Source of the DNA: Rubrobacter tropicus
Lineage (GTDB): Bacteria; Actinomycetota; Rubrobacteria; Rubrobacterales; Rubrobacteraceae
Assembly: GCF_011492945.1 (NCBI RefSeq)
Contig: NZ_CP045119.1
Location: 3,410,001 to 3,474,000, forward strand
DNA length: 64,000 nucleotides
Direction of reading: 5' to 3'
Position 1 is the first letter of the stretch; each line of letters starts with the position of its first letter. Both the position numbers and the translations under genes were made by a program. The notes under the pieces were generated by a model, which was not told the DNA's origin, did not search any database, and saw nothing but the letters and a program-made list of their open reading frames with translations. Shown one piece after another: positions 1 through 64,000 of the stretch.

Positions 1-771
1 TATCTCAACCTCCGGTTTCGGGTAGAGGTTGGAGATCTCCCTTCCGACCATGAGGCGCACGAGCTTGTCCTCGTCGAGCTCCGAGATGGGCAAGGTATCC
101 ACTATCTTTCCGTCGCGCATCACGGTAACGCGGTCCGCTATGCGGAAGATCTCGTCCAGCCGGTGCGAGATGTAGAGGATGGCGATGCCCTCGTCGGTGA
201 GGGCTTTTATGATCCCGAAGAGCTCTTCGATCTCCTTCTCGGCCAGGGTCGCTGTCGGCTCGTCCATGATGACGACCTTCGCGTCGATGGCGAGGGCCTT
301 GGCGATCTCGACCCGCTGCATCTCGGCCACGGTCAGCCCGGCGACGAGCCTGCCGGGACCGACGTTCAACCCCACCCGCCGCAGCAGGCCCCTCGCCTCC
401 TCCATCTCCTTTCCCCGGTTGACGAACCCGACCCGGCCCGGCTCGCGACCAAGATACAGGTTCTCGGCCACCGAAAGGTCCGGCGCGAGCGCGAACTCCT
501 GGTAGACCATGGCAACCCCCAGGTGCTGGGCGTGTCCCGGCCCGTGGAACTCGACGGCCTCCCCGGAGATCTCGACCGTCCCGCCGCTCGGCCTCTCGAC
601 CTGCGAGAGAAGCTTCATCAGGGTAGATTTTCCCGCCCCATTCTCCCCGGCCACGACGTGCACCTCGCCCGGCACGATGTCCAGGTCGACCCCGTCGACC
701 GCAAGCACGCCGGGGAACTCCTTGGAGACGCCCCGCAGCCGGACGACGGGGGCCCTAGTCTTAGTCTCCAT
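1..771 (-). CDS. Sugar ABC transporter ATP-binding protein, RbsA/MglA type (partial)
   Basis: This is the first half of a two-domain sugar importer ATPase of the ribose/galactose class; the rest lies beyond base 1. The 257 visible residues form one full ABC domain: Walker A GENGAGKST at about 42-50, the LTVAEMQRVEIAKAL signature at about 146-160 (this subfamily lacks classic LSGGQ), Walker B VVIMDEPTATL at about 166-176 and the switch histidine in ISHRLDEI near 201. The ATG follows an AGGAG site by about six bases. It would energise uptake at the membrane. It belongs to a different transporter class from the two CUT1 systems downstream, so its permease and binding protein should lie outside the window. 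Confidence 0.93.
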   Translation of the reverse strand, partial: METKTRAPVVRLRGVSKEFPGVLAVDGVDLDIVPGEVHVVAGENGAGKSTLMKLLSQVERPSGGTVEISGEAVEFHGPGHAQHLGVAMVYQEFALAPDLSVAENLYLGREPGRVGFVNRGKEMEEARGLLRRVGLNVGPGRLVAGLTVAEMQRVEIAKALAIDAKVVIMDEPTATLAEKEIEELFGIIKALTDEGIAILYISHRLDEIFRIADRVTVMRDGKIVDTLPISELDEDKLVRLMVGREISNLYPKPEVEI

Positions 772-1106
772 CGTCTCTCCTAAGCTTCATCACCGTTACC
801 CCCTCACACCCACACGATAGATCCGGCATCGCATTTCTTCGGTAGGCCCGGAGAGGTCTGGATGTCCTCCGGACAGATCCAGACAATCTGCGCCCATTGC
901 TCTGGCGCATCGCTGGGATCTTCCCGAGTCTCGGGCGGTCCCACGGCGTCCTCGCGACGTCCGAAGAGGCACCCCGGACGGTTGGGGGCGCGGAACGTGA
1001 TGACCACGGAACTTTCCTCCGATCCGGGTTTTTCGAACTACCGCCTTCGAGAAACGTCCACCTCAACCACTCAACCACCCTGCTTTCGTACTCGGCCCGC
1101 TCCGGT
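772..1106. other. Intergenic stretch with one inverted repeat
   Basis: No convincing gene is visible between the kinase stop and the ABC ATPase start. A minus-strand reading frame of 134 codons crosses it, but its composition is arginine/serine-rich and it shows no domain. At 857-883 there is an imperfect inverted repeat: outer arms TCTGGAT/ATCCAGA and inner arms GTCC/GGAC around GGA. No T-run follows it, so it is more likely an operator for the ATPase gene than a terminator. That role is inferred. Confidence 0.4.
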
Positions 1107-2606
1107 TCAGACGACGACATCTCCGCCCCCTTTTTGCAGCCCGGACAGCCGGTGCATCTGCTCAAGGGTCGCCGGGTAGAGCTCCCGGTAGACGCCGTAG
1201 AGTTCGTCGTAGAGCTCGCGGTTCGCCTCGTCTGGCTCGACGGTGTCGACTATGCGGCTCCAGTCGGTGTCGGGGCCTGCGAGTTCGACGGCGCGGGCGG
1301 CTAGCAGGGCGTCGCCGTAGGCGGCGCCGATGGTCTGCTCGGGGAGGTCCTGCGGGCGGCCGGTCACGTCCGAGACTATCCGTGTCCAGAGGCCGCCCTT
1401 GGTGCCGCCGCCGACCGCAACCAGCCTGTCGCCGCCGGCCCCGGCCTCGCGCATGGACTCGAAGTTGTGGCGGACGCCGTAGGCGGTGGCTTCGAGCATG
1501 GCGCGGTAGAGGTGGCCGCGTCCGTGGCCCACGGTGAGGCCCGAGACGAGGCCGCGGGCCTTCGGGTCGAAGAGGGGCGTCCGCTCTCCTGCGAAGTACG
1601 GCAGGACGACCAGGGCGTCCGAGCCGGGCGGGACGGCGGCCGCCTCTTCGGTGAGCTTTTCGTAAGGGACGCCGCCGGAGATCTCCCGCAGCCAGCCCGT
1701 AAGAGCCCCAGAGGTGGCCATGCCGGCGGCGAGGTTGTGGGTCCCCGGCAACACGCCCGTCGTCCCCCAGAGGCCGGGGTGGTGGAGCGCCTCCTCGAGG
1801 ACCTCGATCATGAACATGGTGGTGCCGTACATGAGCATCAGGTCGCCCGGCTTCTGGACGCCCACGCTGGCCCCCTCGCTCCAGGCGTCTATCGTGCCCG
1901 CCGCGACGGGCGTCCCGGCGGGAATGCCGGTCATCCCGGATGCTTCCGGCGTCACCTCTCCGACCACTTCCGCGGGCCAGAGCAGCCGGGGCAGCGGTAG
2001 TCCAGGGGCCACCTCCTCGGCGCGGTCCCTGATCCAGCCGAACTCCTGCACGTCGTAGAGGGGGTCGCACTGGCTCGCCGAGTGGTGGTCGAGCACGTAC
2101 TCCCCGGTCAGCCGCCAGGAGATGAACGAGTTCGCCATAAAGAACTTGCGCGTCTTCTCCCACACCCCGGGCTCGTTGCGCCTGAGCCAGAGAAGCTTGG
2201 GGCCGACGGCCTGGGTCGTGCAGACGGATCCGCAGCGCTGGAGCAGCTCCTCGCGGCCGTAGCGGTCGTTGAGCTCTTCGATCTCCTTCTCAGCCCGCGA
2301 GTCGATCCCGTACAGGATCGCCGGCCGAAGCGGCTCTCCTCCTTCGTCGGCGGGCAACAGGCAGGCCCCGATGCCGCTGGTGCAGACGGCCGAGATCCCG
2401 TCGTCCGCCTTCTCCAACAACTCGCGGCACACGGAGACGAAGTCCTTCCACCAGACCTCTTCCGCGTCGTGCTCGGCCCACCCCGGATTCGGCAGGGAGA
2501 GCCCGTGCTGTCTTTCGGCGGTGGCGAGGACCTCGCCGTCGGCCCTGGCGAGGACCCCCTTGGTGCTCGAGGTCCCGACGTCGACGCCGAGCAGGAGCCC
2601 GCTCAT
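1107..2606 (-). CDS. FGGY-family carbohydrate kinase (ribulokinase/xylulokinase/fuculokinase group)
   Basis: A 499-residue sugar kinase of usual length for the FGGY family, phosphorylating a pentulose or deoxyhexulose in the cytosol. The N-terminal phosphate loop GVDVGTSSTKG is at residues 7-17. The catalytic aspartate lies in AAGTIDAWSEGASVG (D240), and the C-terminal nucleotide-binding motif reads AVGGGTKGGLWTRIVSDVTG. Its ATG overlaps the isomerase stop (ATGA), so the two are translationally coupled and probably act in sequence: isomerase makes the ketose, kinase phosphorylates it. Sequence alone does not settle the substrate; L-fuculose, D-ribulose and D-xylulose are all possible. Confidence 0.9.
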   Translation of the reverse strand: MSGLLLGVDVGTSSTKGVLARADGEVLATAERQHGLSLPNPGWAEHDAEEVWWKDFVSVCRELLEKADDGISAVCTSGIGACLLPADEGGEPLRPAILYGIDSRAEKEIEELNDRYGREELLQRCGSVCTTQAVGPKLLWLRRNEPGVWEKTRKFFMANSFISWRLTGEYVLDHHSASQCDPLYDVQEFGWIRDRAEEVAPGLPLPRLLWPAEVVGEVTPEASGMTGIPAGTPVAAGTIDAWSEGASVGVQKPGDLMLMYGTTMFMIEVLEEALHHPGLWGTTGVLPGTHNLAAGMATSGALTGWLREISGGVPYEKLTEEAAAVPPGSDALVVLPYFAGERTPLFDPKARGLVSGLTVGHGRGHLYRAMLEATAYGVRHNFESMREAGAGGDRLVAVGGGTKGGLWTRIVSDVTGRPQDLPEQTIGAAYGDALLAARAVELAGPDTDWSRIVDTVEPDEANRELYDELYGVYRELYPATLEQMHRLSGLQKGGGDVVV

Positions 2607-4036
2607 CGCGCCCCCCCGTTACCGGCAGGGCCGAAACCGTCGTAATCCACGTCCAGGAGCTTGCAGACTATCTTCAACTCTTCTACGCGATCCCCCGGTA
2701 TCGCGTGTATGTGGTTCGAGCCGTAGCGGGAGAGGATCTCCTCGGCCGGCGCGTCCATGCGGGCGAAGGCGTGGGGCCACTCGTAGGTCGACTGGCGCAT
2801 GAGTCCCTCGTTGGTCTCGTCGTCGTAGCGCTCGAAGGCGCCGCGCATGACGTGCATCCGGTAGCGGCCGTCCAGGCGGGTCAGCCGGGCGAAGGTGAAG
2901 TCGCCGGGCGCCGCGAGGTGGTGCACGGACGCGCCGCCGGCCGGGAAGAAGAAGACCTCGGGGTGGAGGTGCACGTGGCGCAGGTTCTCGGCAGCGTCGT
3001 CGCTGCGGGCGGCGAACCAGGTGGCGTGCTGGCCCGAGTTGCAGAGGTCCCAGATCCCGCGGTCCGCGTGGTAGTGGCGCACGTCTGCGAAGAGCACGGG
3101 CGTTCCGCTTATCTTCTTGAGGATCTGCATGGTGAGCGCCGCGTCCATGTCCGCCTCGGTGGAGCAGACGTGCGGCTCCTTCGGCCCGTCCCAGTCGTAG
3201 GGATCGTTCAAGAAGGCCTCGGTGACGTCCATCGTGGCGAAGTGGTTGGTGAGCTCGGGCTGGGCCTTTATGCCGGAGAAGTCCAGGTTCCACTCCTCGA
3301 TCAACTCGCGCATGGCGTAGTAGGAGCGGATCTGGCGCTCCAGCTTCTCGGGCGTGAGCCGGTCGCCGTCGTAGTGGACGCCGGCGGCGTGCGTTTCGAG
3401 CCACTCGCGCGCGGCCGTCACCTTGCTTCCATCCGCGTTCTCCGAACGCCTCACCAGCTCCCACTGGTCGATCTCCTCGACGTCCACCCCGAACTTCTCC
3501 ATCCACTGGTCCGGGTTGGAGACGGCGGTGTACATGCCCATAGGACGGCCGCCTATGCGTCCGAAAGTGCTGCCCCGCAACGACCGGATCGCCGACGCCG
3601 CCCTGGCGTGGGCTTCTACCTTTCCCAGCACCAGGGGGTCGGAGATATCTCCGAAGGCGCGCCCGTACGTGCGCCCGATCTGGTCGAGCCCCCCTGCCGC
3701 GGCCAACATCCCGACCATCCCCGGCTGCTCCGGGTTTATGTTCGAGAACAAGAGCAGTGGCCCCGGCGTCTCGTTCGCGGCCAGCATGGAGAAGTGCGGA
3801 AAGGCCCATACCGGGATGTTGAAGATCGTCAAGTCGGGCCTCGCGTCCGCCACGCGTCGGGACTCCGAGACGGCGAGGCGGTTCGTCCACACCACCTCCC
3901 GGGCCCGCACGACCTCGTGCCCGGCGGCCTCCAGCGCGGCGGCCAGATCCCCCTCAACGCCCCTGGCGAACTTCTCGATGTCCCGGTGGACCGACTCCCT
4001 GCCGTCTGACATCGTCAGGATGCCTACTCGCGCCAA
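2603..4036 (-). CDS. L-fucose/L-arabinose isomerase-family protein
   Basis: A 477-residue aldose-ketose isomerase relative (the shorter FucI-like group; classical FucI is nearly 600 residues). It would convert an aldose such as L-fucose or D-arabinose to the ketose for the coupled kinase. Family-like segments include FNIPVWAFPHFSMLAANETPG, the metal-site region with AQPELTNHFATMDVTEAF, and HVHLHPEVFFFPAGGASVHH near the C terminus. Translation appears to start at TTG (4036), preceded by a GGGGAAG ribosome site; no ATG fits as well. A LacI-like core ATCGTTT lies about 30 bases upstream and may be a weak operator. Substrate is unproven. Confidence 0.82.
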   Translation of the reverse strand: MARVGILTMSDGRESVHRDIEKFARGVEGDLAAALEAAGHEVVRAREVVWTNRLAVSESRRVADARPDLTIFNIPVWAFPHFSMLAANETPGPLLLFSNINPEQPGMVGMLAAAGGLDQIGRTYGRAFGDISDPLVLGKVEAHARAASAIRSLRGSTFGRIGGRPMGMYTAVSNPDQWMEKFGVDVEEIDQWELVRRSENADGSKVTAAREWLETHAAGVHYDGDRLTPEKLERQIRSYYAMRELIEEWNLDFSGIKAQPELTNHFATMDVTEAFLNDPYDWDGPKEPHVCSTEADMDAALTMQILKKISGTPVLFADVRHYHADRGIWDLCNSGQHATWFAARSDDAAENLRHVHLHPEVFFFPAGGASVHHLAAPGDFTFARLTRLDGRYRMHVMRGAFERYDDETNEGLMRQSTYEWPHAFARMDAPAEEILSRYGSNHIHAIPGDRVEELKIVCKLLDVDYDGFGPAGNGGAR

Positions 4037-4092
4037 CTCTTCCCCGCTTTCCCTAGACCCGCTCGCATCGTTTCACAAGTACCAACCAGCCG

Positions 4093-5175
4093 CTACCCTT
4101 GCCTGGGCACGCGCTCTTCTACGGACGGTATCGAGAACGGCTTGTGCGGCTCGGCCTGGTACCAGTAGGCGACCGAGGAGACGTCGTCGCTGCGCTTGTT
4201 GGCGTGGCCGTGCTCGATGGTGACGCTGACGGATCTCTCGAAGGTCACGGGGTCTTCGACGTGGAAGCGGTACAGGCTCACGTGGCCGCTCCAGTTGTCC
4301 CCGCCGCCCAGGGTGATGCCATGGTACGGGGCCGAGTATCCCTGCTGCGGGCACCAGGCGGTGTTGAAGTAGTCTTCGGTGCCGGTGCCGTGCAGGGAGG
4401 GCGGCCACTCCTCGCCGTCTATAAAGATCATGTCGTCCCCCTCCCCGTACCAGTTCCACTGACCGGTCTCGCGGAGGTTGCGGACGTTCAGCACGCACCC
4501 GACGTAGTGCCCCTTCCCCTCGGCTTCGAGGATCGTGTAGTTACCCTCGCCGCCGACGTTCTCGCCGCCGAAGAGGAATTCCTCGTTGGTCTGGTCCGTC
4601 TCATCGACCCCGTCTGTGGGGTTCTCCCTTCGCCACTGCGCGTGGAAGCGCCCCAGGCCCTCTTCGAGCTCGTCGAACTCCTCGTAATCTATGTAGTAGT
4701 AGAAGAGGACTTCCTCGTGCTCCATCTCGCTCGTTACCTCGATGCGTGCCCCGCGGGCGAAGGGCATGTGGAAAAAGGAATTGAAGGACTTGCCGTCCTC
4801 GGGGCTCATTTGCAGCGGCGCCGAGACGAAGTTTCTGGTGCGGGCGTGGCCAACGCCGAAGAAGTCACCGACGGGGACGAGCACGCTCGGTTCCTCCTCG
4901 CCGTCCCAGTACATCTTGAGCACCAGCCTGCGCAAAAAGTCGGGCTCAGGGGCGGCCGGGGTTCGGCCCATGCTCGCGTTCGCGATCGTCACCCAGATGT
5001 GGTTGATCGAGCCCGCTCCCCCAATCTCGGCGAGCGTCGCCGTGGCCCCGGGCTCGACGTGCAGGCGGTCGTCGTTACCGCCGGATCGGTCCCAACTCGA
5101 CGCGCGTTTGCGGCGGCTGTTTCGCAGGCGAGGCAGGTCGCGCAGGCTGCTGCCGAAGTCTCCGTAACCGGACAA
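4093..5175 (-). CDS. GH172 / DUF2961 glycoside hydrolase
   Basis: A 360-residue member of the DUF2961 family, now classed as GH172 (known members act on fructofuranosides and D-arabinofuranosides). Family hallmarks: SLRDLPRLRN with SSWDRSGGNDD near the N terminus, INHIWVTI, then WNWYGEGDDMIFIDGEEWP and GTGTEDYFNTAW, which holds a conserved acidic residue. The reading frame stays open far upstream, but that part overlaps the permease in another frame. The best start is TTG at 5175 with an AAAGGGG site five bases before it. No signal peptide, so it should act in the cytosol on imported oligosaccharide. It sits between the importer and the isomerase/kinase pair. Confidence 0.85.
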   Translation of the reverse strand: MSGYGDFGSSLRDLPRLRNSRRKRASSWDRSGGNDDRLHVEPGATATLAEIGGAGSINHIWVTIANASMGRTPAAPEPDFLRRLVLKMYWDGEEEPSVLVPVGDFFGVGHARTRNFVSAPLQMSPEDGKSFNSFFHMPFARGARIEVTSEMEHEEVLFYYYIDYEEFDELEEGLGRFHAQWRRENPTDGVDETDQTNEEFLFGGENVGGEGNYTILEAEGKGHYVGCVLNVRNLRETGQWNWYGEGDDMIFIDGEEWPPSLHGTGTEDYFNTAWCPQQGYSAPYHGITLGGGDNWSGHVSLYRFHVEDPVTFERSVSVTIEHGHANKRSDDVSSVAYWYQAEPHKPFSIPSVEERVPRQG

Positions 5176-5192
5176 GTCGTCCCCTTTCTCGA

Positions 5193-6026
5193 TTACTTGA
5201 AGCCCGAGGTCTTTATGGACTCGACCAGTTGGCGCTGGAAGACGAAGAAGAGCGCCATCGTCGGTATGGCGGCCACGGTGGCCGCGGCCATGATGTAGTT
5301 CCAGGCACCAGCGTACTGGGTCTGGAAGCTGGATATGGCCACCTGGATCATCCAGAGGTCCTGATTCTGGGTGATGGTGAGCGGCCAGAGAAAGCTGTTC
5401 CAGTTCGCCAGGAAGAAGAAAACCGCGAGCGCCGCCAGTATGGGCCGGCTCAGGGGCAGTATGACGTGCCAGTAGACGCCCCAGTAGCCGCACCCGTCCA
5501 CGAACGCGGCGTCTTCGAGTTCCTGGGGCATCCCGAGGTAGAACTGACGGAGGAGGAAGATCCCGAAAGCGTTGAAGATGGCCGGCACGATCAGGCCGAC
5601 GTAGCTGTCGAGCATCCCAAGCTCCCTGACCAGGATGAAGAGCGGCACCAGGATGATGGGCAGCGCCACCAAAAGGGTCGAGAAGATGGCGAAAAACAGC
5701 ACGTCCCGACCCGGGAACCGGAGCCGCGCGAGCGCGTAGGCCGCCATCGAGTGGAACCACAGCGCCGCCACCGTCACCGTCGTTGCCACGAAGAGGCTGT
5801 TGAGCATGTAGCGCAGGAACGGAACCTCGGTAAAGACGTAGCGGAAGTTGTCCAGGGTGGGGGCGGACGGGATGAGGTTCACGCTGTTTACCTCGTCCGG
5901 GCCTTTGAACGCGCTGGAGATCATCCAGAAGAGCGGGAAGACCGTAAGCAGGGCGAGCACCGCCGCGAGCGAGAAGAGCGCCGCCCTCGTAGGGCGCAGT
6001 ATGGAGGAGCCGCTACTCGGTTTCAA
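5193..6026 (-). CDS. Carbohydrate ABC transporter permease, MalG type
   Basis: A 277-residue CUT1 permease with about six membrane segments, starting LFSLAAVLALLTVFPLFWMI. The EAA loop that docks the ATPase is ELEDAAFVDGCGYWGVYWHVILP at roughly residues 185-207. The family-typical SAFKGPDEV follows the first membrane helix. The start is TTG at 6026 behind an AGGGGGGG stretch, inside the end of the upstream permease (14-base overlap), so the pair is coupled. No ATPase gene is near; CUT1 importers of actinobacteria often share one ATPase encoded elsewhere. Confidence 0.93.
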   Translation of the reverse strand: MKPSSGSSILRPTRAALFSLAAVLALLTVFPLFWMISSAFKGPDEVNSVNLIPSAPTLDNFRYVFTEVPFLRYMLNSLFVATTVTVAALWFHSMAAYALARLRFPGRDVLFFAIFSTLLVALPIILVPLFILVRELGMLDSYVGLIVPAIFNAFGIFLLRQFYLGMPQELEDAAFVDGCGYWGVYWHVILPLSRPILAALAVFFFLANWNSFLWPLTITQNQDLWMIQVAISSFQTQYAGAWNYIMAAATVAAIPTMALFFVFQRQLVESIKTSGFK

Positions 6027-6939
6027 AGCGCCCCCCCTTGGTGAGGACGAACATCAGGGCCGTGGCGGCCAGAAGCAGCAGAACCAGAAACGAGGACATG
6101 GCCGCCGCGTAGCCGTAGTCGTTGAACTGGAACGCCTGCTGGTAGATGTAGAAGATGCCCAGCGAGGTAGAGTTGGCCGGGCCGCCCTTGGTCATCACGT
6201 AGATCAGGTCGAAGGCCTGCAGCCCCGCCACGCCGGTTATCGTCGAGACCAGCAACACGAAGAAGCTCGTCGGCTTCAGGAGGGGCCAGGTGATGTGCCT
6301 GAAGAGCTGCCAGCTTCTAGCCCCGTCTATCTTGGCCGCGTCGTAGTACTCCCGCGGTATCTCCTGCAGACCCGCCAGGAAGATGATCATGTAGTACCCC
6401 ATAAAGAACCAGATGCTCACGAGCACCACGGTCGCCAGCGCGAACTGCGGGTCCCCGAGCCACGAGCGGCCCCCGATCCCGACCGCCTCCAACACCTGGT
6501 TGACGACCCCGACCCCGTCCGTGAGCATGAACTGCCACACGAGCCCCACGACGACGAGGCTCACGACGTGCGGCAAAAAGAACATGCTGCGAAAGAACCC
6601 GACGAACGGGATCTTTTGCTGTACGAGCAACGCGAGCCCCAGGCTGACCACGAAGACCCCCACGACGAACCCCACAACGTAGGTTACCGTCACCTTGAGG
6701 CTGTCCAAGAACAGCGGGTCGACGAACATTTTCTTGTAGTTGTCCAGCCCGGCGAACGCTATCCCGCCGAAGCCGGTCACCTCGAAGAACCCGAGGCCCA
6801 GAGCGAGCACCATGGGCACCCCGAGAAAGACGAGCAAACCCAGGGCGTCCGGGGCCACGAAGAGCGCGGCGGCGAGCCACTCGCGATGTCTACGGTTGAG
6901 GCCCCGCCTGTAGTGGGTTTCGGAAGCCCCCGCGCTCAT
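6013..6939 (-). CDS. Carbohydrate ABC transporter permease, MalF/UgpA type
   Basis: A 308-residue CUT1 permease partner of the MalG-type protein. The first membrane helix is AALFVAPDALGLLVFLGVPMV and the EAA loop reads EYYDAAKIDGARSWQLFRHITWP. The C-terminal region has GGPANSTSLGIFYIYQQAF, common in UgpA-like proteins. Its ATG overlaps the stop of the binding-protein gene (ATGA) and its end overlaps the second permease, giving a tight transporter operon read leftward. Confidence 0.93.
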   Translation of the reverse strand: MSAGASETHYRRGLNRRHREWLAAALFVAPDALGLLVFLGVPMVLALGLGFFEVTGFGGIAFAGLDNYKKMFVDPLFLDSLKVTVTYVVGFVVGVFVVSLGLALLVQQKIPFVGFFRSMFFLPHVVSLVVVGLVWQFMLTDGVGVVNQVLEAVGIGGRSWLGDPQFALATVVLVSIWFFMGYYMIIFLAGLQEIPREYYDAAKIDGARSWQLFRHITWPLLKPTSFFVLLVSTITGVAGLQAFDLIYVMTKGGPANSTSLGIFYIYQQAFQFNDYGYAAAMSSFLVLLLLAATALMFVLTKGGRFETE

Positions 6940-8315
6940 ACGATGCGCGCCCCGTCGTAGGTCTGGAGGAACGTGTCGATCTTCTCGGCGGCGGCGTCGG
7001 CCTGGCCCTGGGCGCTCTGACCGTCGAGCTGAACGGCCTGGATGGCGTCGGAGACGGCCTTGTAGACCTCGGGCGTGTAGCGCGGCTCGCCCCGTCCGCC
7101 CGGGAACGCCTCCTCGCGGAAGAACTTCATCGGCCCCTCGTCGAAGGCGCCCTGCTGCTCGGCCTGCCGCTGCACGGACTTGCGGGGCGCCACGGTGCTA
7201 TCCGCGCCCGCGATCCAATCGACCCCCCGCCCGATGGAGGACTCGCTCATCGAGGCGAGCGCCCAGGCGCAGAACCTGCCCGCCTCCTCGGGGTTCTGCC
7301 CCTTGGAGTTGGCGACGAACGCCCAGCCGCCGAGGTCGGTGGTGTACTCCCCGCCAGGCGGCAGCGGGAGCTTGAAGGTGCCGTACTCGAAGTCGGGGGC
7401 GTTGGCCTCCAGCGCGGCCACGGCCCAGATGCCGCAGTTCTGGATCGCGGCGTGCCCCTGCGCGAGGTTGGCGACGATGTCGTTGGCGCCCGTGCCCAAA
7501 GCCTTGCGCGGCGCCACCCCACTCTCTATGGCGTCCTGCCAGAACTGGAGCGCCTGCACGGCGCCCTTGGAGTCGAAGGCGCTCTCGTTGCCCGAAGGGG
7601 CCACGGCGTCGCCGCCACCCTGCCACATGAACGGGTACCAGGTGAAGTTCTGGTAGTAGCCGGGGTTGGTGTCGAAGAGCAGGCCGAAGGTGTTGCCTTT
7701 CTTGAGCCTGCCGGCGACGTCCAATAACTGGTCCCAGGTCTCGGGTATGTCCGCTTCGGAGAGGCCGGCGTCCTCGAAGGCCTTGACGCTGTAGTACATC
7801 GCCATCGGCTCGACCTCCATGGGGATGCCGAAGATCTTGCCTTCTACCTCGCGGGTCGCCATGACGTTGGGGTAAAGGTCGTTTCTGGCCTCGTCTTCTA
7901 TGTACGGCGTGAGGTCCTGAAGTACACCACCGTTGTAATAGCGGAGGAAATCCCCCGGGCTGATTATGAAGAGGTCCGGCCCCTCGTTCGAGGAGAAAGC
8001 CGTCTGCAGCTTTGACCCGTTGAGGTACTCCGTGACGGGAATGTACTGCAACTCTATCTTCGTGTCGTGGCCCTGGTTCCAGCCCTTGACGGCGTCCTCG
8101 AACCACTTGCCCTGCGCCTCGACCTCGCCCCCCGGCCCGTAGAACTGCCAGAACTTGAGCGCGCCCGAGCCCGAGCCGCCCCCGCATCCGGAGAGCACCG
8201 TCAACCCGGGCCCCGTCACGGCCGCCGCGAACGCGAACGCAGCGCCCCTCGCCAGGAACCGCCGCCGGCTTATGCCCCCGGTCTCTTCCCTGCCCAGCTT
8301 CTCGATGCCCTTCAT
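6936..8315 (-). CDS. Extracellular sugar-binding lipoprotein (family 1)
   Basis: A 459-residue substrate-binding protein for the two permeases. The N terminus has a twin-arginine motif (SRRRFLARG, about residues 17-25), a hydrophobic stretch and a lipobox ending LSGC, predicting Tat export and lipid anchoring at the membrane's outer face. The mature part shows the family pattern LKFWQFYGPGGE, PDLFIISPGDFLRYY and AAIQNCGIWAVAALE. It is the first gene of the leftward cluster running to the FGGY kinase. The sugar is not readable from sequence; the neighbouring GH172 enzyme suggests a furanoside oligosaccharide. Confidence 0.92.
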   Translation of the reverse strand: MKGIEKLGREETGGISRRRFLARGAAFAFAAAVTGPGLTVLSGCGGGSGSGALKFWQFYGPGGEVEAQGKWFEDAVKGWNQGHDTKIELQYIPVTEYLNGSKLQTAFSSNEGPDLFIISPGDFLRYYNGGVLQDLTPYIEDEARNDLYPNVMATREVEGKIFGIPMEVEPMAMYYSVKAFEDAGLSEADIPETWDQLLDVAGRLKKGNTFGLLFDTNPGYYQNFTWYPFMWQGGGDAVAPSGNESAFDSKGAVQALQFWQDAIESGVAPRKALGTGANDIVANLAQGHAAIQNCGIWAVAALEANAPDFEYGTFKLPLPPGGEYTTDLGGWAFVANSKGQNPEEAGRFCAWALASMSESSIGRGVDWIAGADSTVAPRKSVQRQAEQQGAFDEGPMKFFREEAFPGGRGEPRYTPEVYKAVSDAIQAVQLDGQSAQGQADAAAEKIDTFLQTYDGARIV

Positions 8316-8372
8316 TTTCCCTTTCCCTTCCGCGCGCCCGTCCCCACGGATCGCACTCTAGTCACCCCTGCT

Positions 8373-9413
8373 CTACTCCAACATCCGTCCCACACGTTCC
8401 TGTTCTTTCAAAGGAGCGGTGGACCCCCTAACTACCAGCCACGGCTCCAGCAAGACCTTCTTGCTCTCGTTGCCGGGTCCGTCCTCGATCCTGTCCAGCA
8501 GCATCTTTGCCGCCCGCACCCCCATCTCGTAGGTCGGCTGCGCGAGGGTCGTGAGCGGCGGGCCGGTCAGCGGCGCCCACTCCGGATCGTCGAAACCAAC
8601 TACCGAGACGTCACCCGGCACGCCGAGGCCCATCTCGTTTATGGCGAGCAGGGCGCCCAGCGTCATCTGGTTGTTGGCGGTGACCAGCGCCGTCGGGGGC
8701 GAAGAGAGGCTCAAGAGCTCCCTGGCGCCCTCCCGACCACTGGAAGTTCGGAAGTCACCGAAACGGACCAGGGAGGCCTCCATCCCAACCCCGAGGTCGA
8801 CGAGCGCGTCGCGAAGGCCCAGGTGCCGCTCGTACCCGGAGGCCTTGTCCAGAGGACCGGAGATCATGCCTATCCTCCGATGCCCCAGCCCCACTAGGTG
8901 CTCCGCGATGAGGCGCATCCCGGCGCGGTTGTCCACGCTGACGACGTCCGCATCGACCCCCTCGACGTCGCGGTCCACGAAGACGAACGGCACGCCCTCG
9001 GCCCGCAGGCGCCCGACGTGGTCCTCCCGGCGCGCCGAGGGCGCGACCATCAGACCGTCCACCCGCTTCTTGACCAGCTCCGAGACGTACTCGTCCTCCC
9101 GCACGGGATCTTCGTCGGTGTTGCAGAGAAAGAGGTGGTAACCCCGGCTGAGGGCCACGTCCTCCACCCCCCGCACGACGGACGTAAAGAAAGAGTTCTG
9201 GATGTCCGAGATCAGCAACCCCATCGTGAAGGTCCGCCGCGTCTTGAGCCCCTTGGCCAGCAGGTTCGGCCTGTACGAAAGCTCCTCGACCGCCGCCAGC
9301 ACCTCCCCCCGGGTCTCCTCCGAAACTTTCCGCGTCCCGTTCAAGACGTGGGACACCGTGCTCACGGACACCCGCGCCCGCTCCGCCACGTCTTTCATGG
9401 TCTTCACCCTCAC
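8373..9413 (-). CDS. LacI-family transcriptional regulator
   Basis: A 346-residue sugar-responsive repressor. The helix-turn-helix is MKDVAERARVSVSTVSHVLNG at the N terminus, followed by a periplasmic-binding-like effector domain (MGLLISDIQNSFFTSVVRGVE, then VDGLMVAPSA and DVSVVGFDDPEWAPLTGPPLTT). Start may be GTG at 9413 or the ATG at 9398 (MKDVAER), which fits the family better but lacks a clear ribosome site. Two tandem operators lie just upstream over the transcription start, so it probably represses itself and nearby sugar genes. Confidence 0.93.
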   Translation of the reverse strand: MRVKTMKDVAERARVSVSTVSHVLNGTRKVSEETRGEVLAAVEELSYRPNLLAKGLKTRRTFTMGLLISDIQNSFFTSVVRGVEDVALSRGYHLFLCNTDEDPVREDEYVSELVKKRVDGLMVAPSARREDHVGRLRAEGVPFVFVDRDVEGVDADVVSVDNRAGMRLIAEHLVGLGHRRIGMISGPLDKASGYERHLGLRDALVDLGVGMEASLVRFGDFRTSSGREGARELLSLSSPPTALVTANNQMTLGALLAINEMGLGVPGDVSVVGFDDPEWAPLTGPPLTTLAQPTYEMGVRAAKMLLDRIEDGPGNESKKVLLEPWLVVRGSTAPLKEQERVGRMLE

Positions 9414-9423
9414 CCCCGATCCG

Positions 9424-9445
9424 CAATCGTTTGCGCAATCGTTTG
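9424..9445. promoter_or_regulatory. Two tandem LacI-type operators
   Basis: The ten-base sequence CAATCGTTTG occurs twice, at 9424-9433 and 9436-9445, twelve bases apart. It fits the LacI-family form CAAnCGnTTG, palindromic except at the two positions flanking the CG centre. Both copies lie immediately downstream of the -10 element of the lacI promoter, where a bound repressor would block transcription. Confidence 0.75.
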
Positions 9446-9446
9446 T

Positions 9447-9475
9447 ACGGTAATGGATGCGTGGATTCGAGTCAA
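9447..9475 (-). promoter_or_regulatory. Promoter of the lacI gene
   Basis: On the minus strand, TTGACT (9475-9470), a 17-base spacer and TACCGT (9452-9447) form a good -35 and a weak -10. The transcript would begin inside the two operators and run into the lacI start at 9413. Confidence 0.6.
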
Positions 9476-9483
9476 GAAGGGTG

Positions 9484-10203
9484 TTAGTGGTCCGAGCCGT
9501 TGACGCCGATGGTCGGGGGGCCGTCCTGCGCTTCGGGCAGGCGGCGGAACCAGGCCTCGACTTCGGCGATGTGCATTGTGGCGGCGGCGCGGGCGAGCTC
9601 TGAGTCCCTGTTGGCTATAGCGTCGTAGATAGCGTGGTGGGAGACTTTCGTGCGTTGTATAGCGTCTTCTTCGGCAAGGCCGCGCCAGATACGGGCGCGC
9701 ATGGTCCGGCCGTAGAGGTTCTGAAGGAACGCGGCCAGGGCCGCATTGCCGGTGGCGGTGGAGATCTCACCGTGAAACTCGTCGTCGGACTCGACCAGTT
9801 CTTCGACGCTTTCGGCAGCGTCCATGCGGCGCAGGGAATCGCGCAGGCGCGAGAGACCCTCGGGGGTCATACGGGCCGTGGCGAGGGCCGTGGCCGCGGG
9901 TTCGATCAGGCGCCGCACCTCGAAGAGCTCGACGAGGGCGCGGTTGCGCATGAAGTCCACGGCAAGGCTCATGGTCTCCAGGAGCTGGTGCGGCTCCAGG
10001 CTCGTCACGTAGGTTCCGTCACCCTGGCGCGTCTTGAGGACGCCGGCCATGATCAGGGCCCGCACGGCCTCCCGCAGCGAACTGCGCGAGAGGCCGAGCC
10101 GGGTCGCGAGCTCCGTCTCCTTGGGCAGCTTCTCTCCCGGACGGACCTGGCCCGAGAGGATCATCTGCTTTATTCCGTTTATCGCCTCATCGGTGACGGC
10201 CAA
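9484..10203 (-). CDS. FadR-type (FCD) GntR transcriptional regulator
   Basis: A 239-residue regulator: winged helix-turn-helix at residues 1-70 (LPKETELATRLGLSRSSLREAVRALIMAGVL, then RQGDGTYVTSL) and an all-helical FCD effector domain with likely metal ligands (ESDDEFHGEI, HHAIYDAI, HIAEVEAW). This group senses sugar acids and related carboxylates. Start is TTG at 10203, three bases after the upstream glycosidase stop, behind GGAG. It ends the leftward fucosidase operon, suggesting it answers to a catabolite of the released sugar. Confidence 0.9.
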   Translation of the reverse strand: MAVTDEAINGIKQMILSGQVRPGEKLPKETELATRLGLSRSSLREAVRALIMAGVLKTRQGDGTYVTSLEPHQLLETMSLAVDFMRNRALVELFEVRRLIEPAATALATARMTPEGLSRLRDSLRRMDAAESVEELVESDDEFHGEISTATGNAALAAFLQNLYGRTMRARIWRGLAEEDAIQRTKVSHHAIYDAIANRDSELARAAATMHIAEVEAWFRRLPEAQDGPPTIGVNGSDH

Positions 10204-10206
10204 GCT

Positions 10207-12255
10207 CTACTCCAGAACTATGACTGCGTGCGCCCCAACCGGAGGCGGTTCGATCCGAACGTATTCGCCCTCGACGGCGAAGCCCAGCTTCTCCCCCTCG
10301 GGAGCAAGGTATACCCGCTCGATGGATTCCCCACCCGTAAAGACTTCGACGCCAAGGCCCGAAGTCTCCCAGGACTGGTCCACGTGCTGTATCGGCTGCG
10401 TGGTGCGTCTCGGATGGTAGGCGACGAGATGCAAGATCTTCCGTCCCGAACGTCCCTCTTCCGCCGCCTGCTCGTGCAACGTCGCCTCGACCCACCCCGG
10501 CCCCGAGAGCTTGAGTAGCGGTTGCGGCAGGAAGCCCCTGAGCGCGTTCAATGCCATCTCCCTGTAGGCCCAGTAGTCGTGGTCGCGGTACGCCCCGAAG
10601 AGCGGGGCGGCGAGGTACAAGATGCTCTCGTTCTCGACCACGAGCGGAGAGTTCAGGGACTCGCCGACCGGGGCCTGGGCGTGGCTCGTGAAGTGCTCCC
10701 AGGTCCTGTCGAAGAGAGCCCGACGCAGGTCCCCACGTGCGGTCGCACCTTCGAGGCGGCGGACTACGTGCGCCCTGTTGTAGAAGACGTAGTCGTAGTC
10801 GGGCGCCAGCTCCGTGTGGCCGGCGAGGGCGTCGTCCGGGCGCAGGTAGCTCGGGACCGTGGGCGCGGGCCCCTCGTAGGCGACGGGCACGCCGTCGAGG
10901 GCGAACTCTCCACTCTCGGTATCGAGGGCCGCCGTACCGCTTAGGACGATCTTCCCGCCCGCGGAGATGAAACCCTCCAGCTTCTCGCGGAGATCGTCAT
11001 CCACCGTAAGGCCGTCGGGGAGGACGAGCGCCTTGTATGCGTCAAACGAATCGGCGGTCGGGTCCGTGATGTCGAACTGGATGGCGGCCTCGAGGAAGAG
11101 TTGGGCCGCGCCGTCCACGTCGGCCACGTGGGCGTTCATCGGTATGCTGCCGAGCAGCGAGGGCTCGTGGCCCGAGAGGATCGCGACCTCGGCGGTGGGC
11201 TTCGCGCCGCGCAGGAACGGCTCCAGCTTCTCGACGCGGCCGAAGGAGTGTTCGAGCAGGCGGTAGACGGCGGGGTCGAGGGTGCCCCCCGGGTGGAGCT
11301 GGTCGCCTACGGAGACCTCGCCCCCGGCGGCGACGATGGTGCCGCACTCGTAGTCGAGCTGGTCGCGGGTCTTGAGGCCGCCGAAGTCCGCCCAGGCCTT
11401 GTGGAAGCGGCCCGTCATGCCGAGGAAATTCACCCCGTAAGTGCGGGCCTGGCGGGCGACTACCGGGTAGTGGAGGTAGCCCCACAGCCCGGACGAGGTC
11501 GGGAGGCTCTCTATCTCGAAATGGGTCTGGTGCGGGAGCGTCTCGGCCATGCGGGGGTTGACGGTGCCGTTGTAGAAGATGGTGGCGTCCGGGACCTTCG
11601 CGCGAACGGCGCCGCTCATACGCCCGAGGAAGTCTCTCAACTTCTCCTCGGCGAACCGGAGCACGGCCGGCTCGTCATCGAGGTACACGCCGGCCTCGCG
11701 CATCCGTGCCTGGCCCCAGGGAGAGTAGTTCGGGAGGGGAAAGCAGATATCGAAAAAGAAGCCGTCAACCGCGTCGCCGTAACGCGCGCAGATCTCCTCC
11801 GTCTGCGCGATGAGGTAGTCTCCGTAGCCGGATGAGACGTCGAGGGTGCTCCAGCCCCAACCGCCCGTCAGGGGGGATTCGTTGGAGAGTGGAGGGCGGA
11901 TCATAAGCCCGCCGTCCTTGCGGGCGACGATCCAGCCGGGGTTCTTCTCGCCGGCGAGGTCGTCCCACATGACGCTCACGTAGATCGGGGCCCGTATCCC
12001 GGCGCCATGCAACGCCTCTATCTGCTGGCCCATCAAGTCCCCCACGACGAGGTTCGGGTGCGCGGTCCCGACCTCCGTCGGATAGTACGAGAAGCCGTGG
12101 TGGCACTTGGCGAAGACCGTCATCGAGTCCACGCGGCCCATCTTCGCCGTCCTGGCGAACGCCTCGGGGTCGAATGAGGCGCCGACGTCCTTGCAGTCGG
12201 CGGAGGTGTGAAAGTCCAGGTGGACCTGCCTGTAGCGGCGCTCGCTCACGATCAC
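10207..12255 (-). CDS. GH151-like alpha-L-fucosidase (GHL6 plus trimerisation domain)
   Basis: A 682-residue protein whose start (RYRQVHLDFHTS) and layout match the hypothetical glycosyl hydrolase 6 / GH151 family: an N-terminal TIM barrel (DGFFFDICFPLPNYSPW near residues 188-204, with FYNGTVNPRMAETL following), then a flavodoxin-like beta-galactosidase trimerisation domain (KALVLPDGLTVDDDL) and a C-terminal beta domain. Some GH151 enzymes are alpha-L-fucosidases. The GTG start overlaps the stop of the GH29 fucosidase gene (GTGA), supporting a joint role in removing L-fucose. No signal peptide, so cytosolic. Specific activity is inferred. Confidence 0.78.
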   Translation of the reverse strand: MIVSERRYRQVHLDFHTSADCKDVGASFDPEAFARTAKMGRVDSMTVFAKCHHGFSYYPTEVGTAHPNLVVGDLMGQQIEALHGAGIRAPIYVSVMWDDLAGEKNPGWIVARKDGGLMIRPPLSNESPLTGGWGWSTLDVSSGYGDYLIAQTEEICARYGDAVDGFFFDICFPLPNYSPWGQARMREAGVYLDDEPAVLRFAEEKLRDFLGRMSGAVRAKVPDATIFYNGTVNPRMAETLPHQTHFEIESLPTSSGLWGYLHYPVVARQARTYGVNFLGMTGRFHKAWADFGGLKTRDQLDYECGTIVAAGGEVSVGDQLHPGGTLDPAVYRLLEHSFGRVEKLEPFLRGAKPTAEVAILSGHEPSLLGSIPMNAHVADVDGAAQLFLEAAIQFDITDPTADSFDAYKALVLPDGLTVDDDLREKLEGFISAGGKIVLSGTAALDTESGEFALDGVPVAYEGPAPTVPSYLRPDDALAGHTELAPDYDYVFYNRAHVVRRLEGATARGDLRRALFDRTWEHFTSHAQAPVGESLNSPLVVENESILYLAAPLFGAYRDHDYWAYREMALNALRGFLPQPLLKLSGPGWVEATLHEQAAEEGRSGRKILHLVAYHPRRTTQPIQHVDQSWETSGLGVEVFTGGESIERVYLAPEGEKLGFAVEGEYVRIEPPPVGAHAVIVLE

Positions 12256-13541
12256 CCTTTCAAGAATAGCTCGACGACGGGAACCTCGACCATCGGCTTC
12301 TGCACGGGGAGTTCCAGGGTGAGGGTCCCGGATGGCAGGCCGCCCATCGTCGTGTTCTGGGCCCTCTGGTCCGGATCGACGACCAGCATCTTCACCTCCG
12401 ACGCGTCACCCAGTAGCTGGGCGTACTCGACGCGGCCCGCGAGTCCTTCGAGGTGGACGTGTTTAAATGGCCACCCGAAGAGGTGCAGGTAGAGGCGGTC
12501 GCCGTTCTGGGTGTAACGGCAATCGGGCGGCGGGATGAAGTCGCTCGCGGTGCAGCCGCGCACCGAGCGCCCGTGCAGACGCATCCACTCTCCCATGCCC
12601 CGTAACCTCTCGACGGCCTGCGGGTCGAACTCGCCGCGGCCTGTCGGCCCGACGTTCAGGAGCAGGTTCCCGCCCTTGGAGACCGTGTCGACGAGCATCC
12701 TGACGAGCATGCTCGTCGGCTTCCAGTCCAGGTTGTCCCTGTCGTAGCCCCAGGAGCCGTCGAGTGTCTGGCAGGCTTCCCAGAGGGCTGGTTCCCCGTC
12801 GACCTCGGGCCAGGCCACGGGCTGGTACTGCTCGGGGGTCTTGAGGTCGCCTCCTATCTCCAACCGGTCGTTGACGATGATTCCCGGCTGGAGCTCCCTT
12901 ACCATCGCCAGGAGTTCCTCGGAGCCCCAGTCGTCCTTTCCCTTGCCGCCCCACACCCGATCCGGATAGGAGAAGTCGAACCACATAACGTCTATCTTCC
13001 CGAAGCGGGTGAGCAGCTCGCGGGTCTGGCCGTGCAGGTACTCGCGGTAGCGGGCGACGTCGCGATGCCTGTTCGCCTCGATGTACTCTTCGTCGTCGCG
13101 CCTCGAGTGCAACCCGTCCACGGGGAACTCGGGGTGGTGCCAGTCTATGAGGGAGTGGTAGAAGCCGACCTTCAGGCCTTCCGCGCGAAACGCCTCGACC
13201 ATCGGGGCTATGAGGTCCTCGCCCCACGGGGTGTTCGTGACCTTGTAGTCGGTGAGGTCCGAGTCCCACAGGCAGAAGCCGTCGTGGTGCTTGGTGGTTA
13301 TGACGAAGTACTTCATCCCGGCCTTCTTCGCCTCCCTGGCCCACTCCTTCGGGTCGTAGAGGTCGGGATAGAAGTGGTCGAAGTACCTCTGGTAGTCCTC
13401 GTCCGTGATCCTCTCGCGCTGCTTCACCCACTCGTGGCGGGCGGCCAGGGAGTAGATGCCCCAGTGGATAAAGAGGCCGAAGCGGTCGCGGGTGAACCAT
13501 CCGGTGTCGGCGGTCGTGGGTCTTTGCATCTCTTGCGTCAT
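12252..13541 (-). CDS. Alpha-L-fucosidase, GH29
   Basis: A 429-residue GH29 enzyme. The signature runs WFTRDRFGLFIHWGIYSL, KYFVITTKHHDGFCLWDS, then IDVMWFDFSYPD, in which D189 is the expected nucleophile, and LLLNVGPTGRGEFDPQAVERL near the end of the barrel. A small C-terminal beta domain follows. It hydrolyses terminal alpha-L-fucosyl bonds with retention. No signal peptide is present, implying imported fuco-oligosaccharides as substrate. It is coupled to the GH151-like gene downstream and lies behind a full CUT1 importer. Confidence 0.95.
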   Translation of the reverse strand: MTQEMQRPTTADTGWFTRDRFGLFIHWGIYSLAARHEWVKQRERITDEDYQRYFDHFYPDLYDPKEWAREAKKAGMKYFVITTKHHDGFCLWDSDLTDYKVTNTPWGEDLIAPMVEAFRAEGLKVGFYHSLIDWHHPEFPVDGLHSRRDDEEYIEANRHRDVARYREYLHGQTRELLTRFGKIDVMWFDFSYPDRVWGGKGKDDWGSEELLAMVRELQPGIIVNDRLEIGGDLKTPEQYQPVAWPEVDGEPALWEACQTLDGSWGYDRDNLDWKPTSMLVRMLVDTVSKGGNLLLNVGPTGRGEFDPQAVERLRGMGEWMRLHGRSVRGCTASDFIPPPDCRYTQNGDRLYLHLFGWPFKHVHLEGLAGRVEYAQLLGDASEVKMLVVDPDQRAQNTTMGGLPSGTLTLELPVQKPMVEVPVVELFLKG

Positions 13542-13578
13542 GCTCCCCCTTGTCTGTGGTGCCGTCTGTTTGTGTCGC

Positions 13579-14451
13579 CTACCGGCCGCCGAAGCCGGAC
13601 ATGGTTATGCCCCGGACGAACCAGCGCTGGGCGAGCAGGTAGACGATCACGGTCGGTATGGTGGCTATCGCGGCGGCTGCCATGAGAAGGTTCCAGTCGG
13701 TGCCGTACTGCCCCTGAAAGTTCCGCAGGCCCACGACGATAGGGACGGTCGCGTCGGAGTTCGAGACGACAAGCGGCCAGAGCAGGTTGTTCCAGTGAAA
13801 GAGGAAAGCAAAGACCGCCAGCGTCGCCATCGCCGGCCCCGAGAGCGGGAGGATTATCCGCCAGAAGCACCCGAAGCGGGTGGCGCCGTCGATGCGGGCC
13901 GCGTCCTCGAGCTCGCGCGGGATGGTCAGGAAGAACTGTCGCAAGAGGAAGACCCCGAACGCCGTAAACGCCTGCGGGATAATGAGGCCCTGGTAGGTGT
14001 CGACCCAGCCGAGCTCCTTTATCAGGATGAACTGCGGTATGACGGTGACTTGAGGCGGGATCATCAACGTCCCCAAATACAGCAAGAACAGCAGGTCGCG
14101 GCCCCGGAACTTCAGCCGGGCGAAGGCGTAGGCCGCAAGCGCCGAGGTAACCGTCTGGAGGATGGTGATCCCACCGACCATAACCATGCTGTTCATCAGG
14201 TACCGGCCGAAGGGCGCGAAGTTCCACGCCGCCACGAAGTTCTCCGGGTGCCACTCCCTCGGCCACCACGTCGGCGGGTTGGCCGCCACCTCCGGGGCCG
14301 ATTTGAAGGCCGTGAGGACCATCCACACTATCGGGACGAGCGTCAAAAACGCCATCGCGCACAGGGTTGCGTAGATGAGTATGGGCCAGTAGTTGCGGGT
14401 CACCGACGAAGGAGACCGCCCGCCCTTGAAGACCGTGTCTAGCAGGTTCAT
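13579..14451 (-). CDS. Carbohydrate ABC transporter permease, MalG type
   Basis: A 290-residue CUT1 permease. The chosen ATG at 14451 follows GGGGGAGGG directly and gives the usual N terminus (NYWPILIYATLCAMAFLTLVPIVWMVLTAFK); the frame is open further upstream, but that part overlaps the other permease. The EAA loop is ELEDAARIDGATRFGCFWRIILP. It pairs with the MalF-type gene eight bases upstream and delivers sugar for the fucosidases downstream. Confidence 0.93.
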   Translation of the reverse strand: MNLLDTVFKGGRSPSSVTRNYWPILIYATLCAMAFLTLVPIVWMVLTAFKSAPEVAANPPTWWPREWHPENFVAAWNFAPFGRYLMNSMVMVGGITILQTVTSALAAYAFARLKFRGRDLLFLLYLGTLMIPPQVTVIPQFILIKELGWVDTYQGLIIPQAFTAFGVFLLRQFFLTIPRELEDAARIDGATRFGCFWRIILPLSGPAMATLAVFAFLFHWNNLLWPLVVSNSDATVPIVVGLRNFQGQYGTDWNLLMAAAAIATIPTVIVYLLAQRWFVRGITMSGFGGR

Positions 14452-14459
14452 CCCTCCCC

Positions 14460-15371
14460 CTAATCGTAGGTGACCCAGCGGCGCTGGAAGATGAACTGGA
14501 CGACGGTGAAGACGAAGATCGCCGCGAAGAGGACCAGGGCAACCGCCGCCGCGTAGCCCATGTCGAAGGACTGGAAGCCCTTCTGGTAGATGTAGAGCAC
14601 GAGCGTCGTCGTCGACGTGCCGGGGCCTCCTCCCGTCATGACCAGGGCCTGATCGAAGACCTGGAACGAGGAGATAACCGAGATGACCACCACGAAGAAG
14701 GTAGTCGGAGAGAGGAGCGGGATCGTGACGTGCAAGAAGCGCCTCCACGACGTCGCCCCATCCACCTTGGCGGCGTCGTAGAGGTGTTCGGGGATGCCCT
14801 GGAGCCCGGCGAGGAAGAGGACCATGTTGTAGCCGAACCCCTTCCAGACGCTCATGATGATCAAGCCCGGCATCGCCCAGGTGCTGCTGGTCAACCAGGC
14901 CGGGCCCTCCAGGCCGACGATCCCGAGTGCGGAGTTGATCAGGCCGACGTCGGGCAGGTAGATCCACTTCCACACCAGCGAGAGCGCCACGGTGACGGTC
15001 ACGTACGGCAGGAGAAAGATGGACCGGAACGCCACGACCCCGCGCAAGGCCTGGTTTACGAGCATCGCGGTCGCGAGCCCGAGAACCACGGAGAGCGGCA
15101 CGCTCACGAGCGTGAAGTACACGGTGTTGAAGAGCGCTGCCCGAAAGACCTCGTCCTCGGTGAAGATCTCGCGGAAGTTCTCTAGCCCCGCGAAGCTCGC
15201 CCCCAGCAGCAAGTCGTAGTCGTAGAAGGCGAGGGCGAACGCGGCCCCGACCGGTATGGCCGTGAAGATGAGAAAGCCGATGAGGTTCGGCAACAGGAAG
15301 AGCCCCGCCGCCAACCCCTCGCGGTCGCGGCTGGACTTGACGCCGCCTCTCCTCCCGGTGTTGCCCGCCAC
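14460..15371 (-). CDS. Carbohydrate ABC transporter permease, MalF/UgpA type
   Basis: A 303-residue CUT1 permease with about six membrane helices (LFLLPNLIGFLIFTAIPVGAAF first). The EAA loop is HLYDAAKVDGATSWRRFLHVTIP and the family segment GGGPGTSTTTLVLYIYQKGF is present. The start is GTG at 15371. It lies ten bases after the binding-protein stop, within one leftward transporter-plus-fucosidase operon. Confidence 0.93.
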   Translation of the reverse strand: MAGNTGRRGGVKSSRDREGLAAGLFLLPNLIGFLIFTAIPVGAAFALAFYDYDLLLGASFAGLENFREIFTEDEVFRAALFNTVYFTLVSVPLSVVLGLATAMLVNQALRGVVAFRSIFLLPYVTVTVALSLVWKWIYLPDVGLINSALGIVGLEGPAWLTSSTWAMPGLIIMSVWKGFGYNMVLFLAGLQGIPEHLYDAAKVDGATSWRRFLHVTIPLLSPTTFFVVVISVISSFQVFDQALVMTGGGPGTSTTTLVLYIYQKGFQSFDMGYAAAVALVLFAAIFVFTVVQFIFQRRWVTYD

Positions 15372-15380
15372 GCGGTCCCC

Positions 15381-16712
15381 CTACCTGTCCAGGATCTCCT
15401 GGTGCTCCTGCAGCAGCTTGTCGAACTGCGGTTTGACCTTGTCGATGGTCTCCTGAACGCTCTGCTTTCCGAGAAAGACCGGGTTGAAGTCCCGCGTGAG
15501 CATGACCGTAGTCTCTTGCCAGGTCGTCGTCGTCTCGAAGGCCCTGGCCTCCCCGATCTCACCATTGAGGATGGCCTCCACGAGGTCCTCGTTGGGCGGC
15601 GGAGCTTCCGGGTTCTCGAAGGCCGGCACCGCTGACTCGCGGGCCGGATACCCACGACCGGCCTTCGCCGTCTTCTTGAGCGATGCGGTGCTGGTGAGCG
15701 TCTTCAAGGCTTCCCAGGCCGCCTCGGGGTTCTCGGTGTTGTTGGAGATGCCAAACCCGGAGCCCGCAGCCCAGGTCACGCTGCCGGCCGGGCCACTCGG
15801 GATGGGCGCGATACCCCACTCGAAGTCGGAGTTGGCGCCGATGTTGACGAACTGCCAGGGCCCGTCCACGTGCATGCCGATGTTGCCGCCGTAGAATTCC
15901 TCGACCCCGAAGTTCGGGTTCGCAAGGTCGGTGATGGGGGCGGCGATCTTATCCTCCGTGAACATGCTGACCACGAACTCGATAGCCTCTATGGACTCCG
16001 CCGAGTCGAGCGTACACTCCGTCTGACCGGCGTTCATGTAGTCTCCGCCGCCGGACCACAGCCAGGGTACGGTGGAGTCGAAGATCGGCTGCATGACGAA
16101 ACCGTAGCGGTCCCCGCCCGTCAACTCCGTGGCAGCCTGGCGGAACTCATCCCAACTCATCGGCTCCGTGGGCGACGGCGTAGGCACGCCCGCCTCGTCG
16201 AAGAGGGTCTTGTTGTAATAGAGCATGATCGGACCTATGTCATAGCCGAAGGCGTAGATCTCCCCATCCGAGGAGAGCCCGTCCCTTATGGGCTTGAAGA
16301 AGTCCTCGACGTCGAAACCGGGGTCATCGTCTATGAAAGGCTGCAGGGGTTGCAGGGCGCTCCTGGCCGCGAAACCGGGCATCCTGAGGCTCTGCATGGC
16401 GACCACGTCGGCCTCGTTCTCGCTGGCGAGCTGCGTGGAAAGCTTGTTCCAGTAGTCCTCGAACGTCGTCGTCTCGAGCTTTAGTGTGATCTCCGGGTTG
16501 GCCCGGTTGACGTCTTTCGCGAGGTCTTTCCATACCGCCGTCTCTTCAGGCGCCGCCGACCACATGGACCACCTGAGATCCCCGGAAGCTTCCCCGCCCC
16601 CACCGCAGGCCGCGGCCCCGAGCAGACTCATACCCGCCAGGCCAGCCCCGCCCACCCGCAGAAAATCCCGGCGGTTCATCTTTCTGCCACCAAACCGACG
16701 TCCCGCAATCAT
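15381..16712 (-). CDS. Extracellular sugar-binding lipoprotein (family 1)
   Basis: A 443-residue binding protein with a Tat-type signal (NRRDFLRVGGAGLAG) ending in a lipobox-like AAAC before a glycine run. Mature features: LRWSMWSAAPEETAVWKDL, FEDYWNKLSTQLASENEADVV and GGNIGMHVDGPWQFVNI. Two starts are possible: ATG at 16712 behind GGAGAAGGGAG, or ATG at 16679 (MNRRDF), which gives a standard-length signal. A strong promoter lies at 16809-16837. It heads the transporter-GH29-GH151-gntR operon and so probably binds fuco-oligosaccharides. Confidence 0.92.
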   Translation of the reverse strand: MIAGRRFGGRKMNRRDFLRVGGAGLAGMSLLGAAACGGGGEASGDLRWSMWSAAPEETAVWKDLAKDVNRANPEITLKLETTTFEDYWNKLSTQLASENEADVVAMQSLRMPGFAARSALQPLQPFIDDDPGFDVEDFFKPIRDGLSSDGEIYAFGYDIGPIMLYYNKTLFDEAGVPTPSPTEPMSWDEFRQAATELTGGDRYGFVMQPIFDSTVPWLWSGGGDYMNAGQTECTLDSAESIEAIEFVVSMFTEDKIAAPITDLANPNFGVEEFYGGNIGMHVDGPWQFVNIGANSDFEWGIAPIPSGPAGSVTWAAGSGFGISNNTENPEAAWEALKTLTSTASLKKTAKAGRGYPARESAVPAFENPEAPPPNEDLVEAILNGEIGEARAFETTTTWQETTVMLTRDFNPVFLGKQSVQETIDKVKPQFDKLLQEHQEILDR

Positions 16713-17009
16713 CCCAGGTCTCCCTTCTCCCTATCTCTCCGACCTTACGGCGACGATGCCCGGAACGCCCCACGCGCCCATGCCGTCACCCCTTTCACCC
16801 TGTAACGAACATTACCGAAAGTTCTAACCCTCGTCAAGAAATTAGTATGATCTTTCAAGGTCTATAGAGCACGGAAGGCCCATAATGCCGCGTGTCAGGG
16901 CTTAAACATCCGTCCTTTGCGTACAGCGGGTGGCACGTCCGCCGTTTGACTCGGCCATCGGATACGGCCAACATTGGTCCTTGAGGTATCGGAGAGAGGG
17001 AGGGAACGG
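16713..17009. other. Divergent control region between binding-protein operon and SGNH operon
   Basis: No gene is visible here. It holds the minus-strand promoter described separately and, on the plus strand, a weak candidate for the rightward operon: TTGACT at 16946-16951 and CAACAT at 16969-16974, 17 bases apart. The sequence is noticeably more AT-rich around 16800-16880 than the genes beside it. Confidence 0.5.
16809..16837 (-). promoter_or_regulatory. Promoter of the fucosidase/transporter operon, with overlapping palindrome
   Basis: On the minus strand, TTGACG (16837-16832) and TAATGT (16814-16809) are 17 bases apart, close to consensus at both hexamers. A partial palindrome GTAACGAACATTAC (16802-16815) covers the -10 element; 10 of its 14 positions are symmetric, so it is a candidate operator for a sugar-responsive repressor. 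Confidence 0.6.
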
Positions 17010-17636
17010 ATGAGAACGATACTCTGCTACGGGGACTCGAACACGTGGGGATCCGACCCGGAGACGGGGGAGCGGTTCTCGGAGGAGGTGCGCTGGCCCG
17101 GGGTGCTGGCGCGGGAGTTGGGGGACGGCTTCCGCGTCGTGGAGGAGGGGCTGTCCGGCAGGACGACGGTGCGGGACGACCCCATCGAGGGCGTCCACAA
17201 GAACGGCAGGACGTACTTGCGGGCGTGCCTCGAGTCCCATAAACCAATAGACCTCGTGACCGTCATGCTCGGGACCAACGATCTGAAGGAACGTTTCGGG
17301 GCCTCCGCGTCGGACATAGCGCAGGGGGCGGCGTCGCTCGCGGAGGAGATCCTGCGCAGCGGTTGCGGTCCCGGCGGCGGCGCTCCGGTGGTCCTCCTGA
17401 TGGCGCCTCCCCCGGTCGGAAAGCTGACGGACATGGCCGAAATGTTCGAGGGGTCCCGGGAGAAGTCCGCGCGTTTCGCCGGGCACTACCGGCGCTTCGC
17501 GGAGCAATACGGATGCGAGTTCCTGGACGCTGGGGCCGTGATCTCCTCCAGCGACATCGACGGCATCCACCTGGAAGCGGAAGAGCACCGCAAGCTGGGG
17601 GAGGCCGTCGCCGCGCGCGTCGAGGAGATTCTCTGA
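17010..17636 (+). CDS. SGNH/GDSL-family hydrolase
   Basis: A 208-residue esterase-fold protein. Block I is ILCYGDSNTWG (serine in GDS, residues 6-8), block III is VMLGTNDL, and the C-terminal catalytic pair is DGIHLEAEEH. Such enzymes deacylate sugars, lipids or thioesters. The ATG at 17010 follows AGGGAGG with good spacing. No signal peptide, so cytosolic action is likely, perhaps removing acetyl groups from imported sugars. Its stop overlaps the next start (TGATG). Confidence 0.88.
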   Translation: MRTILCYGDSNTWGSDPETGERFSEEVRWPGVLARELGDGFRVVEEGLSGRTTVRDDPIEGVHKNGRTYLRACLESHKPIDLVTVMLGTNDLKERFGASASDIAQGAASLAEEILRSGCGPGGGAPVVLLMAPPPVGKLTDMAEMFEGSREKSARFAGHYRRFAEQYGCEFLDAGAVISSSDIDGIHLEAEEHRKLGEAVAARVEEIL

Positions 17637-18802
17637 TGAGCGAGAACCTGAGGGTCCTGCTCGTCGGCGGCCCGATGTACGACCCGCTCTACGGGCGACT
17701 TTCGGAATTCGAGGAGGAGCACGGGGTGAACGTCGAGGTCGTCGTCGCCCCCACGCACCCCGACCTCAACGAGAGAATAGAGAGGGAGTACCGGTCGGGC
17801 GAAGCCGGGTACGACCTGATCTCCACGCACACCAAGTACGCCCCGAGCCAGAAGCAATGGCTCACCCCGCTCGACGACGACCTGTCGTCCTCGGAGCTGG
17901 AGCCCTTCAGCGAACGCCCCCTGGAGTTGGCACGCATAGACGGCGCGCTCTACAGCGTCCCGCGCAACCTGGACGTAAAGCTCCTTCTCTACCGCACCGA
18001 CCTCATGGAAGACCAGCCTTCCTCCTGGGAGGACCTGCGCGAGACGACCGCGCGTCTGCGGTCCGAGAACCTCTACGGGTTCGTTTTCCCGGGCAAGGAG
18101 TCGGGGCTCTTCGGACACTTCTTCGAGCTTCACGCGATGGCGGGCGGTGAGATGTTCGGGGAAGAAGGACCGCCCGCGCCGCGCATGGACGACGAGGCCG
18201 GTCGCTGGGCGCTCGGGCTGCTAAAAGACCTCTACGAGAACGCAGCCCCGAGGGAGACCCCCGACTGGCATTACGACGAGGTCGCCGCCTGTTTCAGGGA
18301 GGGCAAAGCAGCTATGTCCACAGACTGGCCCGGCGGCTTCTACACGTACGTCGATCCGGACAGCAGCGAGGTCGCCGGACGCTTCGACGTGGCGCTCTAC
18401 CCGGAGGGGAGCGCCGGCCGGCGCGTCTACTCCAGCTCCCACTCCTTCGCCATCCCGACGAGCGTCCGCGACCGCGCGGCGGCCATCGAGCTGTTGCGCT
18501 TTTTGACCTCGCGAGAATCGCAGGCTTATGAGGCGCGGCTCGGGACGTTGCCGGCGCGGGCCGACGCGCTGGAAGATGCACGCTCTCAGGCCGGTCCCGG
18601 GTCGTTGGAAGAGCGGAGGTGGGATCTCCTGGAGAGGGCCCAGGAATCGGCCCTGATCCCACCCAAGCACCCGAACTACCCGGCGGTGGAGGACGCCATC
18701 TGGGAGGGGATACGGGAAGTATTCACCAAGAACAAGAGCGTGGAAGACGCCCTGATGGAGACGGAAGCCGCGGCGGGGCGCGCGGCGGGCGGGGGACGAT
18801 GA
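17636..18802 (+). CDS. Family 1 solute-binding-like protein without signal peptide
   Basis: A 388-residue protein with the fold pattern of ABC sugar-binding proteins (LRVLLVGGPMYDPLYGRLSEFEEEHGVNV, EAGYDLISTHTKYAPSQKQW, YSVPRNLDVKLLLYRTDLME, GKAAMSTDWPGGFYTYV). The ATG overlaps the SGNH stop (TGATG), fixing the N terminus, and there is no hydrophobic leader, twin-arginine or lipobox. No permease is adjacent. Either it works in the cytosol as a sugar sensor or scavenger, or its export is lost or unusual. Followed after 34 bases by the fuconate dehydratase gene. Confidence 0.8.
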   Translation: MSENLRVLLVGGPMYDPLYGRLSEFEEEHGVNVEVVVAPTHPDLNERIEREYRSGEAGYDLISTHTKYAPSQKQWLTPLDDDLSSSELEPFSERPLELARIDGALYSVPRNLDVKLLLYRTDLMEDQPSSWEDLRETTARLRSENLYGFVFPGKESGLFGHFFELHAMAGGEMFGEEGPPAPRMDDEAGRWALGLLKDLYENAAPRETPDWHYDEVAACFREGKAAMSTDWPGGFYTYVDPDSSEVAGRFDVALYPEGSAGRRVYSSSHSFAIPTSVRDRAAAIELLRFLTSRESQAYEARLGTLPARADALEDARSQAGPGSLEERRWDLLERAQESALIPPKHPNYPAVEDAIWEGIREVFTKNKSVEDALMETEAAAGRAAGGGR

Positions 18803-18836
18803 TGGGCCCGAGGCGAGAGAAGGAGAGTGGGAGAGG

Positions 18837-20162
18837 ATGAGCCGGATCACCATAACCGAAGTCGTGGCCCGAGACGTCCGTTTCCCAACCTCCCACAACC
18901 TCGACGGCTCTGACGCCATGAACCCCGACCCTGACTACTCGGCCGCCTACGCCATCCTCAAGACGGATACGGGCCTCGAAGGGCACGGCCTCACCTTTAC
19001 CATCGGACGCGGTAACGAGCTGTGCGTCGCCGCCATAGAAGCACTCGCCCCCCTTCTCGTCGGCCGGACTCTGGAGTCGTTTACGGAGGACATGGGCGCC
19101 TTCTGGAGCCACGTCACGGGCGACAGCCAGCTTCGGTGGGTAGGCCCCGAGAAGGGCGTCATCCACCTCGCCACGGCGGCGGTGGTGAACGCCGTGTGGG
19201 ACCTCTACGCCAAGAGCGAGTGTAAGCCCCTCTGGAAGCTCCTCGTGGACATGAGCCCGGAGGAGTTGGTCCGCTGCGTCCCGTTCCGCTACATAACGGA
19301 CGCCATCACCCCCGAGGAGGCGCTGGAGATCCTGCGCGAGAACGAGGGGACGAAAGCCGAGCGCGAAGCGGAGATGCTGAGGGACGGTTTTCCCGCCTAC
19401 ACGACGAGCGCGGGCTGGCTCGGCTACCCCGACGAGAAGCTCAGGAGGTTATGCCGCGGGGCGGTAGAAGCGGGTTGGGAGCACGTCAAGATCAAGGTCG
19501 GCGTGGATATCGAGGACGACGCGCGCCGAGCCCGGATCGTGCGCGAGGAGATCGGCCCGAACCGGAAGCTCATGCTCGATGCGAACCAGGTCTGGGAGGT
19601 GGACGAAGCCATAGAGAACATGGAACGCCTCGCGGAGTTCGACCCGTGGTGGATCGAGGAGCCCACGAGCCCGGACGACGTGCTGGGCCACGCCGCCGTA
19701 GCCCGCGCCGTCTCCCCAGTCGGTGTCGCGACCGGCGAGCACTGCCAGAACCGCGTCCTCTTCAAGCAACTCTTCCAGGCGAACGCCATAAGCTTCTGCC
19801 AGATAGACGCCTGCCGCCTCGGCGGCGTCAACGAGGTCCTCGCCGTGCTCCTGATGGCGAAGAAGTTCGGGGTCCCGGTCTGCCCGCACGCGGGCGGCGT
19901 CGGCCTGTGCGAGTACGTGCAGCACCTGTCGATCTTCGATTACGTGGCCGTCGGCGCCTCGTTGGAGAACCGCGTCCTGGAGTACGTCGACCACCTGCAC
20001 GAACACTTCCTTGACCCCGTAGAGATAAAGAAAGGCAGCTACGTGCCACCCAAAAAACCGGGCTACAGCATAGAGATGAAGGCGGAATCGCTCGAAGAGT
20101 ACGAGTTTCCGACCGGCGCGGCGTGGTCGGCGAGGTTGGGGGCGCAGGGGACAACCCCCTAG
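18837..20162 (+). CDS. fucD: L-fuconate dehydratase (enolase superfamily)
   Basis: A 441-residue mandelate-racemase-group enzyme closely fitting L-fuconate dehydratase: TSHNLDGSDAMNPDPDYSAAY at the N terminus, YAKSECKPLWKLLVDMSPEEL, the KxK base HVKIKVGVD, metal ligands in MLDANQVW, WIEEPTSPDD and VATGEHCQN, and VPVCPHAGGVGLCEYVQHL. It removes water from L-fuconate to give 2-keto-3-deoxy-L-fuconate in the oxidative fucose route; characterised relatives also take D-arabinonate. ATG with a GGGAGAGG site. It is probably co-transcribed with the binding-like gene before it and the reductase after it. Confidence 0.9.
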   Translation: MSRITITEVVARDVRFPTSHNLDGSDAMNPDPDYSAAYAILKTDTGLEGHGLTFTIGRGNELCVAAIEALAPLLVGRTLESFTEDMGAFWSHVTGDSQLRWVGPEKGVIHLATAAVVNAVWDLYAKSECKPLWKLLVDMSPEELVRCVPFRYITDAITPEEALEILRENEGTKAEREAEMLRDGFPAYTTSAGWLGYPDEKLRRLCRGAVEAGWEHVKIKVGVDIEDDARRARIVREEIGPNRKLMLDANQVWEVDEAIENMERLAEFDPWWIEEPTSPDDVLGHAAVARAVSPVGVATGEHCQNRVLFKQLFQANAISFCQIDACRLGGVNEVLAVLLMAKKFGVPVCPHAGGVGLCEYVQHLSIFDYVAVGASLENRVLEYVDHLHEHFLDPVEIKKGSYVPPKKPGYSIEMKAESLEEYEFPTGAAWSARLGAQGTTP

Positions 20163-20225
20163 TCTCCTTACTATGACGGCATACCAGGGCACGCGCAGAC
20201 CATCAGACACGAGGAGGGAGGCCGA

Positions 20226-21173
20226 ATGACGAACGACGCGGCGAGGGGTGCGGCATCGAGGAAGCCCCTGGGAAGCACGGGCCTCTCGGTCTCCCCGCTG
20301 TGCATCGGGTGCGCCCCTTTAGGAGACATGCCGGAGACTTTCGAGTACGGGGTTGACGAAGACCGCGCTTTCAGGACGCTCGAAGCGGTCTTCGAGAGCC
20401 CCATCAACTTTCTCGACACCGCCGCCTCCTACGGCGACGGCGAGAGCGAGCGCCGCATCGGCGAGGTGCTCGGGAGGATGGGCGGTCTGCCAGAAGGCGT
20501 GGTGCTCGCCACCAAGGCCGACCGCGATCTTCGGACGGGCGAGTTCTCGGGGGATCAGATGCGCCGCTCCGTCGAACGCAGCCTGAACCTTCTGGGCCTC
20601 GACCGCCTGCAGCTCTGCTACTTGCACGACCCCGAGCACGAGAGCTTCGAGCACATAATGGCGCCGGGCGGCGCGGCGGAGGTTCTACAAGACCTCAAAG
20701 ACGAGGGCGTCATCGAGCATCTCGGGGTGGCGGGCGGGCCTATAGAACTCGAGATCCGGTACGTCCGGACCGGCCTTTTCGAAGCCGTCATCACCCACAA
20801 CCGCTACACCCTTCTCGACCGCAGCGCCGAACCCTTGCTCGACGTCGCGGCCGAAAGGGGCGTAGCACTCCTGAACGCGGCCCCCTACGGCAGCGGCATC
20901 CTCGCCAAGGGCCCCGACGCCTACTCCCGCTACGCGTACCGGGAAGCCTCCGGAGATATGGTCGAGAGGGTGCGGACAATGCAGAGAGTCTGTGAGGAGT
21001 TCGACGTGCCCCTCGCGGCGGCCGCCCTCCAGTTCTCGACGCGCGACCCCCGCGTCGCCTCGACCATCGTGGGCATCAGCCGTCCCGAGAGGGTGAAACA
21101 GACGATGGACCTCGCCGCGCGCGAGATACCAAACGAACTGTGGAGGGAGCTGGACGCCCCCTCCCACAGCTGA
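20226..21173 (+). CDS. Aldo/keto reductase, L-fucose (D-threo-aldose) dehydrogenase-like
   Basis: A 315-residue aldo/keto reductase: RKPLGSTGLSVSPLCIG, active-site region NFLDTAASYGDGESERRIG (Asp and Tyr), lysine in VVLATKAD, histidine in LQLCYLHDPE and the cofactor-binding STIVGISRPERV. The family includes the D-threo-aldose/L-fucose dehydrogenases that oxidise the sugar at C1. The dehydratase for the expected next intermediate lies just upstream, which supports that role; a lactonase is not evident nearby. Start ATG at 20226 behind GAGGGAGG. Confidence 0.85.
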   Translation: MTNDAARGAASRKPLGSTGLSVSPLCIGCAPLGDMPETFEYGVDEDRAFRTLEAVFESPINFLDTAASYGDGESERRIGEVLGRMGGLPEGVVLATKADRDLRTGEFSGDQMRRSVERSLNLLGLDRLQLCYLHDPEHESFEHIMAPGGAAEVLQDLKDEGVIEHLGVAGGPIELEIRYVRTGLFEAVITHNRYTLLDRSAEPLLDVAAERGVALLNAAPYGSGILAKGPDAYSRYAYREASGDMVERVRTMQRVCEEFDVPLAAAALQFSTRDPRVASTIVGISRPERVKQTMDLAAREIPNELWRELDAPSHS

Positions 21174-21202
21174 GTCGTCCGGTGAAGCCTCTCTCCGGCG
21201 GC

Positions 21203-21634
21203 TTATTGGACGATGATCCGCGAGCAACCCGCCACCGCTTCGGCGCGGGCGTCCACGAAGCACTTGTCCCTGCCCTTGCCGCCGAAGATCCTGTCTCGGG
21301 TGTCGCCGTCGTCGACGTAGATCAGGTCGAAGCCAGAGGTGCCCCTTATTACGTCCCTGTCGTTGCCGTAGGCGTTGGCCCTCACCTGGTCGTCGCCGCC
21401 CCTGAGGATGATCCTGTCCTGCTTGCCGTTGCCGATCCGCTCGAAGACGAGATCGTCGTTGCCCGTCGCTATGCAGGGAACTCCCGTGCATTGGATCCTC
21501 TGGTTGCCCGCCTTGATGACTGAAACGCCGTCCTCTTTCGTCGTCCCTGCCGACCCGTCCTGGGCGAACACGGCCCCCGCCCCAAGCGCCATCAGCGCCG
21601 CCACCAGAGCCGACACCACAACTATCCTGCGCAT
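21203..21634 (-). CDS. Secreted protein with degenerate RTX-like repeats
   Basis: A 143-residue exported protein: signal peptide MRRIVVVSALVAALMALGAG ending near AQDG, then acidic glycine/aspartate-rich repeats (ATGNDDLVF, LRGGDDQVR, DDGDTRDRIFGGKGRDKC) like worn calcium-binding hemolysin repeats. Four cysteines may form disulfides. ATG at 21634 follows GAGGAGG; a longer frame upstream lacks a start signal. It shares a bipartite promoter-like box with the RTX-like gene at 52,420. Function unknown; an extracellular calcium-binding role is inferred. Confidence 0.72.
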   Translation of the reverse strand: MRRIVVVSALVAALMALGAGAVFAQDGSAGTTKEDGVSVIKAGNQRIQCTGVPCIATGNDDLVFERIGNGKQDRIILRGGDDQVRANAYGNDRDVIRGTSGFDLIYVDDGDTRDRIFGGKGRDKCFVDARAEAVAGCSRIIVQ

Positions 21635-21673
21635 CCATTCCTCCTCGCTTCGAGACCACTGGCACCCCGCACG

Positions 21674-21714
21674 ATACCCACGGCGCCCGGCCGGCGTATC
21701 ACACAAATGGACCA
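21674..21714 (-). promoter_or_regulatory. Bipartite box shared with the 53-kb RTX-like gene
   Basis: On the minus strand TGGTCCATTTGTGTGAT (21714-21698), then 18 bases, then GGGTAT (21679-21674), 39 bases before the ATG. The second RTX-like gene has the same box with one change, the same 18-base gap and GGGCAT. GGGTAT resembles the -10 of stress-sigma promoters. Confidence 0.6.
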
Positions 21715-21827
21715 GATTCGTCGAGGAGCAGCATCCCGGAGCACGACGTCTGCACCTTTCTCTCAGGCCGGGAAGCCGGCGCAGGCGGCCCGTCCACTAT
21801 TCATGCGAACCTGTCGTGACGCGCGTA

Positions 21828-22403
21828 TCAGGGGCGCTGTCGGGCGAGGAACGTGCCGAGCGCCAGCAGCGCGGCACAGGCGGCGGGCACCCAGAAGAGG
21901 AGGCTTAGCGTCGGCCCCCCCGTCTCTGGCAGTCCCGTGGACGGAGGGCCGAACATGTTGCGCGCGGTCTCCACGCTGGCCTGCCTCGTCGCGCTGCACA
22001 GGCCCGTCTGGAGCATGCCGCCTCCGCCCTCTCCCGCGCCCCCCGCGAAGACCAGGTACGTCTCGCCGCGTTCGAAATCCAGGCCGCAGCTCGCCCCGGG
22101 GCCCTGTCCGTGAACGACCACGGGGTCGTCCGCCACCCCTTTCCAAGCCCCCTTCACGTCGAAGGTAACGGGGGCCAGGTAAGGCATCATCAGGGTCGTG
22201 GTCCCCTCCCGCTCCATCGGAAGCTCTCCGATCTTCACCACCTCGCCCGCAAACACGGCGTCGGAGCTCCGAAACGCTTCTTCCGTGCTCTCCGACAGCG
22301 CGCAGGAGCAGGCGTACGCGGGCCTCGCGCCGAGCGCGGTGAGCGGGAGGACCATTGCGAGGGCCAGGAGCAGAGAACCGGCCCGCATCACCGTCGGTAT
22401 CAC
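21828..22403 (-). CDS. LPXTG-anchored TIMP/NTR-like surface protein
   Basis: A 191-residue protein: signal peptide (MRAGSLLLALAMVLPLTALG) cut before ACSC, then an NTR/TIMP-like domain beginning CSCALSESTEEAFRSSDAVFAGEVV, where the mature N-terminal Cys-x-Cys is typical, followed by a beta-rich body with paired cysteines. The C terminus is a full sorting signal: LPETG, a membrane helix (LSLLFWVPAACAALLALGTFLA) and RQRP. A sortase should attach it to the wall. Function is not known for bacterial members; it is unlikely to be a true metalloprotease inhibitor. Confidence 0.82.
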   Translation of the reverse strand: MIPTVMRAGSLLLALAMVLPLTALGARPAYACSCALSESTEEAFRSSDAVFAGEVVKIGELPMEREGTTTLMMPYLAPVTFDVKGAWKGVADDPVVVHGQGPGASCGLDFERGETYLVFAGGAGEGGGGMLQTGLCSATRQASVETARNMFGPPSTGLPETGGPTLSLLFWVPAACAALLALGTFLARQRP

Positions 22404-22436
22404 GTTGGGCCTCGCCTTCTGTACGGGTTCGCCTAC

Positions 22437-22450
22437 CCTTTGTACAAAGG
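22437..22450. promoter_or_regulatory. Perfect 14-base palindrome
   Basis: CCTTTGTACAAAGG is perfectly symmetric around GTAC and lies 34 bases upstream of the LPXTG-protein start, 24 bases after the next gene's stop. With no loop it cannot form a normal terminator hairpin, so a dimeric repressor site is the likelier reading. Confidence 0.45.
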
Positions 22451-22473
22451 TTCGGGACGATCGGTTCCCGCCG

Positions 22474-23229
22474 TCAGTTCATCAACTGGCCGCCGTTGAC
22501 CTCTATGATCTCGCCGACCAGGTAGTTCGCCGCCGGAGAAGCGAGGAACGCCACGACCGAGGCCGTCTCTTCTGGCGTCCCTTCGCGGCCTATGGGGATG
22601 GCGTTCTTGAAGTTCTCCCGCACCTCGGGGGGCGTGAAGCGGTCGTGGAACGGCGTGGTTATGATGCCTGGCGCCACGCCGTTCACGAGGATGTTCTCGC
22701 CCACGAGCTCCTTCGCCATCGCGCGGGTGAGCGTGCTGACGCCGCCCTTGGCGGTGGCGTAGGCGACGGAGCCGGGCCCGCCCCCGTTGCGGGCCGCCAC
22801 GGAGGTCATGTTGATGATGCGGCCGGCGCCCCCGCGCTTCATCATCGGCAGGACGGCCCTGGAGCAGAGGTAGACGCTCTTGAGGTTGACGTTCATCACC
22901 CGGTCCCACAGGTCCTCGGTCATCTCGGAGAGGCCCCTGCGCTCTATGAGGGAGCCGGCGTTGTTGACGAGCACATCGAGCCTGCCGTAACGGTCCTCTA
23001 TCTCCCCGACCATGCGGTCCACCTCGCCGGAGTTCGACACGTCGCCGCCGACTACCAGAGCCTCGCCGCCCGAGGACGAGATGCCACCGGCGACCTCTCT
23101 CGCCTCGTCCTCGCTGCTGTTGTAGTGGACGACCACCCTGCGGCCCTGCCCCGCGAGCGCCTCGGCGACGGCGCGCCCTATACCCGTGCTGCTGCCCGTA
23201 ACCCAGGCCACCTCTTCAGAAAACTCCAT
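22474..23229 (-). CDS. SDR-family oxidoreductase (FabG-like)
   Basis: A 251-residue classical short-chain dehydrogenase. Cofactor motif VTGSSTGIGRAVA near residue 10, NNAG at DVLVNNAGS, catalytic serine in IINMTSVAARNGG and YATAKGG (Tyr-xxx-Lys), ending VNGGQLMN. It would reduce or oxidise a carbonyl/hydroxyl with NAD(P). Substrate is unknown. It is divergent from the membrane protein to its right. Confidence 0.88.
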   Translation of the reverse strand: MEFSEEVAWVTGSSTGIGRAVAEALAGQGRRVVVHYNSSEDEAREVAGGISSSGGEALVVGGDVSNSGEVDRMVGEIEDRYGRLDVLVNNAGSLIERRGLSEMTEDLWDRVMNVNLKSVYLCSRAVLPMMKRGGAGRIINMTSVAARNGGGPGSVAYATAKGGVSTLTRAMAKELVGENILVNGVAPGIITTPFHDRFTPPEVRENFKNAIPIGREGTPEETASVVAFLASPAANYLVGEIIEVNGGQLMN

Positions 23230-23296
23230 GAGTCGTTACCTCCCTGTAATCTCCTGCCTGTAGTATGGACGATCCGGCAACAGAGGAGGAAGCGCG

Positions 23297-23782
23297 GTGG
23301 ACTTCGTGGATCTCCAACGGCGAAAGCAAGACCACGCCAGAGCCCGCCGCAAGCCGGAAGCCTCTCAGCGAAGCGTTACACGCGGCCCATTGCTTATGCT
23401 CGGGACAGGCTTCGTCTTGGGCTCGTCCGTCTCTTACTTCTACTCCAACTTGCTCTACACGCCCGGCGTCTCCGCCCTGATGCTGCTGGCGGCCACGCTC
23501 GCGCTCGCGTGCTATTTCGGCTGGTTGCTGCTAGGGAGGCGTCCCGGACGAACCGGGCCGAAGATCGGCAGCGAGAAGCAACTCCTGCTGGCGATCCTGG
23601 ACAGAGAAGGCGGCATCACGCCCGTCGAGGCGGCGCTCGAGACCTCGCTCACGGTAGACGAGGCCGAGGACATCATGACCCGCCTCGCCGATCGCGGCCA
23701 CCTGATGGTCGAGGGCAGAGACGGCGCCCTCTTCTACACCCTCCCCGGAAGGCGCCCGGCCTCGGAAACCGGAACCCCCTGA
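23297..23782 (+). CDS. Membrane protein with C-terminal winged-helix-like domain
   Basis: A 161-residue protein of unknown function. Two membrane helices (PLLMLGTGFVLGSSVSYFY and SALMLLAATLALACYFGWLLL) are followed by a cytosolic winged-helix-like segment (KQLLLAILDREGGITPVEAALETSLTVDEAEDIMTRLADRGHLMVE). It may be a membrane-tethered sensor or regulator. GTG start with GAGGAGG at proper spacing. Its TGA stop lies inside the end of an intergenic repeat element. Confidence 0.75.
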   Translation: MDFVDLQRRKQDHARARRKPEASQRSVTRGPLLMLGTGFVLGSSVSYFYSNLLYTPGVSALMLLAATLALACYFGWLLLGRRPGRTGPKIGSEKQLLLAILDREGGITPVEAALETSLTVDEAEDIMTRLADRGHLMVEGRDGALFYTLPGRRPASETGTP

Positions 23783-23905
23783 AGCGGGTTGCGGAGGCAA
23801 ATGCCCCCGCAGCTTTCAGCGGTCGGCTTTTTGCCCTTGCTGAAAGCTGACCGCTGAAGGCTGACAGCTTCGCACAGAGGTAGAACCTCTGTGCAAACAG
23901 CTCTA
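23780..23905. repeat. Nested inverted-repeat element A
   Basis: Between convergent genes. Outer ends read TGAAGCGG (left, containing the TGA stop of the gene before) and, inverted, TAGAGCTG (right, containing the TAG stop of the gene after). Inside are a hairpin TGCGGAGGCA/TGCCCCCGCA, inverted arms of NNTCAGC units (23811-23827 and 23839-23868), and a perfect nine-pair hairpin GCACAGAGG/CCTCTGTGC at 23872-23894. Confidence 0.8.
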
Positions 23906-24799
23906 GGACGTCGGCTTCCCGGGTCCCATACCTTCCTCGAAGACGCGCAGGATACCCGAGTCGTCTTCACCCCCGAACCCGAGCGAGGAGCCGGTCTCGT
24001 AGAGCTCGTGCGCCGCGTCGGAGAGGGGCGTGGCGAAGCCGCGTTCCGCAGCCGCCTCCCGGACGAGGCCCATGTCCTTGACGAAGATGTCCAGGGCGCT
24101 TCTGGGCGGCAGGAACTCGCGGTCGAGCATCCGGCGGCCGCGATCCTCCAGCATGAAAGAGCCTGCCGCGCCGTGGCGGATCGTTTCGTGAACGGATCTC
24201 GGGTCGAGCCCGAGCGCCTCCGCGTACGCGAGCGCCTCCCCCGCCGCGGCGATGTGGACGCCGCACAGCAACTGGTTGACGAGCTTGACGGACTGGCCGT
24301 CCCCGGCCGCGGGTCCGCAGTGGACCACCGTCGAGCCCATCGCCCCGAGGACCGGTCGGAGCGTGCCGAACAGCTCCTCCGGTCCGCCGGCCATGATCAG
24401 CAAGTCCCCCCTCTCGGCCCGAGCCACGCCCCCGCTGACCGGCGCATCCAATAGCCGCAGTCCCTGCTCGGACAGGCGCCCGTCCAGGTGCCTGATGGGC
24501 TCGGGCCCGACGGTGCTCATGACAACCACGGCCGCGTCCGGGGCCAGCGCCCCGGCCGCGCCGTTCTCGCCGAAGAGGGCCTCTTCGGTCTGGTCCGCGT
24601 TCACCACCATGAGGACGATGGCTTCCGCGTTCTCCGCTGCCTCGGCGGGCGAACCGGCGCCCGTCGCCCCCGCGTCCGTTAGCGGCCGCGTGTTCGCCTC
24701 GCGCACGTCGAAGACGCCGAGGCCAAAGCCGGCGCGGAGTAGGCTCTTCGCCATCGGGGCGCCCATGGCGCCGAGGCCTACGAAGGCAAGGTTCTTCAT
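23903..24799 (-). CDS. ltnD: L-threonate dehydrogenase-like (3-hydroxyisobutyrate dehydrogenase family)
   Basis: A 298-residue NAD-dependent beta-hydroxyacid dehydrogenase: nucleotide motif FVGLGAMGAPMAKSLL at the N terminus, substrate motif DAPVSGGVARAERG near residue 120, catalytic lysine in GQSVKLVNQLL near 175. It directly follows an otnK-like kinase gene with ATGA overlap, the usual partnering of LtnD with OtnK in four-carbon sugar-acid breakdown. No OtnI or OtnC is visible here. The symbol is based on this context and is provisional. Its TAG stop falls within repeat element A. Confidence 0.83.
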   Translation of the reverse strand: MKNLAFVGLGAMGAPMAKSLLRAGFGLGVFDVREANTRPLTDAGATGAGSPAEAAENAEAIVLMVVNADQTEEALFGENGAAGALAPDAAVVVMSTVGPEPIRHLDGRLSEQGLRLLDAPVSGGVARAERGDLLIMAGGPEELFGTLRPVLGAMGSTVVHCGPAAGDGQSVKLVNQLLCGVHIAAAGEALAYAEALGLDPRSVHETIRHGAAGSFMLEDRGRRMLDREFLPPRSALDIFVKDMGLVREAAAERGFATPLSDAAHELYETGSSLGFGGEDDSGILRVFEEGMGPGKPTS

Positions 24800-26226
24800 C
24801 TGGTCCCCCTCAGGATCTCTATTACCCTCGCCAGCGAGTCTGGGCCGCCGACGTTGCCCGCGAAGATGACGTAGGGCAGGCCCGGAAAAGCGCTCTCCTC
24901 CGGCAGGATCCAGACCGAGACTATCCCTGGCAGCACCTGGCCCGCCACCTCGGCCCGCCGCACGCCGAGGCCCCTGGTGCCCACGTCGCTCGACGTGATG
25001 CCGCCCTTCGCCACCACGAACGCCAGCGGCAGATCCCTGTCGACCCTCTGCATGACCTCGACGAGCGCGTCCGAGACGGCCCGACCGACCTCGAACCCGG
25101 TCCGCCCCCCACCGCCGCCGACGACCTCCCGGCTCGTGTAGACGACGACCTCTGACGCGGCCAGTCCCGCGTTCACCTCCGCGGCCACCCGCCGAAGCTC
25201 ACCCTCGCGCTCCCCGCTCTCCAGCAGCCGCGGCACGGAGAGCTCGACGCCGAGCACGCCCTCGAGGCCCAGCGCCTCGGCCAACTGCCGCGTAGTCAAC
25301 TCTACGTGCGACCCGACGAGCACGAGGCCGTGCCCCCTGTGCGGGCGCCGCCGGTACAGTTCCTCCCGGCTCAACGGCCCCTTCTCCGTGATGCCGCCGC
25401 GCACCCTCACGAAAGACGGCCCCGTGCGGTAGACGAACCTCCTGCCCGTCTCCTCCGCGTCGAGCAGGCCCAGGACGAAGACCTCCAGGTCGGTCTGGGA
25501 CGCCGCGTTCACGACGACGGGCCGGCCGCCACCCGCGCCGCGCAGGATCCCGGAGACGCGCTCCGGCCCTCCTTCCCGGATCTCCGAAAGGCCGACGCTG
25601 ACCACTTCGGAAGCCGGGAACCGGCCGGCCGTCTTCTCCTCGACCCAGTCGCGCAGGTCCGAGGACGAGTAACCGAAGCTTGCGTCCCGGGCGAACTCCG
25701 TCTCCCCGGCGGGGACCAGGCGTTCTTCCTGCAGCACCCAGTGGGTGTCGTCGGCGGTCAGGCGCCCGGCCTCCAGGTAACAGGGGCAGAGGATCACGCC
25801 GTCCGCCTCCCCCCCGCTACCCTCCAGTATCGCGTCCGTCTCGGCCGGGAAGTGGCCCCGCAAGGTAGAGTCGCCCCGGCTGGTCACGACGAAGTCGCTC
25901 CCGGCTTGTTTCGCCGCGGCGGCGAGGTTCGAGGCGACCTCGCGGTTCAGCGCGGCGGCTTCTTCTTCCGGGAGGCTGCGGGAGTTGGTGAGCACGTAGA
26001 ACGTGGGCGAGGGCTGCTCCAGCGCCCAGCGAAGGTCGTCTACGGTCCACGTGGTGAGGACGGGGACGCCGTGGACCGTCTGGGTGCCGGTCGGGTCGTC
26101 GTCGAGGACGGCGATCTTGCGCCCGCCGGCGGCCACGCGGTCTCTTATCTTCTCCAGCGCATCCGGCACGGGCGACTCCGGCGGCAGCGAGGCCAGGTAC
26201 TCGCGCGCGTCAACTGGGCCCGTCAT
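24796..26226 (-). CDS. otnK: Four-carbon acid sugar kinase family protein (DUF1537)
   Basis: A 476-residue kinase of the OtnK/DenD group, phosphorylating four-carbon acid sugars or their 2-keto forms. N-terminal domain: KIAVLDDDPTGTQTVHGVPVLT and SRGDSTLRGHFPAE; C-terminal nucleotide domain: FVVAKGGITSSDVGTRGLGVRRA and PGLPYVIFAGNVGGPDSL. Its ATG overlaps the dehydratase stop by one base (TGATG), and its stop overlaps the dehydrogenase start. The exact substrate (threonate, erythronate or a related keto acid) cannot be fixed from sequence. Confidence 0.87.
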   Translation of the reverse strand: MTGPVDAREYLASLPPESPVPDALEKIRDRVAAGGRKIAVLDDDPTGTQTVHGVPVLTTWTVDDLRWALEQPSPTFYVLTNSRSLPEEEAAALNREVASNLAAAAKQAGSDFVVTSRGDSTLRGHFPAETDAILEGSGGEADGVILCPCYLEAGRLTADDTHWVLQEERLVPAGETEFARDASFGYSSSDLRDWVEEKTAGRFPASEVVSVGLSEIREGGPERVSGILRGAGGGRPVVVNAASQTDLEVFVLGLLDAEETGRRFVYRTGPSFVRVRGGITEKGPLSREELYRRRPHRGHGLVLVGSHVELTTRQLAEALGLEGVLGVELSVPRLLESGEREGELRRVAAEVNAGLAASEVVVYTSREVVGGGGGRTGFEVGRAVSDALVEVMQRVDRDLPLAFVVAKGGITSSDVGTRGLGVRRAEVAGQVLPGIVSVWILPEESAFPGLPYVIFAGNVGGPDSLARVIEILRGTR

Positions 26227-28010
26227 CAGTGGTTGTGGCGCGGTATCTTGGAGGCCGCGCCCCTGTATTTCAGGGCGATCTCCATGACCCCGCCGCCGTC
26301 GAGCTGGCCGACGTGGTTGCGGTACAACTCCTGCCAGGGCGTCTGGCTCGGGGGGATCGGCGGTACGCCGTCCTCCCGCCTGCGGCGTTCGATCTCCTCT
26401 TCGTCCACCAGCGCGTCGCAGCGACCCTTATTGAGGTCTATGCGGATCGTGTCCCCCGTCCGGAGCCAGGAGAGGCCGCCGCCCACCGCGCTCTCTGGAG
26501 CGGCGTGCAGGATCGAGGGGCTGTCCGAGGTGCCGGACTGCCGTCCGTCGCCCAAAGTCGGCAGGGTGTTTATGCCCATCTTGATGAGCCTGTCGGGGGG
26601 CTGCATGTTGACGACCTCGGCCGAACCGGGCCACCCGATGGGACCTGCGCCCCGAATGACGAGGATTGTCTTCTCGTCGATCTCCAGCTCCGGGTCGTTG
26701 ATGCGGTGGTGATAGTCGTCCGATCCGTCGAAGACGACCGCCCTACCCTCGAAGACGTTCTCGCGGCCGGGCTCGCTCAGGTAACGGGCCCGGAACTCGT
26801 CCGAGATCACGCTTGTCTTGATGATCGCGAAGTCGAAGAGGTTGCCCGAGAATACCCTGAAACCGGCGTGCTCCTGCAGGGGCTTGTCGTGGGCCGAGAT
26901 CATCTCCCTGTCCCTGCTCTCGCAACCCGCGACGTTCTCGGCCAGCGTACGCCCGGTAACGGTGAGCGCTCCGCCGTCGATGCGGCCGGCCTCCAGAAGC
27001 TCGTGAACGACGGCGGGCACGCCCCCGGCCCTGTGGAACCGCTCGCCGAGGTACTTTCCGGCCGGCTGCATGTTGACGAGCAGCGGCGCGTCGAAGCCGC
27101 GCTCCCAGTCCTCCGGCACCAGCTTCGTCCCGGCGTGGCGGGCCATCGCCGTGATGTGCGGCTGGGCGTTCGTCGAGCCGCCGATCGCGGTGACGGCGAC
27201 TATGGCGTTCAGAAAGGCCTGATGAGTCAGGATCTTGGACGGCCTGAGGTCCTCGTGAACCATCTCGACGGCGCGCCGCCCCGTCTCGTAGGCCATCTGG
27301 CCCCGCTCCCGGTAGGGCGCCGGTATCGCCGCGCACCCGGGCAACGACATCCCTAGCACCTCGGCCACGGCGTTCATCGTGGAGGCCGTGCCCATGGTGT
27401 TGCAGTGCCCGATAGAGGGCGCCGAGGCGAGCGCCGTCTCGTAGAACTCTTCCTCGTCTATCTCGCCCGCGGCCAGGCGGCGCCGGCTCTTCCAGATCGC
27501 CATCCCCGACCCGACCAACTCGCCCTCGAACCAGCCGTCGAGCATGGGCCCGCCGGAGAGCACGATGGACGGAATATCCACCGTGGAGGCGGCCATGAGC
27601 GCCGCCGGCGTCGTCTTGTCGCAGCCGGTCGTTAGCACCACGCCGTCTATGGGATGCCCGTACAGCGTCTCGACGAGCCCCAGATAGGACAAATTGCGGT
27701 CGAGCGCCGCGGTAGGCCTGCGGCAGTTCTCGAAGGTCGGATGGACCGGGAACTCCATCGGTATCCCGCCCGCGTCCCTGATGCCCTCCCTGACCCTTGC
27801 CGCGAGATCCAGGTGGTGCCTGTTGCACGGCACGATGTCGCTGCCGGTCTGGGAGATGCCTATGACGGGCCTGCCGGAACGCAACTCCTCGGGCGTGAGC
27901 CCGTAGTTCATGAACCGCTCCAGGTACAGGGCGGTCTGGTCGATCCTGGCAGGGTCATCGAACCACTCCCGTGACCGCAACCGCCGCCCCAACCGGCCAT
28001 TATCTGCCAT
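26226..28010 (-). CDS. IlvD/Edd-family sugar-acid dehydratase (L-arabinonate/D-xylonate type)
   Basis: About 594 residues. The three iron-sulfur cysteines sit in VPCNRHH, TGCDKTTPAA and GHCNTMGTA; the family region GPIGWPGSAEVVNM and GDGRQSGTSDSPSILHA are clear. The sugar-acid branch of this family dehydrates aldonates to 2-keto-3-deoxy acids. Two ATGs compete: 28010 (MADNGRL) has a G-rich ribosome site, 28022 does not. It heads a tight operon with otnK and ltnD genes. Branched-chain dihydroxyacid dehydratase is less likely given the neighbours. Confidence 0.88.
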   Translation of the reverse strand: MADNGRLGRRLRSREWFDDPARIDQTALYLERFMNYGLTPEELRSGRPVIGISQTGSDIVPCNRHHLDLAARVREGIRDAGGIPMEFPVHPTFENCRRPTAALDRNLSYLGLVETLYGHPIDGVVLTTGCDKTTPAALMAASTVDIPSIVLSGGPMLDGWFEGELVGSGMAIWKSRRRLAAGEIDEEEFYETALASAPSIGHCNTMGTASTMNAVAEVLGMSLPGCAAIPAPYRERGQMAYETGRRAVEMVHEDLRPSKILTHQAFLNAIVAVTAIGGSTNAQPHITAMARHAGTKLVPEDWERGFDAPLLVNMQPAGKYLGERFHRAGGVPAVVHELLEAGRIDGGALTVTGRTLAENVAGCESRDREMISAHDKPLQEHAGFRVFSGNLFDFAIIKTSVISDEFRARYLSEPGRENVFEGRAVVFDGSDDYHHRINDPELEIDEKTILVIRGAGPIGWPGSAEVVNMQPPDRLIKMGINTLPTLGDGRQSGTSDSPSILHAAPESAVGGGLSWLRTGDTIRIDLNKGRCDALVDEEEIERRRREDGVPPIPPSQTPWQELYRNHVGQLDGGGVMEIALKYRGAASKIPRHNH

Positions 28011-28048
28011 CACACCCCCCATCCGAGACCGCGCAGGCTTTCATATTT

Positions 28049-28068
28049 GACCGGACAATCGTCCGGTC
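28049..28068. promoter_or_regulatory. Perfect inverted repeat upstream of the sugar-acid operon
   Basis: GACCGGAC-AATC-GTCCGGTC: eight-base perfect arms around four bases, 38 bases before the dehydratase start and 47 bases after the upstream SDR stop. No T-run follows on either strand, so an operator is more likely than a terminator. The FadR-type regulator in the window is one possible binder; this is only inferred. Confidence 0.5.
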
Positions 28069-28115
28069 TGGCTTGATCCTTCGTGCAGGATCTCTGGTTC
28101 CCTTTATCTCCATAG

Positions 28116-28871
28116 TCATTCCTCGCTCCGCACGGGCGGCGTCGCGGTCGAGCTCTTCCCGAGCGCTTGAAGCTGCGTCGGGACCATCGTCAACTCCGGC
28201 ACGTAGGCCCGCTCCGGCAACGTCGCCAGGAAGAGACAGGCCTGCGCCACGTCGTCCGGCTTGAGGCTGGCGTCCCTGACCTCCCTCGGCGGCGGTTCCG
28301 GACGATTATCCAGTATTGGGGTGTCTACTATGCCGGGCAGGACGGCGGTGAACCGGACGCCGTTCTGGTGTTCCTCGAAGCCTGCGGCGTGGGCTAGTTG
28401 GGTCATGCCGGCCTTGGAGGCCTGGTAGGCCGGGCCGGAGGCATCGGGCCAGGAGCCGGAGACGCTGCTTATGAGGACGACGAGGCCGTGGGAGGCGCGC
28501 AGGTAGGGCAGGGCGGCGCGGACGGCGTAGAAGGCGCCGGAGAGGTTTACGGAGATCATGGCGTCCCAGCTCTCTCCACTGAGCTGTTCCAGGCGCCGCT
28601 CCGGGAAGTTCATCCCCGCAGCGACCACGAGCACGTCTATGCCGTCCTTCTCGCCGATCCCTTCCAGCGTCCGGCGGACGGACTTCTCGTCGGAGATGTC
28701 CAGTTCGTGGGCGGTTACGGGGCGGCCTTCGGCGCCCTCCTGTATAGCGGACTTTCGGCGGGCGGCCGCGTGGACCGTGGCGCCGGAGTCGGCGAGAAGG
28801 TTTGTGGTGGCCAGACCGATGCCGCTGCTGGCCCCGATGACGACCGCCGTCTTGCCCGTGAGCGCGGGCAT
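28116..28871 (-). CDS. SDR-family oxidoreductase
   Basis: A 251-residue short-chain dehydrogenase: VVIGASSGIGLATTNLL at the N terminus, VVAAGMN in place of the usual NNAG, catalytic serine in VLISSVSGSWPDA and YQASKAG. The start follows the alcohol dehydrogenase stop directly (TAG then ATG), so both are read from one message. Likely oxidises a hydroxy intermediate in the same pathway; substrate unknown. Confidence 0.86.
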   Translation of the reverse strand: MPALTGKTAVVIGASSGIGLATTNLLADSGATVHAAARRKSAIQEGAEGRPVTAHELDISDEKSVRRTLEGIGEKDGIDVLVVAAGMNFPERRLEQLSGESWDAMISVNLSGAFYAVRAALPYLRASHGLVVLISSVSGSWPDASGPAYQASKAGMTQLAHAAGFEEHQNGVRFTAVLPGIVDTPILDNRPEPPPREVRDASLKPDDVAQACLFLATLPERAYVPELTMVPTQLQALGKSSTATPPVRSEE

Positions 28872-29900
28872 CTAGGCCCCCGATCCCGCAAGAAAGACCT
28901 TTATCTGCGCGGACGGACCCTTGACGAGGTCCGCGAAGGCGCCCGGCCCTTCTTCCAGCGGCAGTACGGGCGGCAACTCCCCGATACCCGCCCTGCCCTC
29001 CACCAGCCACTCCAGCGCCTGCTCGAAATCTTCGGCGGTATAGGCGTAGGAGCCCTGAAGGTCGATCTGGCCGCGCACGACGCCGTGAAAACCGAGCGTC
29101 GTGTCGTCGTCGTGCAGCCCGATAAACACCGCCCGTCCGCCCGGCCGTAGAAGTTCGAGCGCCATCCGGCGCGTTACCTCGGCCCCGACGGCGTCTACGA
29201 CCAGGTCGACGCCGAGCCCTTCGGTTGGACCGTCCAGCGCATCCCGGGCCTCTTCGCCGGAGGCATGAACCGCTTTCGCCCCGAGAAATAGCGCCTGCTC
29301 GCGTCGGGCCTCGTGGGGTTCGACGGCGTGGACTTCGGGCGTGCCGTCGAGGACGGCGGCTTGAAGGCACATGAGGCCGATGGTGCCGGCCCCGATCACG
29401 ACCGCGCGCTCGACCGGGTGGCCGCCCGCGGTCCCGAGCCGGGCCGCGTGGACCCCGTTCGCCAGCGGCTCGGCCAGAGCCCCCGTGCGGGCCTCGACGC
29501 CCTCCGGTAGCGGGTAGACGTTGGCGGCCGGCGCCAGCGTGTACTCGGCGAAGCCGCCGGGCGAGTGGATGCCGACGAGCGTGCGGTTCGGGCAGAGGTT
29601 CGTCAGCCCGGCCCGGCAGAGTTTGCAGGTCCCGTCCGAGGAGAGCGGGTTCACCGCCACCGTCCGGCCGAGCAGGCCTTCGTCGACCCCCTCCCCGACC
29701 TCCGTGACGGCGCCGGCGAACTCGTGGCCCATCACGAGGGGCGGGGTGCGGTTGCCCATGCGGCCGAGGTAGCCTTCGATCTCCGAGCCGCAGATGCCCG
29801 TGGCCGTTGGCCGGACGACCACCATCCCGGGCGCCACCTCCGGCGCCGCCACCTCCTCCACGGACATCTCCTCCGGCCCGTGCCACACGATACCCTTCAT
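28872..29900 (-). CDS. Zinc-type alcohol/polyol dehydrogenase (MDR family)
   Basis: A 342-residue medium-chain dehydrogenase: catalytic-zinc region TGICGSEIEGYLG and GHEFAG, Rossmann motif AVVIGAGTIGLMCLQAA, and PPLVMGHEF. The structural-zinc lobe reads SSDGTCKLCRAGLTNLC, with three cysteines and an aspartate where the first cysteine normally stands. ATG at 29900 is spaced well from GGAGAGG; a GTG six bases earlier is too close. Expected to oxidise a sugar alcohol, sugar or sugar acid with NAD(P). Confidence 0.88.
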   Translation of the reverse strand: MKGIVWHGPEEMSVEEVAAPEVAPGMVVVRPTATGICGSEIEGYLGRMGNRTPPLVMGHEFAGAVTEVGEGVDEGLLGRTVAVNPLSSDGTCKLCRAGLTNLCPNRTLVGIHSPGGFAEYTLAPAANVYPLPEGVEARTGALAEPLANGVHAARLGTAGGHPVERAVVIGAGTIGLMCLQAAVLDGTPEVHAVEPHEARREQALFLGAKAVHASGEEARDALDGPTEGLGVDLVVDAVGAEVTRRMALELLRPGGRAVFIGLHDDDTTLGFHGVVRGQIDLQGSYAYTAEDFEQALEWLVEGRAGIGELPPVLPLEEGPGAFADLVKGPSAQIKVFLAGSGA

Positions 29901-29965
29901 GGTCACACCTCTCCGTTGCGAACTTCCCTGACGATCATTCTACGCCTGTCTCGAACGCGCGGGGA

Positions 29966-30667
29966 TCAGCGCGGCACCAGCGCGACCGCCCGCACCGGGG
30001 AGCCCGACCCGTCCTTGATCTTCAACGGAAAAGCCATAAAGAACGCGAACGGCGGCAACCTGACGAGGTTCTTCAGGTTCTCGACCACGTAGACCTCGTT
30101 GCCGAGCAGCGCGTGGTGCGCCAGGTTCTCCGGCGAGCCGGCCGCATCCACCGCCATCGTGTCGCACCCGACGAGGGCGACGCCTTTTCCGACCAGGTAC
30201 TCCGCGGCTTCGCCCGAGAGGCCGGGCCAATCCTCCAGGAAGCGTCTTCCCTCCCTTCCCGTAGCCCAGCGTTCGTCCCAGCCGTAGCGGATCAGGACGC
30301 GGTCTCCCCGCTCGATAGTCCCGTGTTCCCGCTCCCACGCTTCTACGTGATCCACGCCGAGGAGATCCCCCGCCCCGAAGCCCGTGGCTTCTATGGTCGC
30401 GGCGCGGCCCGCGAGACGCTCTAGCGGGATCTCGTCCGTGCCGTAGTGGGCCCGTCCCTGAGGTATGAAGTGCAGGGGGGCATCCATGTGGGTGCCCGTG
30501 TGCTCGCTGATGGTCAGGCCGTGGTGCGTCGCCACGTCGCCGAGTTCCTGCGATTCGTAGAGGGTCCTGCCGAAGCGGGTGTGGGTGGGCCAGGCCGGGA
30601 TGCCCTCCTCCAGGGTGTGGGAGAGGTCTATCCACTCGTGGCCTTCGAACGGGGAAGAAGGGGTCAC
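29966..30667 (-). CDS. Cyclase / kynurenine-formamidase-like hydrolase
   Basis: A 233-residue member of the bacterial cyclase family. Motifs: WIDLSHTLEEGIPAWPTH at the N terminus and the metal-binding EHTGTHMDAPLHF near residue 56. These zinc or manganese enzymes hydrolyse amides, lactones or related bonds. GTG start at 30667 with CAGGAGG spaced seven bases. Its place before an alcohol dehydrogenase and an SDR could fit lactone hydrolysis in a sugar oxidation route; that is inference. Confidence 0.83.
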   Translation of the reverse strand: MTPSSPFEGHEWIDLSHTLEEGIPAWPTHTRFGRTLYESQELGDVATHHGLTISEHTGTHMDAPLHFIPQGRAHYGTDEIPLERLAGRAATIEATGFGAGDLLGVDHVEAWEREHGTIERGDRVLIRYGWDERWATGREGRRFLEDWPGLSGEAAEYLVGKGVALVGCDTMAVDAAGSPENLAHHALLGNEVYVVENLKNLVRLPPFAFFMAFPLKIKDGSGSPVRAVALVPR

Positions 30668-30690
30668 GCCAATCCTCCTGAACCAGAGGA

Positions 30691-31020
30691 TTACTTCGCC
30701 CGGTAGCGGTCAGGGTCCTGAAAGACGTCTATGACCGAGGAGCCGGCCTCCAGGCGGGCCGAGTGCTCGGCGCCCGCGGGTATGTCGTAGGTCTCGCCTG
30801 GCGCGTAGGTGCTCTCTTCGCCGTCGATGGTGAGGTGGAGGGTTCCGGCGACGACCACGCCCCACTGGGCGCCGTGGGAGTGCGGGGGCACCTCGAACTC
30901 CTCCTCGGCGTGGAAGAAGACCGTCTGGCCGTGGGGGCCGGCTATCATGCGTCCTTCTAGGCCCGTAAAGGGCGTGTCGACCTGGGGCAACGCCCGGATC
31001 CAATCCGCGTAATGGTTCAT
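30691..31020 (-). CDS. Single-domain cupin protein
   Basis: A 109-residue cupin. Metal motif 1 is PHSHGAQWGVVVAGTLHLTIDG (His-x-His, about residues 47-49) and motif 2 is YDIPAGAEHSARL. It may be a small isomerase, epimerase or sensor; the function is not recognised. ATG at 31020 follows GAGAGGAG. It leads a leftward operon (cupin, cyclase, alcohol dehydrogenase, SDR) and shares a divergent promoter region with the SDR at 31,119. Confidence 0.83.
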   Translation of the reverse strand: MNHYADWIRALPQVDTPFTGLEGRMIAGPHGQTVFFHAEEEFEVPPHSHGAQWGVVVAGTLHLTIDGEESTYAPGETYDIPAGAEHSARLEAGSSVIDVFQDPDRYRAK

Positions 31021-31050
31021 CCGCGCTCCTCTCCCGAAAGGTAACGTCGT

Positions 31051-31102
31051 TTGCGCCGCCGGCGCGGGCCTCATTATACTGGCCGCTCTGAACATCTAGG
31101 AA
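31051..31102. promoter_or_regulatory. Back-to-back divergent promoters with overlapping -10 elements
   Basis: Plus strand: TTGCGC (31051-31056), 18 bases, TATACT (31075-31080), 39 bases before the SDR start. Minus strand: TATAAT (31078-31073), 18 bases from TTCCTA (31102-31097), 52 bases before the cupin start. The two -10 hexamers overlap by four bases. Confidence 0.6.
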
Positions 31103-31118
31103 CGCGACCGGGGGTGCC

Positions 31119-31874
31119 ATGCAACGTCTCGAAGGCAAGAGGTCGATAGTCACGGGTGCTGCCAACGGCATCGGCCGCGCCATCGCCCTGCGCCTCGCGT
31201 CTGAGGGCGCCCGCGTCCTGATCGCCGACCTCGACGAAGACGCCGCGGGCAAGGTCGCCGCGCAGGCGAGAGGCGAAGCCCTCGTCCAGAAGACCGACGT
31301 GACGGCAGCCTCGGACGTGGAGGCGCTCGTGGGGCGGGCCGTCTCCGAGTGGGGCGGCCTCGACGTGATGGTCAACAACGCGGGCGTCGGCGTTGCAGGG
31401 ACGGCGCTTACGACCACGGAAGAAGAGTACGGGTTCGTAATGGACGTCTGCGTGCGGGGGACCTTTCTCGGGATGAAGTACGCGATCCCGGCGTTGAGGG
31501 ACTCGGGCGGGGGGTCTGTCATCAACATGTCCTCGGTCGCGGCGCTCGTCGGGATACCCGACAGGGCCGTCTACTCGGCGGCCAAGGGGGCGATCCTCGC
31601 CATGACCCGGGCTTCCGCCATCGACCACGTGGGCGAAGGCGTCAGGGTCAACTGCATTGCGCCGGGGACGGTCGACACGCCCTGGGTCGCGCGCATAACG
31701 AGCGGCTACGACGACCCCGAGGAGGCCAGGGCGAACATGCAGGCCCGACAGCCCCACGGCCGGTTCGTTACCCCGGAGGAGATCGCCGCGATGGCGGCCT
31801 ACCTGGCCGCGGACGAGTCGGCCTCCGTCGTTGGGGCGTGCATGATCGTGGACGGCGGCGTCACCGCCAGGTGA
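31119..31874 (+). CDS. SDR-family oxidoreductase, possible sugar dehydrogenase
   Basis: A 251-residue classical SDR: VTGAANGIGRAIALRL, aspartate in LIADLDEDAA (favouring NAD), NNAG in VMVNNAGVG, SSVAALVGIPDRAVYSAAKGA with the Ser-Tyr-Lys set and MIVDGGVTAR at the end. Relatives include L-fucose and other aldose dehydrogenases, which would suit the region, but the substrate is not shown. It is co-oriented with, and overlaps by four bases, the methyltransferase gene. Confidence 0.87.
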   Translation: MQRLEGKRSIVTGAANGIGRAIALRLASEGARVLIADLDEDAAGKVAAQARGEALVQKTDVTAASDVEALVGRAVSEWGGLDVMVNNAGVGVAGTALTTTEEEYGFVMDVCVRGTFLGMKYAIPALRDSGGGSVINMSSVAALVGIPDRAVYSAAKGAILAMTRASAIDHVGEGVRVNCIAPGTVDTPWVARITSGYDDPEEARANMQARQPHGRFVTPEEIAAMAAYLAADESASVVGACMIVDGGVTAR

Positions 31875-32509
31875 CAGGCGAACACAAAAAGCTTGTCGAG
31901 TCCGGCTACGACCGCGTGGCCGAACGATACCTCGCCACCAAAGACGCGGACGACCCGCTCGCCATCCCGGCCCTCGAAGAGATGGCCCGTGGGCTCCCAT
32001 CTGGTGCTACCGTGCTCGACCTCGGCTGCGGGGCCGGCGTTCCGGCTACACGCTGGCTCGCCGAAAGGGGATTCGCTGTCACGGGCGTGGACATCTCCGG
32101 GAAGCAGCTGGATCTCGCCCGGAAGCTGGTCCCCGATGCGACCTTCCTCAAGTCCGACATGACGGAGCTTGCCTTCGACCAGAACGCCTTCGACGCGGTA
32201 GTCGCCTTCCACTCCATCATCCACGTGCCGCGGGAAGAACACCAGGCGTTGCTCGGAAAGATCCAAGACTGGCTCAGGCCCGGCGGCCTCTTCCTGGCTA
32301 CCCTCGCAATGGCCGACTACGAAGGCGAGGACGCCGACTGGGAGGGCTGGGGCGCGGCCATGCGCTGGAGCCACCACGACGCAGGGACCAACAAGAAGAT
32401 GCTGCGCGAAGCCGGGTTCCATGTCCTTTGCGCCGAGCCGCGCACCGGCGGGGGCACCGGTGGCGCGGAGGAGACCTGGCTTTGGGTCCTCGCCAGCAAG
32501 GGTTCCTGA
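31871..32509 (+). CDS. Class I SAM-dependent methyltransferase
   Basis: A 212-residue methyltransferase. The SAM-binding motif is VLDLGCGAGVPATRWL near residue 48, with VTGVDISGKQLDLA, FDAVVAFHSIIHVPREE and LRPGGLFLATLAM following in normal order. The start is GTG at 31871, overlapping the SDR stop (GTGA), with no good ribosome site, so coupling is likely. Methyl acceptor unknown. Confidence 0.87.
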   Translation: MTGEHKKLVESGYDRVAERYLATKDADDPLAIPALEEMARGLPSGATVLDLGCGAGVPATRWLAERGFAVTGVDISGKQLDLARKLVPDATFLKSDMTELAFDQNAFDAVVAFHSIIHVPREEHQALLGKIQDWLRPGGLFLATLAMADYEGEDADWEGWGAAMRWSHHDAGTNKKMLREAGFHVLCAEPRTGGGTGGAEETWLWVLASKGS

Positions 32510-33006
32510 TGGAGATCCGGGACGCCACGGCGGGGGACCTGCCGGCCATCGTCGAGATCTACAACTCCACGATACCCTCCCGCATCGTCTCGGCCGACAC
32601 CGAGCCGATCTCCGTCGAAGACCGCGTGGCGTGGTTCCGCGCGCACGACCCGTCCCGGCGTCCGCTCTGGGTGATGGAGGATGAGGGTGAGATCGTCGGC
32701 TGGTTGAGCCTGGGCGACTTCTACGACGGCCGTCCCGCCTACCACGCAACAGCCGAAGTCGGCATCTACGTGGCCCAGAAACGCCGGGGCGAGGGGCTGG
32801 GCCGGCGGTTGGTCGAGGAAGCCCTGAGCCGGGCCCCCGGCCTCGGCATAAAGACCCTGACGGCCGGCATCTTCGCCCACAACGAGGCCAGCGTCGCGCT
32901 CTTCGAGGGCTTCGGCTTCGAGGCGTGGGCCCGCTTCCCGCGCGTCGCCGATCTCGACGGGATCGAGAGGGACCTCCTCGTGCTCGGCCTCAGGGTAGAT
33001 GATTGA
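32509..33006 (+). CDS. GNAT N-acetyltransferase, phosphinothricin/methionine-sulfone type
   Basis: A 165-residue acetyltransferase. The N terminus (IRDATAGDLPAIVEIYNSTIPS) and DPSRRPLWVME match the phosphinothricin acetyltransferase branch; the acetyl-CoA loop is KRRGEGLGRRLVEEAL near residue 92 and GIFAHNEASVALFEGFGFE follows. It probably acetylates amino-acid analogues. The ATG overlaps the methyltransferase stop (TGATG). A true herbicide-resistance role is not implied. Confidence 0.85.
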   Translation: MEIRDATAGDLPAIVEIYNSTIPSRIVSADTEPISVEDRVAWFRAHDPSRRPLWVMEDEGEIVGWLSLGDFYDGRPAYHATAEVGIYVAQKRRGEGLGRRLVEEALSRAPGLGIKTLTAGIFAHNEASVALFEGFGFEAWARFPRVADLDGIERDLLVLGLRVDD

Positions 33007-33027
33007 TCCGGACGAAAGGAGCCGCGC

Positions 33028-33741
33028 GTGAACGGTAAGACGGCAGCAATACTCGGGGTGGGGCCGGGTCTCGGGTCGGCCGTAGCCCGCCGCTTCGCCG
33101 GAGAAGGCTTCTCCGTCGCGCTCATGGCCCGCCGTGAAGAGAGCGTGTCGGGCATCCGGCAGGAGATAGAAGAAGGCGGAGGAAAGGCCCGCCCCATCCC
33201 CACGGACGCCACGGACCCGGCCTCCGTCGCCGCGGCATTCGGCGAAGTACGCAACAGCCTCGGCGATCCCGAGGTCTTCGTCTACAACGCCGGCGCCTTC
33301 CAGATGGGCGGCATCCTGGACGTCTCGCCAGAGAAGTTCGACGAGTGCTTCAAGGCAAACTGCGCCGGCGCCTTCTACGCGGCCCAACAAGTCTTGCCCG
33401 CCATGGTCGAAGCCGGCCGCGGCACGGTCCTGCTCACCGGCGCGACCGCCGCGCTGCGAGGATCGGCGCGGTTCTCCGCCCTCGCGGTCGGCAAGTTCGG
33501 TTTGAGGGCCCTGGCGCAGAGCATGGCCCGCGAGTTCGGGCCGCAGGGCGTTCACGTGGCGCACGTCGTCATAGACGGCCAGATCGACACGCCGAGGGTC
33601 CGCGAGATGTCCCCGGGCCGAGAGGACCACACCATGCTCTCCCCCGACGCCATCGCCGAGACCTACTGGCTTCTCCACGAGCAGGACCCGACGGCCTGGA
33701 CGCTCGAGATGGACCTGCGTCCCGCGGTGGAGGGCTTCTAG
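33028..33741 (+). CDS. Atypical SDR lacking the catalytic tyrosine
   Basis: A 237-residue SDR-fold protein: ILGVGPGLGSAVARRF replaces the usual TGxxxGIG and NAG occurs in VYNAGAFQMG. At the active site RFSALAVGKFGLRALAQSM keeps the lysine but has leucine four residues before it, where tyrosine is expected. GTG start behind AAAGGAG. Its TAG stop overlaps the GatD stop on the other strand at CTAG. Activity as a dehydrogenase is doubtful. Confidence 0.8.
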   Translation: MNGKTAAILGVGPGLGSAVARRFAGEGFSVALMARREESVSGIRQEIEEGGGKARPIPTDATDPASVAAAFGEVRNSLGDPEVFVYNAGAFQMGGILDVSPEKFDECFKANCAGAFYAAQQVLPAMVEAGRGTVLLTGATAALRGSARFSALAVGKFGLRALAQSMAREFGPQGVHVAHVVIDGQIDTPRVREMSPGREDHTMLSPDAIAETYWLLHEQDPTAWTLEMDLRPAVEGF

Positions 33742-34484
33742 CGCCTTCCGGCCAACCTACCCGCCATCGAAGCGAAAGCGTTCCCTTCCGCCGAATCTTC
33801 GAGCGGCTCCAACTCGACGGTGTCGTCTTCGCGGCGCAGGGCGGTCAGGATGAGCTGATCCGTGAGCCAGGGGTTCTTCGGCAGCAGAGATCCGTGGAGG
33901 TAGGTGCCGTAGGCGTTCAGACGCCTCGCGCCCTCGGTTCCGTCCCTGCCGTTGTTGCCGAAGCCGGCGACTACCGTGCCGAGCGGTTCGCAGTCGCCCA
34001 GATAGGTCCGGCCGCCGTGGTTCTCGAAGCCGACGACCCGGCGTACGTCTCCCGTCTCGGGGGCCGGGACCTCGACCAGCACGTTCCCGATCAGGCGCGC
34101 CTCGTCGGGCTTGCGCGGCTCGGTGTGGAGGTCGAAGATCCCGACGCCGGGCAACTTCTCACCCTCTGGCGTCTCGTAATGGTGCCCCATCAGCTGGTAC
34201 CCGCCGCAGACGCCGAGCACTACACCCCCGTCCTCGACGACCGCCCGCAGATCTTCACCCTTGGACCCCGAGAGGTCATCGGCCAGAAGCGCCTGCTCCC
34301 GATCCTGCCCCCCGCCGAAGAGGAAGATATCGCAGCCGGTTGGCCTGACCCTCTCGCCGAGCCCCACGTCGACGACCTCGACCCCGATACCCCGCCACTC
34401 GCACCGTTTCTTGATGGAGATTACGTTCCCCCGGTCACCGTAGAGGTTCATCATGTCGGCGTAGAGGTGGTGGATGGTGAGCAT
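33738..34484 (-). CDS. gatD: Lipid II isoglutaminyl synthase, glutaminase subunit GatD
   Basis: A 248-residue class I glutamine amidotransferase (CobB/CobQ-like). N terminus LTIHHLYADMMNLYGDRGNV is characteristic of GatD. Catalytic Cys93 is in GVCGGYQL and His197 in YLHGSLLPKNP. With MurT it amidates the D-glutamate of lipid II, using glutamine as ammonia source. The murT gene lies upstream on the same strand, separated by repeat element B rather than the short gap or overlap usual for this pair. Confidence 0.93.
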   Translation of the reverse strand: MLTIHHLYADMMNLYGDRGNVISIKKRCEWRGIGVEVVDVGLGERVRPTGCDIFLFGGGQDREQALLADDLSGSKGEDLRAVVEDGGVVLGVCGGYQLMGHHYETPEGEKLPGVGIFDLHTEPRKPDEARLIGNVLVEVPAPETGDVRRVVGFENHGGRTYLGDCEPLGTVVAGFGNNGRDGTEGARRLNAYGTYLHGSLLPKNPWLTDQLILTALRREDDTVELEPLEDSAEGNAFASMAGRLAGRR

Positions 34485-34503
34485 TGGCCTCCCTTCGGTC
34501 GGC

Positions 34504-34658
34504 GCTGTCAGCCGTCAGCTTTCAGCTTCTCTCAGACGCCCTTTGAGCGTCTCGGATACGCTGGCCGCTAGCCCCGCCTATTCCCGGGTCCGGCCGAATC
34601 GTACCAGGATGCGAAAAGCGACGTTCTTGCTGACAGCTGAAAGCTGAGAGCTGACGGC
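34504..34658. repeat. Inverted-repeat element B between murT and gatD
   Basis: Arms 34504-34528 (GTCAGCCGTCAGCTTTCAGC core) and 34629-34658 (inverted) enclose about 100 bases of unrelated sequence. The right arm starts at the base next to the murT stop codon. It fills most of the 174-base gap between two co-oriented genes. A small hairpin GACGC/GCGTC sits beside the left arm. Confidence 0.75.
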
Positions 34659-36083
34659 TCATCTGTCCTCCCAGAACGGATGCGTGTAGCCCATGTCGCT
34701 CAAGGCCTTGCGGATCTCCAGCATCGCCGTGTAGGTCGGCAGGACGTAGAGCGTCTCGCCCGGCGGGGTGGATTGCAGGGCCATTTTTATGGCTTCTTCG
34801 CGGTCTGGAACAACCTCGCCCACGGGGAGTTCGGCGTATTTGAGGCGGACGGCCATGTCGCCGGCGCGGATGCCGCTGACGGTGAAGGGGGCGGCGTCGG
34901 CCTTGCCCGCGGCGCGGGCTTCCGCGAGCATCTCGAAGTCCACGTCCCAGAGCCACGAGACGTCGCGGCCGTCGGCGTCGTTGTCGTTTATGGCTATCAG
35001 GACGTTTTTGGCTTCGGCGCCGGTTACGAAGGTGCGCAGGATCTCGTTGAACCCGACGGGGTTCTTTATGAGGAGCAAGAACGCCTCCCTGTCACCGGCC
35101 TCGATCCTCTCGACCCGCCCGAAAGCCCCCCCGAACTCCCCGATGCCCCGGACGATGTCTTCGAGACCCACGCCGGCCTCGCCCGCGACGGCCGCGGCGG
35201 CGAGCGCGTTGTAGACGTTGTAGAGGCCCGGAAGCGATATCTTCGCCTCCCTCTCGCCCTTCGGCGTCGTTAGGAGGAACGAGGAGCCGCGCGCGCCTTC
35301 GGGGCGTACCCGGCTCGCCCGGTAGTCGAGGGGCGGTCGGGAGAAGTCCCCGGTCGGGCAGCCGTAGACGCCGACGTGGCCCATGTAGACGGCGGCGTAG
35401 TCCAAAGGCGTGCCGCAGATCGGGCAGTCCTTGGAGTCTGCGACGTGCTGCAGACGGCCCGTGTCGAGGTCCGGCTCGTCCACGCCGTAGAAGACGGGGC
35501 CGCCCGTCGAGCGTCCGAGGCTCGCGACGAGGGGGTCGTCGGCGTTGAGGACGACTGCGCCGCCGCGGGGCAGGTCGGCGAAGGCCGAGGCGATCACCTT
35601 GCCCGTGTAGGCGAGCTCGCCGTAGCGGTCGAGCTGGTCGCGAAAGAGGTTCAGGACGGCCAGGATCTTGAGCTCCGCCTCGGCCGCCACCCTTGGGATG
35701 CTCGCCTCGTCCACCTCGAAGAGCCCCATCCCGGAGGAGGGCTTGCCGGAGAGGGACGAATCCGAGACGAGCGCGGCCGTCACGCCGGTGACGAGGTTAG
35801 CACCCGTCGAGTTGTTCACGGCCCGGACGCCGGCGGTCTGCAGGATCTTCCCGATCATGCGCGTGGTGGTCGTCTTGCCGTTGGTACCCGTAACGGCGAC
35901 CGACCCGAGCGTGAGCCGCTTCGAGAGCTTCTTCAACACCTTCGGGTCGACGCGCCTGGCAACGACGCCCGGGATCGTGGATCCCCCACCCCGTTTCAGG
36001 GTGCGGCTCGCGAGCTGCGCCGCCCTGGCGGCTCCTATGGAGGCGAGCAGGCGGAGGTCGGGGACAAAGCTCATGGCGCGCAT
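34659..36083 (-). CDS. murT: Lipid II isoglutaminyl synthase, Mur-ligase-like subunit MurT
   Basis: A 474-residue Mur-ligase-like enzyme: ATP loop VAVTGTNGKTTTTRMI near residue 60, FEVDEASIPRV, a zinc ribbon (CPICGTPLD ... GHVGVYGCPTGD), LPGLYNVYNALAAAAVA and the DUF1727 C-terminal domain (NPVGFNEIL, INDNDADGRDVSWLWDVDFE). It activates the glutamate carboxylate for amidation by GatD ammonia. ATG at 36083 has AGGGA five bases upstream, but a TATAAT sequence covers it, so a leaderless start at ATG 36074 is possible. The frame is open upstream but unsupported. Confidence 0.93.
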   Translation of the reverse strand: MRAMSFVPDLRLLASIGAARAAQLASRTLKRGGGSTIPGVVARRVDPKVLKKLSKRLTLGSVAVTGTNGKTTTTRMIGKILQTAGVRAVNNSTGANLVTGVTAALVSDSSLSGKPSSGMGLFEVDEASIPRVAAEAELKILAVLNLFRDQLDRYGELAYTGKVIASAFADLPRGGAVVLNADDPLVASLGRSTGGPVFYGVDEPDLDTGRLQHVADSKDCPICGTPLDYAAVYMGHVGVYGCPTGDFSRPPLDYRASRVRPEGARGSSFLLTTPKGEREAKISLPGLYNVYNALAAAAVAGEAGVGLEDIVRGIGEFGGAFGRVERIEAGDREAFLLLIKNPVGFNEILRTFVTGAEAKNVLIAINDNDADGRDVSWLWDVDFEMLAEARAAGKADAAPFTVSGIRAGDMAVRLKYAELPVGEVVPDREEAIKMALQSTPPGETLYVLPTYTAMLEIRKALSDMGYTHPFWEDR

Positions 36084-36087
36084 TATA
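36082..36087 (-). promoter_or_regulatory. Possible -10 element overlapping the murT start
   Basis: A consensus TATAAT on the minus strand overlaps the first candidate ATG. Transcription from it would begin about one base before the second ATG (36074), giving a leaderless message. No clear -35 is seen. Confidence 0.35.
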
Positions 36088-36191
36088 TTCCCTGCGCGGC
36101 GCGACTTGTCGGCCGCACCCGATGCCTGAGGCTCTTCACCCACCCGTTCGTCCGGGTGGCGGTCGTTTTGGGTTGCGGTAGAAATTGTCGT

Positions 36192-37163
36192 ATGGAGATC
36201 TTCGAGAACCTTTCGGCGAGTTCGAAGCTCGGGAACGCAGAGCTGGACGCGTATTCGCGGGCGGTTCGGGGCGTGACGGAGACGCTCGAGCCCGCCGTGA
36301 TCTCGCTCGGCCTGCAGGATGGCCGCGGCGGCGGGAGCGGCGTGGTCCTCGGCACGGACGGAACCACGGCCACGGCCGTCACGAACAGCCACGTCGTGCG
36401 CGGCCTGGGCAGGGCCGGCGGGGGGCGGGGCAACGAGGGCGAGCTGCGGGTCACTTTCTCGGACGGGACTTCCGTCCCCGCGGAGGTGCTCGGCGACGAC
36501 CCGCCGAGCGACCTCGGGGTGGTCCGCTTTACGCCCGAGAACGAGCCGGCGGTCGCCGCGCTCGGCGAGGCGGAGAACCTAGTCGTCGGGCAGCTCGTGG
36601 TCGCCATAGGGAGCCCTCTCGGTTTCCAGAGCACCGTGACGGCCGGGGTGGTAAGCGCGCTCGGGCGTTCGATCCGGGGCCAGGAAGGGCGCCCCATCGA
36701 GAACGTCATCCAGACCGACGCGGCCATCAACCCTGGCAACTCCGGCGGGCCTCTGGCCGACACCTCTGGCCGGGTGGTGGGCATAAACACCGCGATAATA
36801 GGAGGCGCCCAGGGAATAGGCTTTGCCGTGCCCGTCTCGGGCGCGTTCCGCCGCGTGGTCTTCTCCCTCGTCACCGAAGGCCGCGTGCGCCGCGCCCGCC
36901 TCGGCGTCGTGGTCGCGACCCAGCCCTCGCGCGGCGGCGTCGGCGGAGGAGCGGGCGTCCGCGAAGTCCCCCCGAACGGCCCCGCCCGCAGGGCCGGCGT
37001 CCGACCGGGAGACGTGATAGTCGCCCTCGGCAACAGGCCCGTCCGCTCCAACAGCGACCTCCTCGCCCTCCTGGACGAATCCGCCATAGACCGCGACATG
37101 GAGTTGAAGGTCCTTAGAAGGGGCAAGGAAGTAACGCTCACCGTACGCCCCCGCGAACAGTGA
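36192..37163 (+). CDS. HtrA/DegP-type serine protease with PDZ domain, no signal peptide
   Basis: A 323-residue trypsin-like protease. Triad: His67 (VTNSHVV), Asp107 (PPSDLGVVRF), Ser184 (NPGNSGGPLAD). A PDZ domain occupies about 230-320 (NGPARRAGVRPGDVIVALGNRPV). Actinobacterial HtrA proteins usually carry an N-terminal membrane helix or signal; this one starts MEIFENLSASSKLGNAELDA with none, so it looks cytosolic. The ATG at 36192 has a poor ribosome site; a longer in-frame stretch upstream is the antisense of murT and not credible. Confidence 0.88.
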   Translation: MEIFENLSASSKLGNAELDAYSRAVRGVTETLEPAVISLGLQDGRGGGSGVVLGTDGTTATAVTNSHVVRGLGRAGGGRGNEGELRVTFSDGTSVPAEVLGDDPPSDLGVVRFTPENEPAVAALGEAENLVVGQLVVAIGSPLGFQSTVTAGVVSALGRSIRGQEGRPIENVIQTDAAINPGNSGGPLADTSGRVVGINTAIIGGAQGIGFAVPVSGAFRRVVFSLVTEGRVRRARLGVVVATQPSRGGVGGGAGVREVPPNGPARRAGVRPGDVIVALGNRPVRSNSDLLALLDESAIDRDMELKVLRRGKEVTLTVRPREQ

Positions 37164-37330
37164 TAGAGCTATCAGCTATCGGCTTTCAGCAAAACCGTGG
37201 TAGACGAAGCCTGGGGATGACAACGGGCCGACCATAACTCAAACTTAGTCCGCAGGACGGTGGCGAGAACGCCTGGCGGTTTCGCCGTACCGAGGATAAG
37301 CTGACCGCTGAAAGCCGATAGCTGACAGCG
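37164..37330. repeat. Inverted-repeat element C
   Basis: Arms 37166-37190 and 37300-37329 match 22 of 23 bases when inverted (core GCTATCGGCTTTCAGC) and flank about 110 unrelated bases. The left arm begins two bases after the protease stop. Between two co-oriented genes. Confidence 0.78.
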
Positions 37331-37350
37331 GCCGACCGAAGGGAGGCCCA

Positions 37351-37587
37351 ATGCCGGACGTTACATTTACAGTGACAGATATCTCTGATGCTGAGGACGC
37401 GACCAAGCTCGAGCGGGCGCTCGCCAGGCTCGACGGGGTGAGGCTCGCGAACGTGGACTCGGAGAAGGGGTTGGTTGCCGTCTCTTACGACGAAGGAGGG
37501 GTGGGTCTCGAGAAGATCGAGACGACCATGAGGGAGGCGGGCCACGAGGTCGAGCCGTCCCCCGGCGCGGACCCGGACGTTGACTGA
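37351..37587 (+). CDS. HMA-like small protein lacking CxxC
   Basis: A 78-residue protein whose pattern (VTFTVTDISDAEDATKLERALARLDGVRLANVDSEKGLVAVSYD...LEKIETTMREAGHEV) matches the ferredoxin-like heavy-metal-associated fold, but the metal-binding Cys-x-x-Cys is replaced by ISDAED. It therefore probably does not carry copper; a protein-binding role is possible. ATG follows GAAGGGAGG. Its end overlaps the next gene by eight bases. Confidence 0.75.
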   Translation: MPDVTFTVTDISDAEDATKLERALARLDGVRLANVDSEKGLVAVSYDEGGVGLEKIETTMREAGHEVEPSPGADPDVD

Positions 37588-38017
37588 CCCGACGCCCGGG
37601 TCCTCCGTCTCGGTCGAGGAGGCGGCTCGCTTTCTGGGGGTCCGGGAGGAGGAGGTTGCGGATCTCGCGGACGGTGACGGAAGGGTCCCCCTGGAGGGCC
37701 TCCGTAGCAGGGCCGGGTCCGCCGCCATCGCGCTTGAGCTGGCGCGAGCCAGGGAAGAGGCCGGCAGGCTATCCGGACAACTAAAGGAAGTTCGCGCCTC
37801 GAACGCGAGGCTTCAAAGGGAGTTGAAGGAGTCCGTCTCCGAGCGGCGGCGCCTCACGGACGAGGTACTCGAGCTCAGGGCCGCGGCCGAGGAGCGGCTG
37901 ATGCTTATGGAGCGCATCGAACAGATGGCCCGAATCGAACAGGACCTCAACGAGAGCTCATCGGAACTGGAACGCCTCAGGAACAGGAGGCTCCTGGGCC
38001 GGCTCCTGAACCGTTAG
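37580..38017 (+). CDS. Coiled-coil protein with N-terminal helix-turn-helix-like segment
   Basis: A 145-residue protein. Residues 9-45 (SVEEAARFLGVREEEVADLADGDGRVPLEGL) resemble an excisionase/MerR-like DNA-binding helix pair; 50-140 form a long coiled coil rich in Leu, Glu and Arg. Function not recognised. The TTG start at 37580 overlaps the HMA-like gene. Its TAG stop is the first triplet of repeat element D. Confidence 0.68.
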   Translation: MTDPTPGSSVSVEEAARFLGVREEEVADLADGDGRVPLEGLRSRAGSAAIALELARAREEAGRLSGQLKEVRASNARLQRELKESVSERRRLTDEVLELRAAAEERLMLMERIEQMARIEQDLNESSSELERLRNRRLLGRLLNR

Positions 38018-38117
38018 AGCGGACGGCAAAGAGCTGTCAGCCGTCAGCCTTCAGCTCTCAGCAAGAGCAAAAAGCTGACGGCTGGGAGCGGAGGCATGGC
38101 CTCCGCATACCGCTTTA
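38015..38117. repeat. Nested inverted-repeat element D
   Basis: Between convergent genes. Outer ends TAGAGCGG (left) and inverted TAAAGCGG (right) supply the stop codons of both neighbours. Inner arms: 38033-38062 and 38073-38089. A hairpin GCGGAGGC-ATG-GCCTCCGC lies at 38089-38107, next to the right end. Confidence 0.8.
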
Positions 38118-39137
38118 CGAGCCGATAACCACGACCGTGGCCGCGATCAGGAACGCGGCGTAGAGGGAGCCCGCGCCGAGCAGGTAGAAGCCGCGCAGCG
38201 GGCCTTTACGCAGCAGGAACCCGATAAACACCACGCCGGAGATCAGGGCGAATACGGCGGACAGGGCGCCCAGGAAACCGAGGTCCCACGGGGTGAACAG
38301 TATGCCAACGGAGACCGGGATGGTGCTCTGGAACACCATCGCGCCCGTTATGTTGCCGAGGGCCAGAGTGTCCTTGTTGTTCCTGAGCCAGATGACGGAG
38401 TTGAACTTCTCCGGCAGCTCCGTCGCGAGCGGCGCCAGCACCAGGGCTATCAGGCCTGCGGGGATGCCTATGGCGGTGGAGATATGCCCCACGGCATCGA
38501 CGAAGAAGTGGGCGCCGAAGCCCATCACCACGACCGTGCCCACCAGTTGCGTGGCGACGGCCCACGTCGGCGCCGCCGAGCGGAAAGGCCACAGGGTGAG
38601 GCTGTCCGGTGGGTCCCCCTCCGTGGCGTCGCCGCCCCTTCTCAAGGTCTGTATAACGTAGAGCGCGTAGGCGACGAGCAACAGGATCGCCAGCAAGATC
38701 TTGAGTACCAGGGGCAGCTGGATGACGCCGGCCCCCGTGGCCAGGGTGAAGCAGACGAGAAAGAACGCCATATCGGGGATGGTGACCTGCCGGTTGACTA
38801 CGAGCTCGCTTCCCGAGCCCCTCCGGTTCTTGTAGAGGATGGCGGAGAGGCCGACGATAAAGAGGGCGAGCGTGGCGAGCAAGAAAGGCGCGCCCAGGAT
38901 CGCGCCGATGCCTATCTCCCCGGCTGCGGCCCCACCCGAGCCCACGATCACGGCCCCCAGGATGGCGACTATCGGGATCATGGTCTCCGGCAACGCCGTT
39001 CCGACGGCCGCCAGGAGGCTGCCAACGGCCCCGTGCCCCATGTTCAGGCGGTCGCCCATGATCTCGACTGCGTTGGTAAACAAGACCGCCGCGCCGAGTA
39101 TGGCCGCCAGGGAGAGCATCAACTCGATTATCGACAT
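38115..39137 (-). CDS. Sodium/calcium exchanger-family membrane protein
   Basis: A 340-residue CaCA-type antiporter with about ten membrane helices in two inverted halves. The two alpha repeats are GSLLAAVGTALPETM (with the ion-binding Glu) and LVLAPLATELPEKFNSVIW. It would exchange Ca2+ or another cation for Na+ or H+. ATG at 39137 (MSIIELML) follows AAGAAGGG; an ATG seven codons earlier is less likely. Its TAA stop lies in element D. Confidence 0.9.
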   Translation of the reverse strand: MSIIELMLSLAAILGAAVLFTNAVEIMGDRLNMGHGAVGSLLAAVGTALPETMIPIVAILGAVIVGSGGAAAGEIGIGAILGAPFLLATLALFIVGLSAILYKNRRGSGSELVVNRQVTIPDMAFFLVCFTLATGAGVIQLPLVLKILLAILLLVAYALYVIQTLRRGGDATEGDPPDSLTLWPFRSAAPTWAVATQLVGTVVVMGFGAHFFVDAVGHISTAIGIPAGLIALVLAPLATELPEKFNSVIWLRNNKDTLALGNITGAMVFQSTIPVSVGILFTPWDLGFLGALSAVFALISGVVFIGFLLRKGPLRGFYLLGAGSLYAAFLIAATVVVIGS

Positions 39138-39212
39138 AGACCCTTCTTCCGATCTCACGAAACCATGACGTGTTAGATTCTCTGGCCCGTACTATACCCG
39201 GATCGGGAGGAC

Positions 39213-39986
39213 ATGAACGACCTGGATGCAATACTGGCCGCCGTCGAACGCGGCGAACTCTCCCCAAAGAGGGCCGCCGGACGGCTGCGCGAGGGTGAAG
39301 TCCGCTACGTCGAGGACTTCGCGGCCCTCGACCTCGGCCGAGCCGCCCGCAAGGGCGTCCCCGAGGTCGTCTACGCCCGCGGCAAGAGCCCGGAGCAGGC
39401 CGCCGGGATCTGCGCCGCCCTCCTCGAATCGGCGGAGCGCGTCATCCTGAGCGCCCCGGAACCTGACCACGAAGCCGCCGTCCGCGCAGCCCTCCCCGAA
39501 ACGCCGATCCGCCGCGCCGGCCGATCCCTGATCCTCGGCAAGGGAGAACCTCCCCGGACCGGAGGGCGCCTCGGCGCCCTGAGCGCGGGCACCTCCGACC
39601 TTCCAGTCCTGGACGAGGCCCTGGCCGTCGCCCGCGAGATGGGCGTCGAGACGCTGGCGTTCAACGACGTGGGAGTGGCCGGCATCCACCGCCTGGCGGA
39701 ACCCCTGCACCGACTACGAGACTTCGACCCTGACTGCCTCATAGTGGCCGCCGGCATGGAGGGCGCGCTGCCGAGCGTGGTCTCCGGCCTCGTCTCCGTC
39801 CCGGTTATAGGCCTACCGACCTCGACGGGCTACGGCCTCGGCGGCGACGGGACGGCCGCGATCCTGGGCATGCTCCAGACCTGCTCTCCCGGCCTCTCGG
39901 TAGTAAACGTGGACAACGGCGTCGGCGCCGGCGCGACCGCGGCCCTGATCGCCAACCGCGCCGCCTCCGCACGCAAACTGGCCTAG
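39213..39986 (+). CDS. larB: LarB, nickel-pincer cofactor biosynthesis carboxylase/hydrolase
   Basis: A 257-residue LarB: ILAAVERGELSPKRAAGRLR at the N terminus, then a PurE-like domain with SAGTSDLPVLDEALAVA, CLIVAAGMEGALPSVVSGL, PVIGLPTSTGYG and VVNVDNGVGAGATAAL. It carboxylates and cleaves nicotinic acid adenine dinucleotide in making the nickel-pincer nucleotide of lactate racemase-type enzymes. LarC and LarE are not in the window. ATG follows GGGAGG. It is closely followed by thpR. Confidence 0.93.
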   Translation: MNDLDAILAAVERGELSPKRAAGRLREGEVRYVEDFAALDLGRAARKGVPEVVYARGKSPEQAAGICAALLESAERVILSAPEPDHEAAVRAALPETPIRRAGRSLILGKGEPPRTGGRLGALSAGTSDLPVLDEALAVAREMGVETLAFNDVGVAGIHRLAEPLHRLRDFDPDCLIVAAGMEGALPSVVSGLVSVPVIGLPTSTGYGLGGDGTAAILGMLQTCSPGLSVVNVDNGVGAGATAALIANRAASARKLA

Positions 39987-39997
39987 AGAGGGACTCC

Positions 39998-40528
39998 GTG
40001 CGCGTCTTCGTAGCCGTCTTCCCTCCCCCGGAGGTTCAGCAAGCGCTGATCGAAGCCGCCCGTCTCACCCCCACGAACGCCTTCCGCCTCACGGCCCCCG
40101 AACGCGTCCACCTCACCCTGAAGTTCCTCGGCGACGTCCCACCGGACTCCCTACCCCGGATTACCGCCACCCTGGAACCCATCCGCCGCGACCACGAACC
40201 GTTCGACGTGCTCACCTCGAGCTTCGGCGTCTTCCCTTCCCCGCGACGCGCCAGAGTCCTATGGGCCGGTCTCGGCGAAGGAAAGGAACAAATGCGCTCC
40301 CTGGCCCAAACCGTGGAAACCCTCCTAGAACCCGAAGGTTTCCAACCAGAGAAAAAGTCCTTCATGCCCCACATAACCCTGGGCCGCGCCCGCCGTCCAA
40401 CCCCATTCGACCCCACGGGCGCCAACCTCCCCGAACTACGATTCACCGTGTCCGCCATCGACCTGGTCCAAAGCAAACACAGCCCCAAAGGCGTCGCATA
40501 CTCGACGCTAACGCGGTACGAGTTGTAG
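39998..40528 (+). CDS. thpR: RNA 2',3'-cyclic phosphodiesterase ThpR
   Basis: A 176-residue 2H phosphoesterase. The two catalytic motifs are His38-x-Thr40 (HLTLKFLG) and His125-x-Thr127 (HITLGRAR), and MRVFVAVFPP is the usual start. It opens 2',3'-cyclic phosphates or ligates tRNA halves. GTG start at 39998, eleven bases after larB. Codon use in the second half is more adenine-rich than in its neighbours. Confidence 0.93.
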   Translation: MRVFVAVFPPPEVQQALIEAARLTPTNAFRLTAPERVHLTLKFLGDVPPDSLPRITATLEPIRRDHEPFDVLTSSFGVFPSPRRARVLWAGLGEGKEQMRSLAQTVETLLEPEGFQPEKKSFMPHITLGRARRPTPFDPTGANLPELRFTVSAIDLVQSKHSPKGVAYSTLTRYEL

Positions 40529-40532
40529 GTGT

Positions 40533-40681
40533 ATCAGCCGGTCAGCATCTCAGCCGGTCAGCACTTCAGCTTTTCTGGCCGACAGGCTTCTGGCTGAGAG
40601 CGAGGCTTGAGGAGCAGGCCGAAGCGTGCTGAGAGCGTAGGCGAAGCCGGAGCGGGCTGAAAGGCGCGAAGCGCCGCGCTA
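40533..40681. repeat. Inverted-repeat element E
   Basis: Left arm 40533-40572 (repeated CAGCCGGTCAGC) and right part 40628-40662 between convergent genes. Contains GCGTAGGCGAAGCCGGAGC (40635-40653), also found in element G, and a hairpin GGCGC-GAA-GCGCC at its right end followed by the inverted TAGCGCGG that holds the stop codon of the small membrane ORF. Confidence 0.72.
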
Positions 40682-40771
40682 GAACGCCGAGATCAGGGGC
40701 CCGACGGACATGATTATGAACAGCAGGATCAGGATCATGACGACCACGGCTATGAAGTTGCTTCCGCTCAT
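40679..40771 (-). CDS. Very small membrane protein (30 residues)
   Basis: A short ORF: MSGSNFIAVVVMILILLFII then MSVGPLISAF. One hydrophobic helix spans residues 6-22. Nearly every third codon position is G or C, as in real genes here. It has only a weak ribosome site (GAAAG). The TAG stop lies in element E. The frame is open for 18 codons upstream but has no standard start codon there. A single-helix regulator of a membrane complex is possible; no function recognised. Confidence 0.5.
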   Translation of the reverse strand: MSGSNFIAVVVMILILLFIIMSVGPLISAF

Positions 40772-40855
40772 CGGCTCGGGCTTTCTGATGGTTGTGTACG
40801 GCTTCTCATCGGCGGGCCAATTCTAGCGGCTCCGCGGCGCCCCTGCAGGCGTCCC

Positions 40856-41407
40856 TCAACCGAAGGCCCTGAACTCGTTGGCGTAGAAGACCCGCCGCTC
40901 CGGCGCCGGCTCCCCTTCCCCGAGAAGCTTCTCCCGAAAGCCGTGGAACTCCTCGACCTTCTCGGCGATCAGCCGGACTATCGGGTCGGGGTCGGAGCGC
41001 AACTCCAGGATGGTTTCGAGCGCCGCCGCCACGTTTACCTGCTCCACGCTCCCGGCCTGCCTGGGCTCCTTGTAGAAGATCCTGCACCCGTAAGACGCGG
41101 CCCCGGTATCGTGGACCACCAGGATCATCTCCGGCCTCATCGTCGCCACCCTGGGCACGTTCTCTAGCTCGTACATCACCCTCCGTCGCCGGTAGACTTC
41201 CCGTTGCGCCTCTTCGCGCGCTATCCTGCCGAACCCGTCACCCTCATCCATAGAGTAAGCTTCGTCCCTGGCCTTTTCCGCTTCGTGAACCCAACGCGAG
41301 ATGCCTTCGCCATCCAGGCCCTCACCGCAAACCGGGCACCGGTACGATCCGCCCGCCGCGGGACCCAACCCTTCGAGATGCAGGCAATTTTTGGTCCCTT
41401 CCACCAT
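40856..41407 (-). CDS. Uncharacterised protein with N-terminal zinc-ribbon-like motif
   Basis: A 183-residue protein of unknown function. The N terminus has CLHLEGLGPAAGGSYRCPVCGEGLD (a Cys/His set that could bind zinc), the middle is charged and helical, and the C-terminal half contains EMILVVHDTGAASYGCRIFYKEP and a helical segment. ATG at 41407. A TACAAT sequence at 41418-41423 lies only ten bases before it, so the transcript may be nearly leaderless. Confidence 0.7.
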   Translation of the reverse strand: MVEGTKNCLHLEGLGPAAGGSYRCPVCGEGLDGEGISRWVHEAEKARDEAYSMDEGDGFGRIAREEAQREVYRRRRVMYELENVPRVATMRPEMILVVHDTGAASYGCRIFYKEPRQAGSVEQVNVAAALETILELRSDPDPIVRLIAEKVEEFHGFREKLLGEGEPAPERRVFYANEFRAFG

Positions 41408-41417
41408 GTAGAGGGGT

Positions 41418-41423
41418 ATTGTA
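41418..41423 (-). promoter_or_regulatory. Candidate -10 element (TACAAT)
   Basis: TACAAT on the minus strand ends ten bases before the ATG at 41407; transcription from it would leave a 5' leader of only a few bases. No good -35 is visible. Confidence 0.35.
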
Positions 41424-41629
41424 CTCCTTTCCTCACCCCACGCGACTCTTACCCGTCTTAACAGGATACTCTGTACCTTTACCTCAGCTTTACTCAGGGT
41501 CCGGTACGCGCCTTACGGTTGGGGGTCGGGAAGTTGCCCCGCCGGGCGCGAGAACTCTGCAGCGCGCGGCGCGGTCTCGGATCGGTCGGGAGGGCTTGGG
41601 GGTCTCGGTTCTGGTATTTTTCGCGTGTG

Positions 41630-42526
41630 ATGTTTGGGGAGAGTGAGGCGCATCTGGTGCTCAACCCGGCCGCCGGCAAGGGGAGGTCGGGGGGTGGGCG
41701 GGAGCTCATCTCCCGCGCCTTGGAAGGGCGCGGCGTTCGGCCCGTCTGGCACGTCACGGAGAAGACCGGGGACGCATACGACATCGTGCGCGGGTTGCCC
41801 GAAGGGGCGGTCGCGGTCGCGGTCGGCGGGGACGGGACCGTGCACGAGGTGGCGGCGGCCTGCGCCGGGACGGGGCGGGTCATGGGCGTGCTCCCCCTCG
41901 GGACCGGCAACGACTACGTGAAGGCGCTCGGCGTCAGCGGCGACCTGAGGCGGGCGCTGGGGGTGCTCGTAGACGGGGAGATCCGAGTCGTGGACGCGGG
42001 GGAGGTAAACGGGGTCCCGTTCAACAACGGGCTCGGCGTCGGGTTCGATGCCGAGGTCGCCGAAGGGGTGACGAAAGCGCCCTCCTACCTGCCCGGCGCG
42101 GGCAGGTACGTGTGGTCGGTGGCGCGTCTCTTCTGGGGGTTCGAGTGCCACGAAGCGACGCTGCGGCTCGGCGGCGAGAGCGTGGTCGAGGCGAAGACCA
42201 TACTCGTGGCGGTCGCGCTCGGCACCACCTACGGCTCGATGTTCCGGCTCGCGCCCGAGGCGGTGCTCGACGACGGCCTCTTCGACGTCGTGTGGTCGGA
42301 GGAAGTTAGCCGTCCCGAGGTGCTCGGGCTCATCCCTTCGGCGCTGTGGGGCACGCTCACGGACCGAAAAAAGGTCCACTTCGCCCGGGCGGCCGAAGTC
42401 GAGGTGGAGATGACGGAGGCCGTGCCGGCCCACGTGGACGGCGAGATGCTCTCCCCCACCCGGGAGTTCCGGGCGCGGGTCCTGCCAGGGGCGCTGCGCG
42501 TTATCGGGCCAGGACGAGGAGTGTAA
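41630..42526 (+). CDS. Diacylglycerol/lipid kinase family protein (YegS/DagK type)
   Basis: A 298-residue lipid kinase. LVLNPAAGKGRSG near the N terminus, the nucleotide motif VAVGGDGTVHEVA near residue 60, LPLGTGNDYVKAL, and C-terminal FNNGLGVGFDAEVAE and PAHVDGEMLSP. It phosphorylates diacylglycerol or a related lipid at the membrane. ATG at 41630 has a GTG directly before it (41627) and a TATTTT sequence 9-14 bases upstream. The longer frame upstream has no family match. Four bases separate it from the next gene. Confidence 0.9.
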   Translation: MFGESEAHLVLNPAAGKGRSGGGRELISRALEGRGVRPVWHVTEKTGDAYDIVRGLPEGAVAVAVGGDGTVHEVAAACAGTGRVMGVLPLGTGNDYVKALGVSGDLRRALGVLVDGEIRVVDAGEVNGVPFNNGLGVGFDAEVAEGVTKAPSYLPGAGRYVWSVARLFWGFECHEATLRLGGESVVEAKTILVAVALGTTYGSMFRLAPEAVLDDGLFDVVWSEEVSRPEVLGLIPSALWGTLTDRKKVHFARAAEVEVEMTEAVPAHVDGEMLSPTREFRARVLPGALRVIGPGRGV

Positions 42527-42530
42527 ACCG

Positions 42531-42857
42531 ATGAGAAAGATCGGGGAAATCGTGCCGGAACTCGGTTCAAGAAAGGCCCTTCTGCTGGCCGCCGCCTTCG
42601 CGGTGGTCGTGGTCATCCTCTCCATGTCCGGGGCCGCTGTCGGCGCGCTGTTCTTCTACGTGCTGTACGTCGCGGCGGTACTCGCAGCGCTTTACCTGGT
42701 AGTAAGGTGGGCCGTTGCGGCCGGCATTCGGGACGCTGGAGGAAGGGGCCTCGCAGGCGCGCGGACGGCGCGGGAGATCCTGGACGAGCGGTACGCGCGC
42801 GGTGAGATCGGGCCCGAGGATTACGGGAGGGCGCGCCGGGACCTCGAAACTCCCTAG
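42531..42857 (+). CDS. Small membrane protein with SHOCT domain
   Basis: A 108-residue protein: two membrane helices (ALLLAAAFAVVVVILSMSG and FFYVLYVAAVLAALYLVVRWAV) and a C-terminal SHOCT motif (ILDERYARGEIGPEDYGRARRDLE, about 82-105). SHOCT segments mediate oligomerisation or interaction at the membrane. Starts four bases after the lipid-kinase stop, so probably co-transcribed. Confidence 0.8.
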   Translation: MRKIGEIVPELGSRKALLLAAAFAVVVVILSMSGAAVGALFFYVLYVAAVLAALYLVVRWAVAAGIRDAGGRGLAGARTAREILDERYARGEIGPEDYGRARRDLETP

Positions 42858-42980
42858 ATGCCGGTCCGTATCATCGTCAAGGCACTATTAAAACAATCGT
42901 TCCTGTGGTAAAACGCCTCTCTGCGCCGTATGGCTCAGAATGTGCAGTTGAGCAGGGCGTCGGAGTGGTTCGGAGAGAAG

Positions 42981-43832
42981 ATGAGAGCGTTCGTGTTTCC
43001 GGGACAGGGTGGCGGGGTCGTGGAGCCGGCGGCGGAGTTGCTGCCGGCGATCCGGCGCGTCGTCGGGGATAGCATCCCGGATCAGGTAAAGATGTTCGCC
43101 CGCGCGGCGTGGGACGCCGACGAGAGCCGCACCCTCGATGTAAAGCCGGACGTGGTGGCGGGGCATTCGCTCGGGGAGTACGGCGCCGCCTACGCCGCCG
43201 GCTGCTTCGACCTCGAGACGGGCCTGTGGCTCGTGGCCCAAAGAGACCGCTTCCTGGCCGAGGCAGCCGAAGAATGCCCCGGCGGGATGGTCGCCATCCT
43301 CAAGGCCGACCCGGCCGAGGTCGAGGAGGCGCTGGGCGACGCGGGGGGCCCCGTAGTCGCCAACTACAACTCCCCGCGCCAGACGGTCGTCTCGGGACTA
43401 CGGGGCGCACTAGGCGATGCCGTCTCGCGGGTCAGGGGGCGCAAGATCCCGCTAAACGTCTCCTTCGCCGCCCATTCCCCATACGTCGCCGCGGCCGGCG
43501 AGAAGATGCGCGGCGTCCTGGACGCCGCCGAGTTCTACGTTCCCCGAGTCCCGATAGTAAGCGCCGCCGACGGCTCCATCCTGACGACCGCGGAATCGGT
43601 AAGGGAAGCCTTGAAAGGCCAGATGGTTGCCCCCGTCCGCTGGGTCAAGGTGGTCGAGACCCTCGCGAAGATGCGGGTGGAAGAGTGGGTCGAGCTCGGC
43701 GGCGGCGGCGTCCTGACCCGCATGCTCAAAGACTTCGAGCTCCCTTCGCTCAAGGGCATCACGTTCGAAGATCTGCGCGCCCGGCTCCCCCAGCAGGCGC
43801 AGAACCTCCTCCCGCGCAAAGAGGGCGAATAG
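42981..43832 (+). CDS. FabD-like acyltransferase, shortened N-terminal lobe
   Basis: A 283-residue acyltransferase-fold protein. Nucleophile Ser63 in VAGHSLGEYGAAYAAG, arginine in LVAQRDRFL, His165 in AAHSPYVAAAG and a closing VELGGGGVLTRML. FabD proteins reach the serine near residue 90, so about 28 residues are absent, including the usual QPA segment, and the GQGSQ loop reads GQGGG. It may transfer acyl groups other than malonyl, or work as a stand-alone acyltransferase. ATG at 42981 has GGAG five bases ahead; an ATG at 42930 is possible. Confidence 0.8.
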   Translation: MRAFVFPGQGGGVVEPAAELLPAIRRVVGDSIPDQVKMFARAAWDADESRTLDVKPDVVAGHSLGEYGAAYAAGCFDLETGLWLVAQRDRFLAEAAEECPGGMVAILKADPAEVEEALGDAGGPVVANYNSPRQTVVSGLRGALGDAVSRVRGRKIPLNVSFAAHSPYVAAAGEKMRGVLDAAEFYVPRVPIVSAADGSILTTAESVREALKGQMVAPVRWVKVVETLAKMRVEEWVELGGGGVLTRMLKDFELPSLKGITFEDLRARLPQQAQNLLPRKEGE

Positions 43833-44062
43833 CTCTCAGCGGTCAGCTTTCAGCTTTTGGGTTCGGTGCGGCGCCCGGGTCTATGGCGTGAACCGTGGTA
43901 TATCCCGGCTTTCGTTACTTCGTCCGCGGGTCTTCGTGTAGGCGGCTTTAGATTCCTCCCTGCGGAGGTCTAACGGCCCGAAGGCGCGGAAAGGGCCGGG
44001 GTGAGAACCCCGGCCCAAAAAGCTGACCGCTGAAAGCTTACGGCGGAGGTAGCCGCAGGCTA
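43832..44062. repeat. Inverted-repeat element F
   Basis: Left arm 43832-43858 (CTCTCAGCGGTCAGCTTTC core) abuts and partly covers the FabD-like gene's stop; right arm 44017-44044 is its inverse. The roughly 160 bases between are unrelated to other elements except for a perfect hairpin beside the right arm. Between convergent genes. Confidence 0.78.
43993..44016 (-). terminator. Perfect ten-pair hairpin with GAGA loop
   Basis: GGGCCGGGGT-GAGA-ACCCCGGCCC; read on the minus strand it is followed by only TTT, so at best a weak intrinsic terminator for the SLBB-protein gene. On the plus strand it is followed by AAAAA. It sits within element F. Confidence 0.5.
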
Positions 44063-45178
44063 TCGTGCCGCTTCCGCCTCCGTCTCGGCCGCCGCCTCTT
44101 CCTGCGGTATCGCGCCGCCGGAGATCTGGATTATGTCGTCCTTGATGGAGGTGATGGTCCCGTCCATGCCGCTCCAGACGCCGATGGAGAAGCCGTCCTC
44201 GACGGGCTCGCCTACCTTCTGGCCGAAGGAGACCTCGTCGCCCTCCGAGACGAGCGGGGTGGCGGGCTTGAGGAACCGGCCGCCGAGCGGGAGGCTCACG
44301 CCGCTCACCTTGCCGACCAGCGAGATCACGCCCTCTTCGGGGAGCTTGGTCTTTATGTCGGCGTACTCCTTGGAAGCGACGCCCTTGGGGATTATGAGGA
44401 AGCCGTTGGTGGTGCGGCGCACGTAGGCGTCGCCCTCCCCGAGGGACTCTATGCCCATCTCGTTGAGGTAGGGACCGCCGTCGATGACGGAGACGTTGCC
44501 GGCCTCCGCCTCGACGTCCATGCCGGCGAGCTTGATGAGCTCGGTGGCAGACGAGCCGAGCGGCGTCTCGAAGAGCTTGAGCGGGAGGTCGGGGCCGAAG
44601 ACGTTGACGAACTTGGTGGTGACCGGTCTGCCCAGGAAGAAAGCGTTGTAGATGTTGAGCAGGGTCTCCGAGTTCTGGACTATGTGGCCGGCGTCGAGCG
44701 GGAGGCCGGGGCGCTTGGAGCCGTCGGGCATCTCGACCCGGCGCGGCACCCACTTGCCCTTGTCCTCGTTGAAGATGTTCTTGATGAGCGTCTTCTCCTC
44801 GCCCATCGAGTACTTGTCGGGCACCAGGCTCACGGAGTAGAGGCCGTTGGCGTTCTCCTTGTAGCGGGAGAACCACTCCTCGTCCTTGAAGTGGACGCCC
44901 ATGATGACCTGCTCGATGCCGAAGATGTCCTTCATCGCGTCGAAGAGCTCCAGGAACTCGTCGTAGTACTCGCGGTGGATCATCTTGTCGCCCCAGTAGC
45001 CCGGCTCGGACTCGGTGCAGTTGACGATCAAGTTCGGCTGCGGGTTCCTCCACTTGAAGTACGTCGGAAACCCACCCCCACCGGCCCCCACGATGCCGGC
45101 CTGCCGCATCAACTCGACGGCCTCTTCCCTGCTCAGCGCCTTTACCTCGTCGAGCGTGCGCCTCTTCAACTCAGCCAA
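44060..45178 (-). CDS. RnfC/PduS-like SLBB protein without iron-sulfur motifs
   Basis: A 372-residue protein with the NADH-dehydrogenase 51-kDa-like FMN/NADH domain signature GIVGAGGGGFPTYFKW and NLIVNCTESEPGYWGDKM at residues 28-65, and an SLBB-like region in the middle (FVNVFGPDLPLKLFETPLGSSATELI). The C-terminal part resembles a barrel-sandwich hybrid (PLVSEGDEVSFGQKVGEPV). RnfC and PduS carry 4Fe-4S cysteine clusters; only one cysteine is seen here. It may be a flavin-linked electron carrier or a metabolite-binding relative. Function uncertain. Confidence 0.72.
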   Translation of the reverse strand: MAELKRRTLDEVKALSREEAVELMRQAGIVGAGGGGFPTYFKWRNPQPNLIVNCTESEPGYWGDKMIHREYYDEFLELFDAMKDIFGIEQVIMGVHFKDEEWFSRYKENANGLYSVSLVPDKYSMGEEKTLIKNIFNEDKGKWVPRRVEMPDGSKRPGLPLDAGHIVQNSETLLNIYNAFFLGRPVTTKFVNVFGPDLPLKLFETPLGSSATELIKLAGMDVEAEAGNVSVIDGGPYLNEMGIESLGEGDAYVRRTTNGFLIIPKGVASKEYADIKTKLPEEGVISLVGKVSGVSLPLGGRFLKPATPLVSEGDEVSFGQKVGEPVEDGFSIGVWSGMDGTITSIKDDIIQISGGAIPQEEAAAETEAEAAR

Positions 45179-45226
45179 AACTCTTCTCCTCCGAACGCCG
45201 TTTACGCTAGATGCTTTTTGTTACAA

Positions 45227-45279
45227 TTTCCACCTAACTATGGCAGATAGTATAACCATTGCGCCTTTATGTTGCTAGT
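45227..45279. promoter_or_regulatory. Divergent promoters with overlapping -10 elements
   Basis: Plus strand: TTTCCA (45227-45232), 18 bases, TATAAC (45251-45256), 58 bases before the small membrane gene. Minus strand: TATACT (45254-45249), about 70 bases before the SLBB gene; its -35 is weak. The hexamers overlap by four bases, as at 31,075. Confidence 0.5.
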
Positions 45280-45314
45280 TCGGACGACCACACTCTGATA
45301 GACTCAATCTACTT

Positions 45315-45539
45315 ATGAAGCTCTCCAGGCTCACGTCGAACCTCCTTCTCGCGTGCGGCGTCATCACGCTCTTCTCCTGGACCACGCGGGCCTATACCTG
45401 GTACGTCAACGACCTCCAGTCCGACCCGTACCTGGCCTGGCTGCATTTCCCGATAATAGGCATCTTTTTGCTGATCGGCGTCTATCTGGCTTACCTGGGC
45501 ATAAGAGGCCGCAGGGCAACCCGCCAGCAGAAAAGCTAG
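45315..45539 (+). CDS. Small two-helix membrane protein
   Basis: A 74-residue protein with two membrane helices (NLLLACGVITLFSWTTRAY and LHFPIIGIFLLIGVYLAYLG) and a basic tail (GRRATRQQKS). No family recognised. ATG without an obvious ribosome site. Its TAG stop is followed at once by the left arm of repeat element G. Confidence 0.65.
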   Translation: MKLSRLTSNLLLACGVITLFSWTTRAYTWYVNDLQSDPYLAWLHFPIIGIFLLIGVYLAYLGIRGRRATRQQKS

Positions 45540-45794
45540 TCAGCACGCTACGCCCTACGGGCTCCGCTTTCAGCACGCGTCGGCCTGCTCCGCAGTCCTC
45601 GCTCTCAGCCCGTCAGCTTCTTGCTGCGTAAGGCCAGACCGGGCCGCGCATGACGAAGCGGTTCGGGTGTCGGGAGGCGTAACGTGTACAGACGACTCGC
45701 TGAAAGCTGATAGCTGAAAGCAGCCGTCAGGCTGCGTGCTGAAAGCGTAGGCGAAGCCGGAGCATGCTGCTGGCAAGCCGTTAAGCTTGCCAGC
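45539..45794. repeat. Inverted-repeat element G with stop-codon hairpin
   Basis: Between convergent genes. Left part 45539-45619 and right part 45698-45770 are inverted copies built of TCAGC units plus GCGTAGGCGAAGCCGGAGC (45745-45763, shared with element E). At 45769-45794 a perfect ten-pair hairpin GCTGGCAAGC/GCTTGCCAGC has in its six-base loop the TAA stop of the epimerase gene. Confidence 0.75.
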
Positions 45795-47748
45795 CTCTGG
45801 GCGGGTAGTTGAGGTTGATCTCGTGAGTCTCGGGGCCGTTGGTGGTGTAGTTCGGGACGGCGCGGTGGAGGAGGGCCAGGGATTCCCCGGCCTCCTGGTT
45901 GCGGGCGTGGGAGATCATGGGGTCGAGGAGTTCGGAGAGGTCTGAGCCGTCGGGGGGGGTCATGTTCTCGGAGGTGAGGCGGAAGACCATCTGGTGGGCG
46001 GTCTCCGTCCTCTGTTCGTCCTCCTCGGAGAGTTCTTCTTTGAGCTTCTCGCCGGGGCGGAGGCCCACGAACTTTATCTTTATGTTCGGGGCGCCCATTA
46101 TCTCGATCATCTTGCGGGCCAGATCCGTGATGGCGACGGGGCGGCCCATCTCGAGGACGTAGGTGCCGTAGCCCTCGGCCATGGCGCCGGCCTGCAGGAT
46201 CAGGGATACGGCCTCCGGGATGGTCATGAAGTACCGGATCATGTCGGGGTGGGTCACCGTTACGGGGCCGCCCGCCTCTATCTGCTGGCGGAAGGTCGGC
46301 ACGACCGATCCCCGGCTGCCGAGCACGTTGCCGAAGCGCACCGAGGCGTAGACCGTCTCGGGGTACTCGGCGGCGAGGTTCTTCACGATCATCTCGGCGA
46401 GGCGCTTGGTCGCGCCCATGACGTTTACGGGGTGAACGGCCTTGTCCGTCGAGACGTTTACGAACTTGCTCGCCCCGTAGGCCCCGGCGGCGCGGGCCAC
46501 GTTGAGGGTGCCGAAGACGTTGTTGGTGATGCACTCTGCCGCCTGAAGCTCCATCATCGGGACGTGCTTGTAGGCGGCGGCGTGGAACACGAGCTGCGGA
46601 CGGAACTTCTCGAAGACGAAGCTCACCCGCTCGGGGTTCGTGACGTCGCCGACGGAGGTCTCGGCGTCGTAGAAGTCTTCCCGCCGCAGCTCCGAGTTCA
46701 GGTAGTAGAGGCCGCTCTCGTCGCGGTCCAGCAGGACCAGTTGGGCCGGTCCGAGGCGTGAGATCTGGCGACTGAGCTCGCTGCCGATGGAGCCGGCGGC
46801 GCCCGTCACGAGCACGCGCTTGCCGTTGACGTAGCTGGAGAGGGCGTCGAGGTCTATGTCCACGGGCTCGCGCCCGAGGAGGTCCTCGATCTGGAGCTCC
46901 CGCAGCTTGATGGTCCCCTCGGAGAGGAACTCGCCGAGGTCCGGCATCACCTTCACGGTGACCGAGGCGCGGGTGGAGGTGCGCCAGATCCAATCCATCT
47001 GCTCCCGGCTAGCGTGCGGCATGGCTATGATCACCTGGTCCACGCCGTGCTGGGAGATGACCTCCTCGAGGTCCTCGACGACCCCGAGCACGGAAGCCCC
47101 CTCTATCTGCCTCCCCACCTCGGCCCTGGCCTCGCTGACGAAGCCGACCACCTGCGTCTCGGCCGCCGAAGTGCGCCATATGTGCCCCGCGAGCGCCACC
47201 CCGGGCTCCCCGGTCCCTACGACCACGACCCGCGTCCTGCGCCCGACCTCGCGCAGGGACAACTCGTAGAAGACCCGCGGGTAGAGCCGGACCGCCACGA
47301 GCTGCACGTAGGCGAGGACGGACCCGACCAACGGCACCGAGATCGGGACGGGGTTCTTGGGCATGATCCCGAACCCGTCAGGCCCCACGCAGAATACCGC
47401 CAGAAAGAGACCTCCGGCCGCTATGGCCGTCGCGCTCAATACCTGAACGCCCTGGTAGATGCCCGTGTACCTGAGGATGCTCCTGTAGACCCCGCTCTCG
47501 TTCAGGAGCAACACGAAAGCAAGCGCCGAAAACAACGCGAACGGCCAGAAGTAGGGCCAGAACTCGTCGCTGTCAGGGGTCCCGGAGACGCGAACTATGA
47601 GCACGACGGCGAACGACTCGACGACTATGAAAGCATCCACCAGCATCGCCGCCCCACGCCGGAACGCGGGCGGAGACCCGTGGAAGGCACGCTGCAGCCG
47701 GTCCACCGACGCCAGAAGCCGCTCCCCCATACTCCTCATAAGCCACAT
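45781..47748 (-). CDS. Nucleotide-sugar 4,6-dehydratase/epimerase, CapD/WbpM/PglF type
   Basis: A 655-residue membrane enzyme. Four or five N-terminal helices (AAMLVDAFIVVESFAVVLIV, ALFSALAFVLLLN and others), a first Rossmann domain (VVVGTGEPGVALAGHIW), then the catalytic SDR domain: VLVTGAAGSIGSELSRQI near 312, VSTDKAVHPVNVMGATKRLAE with the lysine active site, and FGNVLGSRGSVVPTF. It converts UDP-GlcNAc-type sugars to 4-keto-6-deoxy forms for surface glycans. Start may be ATG 47748, 47739 or 47730; none has a clean ribosome site. Confidence 0.93.
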   Translation of the reverse strand: MWLMRSMGERLLASVDRLQRAFHGSPPAFRRGAAMLVDAFIVVESFAVVLIVRVSGTPDSDEFWPYFWPFALFSALAFVLLLNESGVYRSILRYTGIYQGVQVLSATAIAAGGLFLAVFCVGPDGFGIMPKNPVPISVPLVGSVLAYVQLVAVRLYPRVFYELSLREVGRRTRVVVVGTGEPGVALAGHIWRTSAAETQVVGFVSEARAEVGRQIEGASVLGVVEDLEEVISQHGVDQVIIAMPHASREQMDWIWRTSTRASVTVKVMPDLGEFLSEGTIKLRELQIEDLLGREPVDIDLDALSSYVNGKRVLVTGAAGSIGSELSRQISRLGPAQLVLLDRDESGLYYLNSELRREDFYDAETSVGDVTNPERVSFVFEKFRPQLVFHAAAYKHVPMMELQAAECITNNVFGTLNVARAAGAYGASKFVNVSTDKAVHPVNVMGATKRLAEMIVKNLAAEYPETVYASVRFGNVLGSRGSVVPTFRQQIEAGGPVTVTHPDMIRYFMTIPEAVSLILQAGAMAEGYGTYVLEMGRPVAITDLARKMIEIMGAPNIKIKFVGLRPGEKLKEELSEEDEQRTETAHQMVFRLTSENMTPPDGSDLSELLDPMISHARNQEAGESLALLHRAVPNYTTNGPETHEINLNYPPRGWQA

Positions 47749-47786
47749 AGAGTTGCATTCTAACTTTTATTGAGCCGGATGGCTAG

Positions 47787-47958
47787 ATTTCAGGTTTCAG
47801 GCTACGGGCATCAGGCATCAGGTTTCTCGCGCTCTCCGTTGCCCGGTGGTTTTCTTCGCTCGCTGCAGCGATCCTCTTTTCGGACGGTGTCGTTAGCCGT
47901 TGACGGCTCCCGAACCGAACCGCTTTCCCTGACACCTGAAACCTGATGCCTGAAACCT
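47787..47958. repeat. Inverted-repeat element H, TCAGG variant
   Basis: Arms 47787-47825 and 47927-47958 are inverted copies of CAGGTTTCAGG/CATCAGG units, a sister of the TCAGC arms elsewhere with the same seven-base period, enclosing about 100 unrelated bases. It lies between the epimerase start and the stop of the priming-transferase gene. Confidence 0.7.
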
Positions 47959-47959
47959 C

Positions 47960-48943
47960 CTAAACCACCTTCGGCAACGCCGCGAGTGCGACGCAGAGAG
48001 CCGCCGCGACGCCGAAGCCGAGGAGAATCCCGAGGCCTCCTCCCGCCACCAGGAACGCGGCGAGGCCGGCGACGGCGCTCGCCGCGTAGTACAGGTTGCT
48101 CGTGCGGCGGTGGAGGTCGGCGGTCGGGGTTATGCGCTGGTAGATGTGCTCGCGGTGGGCGAGGAAGATGCTCTTGCCGGCCCCGCTTCTGAGACGCCGG
48201 AAGAGGGTGAAGGCGGTGTCGAAGAGGTAGGGCACAAAGACCAGAGCGCCGGCCGCGAAGCCCAGAGGCGTCCAGGCCCCGCCGGGTGTGACGGGGGCGT
48301 AGAGGGCGACGGCGGCCAGGGAGAAGCCGAGCAAGTACGCGCCCGAGTCGCCTATAAACATCGAGGCGGGGCTGATGTTCCAGACCAGGAAGCCTGCCGT
48401 CGCCCCGATCAGGGCCGGCAAGAACGCGCCGGAGTCTCCCGCCAGCGGGATCAGGAAGAAGGCGTTGACGATCGCGACGCCACCCGTGAAGCCGTCTATG
48501 CCGTCCATGAAGTTGAAGGCGTTTGTGAGGGCCACGATCCAGAAGACCCCAACCAGCGCCACTACGGGCCACAGCACGACCGGCGCTCCGGAGAGTACCG
48601 GAGGCGGGTAGAAGAGGATAAGGCCCGCGGCGGCGAGTGCCTGGGCCGCCGCCTTCGTCTTGAAGTGGAGGTTCGAGAGGTCGTCGGCGAGGCCGACGGC
48701 CCAGATCAAGGCCGCCGCCAACAGCAGCGGCCACGCCCCTCCAGGACGCAAAACCGCGACCCCGACAACCGTTCCGGCGAAGATGGCGACCCCGCCGAGC
48801 CGCGGCGTCGGCACCTCGTGGGAGGAACGGATGTTCGGCACGTCGAGCAGGCTCCTCCCGACGGCGAACTTGACCAGCAGCGGCACGAGCGCGCCGGCCA
48901 CCAGAAACGCCAGCCCCCCGGCAACGACCGGACCGGTCAACAC
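47960..48943 (-). CDS. Undecaprenyl-phosphate sugar-1-phosphate transferase, WecA/MraY type
   Basis: A 327-residue polytopic membrane enzyme with about ten helices. Motifs: DVPNIRSSHEVPTPRLGGVAIF, LADDLSNLHFKTK, NAFNFMDGIDGFTGG with the catalytic aspartates, MFIGDSGAYLLGF and HREHIYQRI. It transfers a HexNAc-1-phosphate to undecaprenyl phosphate, starting polysaccharide or teichoic-acid-type assembly. The HREHIYQR loop fits the WecA/TagO group better than MraY. ATG at 48943. It likely works with the epimerase downstream. Confidence 0.93.
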   Translation of the reverse strand: MLTGPVVAGGLAFLVAGALVPLLVKFAVGRSLLDVPNIRSSHEVPTPRLGGVAIFAGTVVGVAVLRPGGAWPLLLAAALIWAVGLADDLSNLHFKTKAAAQALAAAGLILFYPPPVLSGAPVVLWPVVALVGVFWIVALTNAFNFMDGIDGFTGGVAIVNAFFLIPLAGDSGAFLPALIGATAGFLVWNISPASMFIGDSGAYLLGFSLAAVALYAPVTPGGAWTPLGFAAGALVFVPYLFDTAFTLFRRLRSGAGKSIFLAHREHIYQRITPTADLHRRTSNLYYAASAVAGLAAFLVAGGGLGILLGFGVAAALCVALAALPKVV

Positions 48944-48952
48944 TGAAATCCT

Positions 48953-49363
48953 CTACAGAAACGGGTTCTCGACAAGCATCCCCTCGATGATCTGGCCGTG
49001 CTGCATGTCCTCCGTCAGGAGCCGGTCGGCGCCGGACTTCAACGCGGCCTCGACGATCAGGGCGTCCCAAAAGGAAAGGGACATCTCTCCGGTGCGGCGC
49101 ACGGCCTTGAGCACCATGTCGGCGTCTTCCTGAAGAGGGGAGAACTTGGCGAAGTACTCGACTGCTTCTCTCGCCGTCTCATACGAGACCGGGGTGCGTA
49201 ACTTTCTCGAAGCAAAGAAGAATTCACGCAAGACTTGAACCGAGATAGCGCCATCGCCATCGGCCAAATGCTCTTGCACCAGGCCACGAGAGACCTCTTG
49301 CTTCGCTGGCTCGTCTGCGTCCACCAAGTATACGAGAACATTTGTGTCGAAGAACGAGGGCAT
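48953..49363 (-). CDS. vapC: PIN-domain ribonuclease, VapC-type toxin
   Basis: A 136-residue PIN protein with the acidic active-site residues in FFDTNVLVYLVDAD, LREFF, FWDALIVEAAL and LLTEDMQHG. Such toxins cut tRNA, rRNA or mRNA when the antitoxin is lost. The start is six bases after the antitoxin stop, as usual for a TA pair. ATG at 49363. It lies within the surface-polysaccharide region. Confidence 0.9.
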   Translation of the reverse strand: MPSFFDTNVLVYLVDADEPAKQEVSRGLVQEHLADGDGAISVQVLREFFFASRKLRTPVSYETAREAVEYFAKFSPLQEDADMVLKAVRRTGEMSLSFWDALIVEAALKSGADRLLTEDMQHGQIIEGMLVENPFL

Positions 49364-49369
49364 GGCTCT

Positions 49370-49636
49370 CTACAGTGGCCCCTCGGGCCGGTTCCTCATA
49401 ATCGGCCGGTCGTACAACTCTTCCCTTTTGGGCAAGCCCTTGCCACCGCTGCCCGCTTTCGAATTCTTCGAAAGTTCCAGGAGTTTCCGACCCGCCTCGC
49501 GCCTCTCCCTCCGTACGCCCGAATACTCTTCCAAATAGCCCCGCAACAGCGCGTTCACCGAGGTGCCCTCTTCCAGAGCCCGGATACGCGCCCTCTTTAC
49601 CGTCTCCTCGTCTACCGTGATCGTCAGGTTCGCCAT
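49370..49636 (-). CDS. vapB: Ribbon-helix-helix antitoxin, VapB type
   Basis: An 88-residue protein: an N-terminal ribbon-helix-helix (NLTITVDEETVKRARIRALEEGTSVNALLRGYLEEY) and a basic, probably unfolded tail (RREAGRKLLELSKNSKAGSGGKGLPKREELYDR) that would wrap the toxin. It should neutralise the PIN toxin and repress the pair. ATG behind AAGGAG. Confidence 0.88.
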   Translation of the reverse strand: MANLTITVDEETVKRARIRALEEGTSVNALLRGYLEEYSGVRRERREAGRKLLELSKNSKAGSGGKGLPKREELYDRPIMRNRPEGPL

Positions 49637-49674
49637 GCCCGCTCCTTCTCGTGCCGCACAGCATCAGTGTAGCA

Positions 49675-50562
49675 CTAGGCCGTCTTCGGTTTGATGAGGC
49701 CGACCTCGCGCAGGCGCGCGACTTCCAGCTCTATGCCTTCGCGGAAGGGGCGTGGCGCGTAGCCGAGGTCCTTTTGCGCTTCGTCGTAGGTGTAGGCCTT
49801 ATCCTCGCGGAGGCGCAGGACCTGCTCGCTTTTGATGGGGAGCGGGAGGCGGAGGGTTTCGGCGAGAAGCAAGGCCCGGCGGATGGGCTCCAGCGGCAGA
49901 CGGACGAGGCGGGTTCGCTTACCGAGTGCTTGGGCGGCCGTCTTTACCAGGTCTTTGTAGGCCAGCGGTTCGTCGCCGGGCAGGTCGTAGGAGTGCCCGA
50001 CGGCGGTGGGGCGGACGAGGGCCTCGTAGACGCCGCGGGCGCAGTCCTCGTGGTAGACGGGCTGCCAGAGGTTCGTGCCGGGTCCGAAGATCGGGAAGAC
50101 CGGGGAGCGATCCAGAAAGCGCAGGAGGCGGTGGACGTTCTTGTCACGTTCGGAGCCGTAGATCATGGCAGGTCGGGCTATCGTCCAGTCGAGCCCGCTC
50201 GCTTCCACGACTCCCTCCATCCTCTTCTTCGGGCCGGAGCGGAACTCGTAGGCCGAGTGGGCGCTCGTGCTGCCCACCACCACGACCCTAGAGACACCGG
50301 CCTTTCGGGCCGCCTCGACGACGGATGGAGCGTATTCGATGCCGGCGACGTGCAGGAGGGCGTCGGCGCCGGCGAGGGCGCGGCCGAGGTCTCCGGCGTT
50401 GCCGGCGTCCCCGCGGGAGATCTCTATCGGGTGGGCGTCCAGGCGGTGGGCGTTCTGGCTTCCCTCCCTGACCAGGCAGCGCGGTTCGTGTCCTTCAGAG
50501 ATCAGTAGGTCAAGCAGCGCGCCGCCGAGCAGGCCGGTGGCGCCGGTCAGCAGGACCTTCAT
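49675..50562 (-). CDS. NAD(P)-binding epimerase/dehydratase-family protein (NmrA/NDUFA9-like)
   Basis: A 295-residue extended-SDR protein: VLLTGATGLLGGALLDLLI at the N terminus, LLHVAGIEYAPSVVEAARKAGVSRVVVVGSTSAHS, then DWTIARPAMIYGSERDKNVHRLLRF. The typical Tyr-xxx-Lys is not evident, so it may act as a regulator, chaperone or atypical reductase. It reads in the same direction as the lipoprotein gene upstream, ten bases away. Confidence 0.85.
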   Translation of the reverse strand: MKVLLTGATGLLGGALLDLLISEGHEPRCLVREGSQNAHRLDAHPIEISRGDAGNAGDLGRALAGADALLHVAGIEYAPSVVEAARKAGVSRVVVVGSTSAHSAYEFRSGPKKRMEGVVEASGLDWTIARPAMIYGSERDKNVHRLLRFLDRSPVFPIFGPGTNLWQPVYHEDCARGVYEALVRPTAVGHSYDLPGDEPLAYKDLVKTAAQALGKRTRLVRLPLEPIRRALLLAETLRLPLPIKSEQVLRLREDKAYTYDEAQKDLGYAPRPFREGIELEVARLREVGLIKPKTA

Positions 50563-50572
50563 CCGGCCGGCG

Positions 50573-51028
50573 CTAGTTGGATGGCTCCTCTTCGCCCGAG
50601 GGCTGTTCCCCGGAGTTTTGTTCCTCGGCCTTGAAGAGCTGGACGGAGATGGCGCGGTTCACGTCGTTCTTCACCACGTACTCGACCTGGGCCTGCTGGC
50701 CCTTCGCGATGTCGCCCATCTCGGCTTTTTCGCTGCCGAGCGTGATCTCGGCGTTCTTCCTCACGTTGAGGGTGAGCTTCTCGGCGTCCTCGGCCTCCCG
50801 GCTCGGCATGACTACCATCCTGCGCTTGTCGGGTTTTACGGAGACCACGTTACCCACGCCTATCTTGGTCTCCCGCGCTTCTTTCTTGGACTGTTTCTGC
50901 TCTTCGCCGCCGCCGTCCTGCGAACCGCCGCCCTGGGCGTTGTCCGCCTGGCCCCCGCCACCGCCGCAGCCGGCCAGCAAGACTATAAGGGCGAAGAAGG
51001 GCACGATGAGCCTCAACCTGGAAAGCAT
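50573..51028 (-). CDS. Small lipoprotein
   Basis: A 151-residue lipoprotein: helix LIVPFFALIVLLAGC with a lipobox, a Gly/Gln/Lys-rich linker, and a beta-rich domain (ETKIGVGNVVSVKPDKRRMVVMPSREAEDAEKLTLNVRKNAEITLG) resembling small OB-like or DUF-type domains, ending in an acidic tail. No function recognised. ATG with an AAGGAG site. Confidence 0.75.
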   Translation of the reverse strand: MLSRLRLIVPFFALIVLLAGCGGGGGQADNAQGGGSQDGGGEEQKQSKKEARETKIGVGNVVSVKPDKRRMVVMPSREAEDAEKLTLNVRKNAEITLGSEKAEMGDIAKGQQAQVEYVVKNDVNRAISVQLFKAEEQNSGEQPSGEEEPSN

Positions 51029-51178
51029 AGGATCTCCTTGTAGGACATACGCGTTACGGGGCCAACCTATCAGAAGAGGCCCGGCGTTTCCAACCCGCGG
51101 GCCGCTGGACGCTTTCCGGCCCGTTCTTGGTTATCATGGTTGCTTAACGGTAAGACCGGCAAGAGCACTGGAGGCATT

Positions 51179-52099
51179 ATGGGATCGGTCCGGCGGCGGG
51201 TCGCGTCGAAGTTGGGAGAGTTGCGGGAGAAGGTCGAGGGCGCCACGAGCACCAACGAGTACAACGTCGTGCTCACGGGCCCGGGGCGCAGCGGCACCAC
51301 ACTCACGTGCCACCTGCTGAACAAGCTTCCGAACACCATAGCCCTCGCCGAACCCCTCCCCCCCAACAGGTTCGAGCAGCAGATGCCGGACTACGACGCC
51401 GTCTGCGACGAGCTGGAGAAGGTCTACCGGCGGATGCGCCGCAAGGCCCTCAAGCAGGGCGTCGTGCGCAGCAAGCACGTCGGCGGCATCGTCCCCGACA
51501 ACACCAAGGGCCAGGTCGACGGCGTCCGCAAGCGCATCGCGGTCAAGGGCGACATACCCGTGGGCAAGGACCTCGACAAGGACTTCCTGCTCGCCATAAA
51601 GCAGCCCGGGATGTTCACCGCCCTGCTCCCGGGCCTCGCGAAGCGGTTCCCGTGCTACGCCATCGTGCGCAACCCGCTCGCGATCATCGCCTCCTCTGGA
51701 AGCATCCAGTCGAGAAAGAAGGGCAAGAACCCCTCGGCCAAGATGCGCTACGACGCCGAGTACCGCCGCCAGGTGGAGGAGGGCAAGCAGGCAGGCGCGG
51801 ACAAGATGGCCCAGCGCCTGAAAAGGATGCACTACAACTTCGAGCGCTACGAGCAGTCCCTCCCCCGCGAGAACATCATCCGCTACGAGGACATCTGCGC
51901 CACGGGCGGCAAGGCCCTCCAGGTCATAACCCCCGCCGCCGCCCTACTCGACGAGCCGCTGGAGAACAAGAACGCCAATCCGCTCTACGACCGGGAGAGG
52001 ATCCTCCGCGTCGGCGAACGCCTGCTCGAGAGCGAGGGCGCGTACTGGAACTTCTACGAGAAACGAGACGTCGAGGAGATCCTGGACAACTTCAGGTAG
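51179..52099 (+). CDS. Sulfotransferase-family protein
   Basis: A 306-residue P-loop sulfotransferase-like protein. The phosphosulfate-binding loop is VVLTGPGRSGTTLTCHLLN near residues 32-50 and the second motif is AIVRNPLAIIASSGS. It would transfer sulfate from PAPS to a sugar or lipid. ATG at 51179 follows TGGAGG; a longer frame lacks this. It is a different subgroup from the three tandem paralogues downstream. Confidence 0.8.
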   Translation: MGSVRRRVASKLGELREKVEGATSTNEYNVVLTGPGRSGTTLTCHLLNKLPNTIALAEPLPPNRFEQQMPDYDAVCDELEKVYRRMRRKALKQGVVRSKHVGGIVPDNTKGQVDGVRKRIAVKGDIPVGKDLDKDFLLAIKQPGMFTALLPGLAKRFPCYAIVRNPLAIIASSGSIQSRKKGKNPSAKMRYDAEYRRQVEEGKQAGADKMAQRLKRMHYNFERYEQSLPRENIIRYEDICATGGKALQVITPAAALLDEPLENKNANPLYDRERILRVGERLLESEGAYWNFYEKRDVEEILDNFR

Positions 52100-52419
52100 C
52101 GCGGCGTTTCGCGCCTTTCGCGCGTAGCGGTACCACTCCGGGAGGCTCGATGTTTCCGCAAACCGCTGCAGGGGCGGGAGTGTGAGAGGAGGGGCTAGAC
52201 GTTCCGGACCCTGAAGCGGATTGCAGTGGCTCAATGCCACTGCAATCCGCGCCGTCGGCTATCGGCCCGCTCCGGCTTCGCCTCCACTTTCAGCCATCAG
52301 CCTGTTGCCCTTGCTGAGAGCTGAACGCTGAAAGCTGATAGCCCTCCAAAGAGGCCCAACCTCTTTGCAAACCGCTCTAGCTCCTCCTCGTCGAGATACA
52401 CCGACTTTTACAGGCGATC
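52100..52419. repeat. Intergenic region carrying repeat element I
   Basis: The 320-base gap between convergent genes. No gene seen in 52100-52208. Element I spans 52209-52380: left end CCTGAAGCGG with a perfect 12-pair hairpin GATTGCAGTGGC/GCCACTGCAATC, TCAGC-type arms near 52252-52302 and 52313-52342, and a hairpin CAAAGAGG-CCCAA-CCTCTTTG at 52347-52367 before inverted TAGAGCGG. The layout matches element A. Confidence 0.8.
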
Positions 52420-53013
52420 CTACGGCAATGGCGCGAAGTAGTTGTAGTTCGAGGCTTCGAGGAACCGGAAGTACGGGCCTGGCCTGGTAAACACCCGCTC
52501 GCAATCTCTCGTGAGGTCCTTGGCGTCCACCAGCACCCCGTCGAAACCGCTGCCGCAGTCGATGATGTCTTTTGCGGCGGGCACGTTGGACGCTTCGCCG
52601 GCATCGTCTCCGGCCCCGGCGGCCACGGCGTCTACGTCGGCGGCCCTTTCACCGAACGCCGGGCCCGCGAACATGTAGTCCCGTCCCCCTCCGCCCGACA
52701 AGGCGTCGCCGCCCTTTCCGCCGCCGACGAAGTCGCCGCCGGGGCCGCCAGAGAGGGACCTATCGCCGGCTTGGGGACCGAACTCGTTGCCGCCGAGCAC
52801 CGCGTCCCTGCCCTGCCCACCGGATAAGGCGTCGGTGCCCCTGAGCCCCAGCAGGACGTCGTTGCCCCCGTTGCCCGACAAGGCGTCGCTGCCTTTGGTT
52901 CCTCTCAGGGTGTCGTTGCCGGGCCCGCCGGAGCGGGCGACCGCCAGTGCCACCCCACCGGCCACGACTAATGCCACAGCCATAAGCATCAACAAAAGGA
53001 CAAGCCGTCGCAT
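52420..53013 (-). CDS. Secreted RTX-like repeat protein
   Basis: A 197-residue protein: signal helix (LVLLLMLMAVALVVAGGVALAVA) then calcium-binding nonapeptide-like repeats (GGPGNDTLRGTKGSDALSGNGGNDVLLGLRGTDALSGGQGRD, continued to GGGGRDYM). The C-terminal half has a cysteine pair (IDCGSGFDGVLVDAKDLTRDCERV). ATG at 53013 follows AGGAGCGGAGG. It shares a promoter-like box with the RTX-like gene at 21,203. Extracellular calcium-dependent folding is likely; role unknown. Confidence 0.78.
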   Translation of the reverse strand: MRRLVLLLMLMAVALVVAGGVALAVARSGGPGNDTLRGTKGSDALSGNGGNDVLLGLRGTDALSGGQGRDAVLGGNEFGPQAGDRSLSGGPGGDFVGGGKGGDALSGGGGRDYMFAGPAFGERAADVDAVAAGAGDDAGEASNVPAAKDIIDCGSGFDGVLVDAKDLTRDCERVFTRPGPYFRFLEASNYNYFAPLP

Positions 53014-53072
53014 CCTCCGCTCCTTTCCTGGGGACGAGCCAGGTACCCGCCTTTTCATGTAGCAACACCATC

Positions 53073-53113
53073 ATGCCCCGCGACCAGACCTGGCACATCA
53101 CCCAAATGGACCA
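53073..53113 (-). promoter_or_regulatory. Bipartite box shared with the 21-kb RTX-like gene
   Basis: Minus strand: TGGTCCATTTGGGTGAT (53113-53097), 18 bases, GGGCAT (53078-53073), 59 bases before the ATG. Sixteen of 17 bases and the exact gap match the box at 21,674-21,714. The rest of the 264-base gap up to 53277 shows no gene, only a hairpin at its end. Confidence 0.6.
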
Positions 53114-53240
53114 TTTGCCGCAGGCTTTGCCGACTTCGGAGAACCGGTATCCAAAGAAAACCCCCGCCACACGAAAGACCGGTCTCTCCCGCAGGTCCTG
53201 GGCGCACGGTTTTCCCGGAACGGTACCGTGACCCCTGTCA

Positions 53241-53280
53241 GCACGCCCCGGGCCGACAAGCTGGCGAAGCCAGCGTGCTA
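53241..53280. repeat. Hairpin at the end of the sulfotransferase array
   Basis: Outer arms AGCACGC (53241-53247) and inverted GCGTGCT (53273-53279), with an inner perfect hairpin GCTGGC-GAA-GCCAGC. The last sulfotransferase's TAG stop (53278-53280) overlaps the outer arm. It resembles the GTGCTGA-type parts of elements E and G and may be a minimal copy or a terminator. Confidence 0.5.
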
Positions 53281-54270
53281 CAACGCCAGCGTGCCGCTCT
53301 GGAGGATCGCGCCTCCGCCGGAGCCGGCCCACTCTTCCCACAGGGACGATTCCCACAGGGGGTACGGTATCGTCGGCTCGGGGGGCGGGTCGGACGCCAG
53401 GCGGGTGGCGCAGTAGAGCCAGAAGGAGGCGTAGCCCCCGAAGCGTTCGGCGAGGCGCGAGGTCTCTTCGCCGTAGGAGGAGGCGAGGTAGGACATCGGG
53501 GCGGTCGGAACGCGTCCTACGGAGCGGGTGTGGACCTTGCGGGTGAGGCCGGGGGGCTCGAAAGTGGGGTCGACGCCGAGAAAATCGTAGACGCGGCGGA
53601 GGAGTTCTTCCGGGAAGAAGTGGACGTCCTCCAGGAAGCCCACGAAGATGCGGTCCTCGGGGTAGTACGCACCCCAGTTCTCGAGCGCGCGCAGGTAGTC
53701 TGTCCTGGAGCGGGAGCCCTCGCGTTCGAAGAGGCGGCGCAGCCTCTCCGTGCCCGCCGCGTCGGCGGCGCTCTCGCCGGCCTTGTCGAAGCGCATGGCG
53801 GCCTGGGACCAGGCGCGTTCGATGGGGTTGCGCAGCATCAGGATTATCTTCGCCTCGGGCGCCAGGGAGTGGACGTGGGCGACGGCGTCGGGGTCGAGGG
53901 TTGAGTACGCGGGCGTGATCTCACCGGCCGTCTTTCCCCGGCCCGGCTCGAAGAGCGAGGCGTACCACCCGTCGTCCGGCCTGCCCGCGTAGTACTTGAG
54001 GTCCCAGAGAGCGTCCTGTCTGGAGAAGTTCTTGAGGTGCCGCCCCGTTCTCCGGCGGACCTGCCTCCTCCACCGGCGGTCCCTGTCGCGTTTGCCCGAG
54101 ACGTTCTGGAAGAGCCTGGCGGCGGGGTTCCCGGGGTCGTTCATCTTCTCGTCGAAGTAGTGGACCTCCTTGACGGGCGGCATCCAGACCTCGGGGTGCA
54201 TCTGGAGGTTGCGGCTGAGCCACGTCGTGCCCGCCTTCTGCGCCCCTATCCCGATAAAGTGCGGGTACAA
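53278..54270 (-). CDS. Sulfotransferase, tandem paralogue 3
   Basis: A 330-residue heparan-sulfate-type sulfotransferase relative. Phosphosulfate loop IGIGAQKAGTTWLSRNL at residues 5-21, HPEVWMPPVKEVHYFDEK, second motif LRNPIERAWSQAAMRF and a conserved PEDRIFVGFLEDVHFFPEELL. The TTG at 54270 gives an N terminus (YPHFIGIG) aligned with both paralogues and has GAGGGGGG ahead; a longer ATG start overlaps the previous gene without a motif. Last of three paralogues on one leftward message. Confidence 0.87.
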   Translation of the reverse strand: MYPHFIGIGAQKAGTTWLSRNLQMHPEVWMPPVKEVHYFDEKMNDPGNPAARLFQNVSGKRDRDRRWRRQVRRRTGRHLKNFSRQDALWDLKYYAGRPDDGWYASLFEPGRGKTAGEITPAYSTLDPDAVAHVHSLAPEAKIILMLRNPIERAWSQAAMRFDKAGESAADAAGTERLRRLFEREGSRSRTDYLRALENWGAYYPEDRIFVGFLEDVHFFPEELLRRVYDFLGVDPTFEPPGLTRKVHTRSVGRVPTAPMSYLASSYGEETSRLAERFGGYASFWLYCATRLASDPPPEPTIPYPLWESSLWEEWAGSGGGAILQSGTLAL

Positions 54271-54280
54271 GACGCCCCCC

Positions 54281-55270
54281 TCAGGAAGACGCGGCGCGGA
54301 CGCTGGAGAGGGGGCCGCTCTGGGGCGAGAGGTCCTTCGCCCCATCCCAACTCTCCCAGAGGTAGGACTCGTACAGGGGGTAAGCCAGCCTGTCTTCGGT
54401 TGGCGGGTCCTCGATCAGGCGCTCCGCGCAGTAAAGCCAGAACGACGCGTAGCCCCCGAAGCGGGCGCTCAGGCGCTTGAGGTTCTCGTGGTAAGAGCCC
54501 GCCAGGTAGGCGGCGAACTTCGCCGGCATCGTGTCCTGGAAACCGGAGTGGATCTTGCGCTTCATCACCCGATGCTCGGCCGCGGAATCCACGCCGAGAA
54601 AGTCGTGGAGGCGGTGAAGCAACTCTTCCGGGAAGAAGTGGATGTCTTCGAGGAAGCCGACGAAGATCCGGTCCTCGGGGTAGTACGCGCCCCAGTTCTG
54701 GAGCGTGCGCAGGTAGTTGGTCATCAGGCGCGTGCGGCCGCGGTCGAAGCGTTTGTAGACCTTCTCCTCCTTCAGCGACTCCCAGGAGCGGCCCTTGATC
54801 CTGAGCCCCATGTCCATCGCCGACCAGGGCCTCTCCAGCGGGCTGCGCATCATGAAGACTATCTTCGCGTGCGGCATGAGGCGGTGGGCGTGGGCCACGC
54901 TCTCCTGGTCCAGGATCGAGTAGTCGGGGTGGTCTCGCCCGTGACCCTGCCCCTCCCGCTCGAAGAGCGAGGCGTACCAGGCGTCGTCGGGCCTGCCGAA
55001 GAAGTACTTGAGGTCCCAGAGGAGGTCCTGCGGGTCGATCTTTCCGGGCGACTGCTTGAACCTGGACTTCGCCTGGCGGCGCCAGCGCCGGTCGGCAGGC
55101 CCGTCCCCGCGCAGACGCTGGAGAAGGCCGCCTTCGAGCCGCGCCTTCTCGTCGAAGTAGTGGAGCTCCTTTTCGGGCGGCATCCAGACCTCGGGGTGGG
55201 TCTGGAGGTTGCGCTGCAGCCAGGTCGTGCCGGCCTTCTGCGCCCCTATGATCAGGAAATCCGGGTACAA
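54281..55270 (-). CDS. Sulfotransferase, tandem paralogue 2
   Basis: A 329-residue sulfotransferase: IIGAQKAGTTWLQRNLQTHPEVWMPPEKELHYFDEK at the N terminus, second PAPS motif MRSPLERPWSAMDMG, then NWGAYYPEDRIFVGFLEDIHFFPEELLHRLHDFLG. The start is the TTG at 55270, four bases after the upstream stop, fitting paralogue lengths (327, 329, 330). Together the three could place sulfates at different positions of one glycan. Confidence 0.87.
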   Translation of the reverse strand: MYPDFLIIGAQKAGTTWLQRNLQTHPEVWMPPEKELHYFDEKARLEGGLLQRLRGDGPADRRWRRQAKSRFKQSPGKIDPQDLLWDLKYFFGRPDDAWYASLFEREGQGHGRDHPDYSILDQESVAHAHRLMPHAKIVFMMRSPLERPWSAMDMGLRIKGRSWESLKEEKVYKRFDRGRTRLMTNYLRTLQNWGAYYPEDRIFVGFLEDIHFFPEELLHRLHDFLGVDSAAEHRVMKRKIHSGFQDTMPAKFAAYLAGSYHENLKRLSARFGGYASFWLYCAERLIEDPPTEDRLAYPLYESYLWESWDGAKDLSPQSGPLSSVRAASS

Positions 55271-55274
55271 AGGG

Positions 55275-56258
55275 CTAACCCGCCACCCGCACGGAGTGGA
55301 GCGGGCCGCTCCTGGCCTGCCTGGCCCCATCCCACCCGTCCCACAGGTACGACTCGAAGAGCGGGTAGGTGATCGTCTTCTCCCCGGGCGGGTCCTCGAT
55401 CAGGCGCTCCGCGCAGTAAAGCCAGAACGAGGCGTAGCCCCCGAAGCGTTCGGCGAGGCGCGAGATCTCGGCGTGGTAATTCCTCGCCAGGTGGACGGCG
55501 ACGCTCGTCGGCATCGTCGCCTCGCTCCTGGTGTGGATCTTCTTCCCCGTCAACCGCTGGTCGAAGTGCGGGTCGACCCCGAGAAAGTCGTAGAGCCTGC
55601 CAAGAAGCTCCTCCGGGAAGAAGCTGACGTCTTCCAGGAAGCCCACGAAGATCTGGTCCTCCGGGTAGTACGAGCCCCAGTTCTCAAGCGTCCTCATGTA
55701 GTTGGAGAGCTTGTATGAGCTGTCGCGCTCTATCTTGCGCAGCAGGCCCGACTCCGAGGCGCTCGCGGCCGAGCCCTTCTCGACCTTGTCGAAGCTCATC
55801 ACCGTCTGGGACCAGACGCGCTCTATGGGGTTGCGCATGAAGAAGATGAGCTTCGTGTTGGGCATTAGGTCGTGGACGTGGGCGACCTTCTCCTTTTTCA
55901 GGACGGAGTAGGCCGGCGTGATCTCACCCGAGACCTTCGCCTTCTTCGGCTCGAAGACCTGCGAGTACCAGCGGTCGTCGTAGGGGCGCATGTAGTAGCG
56001 AAGGTTCCAGCGCAGTTCCTGGAGAGACGGGTTCTTGATGAGCTGCAGCGGGATCTGCTTTACCTGCCGGCGCCACTGGTCGTCGTTTCTGGTCTTGCCG
56101 AAGAGACGGCTGACGGCGTTGGAGCCGTCGTTCATCTTGCGGTCGAAGTAGTGGACTTCTTTTCTCGGCATGTGAATCTGGGGGTGTACCTGGAGGTTGC
56201 GGTGCAGCCAGGTCGTGCCAGCCTTCTGCGCGCCTATTCCTATGAAGTCCGGGTACAT
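55275..56258 (-). CDS. Sulfotransferase, tandem paralogue 1
   Basis: A 327-residue sulfotransferase starting MYPDFIGIGAQKAGTTWLHRNL, with HMPRKEVHYFDRK, second motif MRNPIERVWSQTVMSF and YYPEDQIFVGFLEDVSFFPEELLGRLYDFLG. ATG at 56258 follows GGAGGAG, the only ATG start of the three. It is the first of the tandem set, 35 bases after a glycosyltransferase gene. Confidence 0.9.
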   Translation of the reverse strand: MYPDFIGIGAQKAGTTWLHRNLQVHPQIHMPRKEVHYFDRKMNDGSNAVSRLFGKTRNDDQWRRQVKQIPLQLIKNPSLQELRWNLRYYMRPYDDRWYSQVFEPKKAKVSGEITPAYSVLKKEKVAHVHDLMPNTKLIFFMRNPIERVWSQTVMSFDKVEKGSAASASESGLLRKIERDSSYKLSNYMRTLENWGSYYPEDQIFVGFLEDVSFFPEELLGRLYDFLGVDPHFDQRLTGKKIHTRSEATMPTSVAVHLARNYHAEISRLAERFGGYASFWLYCAERLIEDPPGEKTITYPLFESYLWDGWDGARQARSGPLHSVRVAG

Positions 56259-56293
56259 CTCTCCTCCTGCGCTCTTCCGGTTCTTCGGTAGCG

Positions 56294-57322
56294 CTAAAGG
56301 CTACCACGCGACGCCCCGGCGTTCCGCTGCAGCCGCCCTTCGAGTTTCTCCATGAACCCGCCGAAACGGTCCCGCTCGTACTCCAACGTGTGCCTGCCCA
56401 CGGCCTCGTACCCGCCGCGCCTGAGCGCCTCTATCTCCCCGGCCCCGTAGCCCCTCAACGCCCGCAGGGCCGCGGCGTAGTCCCCGGCGTTCTCGAACCG
56501 GGCCGGCAGGCAGTTCTCGCCGAACCGGCAGTAGGCCCGGTTGCCCCCGGCGTCAGAGGTGATCACGACCGCGCCCGCCGCCATCGCCTCCAGCCCGGGC
56601 ATGTAGAAGCCCTCCTCGACGAGCGGCGTCGCCAGAAAGACGTCTGACCACTGGTAGAGCTTCTTGAGCTCCTTCCAGCCGACGGGGTTCCTTATGGCCC
56701 TGAACCTGAAGCCGGAGCCCCGCTCCCGGAACATAGCCGCGACCCGGTCGCCCACGTCGGACTTCCAGGTCGTATAGCCGACCTTTATCGGCCCCTTGAA
56801 GCCTCCCAAACGCTCCCTGGCGAAGAAGGCCGAGTCGTTGCCGAGCATTATGGTCTCCGTCATGGAGGACTCGTTGAGGTAGGGCTTGCAGGCTTCGAGC
56901 ACCACGTCGTTGGTCATGATGCGAGCCATCGGCCGGGAGAGGAGGCGGACGGCGTAGCCCCGCTCGAAGGTCGGGTTGGCCCAGCGGACGTTCTGGACGA
57001 TAGAGATGACCTGCTCGTGGCTGGCGCCGCGCCCGATCCTCGGCTCCAGGATGGGGTAGTGGCTCGGCCAGGAGAGAAAGGCGAAGTCGTCTGGCCCTAC
57101 GCCCGCCTGCTCCAGGGCTACGAACCGGATGCCGTTCTCGGGCGTGAGGTGGCTGAAGCGTGAGATCTCGAAGACCGGCAACCCGGCCTTGTACTTCTCG
57201 GGGCACGCGATCACGGGCTCGTACCCGAAGGCGAGCGCGTGGTTGACGTAGTCGAAGATCTTGACGACCCCGCCAACGGGCCTGAAGGTCGGCGTCATGA
57301 AGTACATCCGCCGCCCGCTCAC
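56294..57322 (-). CDS. Glycosyltransferase, GT4-like
   Basis: A 342-residue GT-B glycosyltransferase. N-terminal acceptor domain begins MYFMTPTFRPVGGVVKIFDYVNHALAFGY; the C-terminal donor site reads PLVEEGFYMPGLEAMAAGAVVITSDAGGNRAYC, with the Glu of the ExxxE motif. It would add a sugar to the lipid-linked surface glycan. Its ATG overlaps the previous glycosyltransferase's stop by four bases. Confidence 0.87.
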   Translation of the reverse strand: MSGRRMYFMTPTFRPVGGVVKIFDYVNHALAFGYEPVIACPEKYKAGLPVFEISRFSHLTPENGIRFVALEQAGVGPDDFAFLSWPSHYPILEPRIGRGASHEQVISIVQNVRWANPTFERGYAVRLLSRPMARIMTNDVVLEACKPYLNESSMTETIMLGNDSAFFARERLGGFKGPIKVGYTTWKSDVGDRVAAMFRERGSGFRFRAIRNPVGWKELKKLYQWSDVFLATPLVEEGFYMPGLEAMAAGAVVITSDAGGNRAYCRFGENCLPARFENAGDYAAALRALRGYGAGEIEALRRGGYEAVGRHTLEYERDRFGGFMEKLEGRLQRNAGASRGSL

Positions 57323-58476
57323 CAGGACCTCACGATCTCCACGAGCGGACGAACCGCGACCGCAGGGTCCAGTAGCTCAACGGCAAGCCTCCTGGCGTTC
57401 GCCCGCTTCTCCCGCACCGCTCCGGGGTCGTCGAGGATGCCCCGGATGGTCGCCTCCACGGCCTCAGAATCTTCCGGGTCGACGAGCCAGCCGGCGTCGT
57501 AGGCGGAGATCATGGGCGAAACTTCCGTGAAGGGCGGGTGTATGACGGGAACCCCGGCCGCCAGAGAAACCACCGAACGCGTTACCATCGCGTACTCCCG
57601 CTCCAGGTTGTGCTTGAAGAGGTCTATGGAGACGTCGACGGTCGAGAGAAAGTCCCGAAACGCGGAAAAGCTCATCGTCGGGTGCGTGGTTACGGAAGGG
57701 TGAGCCGCGAGCCTATCGAGGTCGCCGGTCGACTCGTGGGTGCGCCCCACGCCCCCGCCCCAGTGCCAGGGCGTGAGCAGGTCGAGGCTCATCTCCGGCC
57801 GGTCGAGCTGCCGCTCCAACCCGGACACCCACCCGCCGAGCCTGCTCCACTGCTGCAGGTAGCCGGCCACCGCGAACTTTACGTTCCCGTTCGCGGGGCG
57901 CTCCGTCTCGGTGAACGAGGGCGGGACACACATGTTGACGACCTCGACGGGGAGCTGGCGGACGTCGCGGTCGGCCTGGAGCATCCAGCCGAGAAAGTAG
58001 GGGACCTTCTTTTTGCCGTTCACTATGAAGGCGTCGGCGAGCTCTATGGCCCGGATCTTGCGCCGCCTGAGCCGCGCGAGCTCGTCTTTGGGATACCCCT
58101 CGCCGTGCTGGTACAGGGCTTCCAGCATCTTGGGCGCGAAGAAGTCGAGCACGTAGTGGACGCCTTCCATGGGCCGCAGGTGCTCGACCTGGTTGCTGTT
58201 TATGATGACGGCGGTGATCGGCCTGTTCGCCTCCAGGTAGCGCGAGAGCCAGCGCGCCCCCAGGACCTCGACGCCCGGTACCGACGGGTGGGGGACGCTC
58301 CTCCCGAAGCGCCACCACTGGCGGTCCGTGAAGCCGCGCGTCACGAGGGTCTTGGTCTTGATGCCGTTGGCCCGCAGGCCCTCGGCCAGCCCGAAAGCCC
58401 GAAGGCCTGGCGCCGCCACGGGCATCCCGAGCCCCGGGACGACGTCGTTGGAGATCACGACGGCCCTGTCTACCAC
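57319..58476 (-). CDS. Glycosyltransferase, GT-B fold
   Basis: A 385-residue putative glycosyltransferase. N terminus AVVISNDVVPGLGMPVAAPGLRAFGLAEGLRANG is typical of family 4 relatives; the C-terminal part REYAMVTRSVVSLAAGVPVIHPPFTEVSPMISAYDAGWLVDPED resembles a donor-binding site. Coupled at both ends (seven-base overlap with the methyltransferase gene, four with the next). Donor sugar unknown. Confidence 0.83.
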   Translation of the reverse strand: MVDRAVVISNDVVPGLGMPVAAPGLRAFGLAEGLRANGIKTKTLVTRGFTDRQWWRFGRSVPHPSVPGVEVLGARWLSRYLEANRPITAVIINSNQVEHLRPMEGVHYVLDFFAPKMLEALYQHGEGYPKDELARLRRRKIRAIELADAFIVNGKKKVPYFLGWMLQADRDVRQLPVEVVNMCVPPSFTETERPANGNVKFAVAGYLQQWSRLGGWVSGLERQLDRPEMSLDLLTPWHWGGGVGRTHESTGDLDRLAAHPSVTTHPTMSFSAFRDFLSTVDVSIDLFKHNLEREYAMVTRSVVSLAAGVPVIHPPFTEVSPMISAYDAGWLVDPEDSEAVEATIRGILDDPGAVREKRANARRLAVELLDPAVAVRPLVEIVRSW

Positions 58477-59498
58477 CGCCCCGGCACCCCAAGCCTGGAG
58501 AGCGCCAGCACCCCGCCCCTGACCGTGTCCTCACCCGGATACCGCAAGGACTCGACGTGCTCGAGCACGACCTGCCCCGCCGTCGCCCCCATCAGGAGGT
58601 CCACGAAGGCGTTCACCGAAACGACGTACGGCGCGGACCCGTCGCCGCCGACGAAGTCCTCCAAAAACAGGAGCCGCCCGCCGGGGCGGGTCACGCGCCA
58701 CATCTCGGAGGTCAGGGCCCGCTTCTCTTCAGCAGGATAATCCCCGAGGGTATCCACGCAGAACGTAAGGTCGAAGCCCTCGTCGGGGTGCGGAATGGAG
58801 AGTTCCGGCCCGAGCTTCCGGAAGCCGCCCTCCGGGAAGTTTTGGGCGGCCCGGGCCAGGGCCCGTTCGTCCTCGTCGACGCCGGAGAAACGGGTGGTCG
58901 CGGGGTCGAAGCCTGTGGCCCAGCGGCCGTCCCCGACGCCGACCTGCAGGACGTCCATGGGCACCTCGCCGGCTTCGAGGCCGCGCGCGGCGGCGAACCG
59001 GGGCAGGAGCGCCGACTCCCTGGTCCGGTGGGCGGCCTTCTCCCACCTCTCGCCGCCCGCCATCCCGGCCAAGACATCGGAGATCAGGCCCCCCGGGTCC
59101 TCCCCGGCGGCGACGCGCTGTCCTTCGGCCCAACCGTACCGGCGGCGCAGGGCCTGCCAGGTGTCCGTGTCGGGCGTCGCGATCCCGTCGAAGAAGCCGA
59201 GGCCGCCAAAGACCGTCTCGCCGAAGACGGCAGAGAGGAACTTCGCGTCGCGGCCTGCGGGTAGGGCGAGGACGAGCGGGACGTCTCGCGCCTCCCCGAC
59301 GAGGGCCTCGAAGGGGAAAGAGAGAAGGTCCCAGACGATTACGACGGAGGCCCCGTCTGCGGCGTCGGCCAGGGGCCCGGGGAGGACGGCCCAGTCGTCC
59401 AGGAGCAGGCAATCATCCGGGAGCGCCTTTCGCGGGACGCCGTCCGCGAAGCGGCCGGCATAGAAGACCGGGTGGCTGGTGGAGGTCTTCGCGTCCAC
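58470..59498 (-). CDS. SAM-dependent methyltransferase with an N-terminal extension
   Basis: A 342-residue protein. Residues 160-310 form a class I methyltransferase (MDVLQVGVGDGRWATGFDPATTRFSGVDEDERALA, DLTFCVDTLGDYP, LTSEMWRVTRPGGRLLFLEDFVG). The first 150 residues form a separate alpha/beta part (LLLDDWAVLPGPLADAADGASVVIVWDLLSFPFE) not recognised. Probably methylates a sugar or glycan end, which can cap chains. Six bases separate it from the repeat protein upstream. Confidence 0.83.
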   Translation of the reverse strand: MDAKTSTSHPVFYAGRFADGVPRKALPDDCLLLDDWAVLPGPLADAADGASVVIVWDLLSFPFEALVGEARDVPLVLALPAGRDAKFLSAVFGETVFGGLGFFDGIATPDTDTWQALRRRYGWAEGQRVAAGEDPGGLISDVLAGMAGGERWEKAAHRTRESALLPRFAAARGLEAGEVPMDVLQVGVGDGRWATGFDPATTRFSGVDEDERALARAAQNFPEGGFRKLGPELSIPHPDEGFDLTFCVDTLGDYPAEEKRALTSEMWRVTRPGGRLLFLEDFVGGDGSAPYVVSVNAFVDLLMGATAGQVVLEHVESLRYPGEDTVRGGVLALSRLGVPGRW

Positions 59499-59504
59499 GG
59501 GCGG

Positions 59505-59933
59505 TTAGAGGTACCGCTGTTCCAGGGTGCGGAACTCCCTCTTGAGGCGGAAGGCCCGGCCGAGCGGCGGCCGGCCCATGCGCTTGAGGAGCAGGACGAG
59601 GTCGCGCTCGGCCCCTTCGAGGTACTCAAGCCGCCTCGGGGAGCCGGGGTCCTGGGGGGTCGGCGTGAGGAGGTAGCGCTCCTCGAGCGTCTTGAAGTTG
59701 GCGTTGAGCCTGAAGACCCGACCGGCCCGGCTTCCGGACATGCGTCTCAGGAGCAGGACGAGGTCGCGCTCGGCCTCCTCCAGGCGGGAGAGCCGCTGCA
59801 GGGAGGTCGAGGAGCCCTGGCCGCCGGAGAGGCCGAGGTGGGCGCGCAGGAAGCGCACCTCGAACTCGAGGAGCTCGTTCTCCATGCGCAGCCTGTCTAT
59901 ATCGGTCGGCGTGTAGAAGTCGTTCTCAGGCAA
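59505..59933 (-). CDS. Small protein with an internal 40-residue duplication
   Basis: A 142-residue protein of unknown function. A helical N terminus (DIDRLRMENELLEFEVRFLRAHLGL) precedes two copies of one module: AERDLVLLLRRM...GRVFRLNANFKTLEERYL (about 54-88) and AERDLVLLLKRM...GRAFRLKREFRTLEQRYL (about 108-142). Not in any family I recognise. It overlaps the upstream sulfotransferase by eight bases and shares the glycan operon, so it may scaffold or set chain length. Confidence 0.78.
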   Translation of the reverse strand: MPENDFYTPTDIDRLRMENELLEFEVRFLRAHLGLSGGQGSSTSLQRLSRLEEAERDLVLLLRRMSGSRAGRVFRLNANFKTLEERYLLTPTPQDPGSPRRLEYLEGAERDLVLLLKRMGRPPLGRAFRLKREFRTLEQRYL

Positions 59934-60732
59934 ACGCCGGCTCCTTCTGCGGGACGTTACCGGCGTCTCTGGCGCCGAGGTCTTCCAGGGCGTTCCAGGT
60001 CTCGTCGACGCGCGGGATCAGGCGCCGGTCCGAGACGGGCTGCCGCCTCGTCCGCCGGGAAGAGACGCTCGGGTCGTAGACTTCGGCCGTCGGGACGTCC
60101 GCGAGGCCGAGGTCCCACCGCTCGTTCACGGCCCGGACCAGCGGGAAGCCCTCGCGTATCGCGTCGAGGGAGACCGTCAGGGTGTCGTCCGGGTGGGCGC
60201 GGGCGAAGGTTACGAGGGCCTCGTTGTGGGCGAGCCACATGCGAAGCGCCAGGTCGGGCTCCTCGAAGAAGCGGCGGTGGACGTAGCGGTTGCCCCGGTT
60301 CAGGAAGAGATCAGAGGAGTGACGCCTGCCGAGCGAGTAGGTGCATTCGGAGAAGTGCCGGTAGACGAGAAGTACCTTCATATCCGGCACCACGTACTTC
60401 CACGGCATCATGAACATGCACATCCTGGGGTCCTTGAGGCCCCAGAGGGCGTGTTCGGCGTCGCGCCGCTCCACCATCCGGCGCATCGTGGCCCAGCGCT
60501 CCTCCCCGACCACGGGCAGGAGCGGGCGGTCCACGAGCCACGTGAGGCCGTTGTCCGCGAGGATCTCTTGGTGGAGCTCGACCGCCTCGCGGTCCTCGAA
60601 GTGGCCGTAGGGGTTGGACGGGAGCGCCTCCAGCAGTTCGTAGCCCAGGAAGAGGCCCGCGCGGTGCAGGATCTGGGCCGTCGCCGAAGTGCCGCTGCGG
60701 TGGAAGCCGGCGATCACGAGCCGCTCAGCCAC
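59926..60732 (-). CDS. Sulfotransferase-family protein
   Basis: A 268-residue P-loop sulfotransferase-like protein: LVIAGFHRSGTSATAQILHRAG at residues 5-26, LPSNPYGHFEDREAVELHQEIL, WGLKDPRMCMFMMPW and second motif LLVYRHFSECTYSLGRR. This branch is common in polysaccharide clusters and resembles the protein at 62,657. ATG at 60732. It likely modifies the same glycan as the tandem paralogues. Confidence 0.83.
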   Translation of the reverse strand: MAERLVIAGFHRSGTSATAQILHRAGLFLGYELLEALPSNPYGHFEDREAVELHQEILADNGLTWLVDRPLLPVVGEERWATMRRMVERRDAEHALWGLKDPRMCMFMMPWKYVVPDMKVLLVYRHFSECTYSLGRRHSSDLFLNRGNRYVHRRFFEEPDLALRMWLAHNEALVTFARAHPDDTLTVSLDAIREGFPLVRAVNERWDLGLADVPTAEVYDPSVSSRRTRRQPVSDRRLIPRVDETWNALEDLGARDAGNVPQKEPAFA

Positions 60733-60827
60733 GGTTGGTCTCTCTGTGCCTCGTCTCCATCGCCCGCCATATTAGCACCACGACACGCCGTTTCCCGCCA
60801 ACCACGGGGCCACCGGAGTTCGGGCCT

Positions 60828-62432
60828 CTACCGCCGGCCGGCGTCCGGCTTTTCCTGGCCGTCGGCCTCGGCGGGGGCGTCGAGTTGCTTGCGGAGCCTG
60901 CCGCTCACCTCGACGAGGTGCTCCTCCACGCCCGGTCCGCGGGACCTTCCGAGGAGGCGTTGCGGGGCCTCGAAGACGATGCTGCCGAGCCGCCACCTCT
61001 TGGAGTTGAGCAGGATCCGAACCCCCTCGACCATCTCGCGGGACCAGCGGGCCAGCGCGTCTTTCTCCCTGGTAACGACCCTGCTCTGGCGGCGAAGCTT
61101 CAGGTTCTCCTCGCGGAGCTCCGCGACCTGGTCCTCGGCTCTCTGGAGAAGCGGCGAGTACTCCTCCTGGCGCAGGCGCTCCGTGTAGCGCTTCTGGAGC
61201 AGCGTGTATTTGTCCAGGAGAATCTTGTAGCGGTCCTCGGCCGAGGCGGGCTCGGGCGCCCCGCCCTCCTTCCCGCTGCCCGGCACCGGCACCCTGGCGC
61301 CCGCTGCCACGAGCGCCCGGCGGTTCGCCTCGAGGTAGGCGCGGCCGTGGCGGAAGTCGGGTTCGAGGTAGGCGCCCTCGGCCCACTCGTTCCAGGCGTT
61401 GACGAAGACCAGCTGCTCTTCCGGGGGGTTGGCGGCGTTCTTCTCGACGACGGCCCGGAGCCACCGCTCGTAGAGCTCCGGCGTCGAGTCGTGGACGATG
61501 CGCGCGCCGGTGGACTTGAACCTGGCGGTGTTGTCCCACTGGGGGACCACGCACGGGTAGCGTTTGAAGGGCGGGGCCGGGCGGGCGAGGTGCTTCTCTA
61601 TGAGCTCCTCGTAATTGTAGATCCTGTTGTCCTGAAACCTCTCGGCCCGCCCTTCGACGGGCTCGACGCCTATGTTCTCGAGCCCGTGCGGCCAAAACTC
61701 GACGGCGGCGTCGCAGCCGAAGGTCGCCGGGTCCTCGAAATCGCTGAACGACTCGACCTTGCAGATGTAGGGCTCGGCCACCCCCGCCTTGCTCGCCTCC
61801 TCCCGCCACAACTCGAAGGTCCGCTTCGGGTCGGGCAGGCCGCGGACGCGGTAGATCAGGAACAGGGGACGGCCGTTTACCTTTATGTACCGCTCATCCT
61901 TGAAAGCCTCGAGAAGCCAGCGGATGTGCTCCCTGTCGTCCTCCTCGCTGTAGTCCTGGGGCACTATGCGCCCCCTCTCCGAGGAGTCGCGCTTCCAGGT
62001 CCAGGTGTGGTTGGCCCAGCAGATGCAGAAGGGGAAATCCGGCTGGCCCGTCTTCAAGACCTCCTCGAACGGGCGCTCCAGAAGCTCCCTGCCCTCGAAC
62101 CAGTAGTGGTAGTACACGAAGCCCCCGATGCCGTGCTCGCGGGCGAGGTCGGCCTGGGCCTGGCGCACCTCGGGCAGCCTCAGGTCGTAGAAGCCGAGGT
62201 CGGCCGGGAGGCGGGGCTGGTAGTGGCCCGGGAAGCGGGGCGTGGCCCTGGCGACCGTGGACCACTCCGTAAACCCCTCGCCCCAGGAAGCGTTGTTCTC
62301 CGGGATGGGGTGGAACTGGGGCAGGTAGAAGGCGAGCAGCCGCGGCGAGGGCCCGTCTCCGGCGCCGTCCTCCGACGACCGCTCCGGCGAGGCCAGGCTG
62401 CCGCCGTTCGGGGACCGCTCCGACGAGACCAT
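60828..62432 (-). CDS. WbsX-like (GH99-like) protein with C-terminal coiled coil
   Basis: A 534-residue protein. The WbsX domain (about 30-360) has LLAFYLPQFHPIPENNASWGEGFTEW, HGIGGFVYYHYWFEGRELLERPF, FPFCICWANHTWTWKRD and LVFVNAWNEWAEGAYLEPD. A coiled coil follows (KYTLLQKRYTERLRQEEY ... LREENLKLRR). WbsX proteins occur in O-antigen and surface-glycan clusters with unproven activity. ATG at 62432 follows AGAGGAG at six bases; upstream ATGs lack it. A TGCTAGAAT extended -10 at 62516-62524 fits its promoter. Confidence 0.85.
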   Translation of the reverse strand: MVSSERSPNGGSLASPERSSEDGAGDGPSPRLLAFYLPQFHPIPENNASWGEGFTEWSTVARATPRFPGHYQPRLPADLGFYDLRLPEVRQAQADLAREHGIGGFVYYHYWFEGRELLERPFEEVLKTGQPDFPFCICWANHTWTWKRDSSERGRIVPQDYSEEDDREHIRWLLEAFKDERYIKVNGRPLFLIYRVRGLPDPKRTFELWREEASKAGVAEPYICKVESFSDFEDPATFGCDAAVEFWPHGLENIGVEPVEGRAERFQDNRIYNYEELIEKHLARPAPPFKRYPCVVPQWDNTARFKSTGARIVHDSTPELYERWLRAVVEKNAANPPEEQLVFVNAWNEWAEGAYLEPDFRHGRAYLEANRRALVAAGARVPVPGSGKEGGAPEPASAEDRYKILLDKYTLLQKRYTERLRQEEYSPLLQRAEDQVAELREENLKLRRQSRVVTREKDALARWSREMVEGVRILLNSKRWRLGSIVFEAPQRLLGRSRGPGVEEHLVEVSGRLRKQLDAPAEADGQEKPDAGRR

Positions 62433-62515
62433 GTTCCGCTCCTCTCTGCTTGTTGCCGCCATCGTTTCGTCAGGTTTCAGGGTGGCTCCGGTCAGGAAGC
62501 CCGTTCGGGCACGAC

Positions 62516-62524
62516 ATTCTAGCA
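62516..62524 (-). promoter_or_regulatory. Extended -10 promoter for the WbsX-like gene
   Basis: TGCTAGAAT on the minus strand, about 84 bases before the ATG. The TGn extension compensates for a poor -35. Confidence 0.5.
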
Positions 62525-62576
62525 AGAGCGGGCGCAAGTCTCAGCGGGAGCGCGGGGTTTCGGCCCCGAACGTTAC

Positions 62577-62585
62577 TGCTATAAT
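62577..62585 (+). promoter_or_regulatory. Extended -10 promoter for the rightward sulfotransferase
   Basis: TGCTATAAT, a full-consensus extended -10, 43 bases before the leader ORF and 72 before the sulfotransferase start. No good -35 is present. Confidence 0.6.
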
Positions 62586-62627
62586 TTCTCGCCGGTTGAT
62601 CCTGGATTGATACGAAAGGCTTCGGCC

Positions 62628-62660
62628 ATGTTTCACGGACAAAGATCAGACCTCCGGTGA
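62628..62660 (+). CDS. Possible ten-residue leader peptide
   Basis: ATG with AAAGG eight bases upstream encodes MFHGQRSDLR and stops with a TGA that overlaps the GTG of the sulfotransferase (GTGA). The sulfotransferase itself has no ribosome site, so its translation may depend on ribosomes ending here. Composition gives no attenuation signal. Confidence 0.4.
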   Translation: MFHGQRSDLR

Positions 62661-63493
62661 ACGGGAAGGGTCGAGACATACCCGTCTGCATCACCGGCAT
62701 GCACCGGTCGGGCACGTCGTCCGCGGCCCAGCTCCTGTACCGCTGCGGCGTGTACCTCGGGGACGAGAGCGAGCTCTTCGCCGCGGGGCCGGCCAACCCG
62801 GACGGCTACTGGGAGAACAGCCGGTTCGTCTCGATCAACAACCGCGTCTTCGAGGCCCACAGGGGCGGCTGGGACCTCCCCCCCCACCTCGAAGAGGGTT
62901 GGCAGGACTCCGAGAAGATGGCGCCCATAAAGGCGGAGGCCAAGGAGCTCGTCAGGCGGTTCGAGGGCAGCGGGGTCTGGGGCTGGAAAGACCCGCGCAG
63001 CAGCCTTACGATGCCGCTCTGGCTGGATCTGCTCCCGGAAATGAAGGTCGTCATTTCCCTTAGAAACCCTCTGGAGGTCGCCCTCTCGCTCCGCAAGCGG
63101 GGCAATTCCTCGCTCGCCTTCGGTCTGAAATTGTGGACGGAATACAGCCAGCGGCTGCTCGCCGCGTTGCCGGCCGACCGATACATAGTCACCCATTACG
63201 GGGCGTACTTCTACCGGCCGCAGGACGAGTTGCGGCGCGTCCTCGACTTTCTGGGCGTTCATGCCTCGGGCCAACTCATCGCCCACGCCCGCTCGACCTC
63301 CCTCAAGGGGCTGCGCCACCACAGCGTCGCGACCGACGAGCTGCGGGATCTCGAAGTCGCCCCGCCGGAGATGTACGACCTTTACGTGCGGATGTGCCGC
63401 GAGGCCGACTTCGACCCCGACAACCCGGCCCCCGTTACCGGGAGCGTCCTCTCCGGGGAACTCTCGGAGAAGAAAGGGAGCCCGTCCGCGTAA
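62657..63493 (+). CDS. Sulfotransferase-family protein
   Basis: A 278-residue sulfotransferase-like protein: IPVCITGMHRSGTSSAAQLLYRCG at residues 8-31, GPANPDGYWENSRFV, WGWKDPRSSLTMPLWLDLLP and second motif VISLRNPLEVALSLRKRG. It shares the GxHRSGTS branch with the gene at 59,926. GTG start overlapping a short leader ORF. Divergent from the WbsX-like gene. Confidence 0.85.
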   Translation: MNGKGRDIPVCITGMHRSGTSSAAQLLYRCGVYLGDESELFAAGPANPDGYWENSRFVSINNRVFEAHRGGWDLPPHLEEGWQDSEKMAPIKAEAKELVRRFEGSGVWGWKDPRSSLTMPLWLDLLPEMKVVISLRNPLEVALSLRKRGNSSLAFGLKLWTEYSQRLLAALPADRYIVTHYGAYFYRPQDELRRVLDFLGVHASGQLIAHARSTSLKGLRHHSVATDELRDLEVAPPEMYDLYVRMCREADFDPDNPAPVTGSVLSGELSEKKGSPSA

Positions 63494-63534
63494 GCCGTCC
63501 GAGGCCGGGACGTAGTCCATCCCCGAGCTCCGGC

Positions 63535-63795
63535 TCAGTCAGCCGAAGTTTCGCCCCCGTCTTCTCCACGGGTTCGGCCGGGTTGCGCGTCGCCCCTCTG
63601 TAGTTGAGCGACCCGCTTCTCCAGGCGCTTCCGGGCGGCGAGCAACTGGTCGTTGCGCCTCTGTAGCTGGTCGTTGCGCTTTTTCAGCCAGGCGAGGTCC
63701 CGTCTGGACTGCTCCCGCAGCTCTTCCAGCTCACTTCGGGGATGCAAGCCGAACGCTTTCAACGCCCGCGCGATGCGGATCTTGATCGCTGACAT
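63535..63795 (-). CDS. Small coiled-coil protein
   Basis: An 86-residue protein: a basic helix (IKIRIARALKAFGLHPRSELEEL) followed by a coiled coil with near-repeats KKRNDQLQRRNDQLLAARKRLEKRVAQLQ and a polar tail. ATG at 63795 is six bases after GGAGG; the ATG at 63801 touches it. Function unknown. Its C-terminal coil resembles that of the WbsX-like protein in style, so it may be a partner of the glycan machinery. Confidence 0.65.
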   Translation of the reverse strand: MSAIKIRIARALKAFGLHPRSELEELREQSRRDLAWLKKRNDQLQRRNDQLLAARKRLEKRVAQLQRGDAQPGRTRGEDGGETSAD

Positions 63796-64000
63796 ACCCA
63801 TCCTCCGCAACGTAGATCGGCCACCGCCCCAGCGCACGACGCCGTGGTCTCTCCGCCAGAGAAAATTCAGGATAAGAAAGTCGTCACATCGTGTCAAACC
63901 AACGGAGGAGTGGTGGGATCGCACGGACCCCCGATATTTGACCCGGCAGATCCCGCTCCCTAGACTCCCACCGCACGCGTTCGCGTCCGGGCAACCATCG
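63796..64000. other. Window end, no gene seen
   Basis: A 43-codon in-frame extension of the coiled-coil ORF crosses this part without a ribosome site. Otherwise no coding region, RNA gene or clear promoter is visible. Confidence 0.4.

Follow-up and report, generated by a model that had tools for sequence, protein, structure and literature searches.

A solute-binding protein without export signal that probably serves L-fucose catabolism in the cytosol of Rubrobacter tropicus and other bacteria

Introduction

Annotation pipelines read solute-binding proteins (SBPs) as exported parts of importers. What does such a protein do when it carries no export signal and is encoded among sugar enzymes of the cytosol? 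This question is raised by a gene of Rubrobacter tropicus, contained in the 64,000-nucleotide stretch of DNA that we analysed (the window). Its product, which we call cytSBP, had been described in the first-pass annotation as a sugar-binding protein without a leader, with no permease adjacent and coupled to an SGNH hydrolase. Neither a cytosolic sugar SBP of this kind nor an experiment on cytSBP was found in the open literature, searched by titles and abstract openings, with subscription journals mostly outside its scope.

The neighbouring genes include one for L-fuconate dehydratase (FucD). According to PMC13406643, the oxidative L-fucose pathway requires a dehydrogenase, a lactonase and L-fuconate dehydratase, together with a second dehydrogenase and a hydrolase; L-fucono-1,5-lactone can convert into the 1,4-lactone, which hydrolyses slowly. 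An L-fucono-1,5-lactonase (Hobbs 2013) is cited there and in PMC11378808.

Results

The cytSBP gene follows the SGNH hydrolase gene directly (Table 1). As had been claimed, its start is fixed by a TGATG overlap, the ATG (17636-17638) overlapping the SGNH stop codon TGA (17634-17636), and a GAGGAG at 17622-17627 lies 8 bases 5' of this ATG. Upstream, the frame continues without a stop for 91 codons, as far as a TTG at 17363; it is a shadow of the SGNH gene, rich in Arg, Gly and Pro, and has no hydrophobic run. Because of this, and because the leader is absent family-wide, an upstream start, a frame error and a contig-edge artefact were ruled out. The contrast that had been drawn with two exported binding proteins nearby was borne out, as both have Tat/lipoprotein-like leaders when judged by eye. 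A divergent operon, with a CUT1-type importer, a GH29 enzyme and a GHL6-type protein, begins about 300 bp from the SGNH gene; the statement that no permease is adjacent is therefore right for the cytSBP operon and wrong for its neighbourhood. On the other side, at 21203-21706 (minus strand), a small protein begins with what resembles a signal peptide and carries repeated acidic-glycine motifs that look RTX-like by eye.

Table 1. Genes in and around the cytSBP operon of the window
Feature	Position	Strand	Basis
Exported binding protein, Tat/lipoprotein-like leader	6936..8315	-	leader by eye
GntR/FCD regulator	9484..10203	-	
GHL6-type glycoside hydrolase-like protein	10207..12255	-	Pfam GHL6, E 2e-26
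GH29 alpha-L-fucosidase	12252..13541	-	Pfam Alpha_L_fucos, E 1e-90
ABC importer permease	13579..14460	-	BPD_transp_1, E 7e-18
ABC importer permease	14460..15371	-	translation; clusters with permeases
Sugar-binding protein of the divergent importer, exported, Tat/lipoprotein-like leader	15381..16712	-	translation, leader by eye
SGNH/GDSL hydrolase, stop overlapping the cytSBP start	17010..17636	+	Pfam Lipase_GDSL_2, E 2e-20
cytSBP (SBP-fold protein, 388 aa, without signal)	17636..18802	+	ORF, Pfam, fold model, family leader test
L-fuconate dehydratase (FucD, enolase superfamily)	18837..20162	+	MR_MLE_C/N; plasmid matches about 60-78% identical, so annotated where named
Aldo/keto reductase, likely L-fucose dehydrogenase	20226..21173	+	Pfam Aldo_ket_red, E 4e-43; function suggested by cluster context

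The reading as a sugar-binding protein proved sound. cytSBP matches SBP_bac_8 (E 1e-25) and SBP_bac_1 (E 4e-24), scoring 91.5 and 86.6 bits for the two profiles against curated cut-offs of 27 and 26; Pfam lists SBP families only, and the profile of the COG3618 lactonase family (Amidohydro_2) is not matched. In an AlphaFold2 model built from 69 sequences (pLDDT 96, pTM 0.93), cytSBP is a full maltose-binding-type solute-binding fold of two lobes, whose first strand, residues 4-10, leaves no room for a leader. Foldseek and VIA-align group the model with sugar-bound CUT1 binding proteins: TM is 0.89 to Thermotoga maritima MalE3 (6dtq, Foldseek), and VIA Z scores are 46-47 over 375-380 residues for sugar-bound forms, with 47 over 377-378 residues for the Thermus alpha-glycoside-binding protein. 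MalE3, the latter protein (6j9w) and the Thermococcus trehalose/maltose-binding protein TMBP (1eu8) have the fold and family of cytSBP (TM 0.89-0.90, 22-24% identity); unlike cytSBP, they are exported importer parts with disaccharide ligands.

Is the missing signal a property of this gene or of its family? We scanned 84,980 species genomes with the family alignment and retained 80 loci out of the 94 relatives that this yielded. Because the scan relied on motifs taken from the cytosolic clade, it could not pick up exported relatives without these motifs. The loci come from Rubrobacteraceae, Armatimonadota, Thermaceae, Acidobacteriota, Latescibacterota, Planctomycetota, Chloroflexota, Paenibacillaceae, Acidimicrobiia, Binatota and Myxococcota. 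One locus labelled as a Bifidobacterium breve MAG (L098) resembles the neighbouring Actinobacteria MAG loci L102-L104, and its bin label is probably wrong. With frames extended upstream to a stop or contig edge, none of the 81 proteins (80 loci and the window) has a signal-like leader, one of them (L030) being uninformative since it starts at a contig edge. In 33 of the 81 the upstream frame shuts within 18 codons of the core, and 52 have no in-frame start able to yield a leader of 15-75 aa. The check proposed in the first-pass annotation, a search for homologues also lacking signals, thus came out in its favour, and absence across the whole family excludes a sequencing error at the start.

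The leader test itself, at a threshold of 1.8, was passed by eight of nine exported relatives and failed by both exported proteins of the window, with values of 1.59 and 1.78; the top cytosolic value on a similar 10-residue hydrophobic scan was 1.49 (L081). The separation of cytosolic from exported proteins by leader value is clear, yet does not rest on the threshold alone. A protein search of 396 Actinomycetota genomes returned 16 with a match at E 1e-40. Two of these matches (L023, L024; 30-32% identity) have lipoprotein leaders and fall outside the cytosolic clade, and the remaining 14 have no leader, although in one of them (L013) the contig ends before the start of the gene is reached.

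A tree was built from 53 rows, of which 32 are cytosolic (the window and 31 loci out of the 80). These 32 group together as a single clade (SH-aLRT 93), whose sister group consists of exported SBPs from alpha-proteobacterial L-fucose-type import operons and the two lipoproteins (joint branch 99). A single loss of the signal peptide would fit this tree. The exported sisters (Roseibium L105, Sinorhizobium meliloti L106, Ruegeria L107, Thalassospira L148, Nitratireductor L149 and Martelella L150) are about 28-30% identical to cytSBP over nearly the full length and likewise have pathway genes alongside; unlike cytSBP, they have signal peptides, adjoining permeases and an ATPase, and a lactonase and mutarotase in their operons. 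These operons hold the importer, L-fuconate dehydratase, an SDR, an FAH hydrolase, an amidohydrolase and a mutarotase, a content which suggests that L-fucose is the substrate of the sister importers. ABC systems of the same pathway, which may or may not include the sister proteins found here, are predicted to import L-fucose in PMC5507952 and PMC11378808.

Conserved residues were compared between 69 cytosolic rows (alignment A2: 68 loci plus the window, after removal of L058 and L077, with one and two stop codons inside the match, and of ten near-duplicate or partial rows) and nine exported relatives. Fifty-three columns are at least 93% conserved in the cytosolic rows, of which 30 are shared with the exported proteins, 10 partly shared and 13 cytosolic only; 27 columns are invariant. 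Those in common include G12, Y15, H65, R110, D113, D214, W231 and P232, all but D214 and P232 being noted in the alpha-proteobacterial sisters, and the cytosolic-only ones include N45, T64, K67, Y68, Q72, S156, F159, Y265 and E352. K67 and S156 are present in 69 of 69 cytosolic rows and are Ser and Glu in the exported relatives; N45 is Asp in the alpha-proteobacterial sisters. By profile alignment, W231 corresponds to the Trp of 'NWPYAW' in Thermococcus TMBP. Judging from work on maltose-binding proteins, the sugar cleft should be lined by this Trp together with two loops, one around residues 65-67 and the other around 153-157. K67 and S156 sit in loops that should face each other, and could look like a gained catalytic pair.

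Which genes accompany cytSBP? Gene calls in the 80 loci were weighted by homology and are not those of a true gene finder. That the neighbours are cytosolic sugar enzymes, as first described, agrees with FucD and the aldo/keto reductase (AKR) in the window and extends to the family: 63 of 80 loci have a dehydrogenase of the SDR, AKR, NAD-epimerase or zinc ADH type no more than three genes away, and the count rises to 70 when enolase-superfamily dehydratases are included. At 57 loci cytSBP has an oxidoreductase or enolase gene as a neighbour on its own strand, at most 150 bp away. Seven of the ten loci with neither enzyme have less than 1.2 kb on at least one side; another (L065) is flanked by 10 kb on each side. 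True FucD orthologues occur at 31 loci; with distant relatives from the enolase superfamily counted as well, the number is 49. The SGNH hydrolase stands beside cytSBP at 5 of 80 loci, so its coupling holds for Rubrobacteraceae-type loci and was rejected as a general rule. The lasting partners of cytSBP are a sugar dehydrogenase (AKR/SDR) and L-fuconate dehydratase; the operon of Meiothermus luteus (L048), for instance, has an importer, cytSBP, FucD, an AKR, an SDR and an FAH protein, with no lactonase found there. To tie cytSBP to FucD alone would be too narrow a view, as it is also encoded at loci that have L-fucose isomerase or that lack FucD. Further loci hold L-fucose isomerase (by Pfam, in one representative), an FGGY-like kinase (by eye) or a GH29 fucosidase, which makes L-fucose, and not one route, the common theme.

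In Paenibacillus and Cohnella (L053, L056, L058, L063, L064, L066, L073, L074, L078 and L081), the enolase by cytSBP is only about 30% identical to FucD; the acid-sugar dehydratase, and perhaps the sugar, may therefore differ. On a 3374-base contig of a Rubrobacteraceae MAG (L012/L028), an 819-codon frame runs from cytSBP residues 1-370 straight into an aldo/keto reductase with no stop. This may be a gene fusion that exists in nature, or else an artefact of assembly or deletion; if real, it would speak for a partnership of cytSBP with the dehydrogenase.

Permeases lie within three genes at 13 of the 80 loci, always with a separate exported binding protein, and cytSBP was thus rejected as an importer's own binding protein. 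Both marks of the CUT1-type sugar SBPs beyond fold and family, export by a signal peptide and cognate permeases alongside, are hence absent. Regulators within three genes belong to a GntR cluster (10 of 80), a second GntR cluster (3) and a LacI cluster (3), and no regulator type is common to the loci.

The COG3618-type L-fuconolactonase, whose sequence family is unrelated to cytSBP, was found at one of the 80 loci, and an L-rhamnose-type (RhaM) mutarotase at none of them and in none of ten whole cytSBP genomes. The single exception is a Thermaceae MAG (MAG015, locus L041), with the lactonase at +6284 from the cytSBP start. Among 86 regions with true FucD, at least two of which look like double-counted loci (L033/L144 and L035/L143), the lactonase is present in 1 of 38 with cytSBP vs 21 of 48 without (Fisher 9e-6), and the mutarotase in 0 of 38 vs 9 of 48 (Fisher 4e-3), the rows in both comparisons not being independent. 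A mutarotase is present in 9 of the 14 plasmid FucD regions, a non-random sample (8 chosen by genus from 309 records, 6 from 95). FucD occurs in 39 of the 396 Actinomycetota genomes: 20 also have the lactonase, 12 also cytSBP, none both and seven neither (Fisher 1.3e-5; 10 of the 12 with cytSBP are from one family). After phylogenetic control on a FucD tree of 76 regions, ten short-flank FucD regions being left out, the mutual exclusivity of lactonase and cytSBP is not significant; the presence of cytSBP differs in no more than three supported independent pairs, too few for a sign test to reach significance.

The lactone step may have other solutions. An SMP-30-type protein, which could be a lactonase, is encoded in five of the ten cytSBP genomes, the window's included, and the window's SGNH hydrolase could also be the lactonase. 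The other five have neither the COG3618 nor the SMP-30 type, among them two single-contig genomes (G016, G027) with FucD and cytSBP. Given the seven FucD genomes with neither gene, the step may be spontaneous or done otherwise. G004 and G015 have cytSBP and no FucD match at E 1e-130, and the L-fucose isomerase route needs no lactonase. Three Rubrobacteraceae genomes that are 96-99% complete (G009, G021 and G029; L110-L112) have FucD and neither cytSBP nor a COG3618 lactonase.

Discussion

Our results make it very probable that cytSBP is a cytosolic member of the L-fucose pathway. We propose that it is a cytosolic offshoot of the L-fucose-type SBPs which would have lost its signal peptide once, kept the two-lobed sugar cleft and become a regular part of L-fucose operons, for the most part those of the oxidative route (L-fucose to L-fuconolactone, L-fuconate and 2-keto-3-deoxy-L-fuconate). 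Its ligand, step and catalysis are what we infer from this setting. The sister clade and the operon context suggest that it binds L-fucose, and it would act between the dehydrogenase and L-fuconate dehydratase, on L-fucose or L-fuconolactone. A cytosolic role in converting the sugar or its lactone is a serious possibility, though short of an even one. Its likeliest action would be lactone hydrolysis, in place of the amidohydrolase-type L-fuconolactonase, to which the exclusivity of the two genes may point; as this is not significant after phylogenetic control, catalysis by cytSBP is put forward as a hypothesis. The full version, in which an L-fucose importer's SBP lost its signal, gained K67 and S156 in the cleft and replaced the amidohydrolase lactonase in many phyla as a new enzyme of the maltose-binding-protein fold, is rather doubtful as a whole. 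There is a precedent in PMC7683729, where cyclohexadienyl dehydratase is an enzyme evolved from an SBP; it differs from cytSBP in its descent from an amino-acid SBP and in its substrate and reaction.

Nearly as likely as a converting role is that cytSBP is a non-catalytic binder of L-fucose (or of fuconolactone or fuconate) in the cytosol, serving as a buffer, as a channelling partner of the dehydrogenase or as a ligand sensor for a separate regulator; we consider this appreciably plausible, if somewhat less than an even chance. The whole SBP fold matches sugar-bound forms, conserved residues are held in common with exported relatives, a dehydrogenase is mostly close by, and GntR or LacI regulators are close at some loci. 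However, there is no regulator type common to the loci, the changes at K67 and S156 would be needless for keeping the ligand of the exported relatives, and the near-absence of lactonase and mutarotase would be left unexplained. Since these two usual enzymes are nearly always missing from the clusters, an enzymatic role is at least as likely as that of a sensor or holder. The same absence of RhaM-type mutarotases, present in most of the plasmid FucD regions, could suggest that cytSBP is an SBP-fold L-fucose mutarotase supplying the beta anomer to the dehydrogenase. This is improbable, as Actinomycetota FucD clusters with the lactonase also have no such mutarotase, and its absence is therefore not special to cytSBP.

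Two further readings make cytSBP an importer part, present or past. Its fold and family, and the divergent importer next door, would suit an ordinary importer SBP with a missed start, a leader lost by error or non-classical export. With no leader in the family, no start for one in most of its members, and permeases that come with exported SBPs of their own, this reading is largely refuted for the family and stands at a very low probability. Least probable of all is a decaying transporter relic: internal stops occur at two loci, but 78 of 80, from many phyla, are free of them and the invariant columns argue against decay. We return to lactone or sugar conversion, with cytosolic binding close behind it, as the preferred reading.

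By its sequences the cytSBP clade, spread over many phyla, is cytosolic, and its genes go with a single catabolic pathway; "extracellular solute-binding protein" would therefore misname it. If catalytic, cytSBP would be another binding protein turned enzyme, filling a missing step of oxidative L-fucose degradation; if non-catalytic, it would represent a type of sugar holder or sensor in the cytosol that our literature search did not find.

Finally, a second, unrelated family of signal-less SBP-like proteins (369-378 aa) lies in alpha-proteobacterial L-fucose clusters (L105:7813-8949, L149:5761-6891 and L150:2755-3864), beside a CaiB/BaiF CoA-transferase and without an adjoining permease; MaoC is also near in L105 and L150. 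The L105 copy matches SBP_bac_8 just above the cut-off, and its GTG start overlaps the stop of the CoA-transferase. This family forms a long branch of its own, so export may have been lost more than once in sugar clusters.
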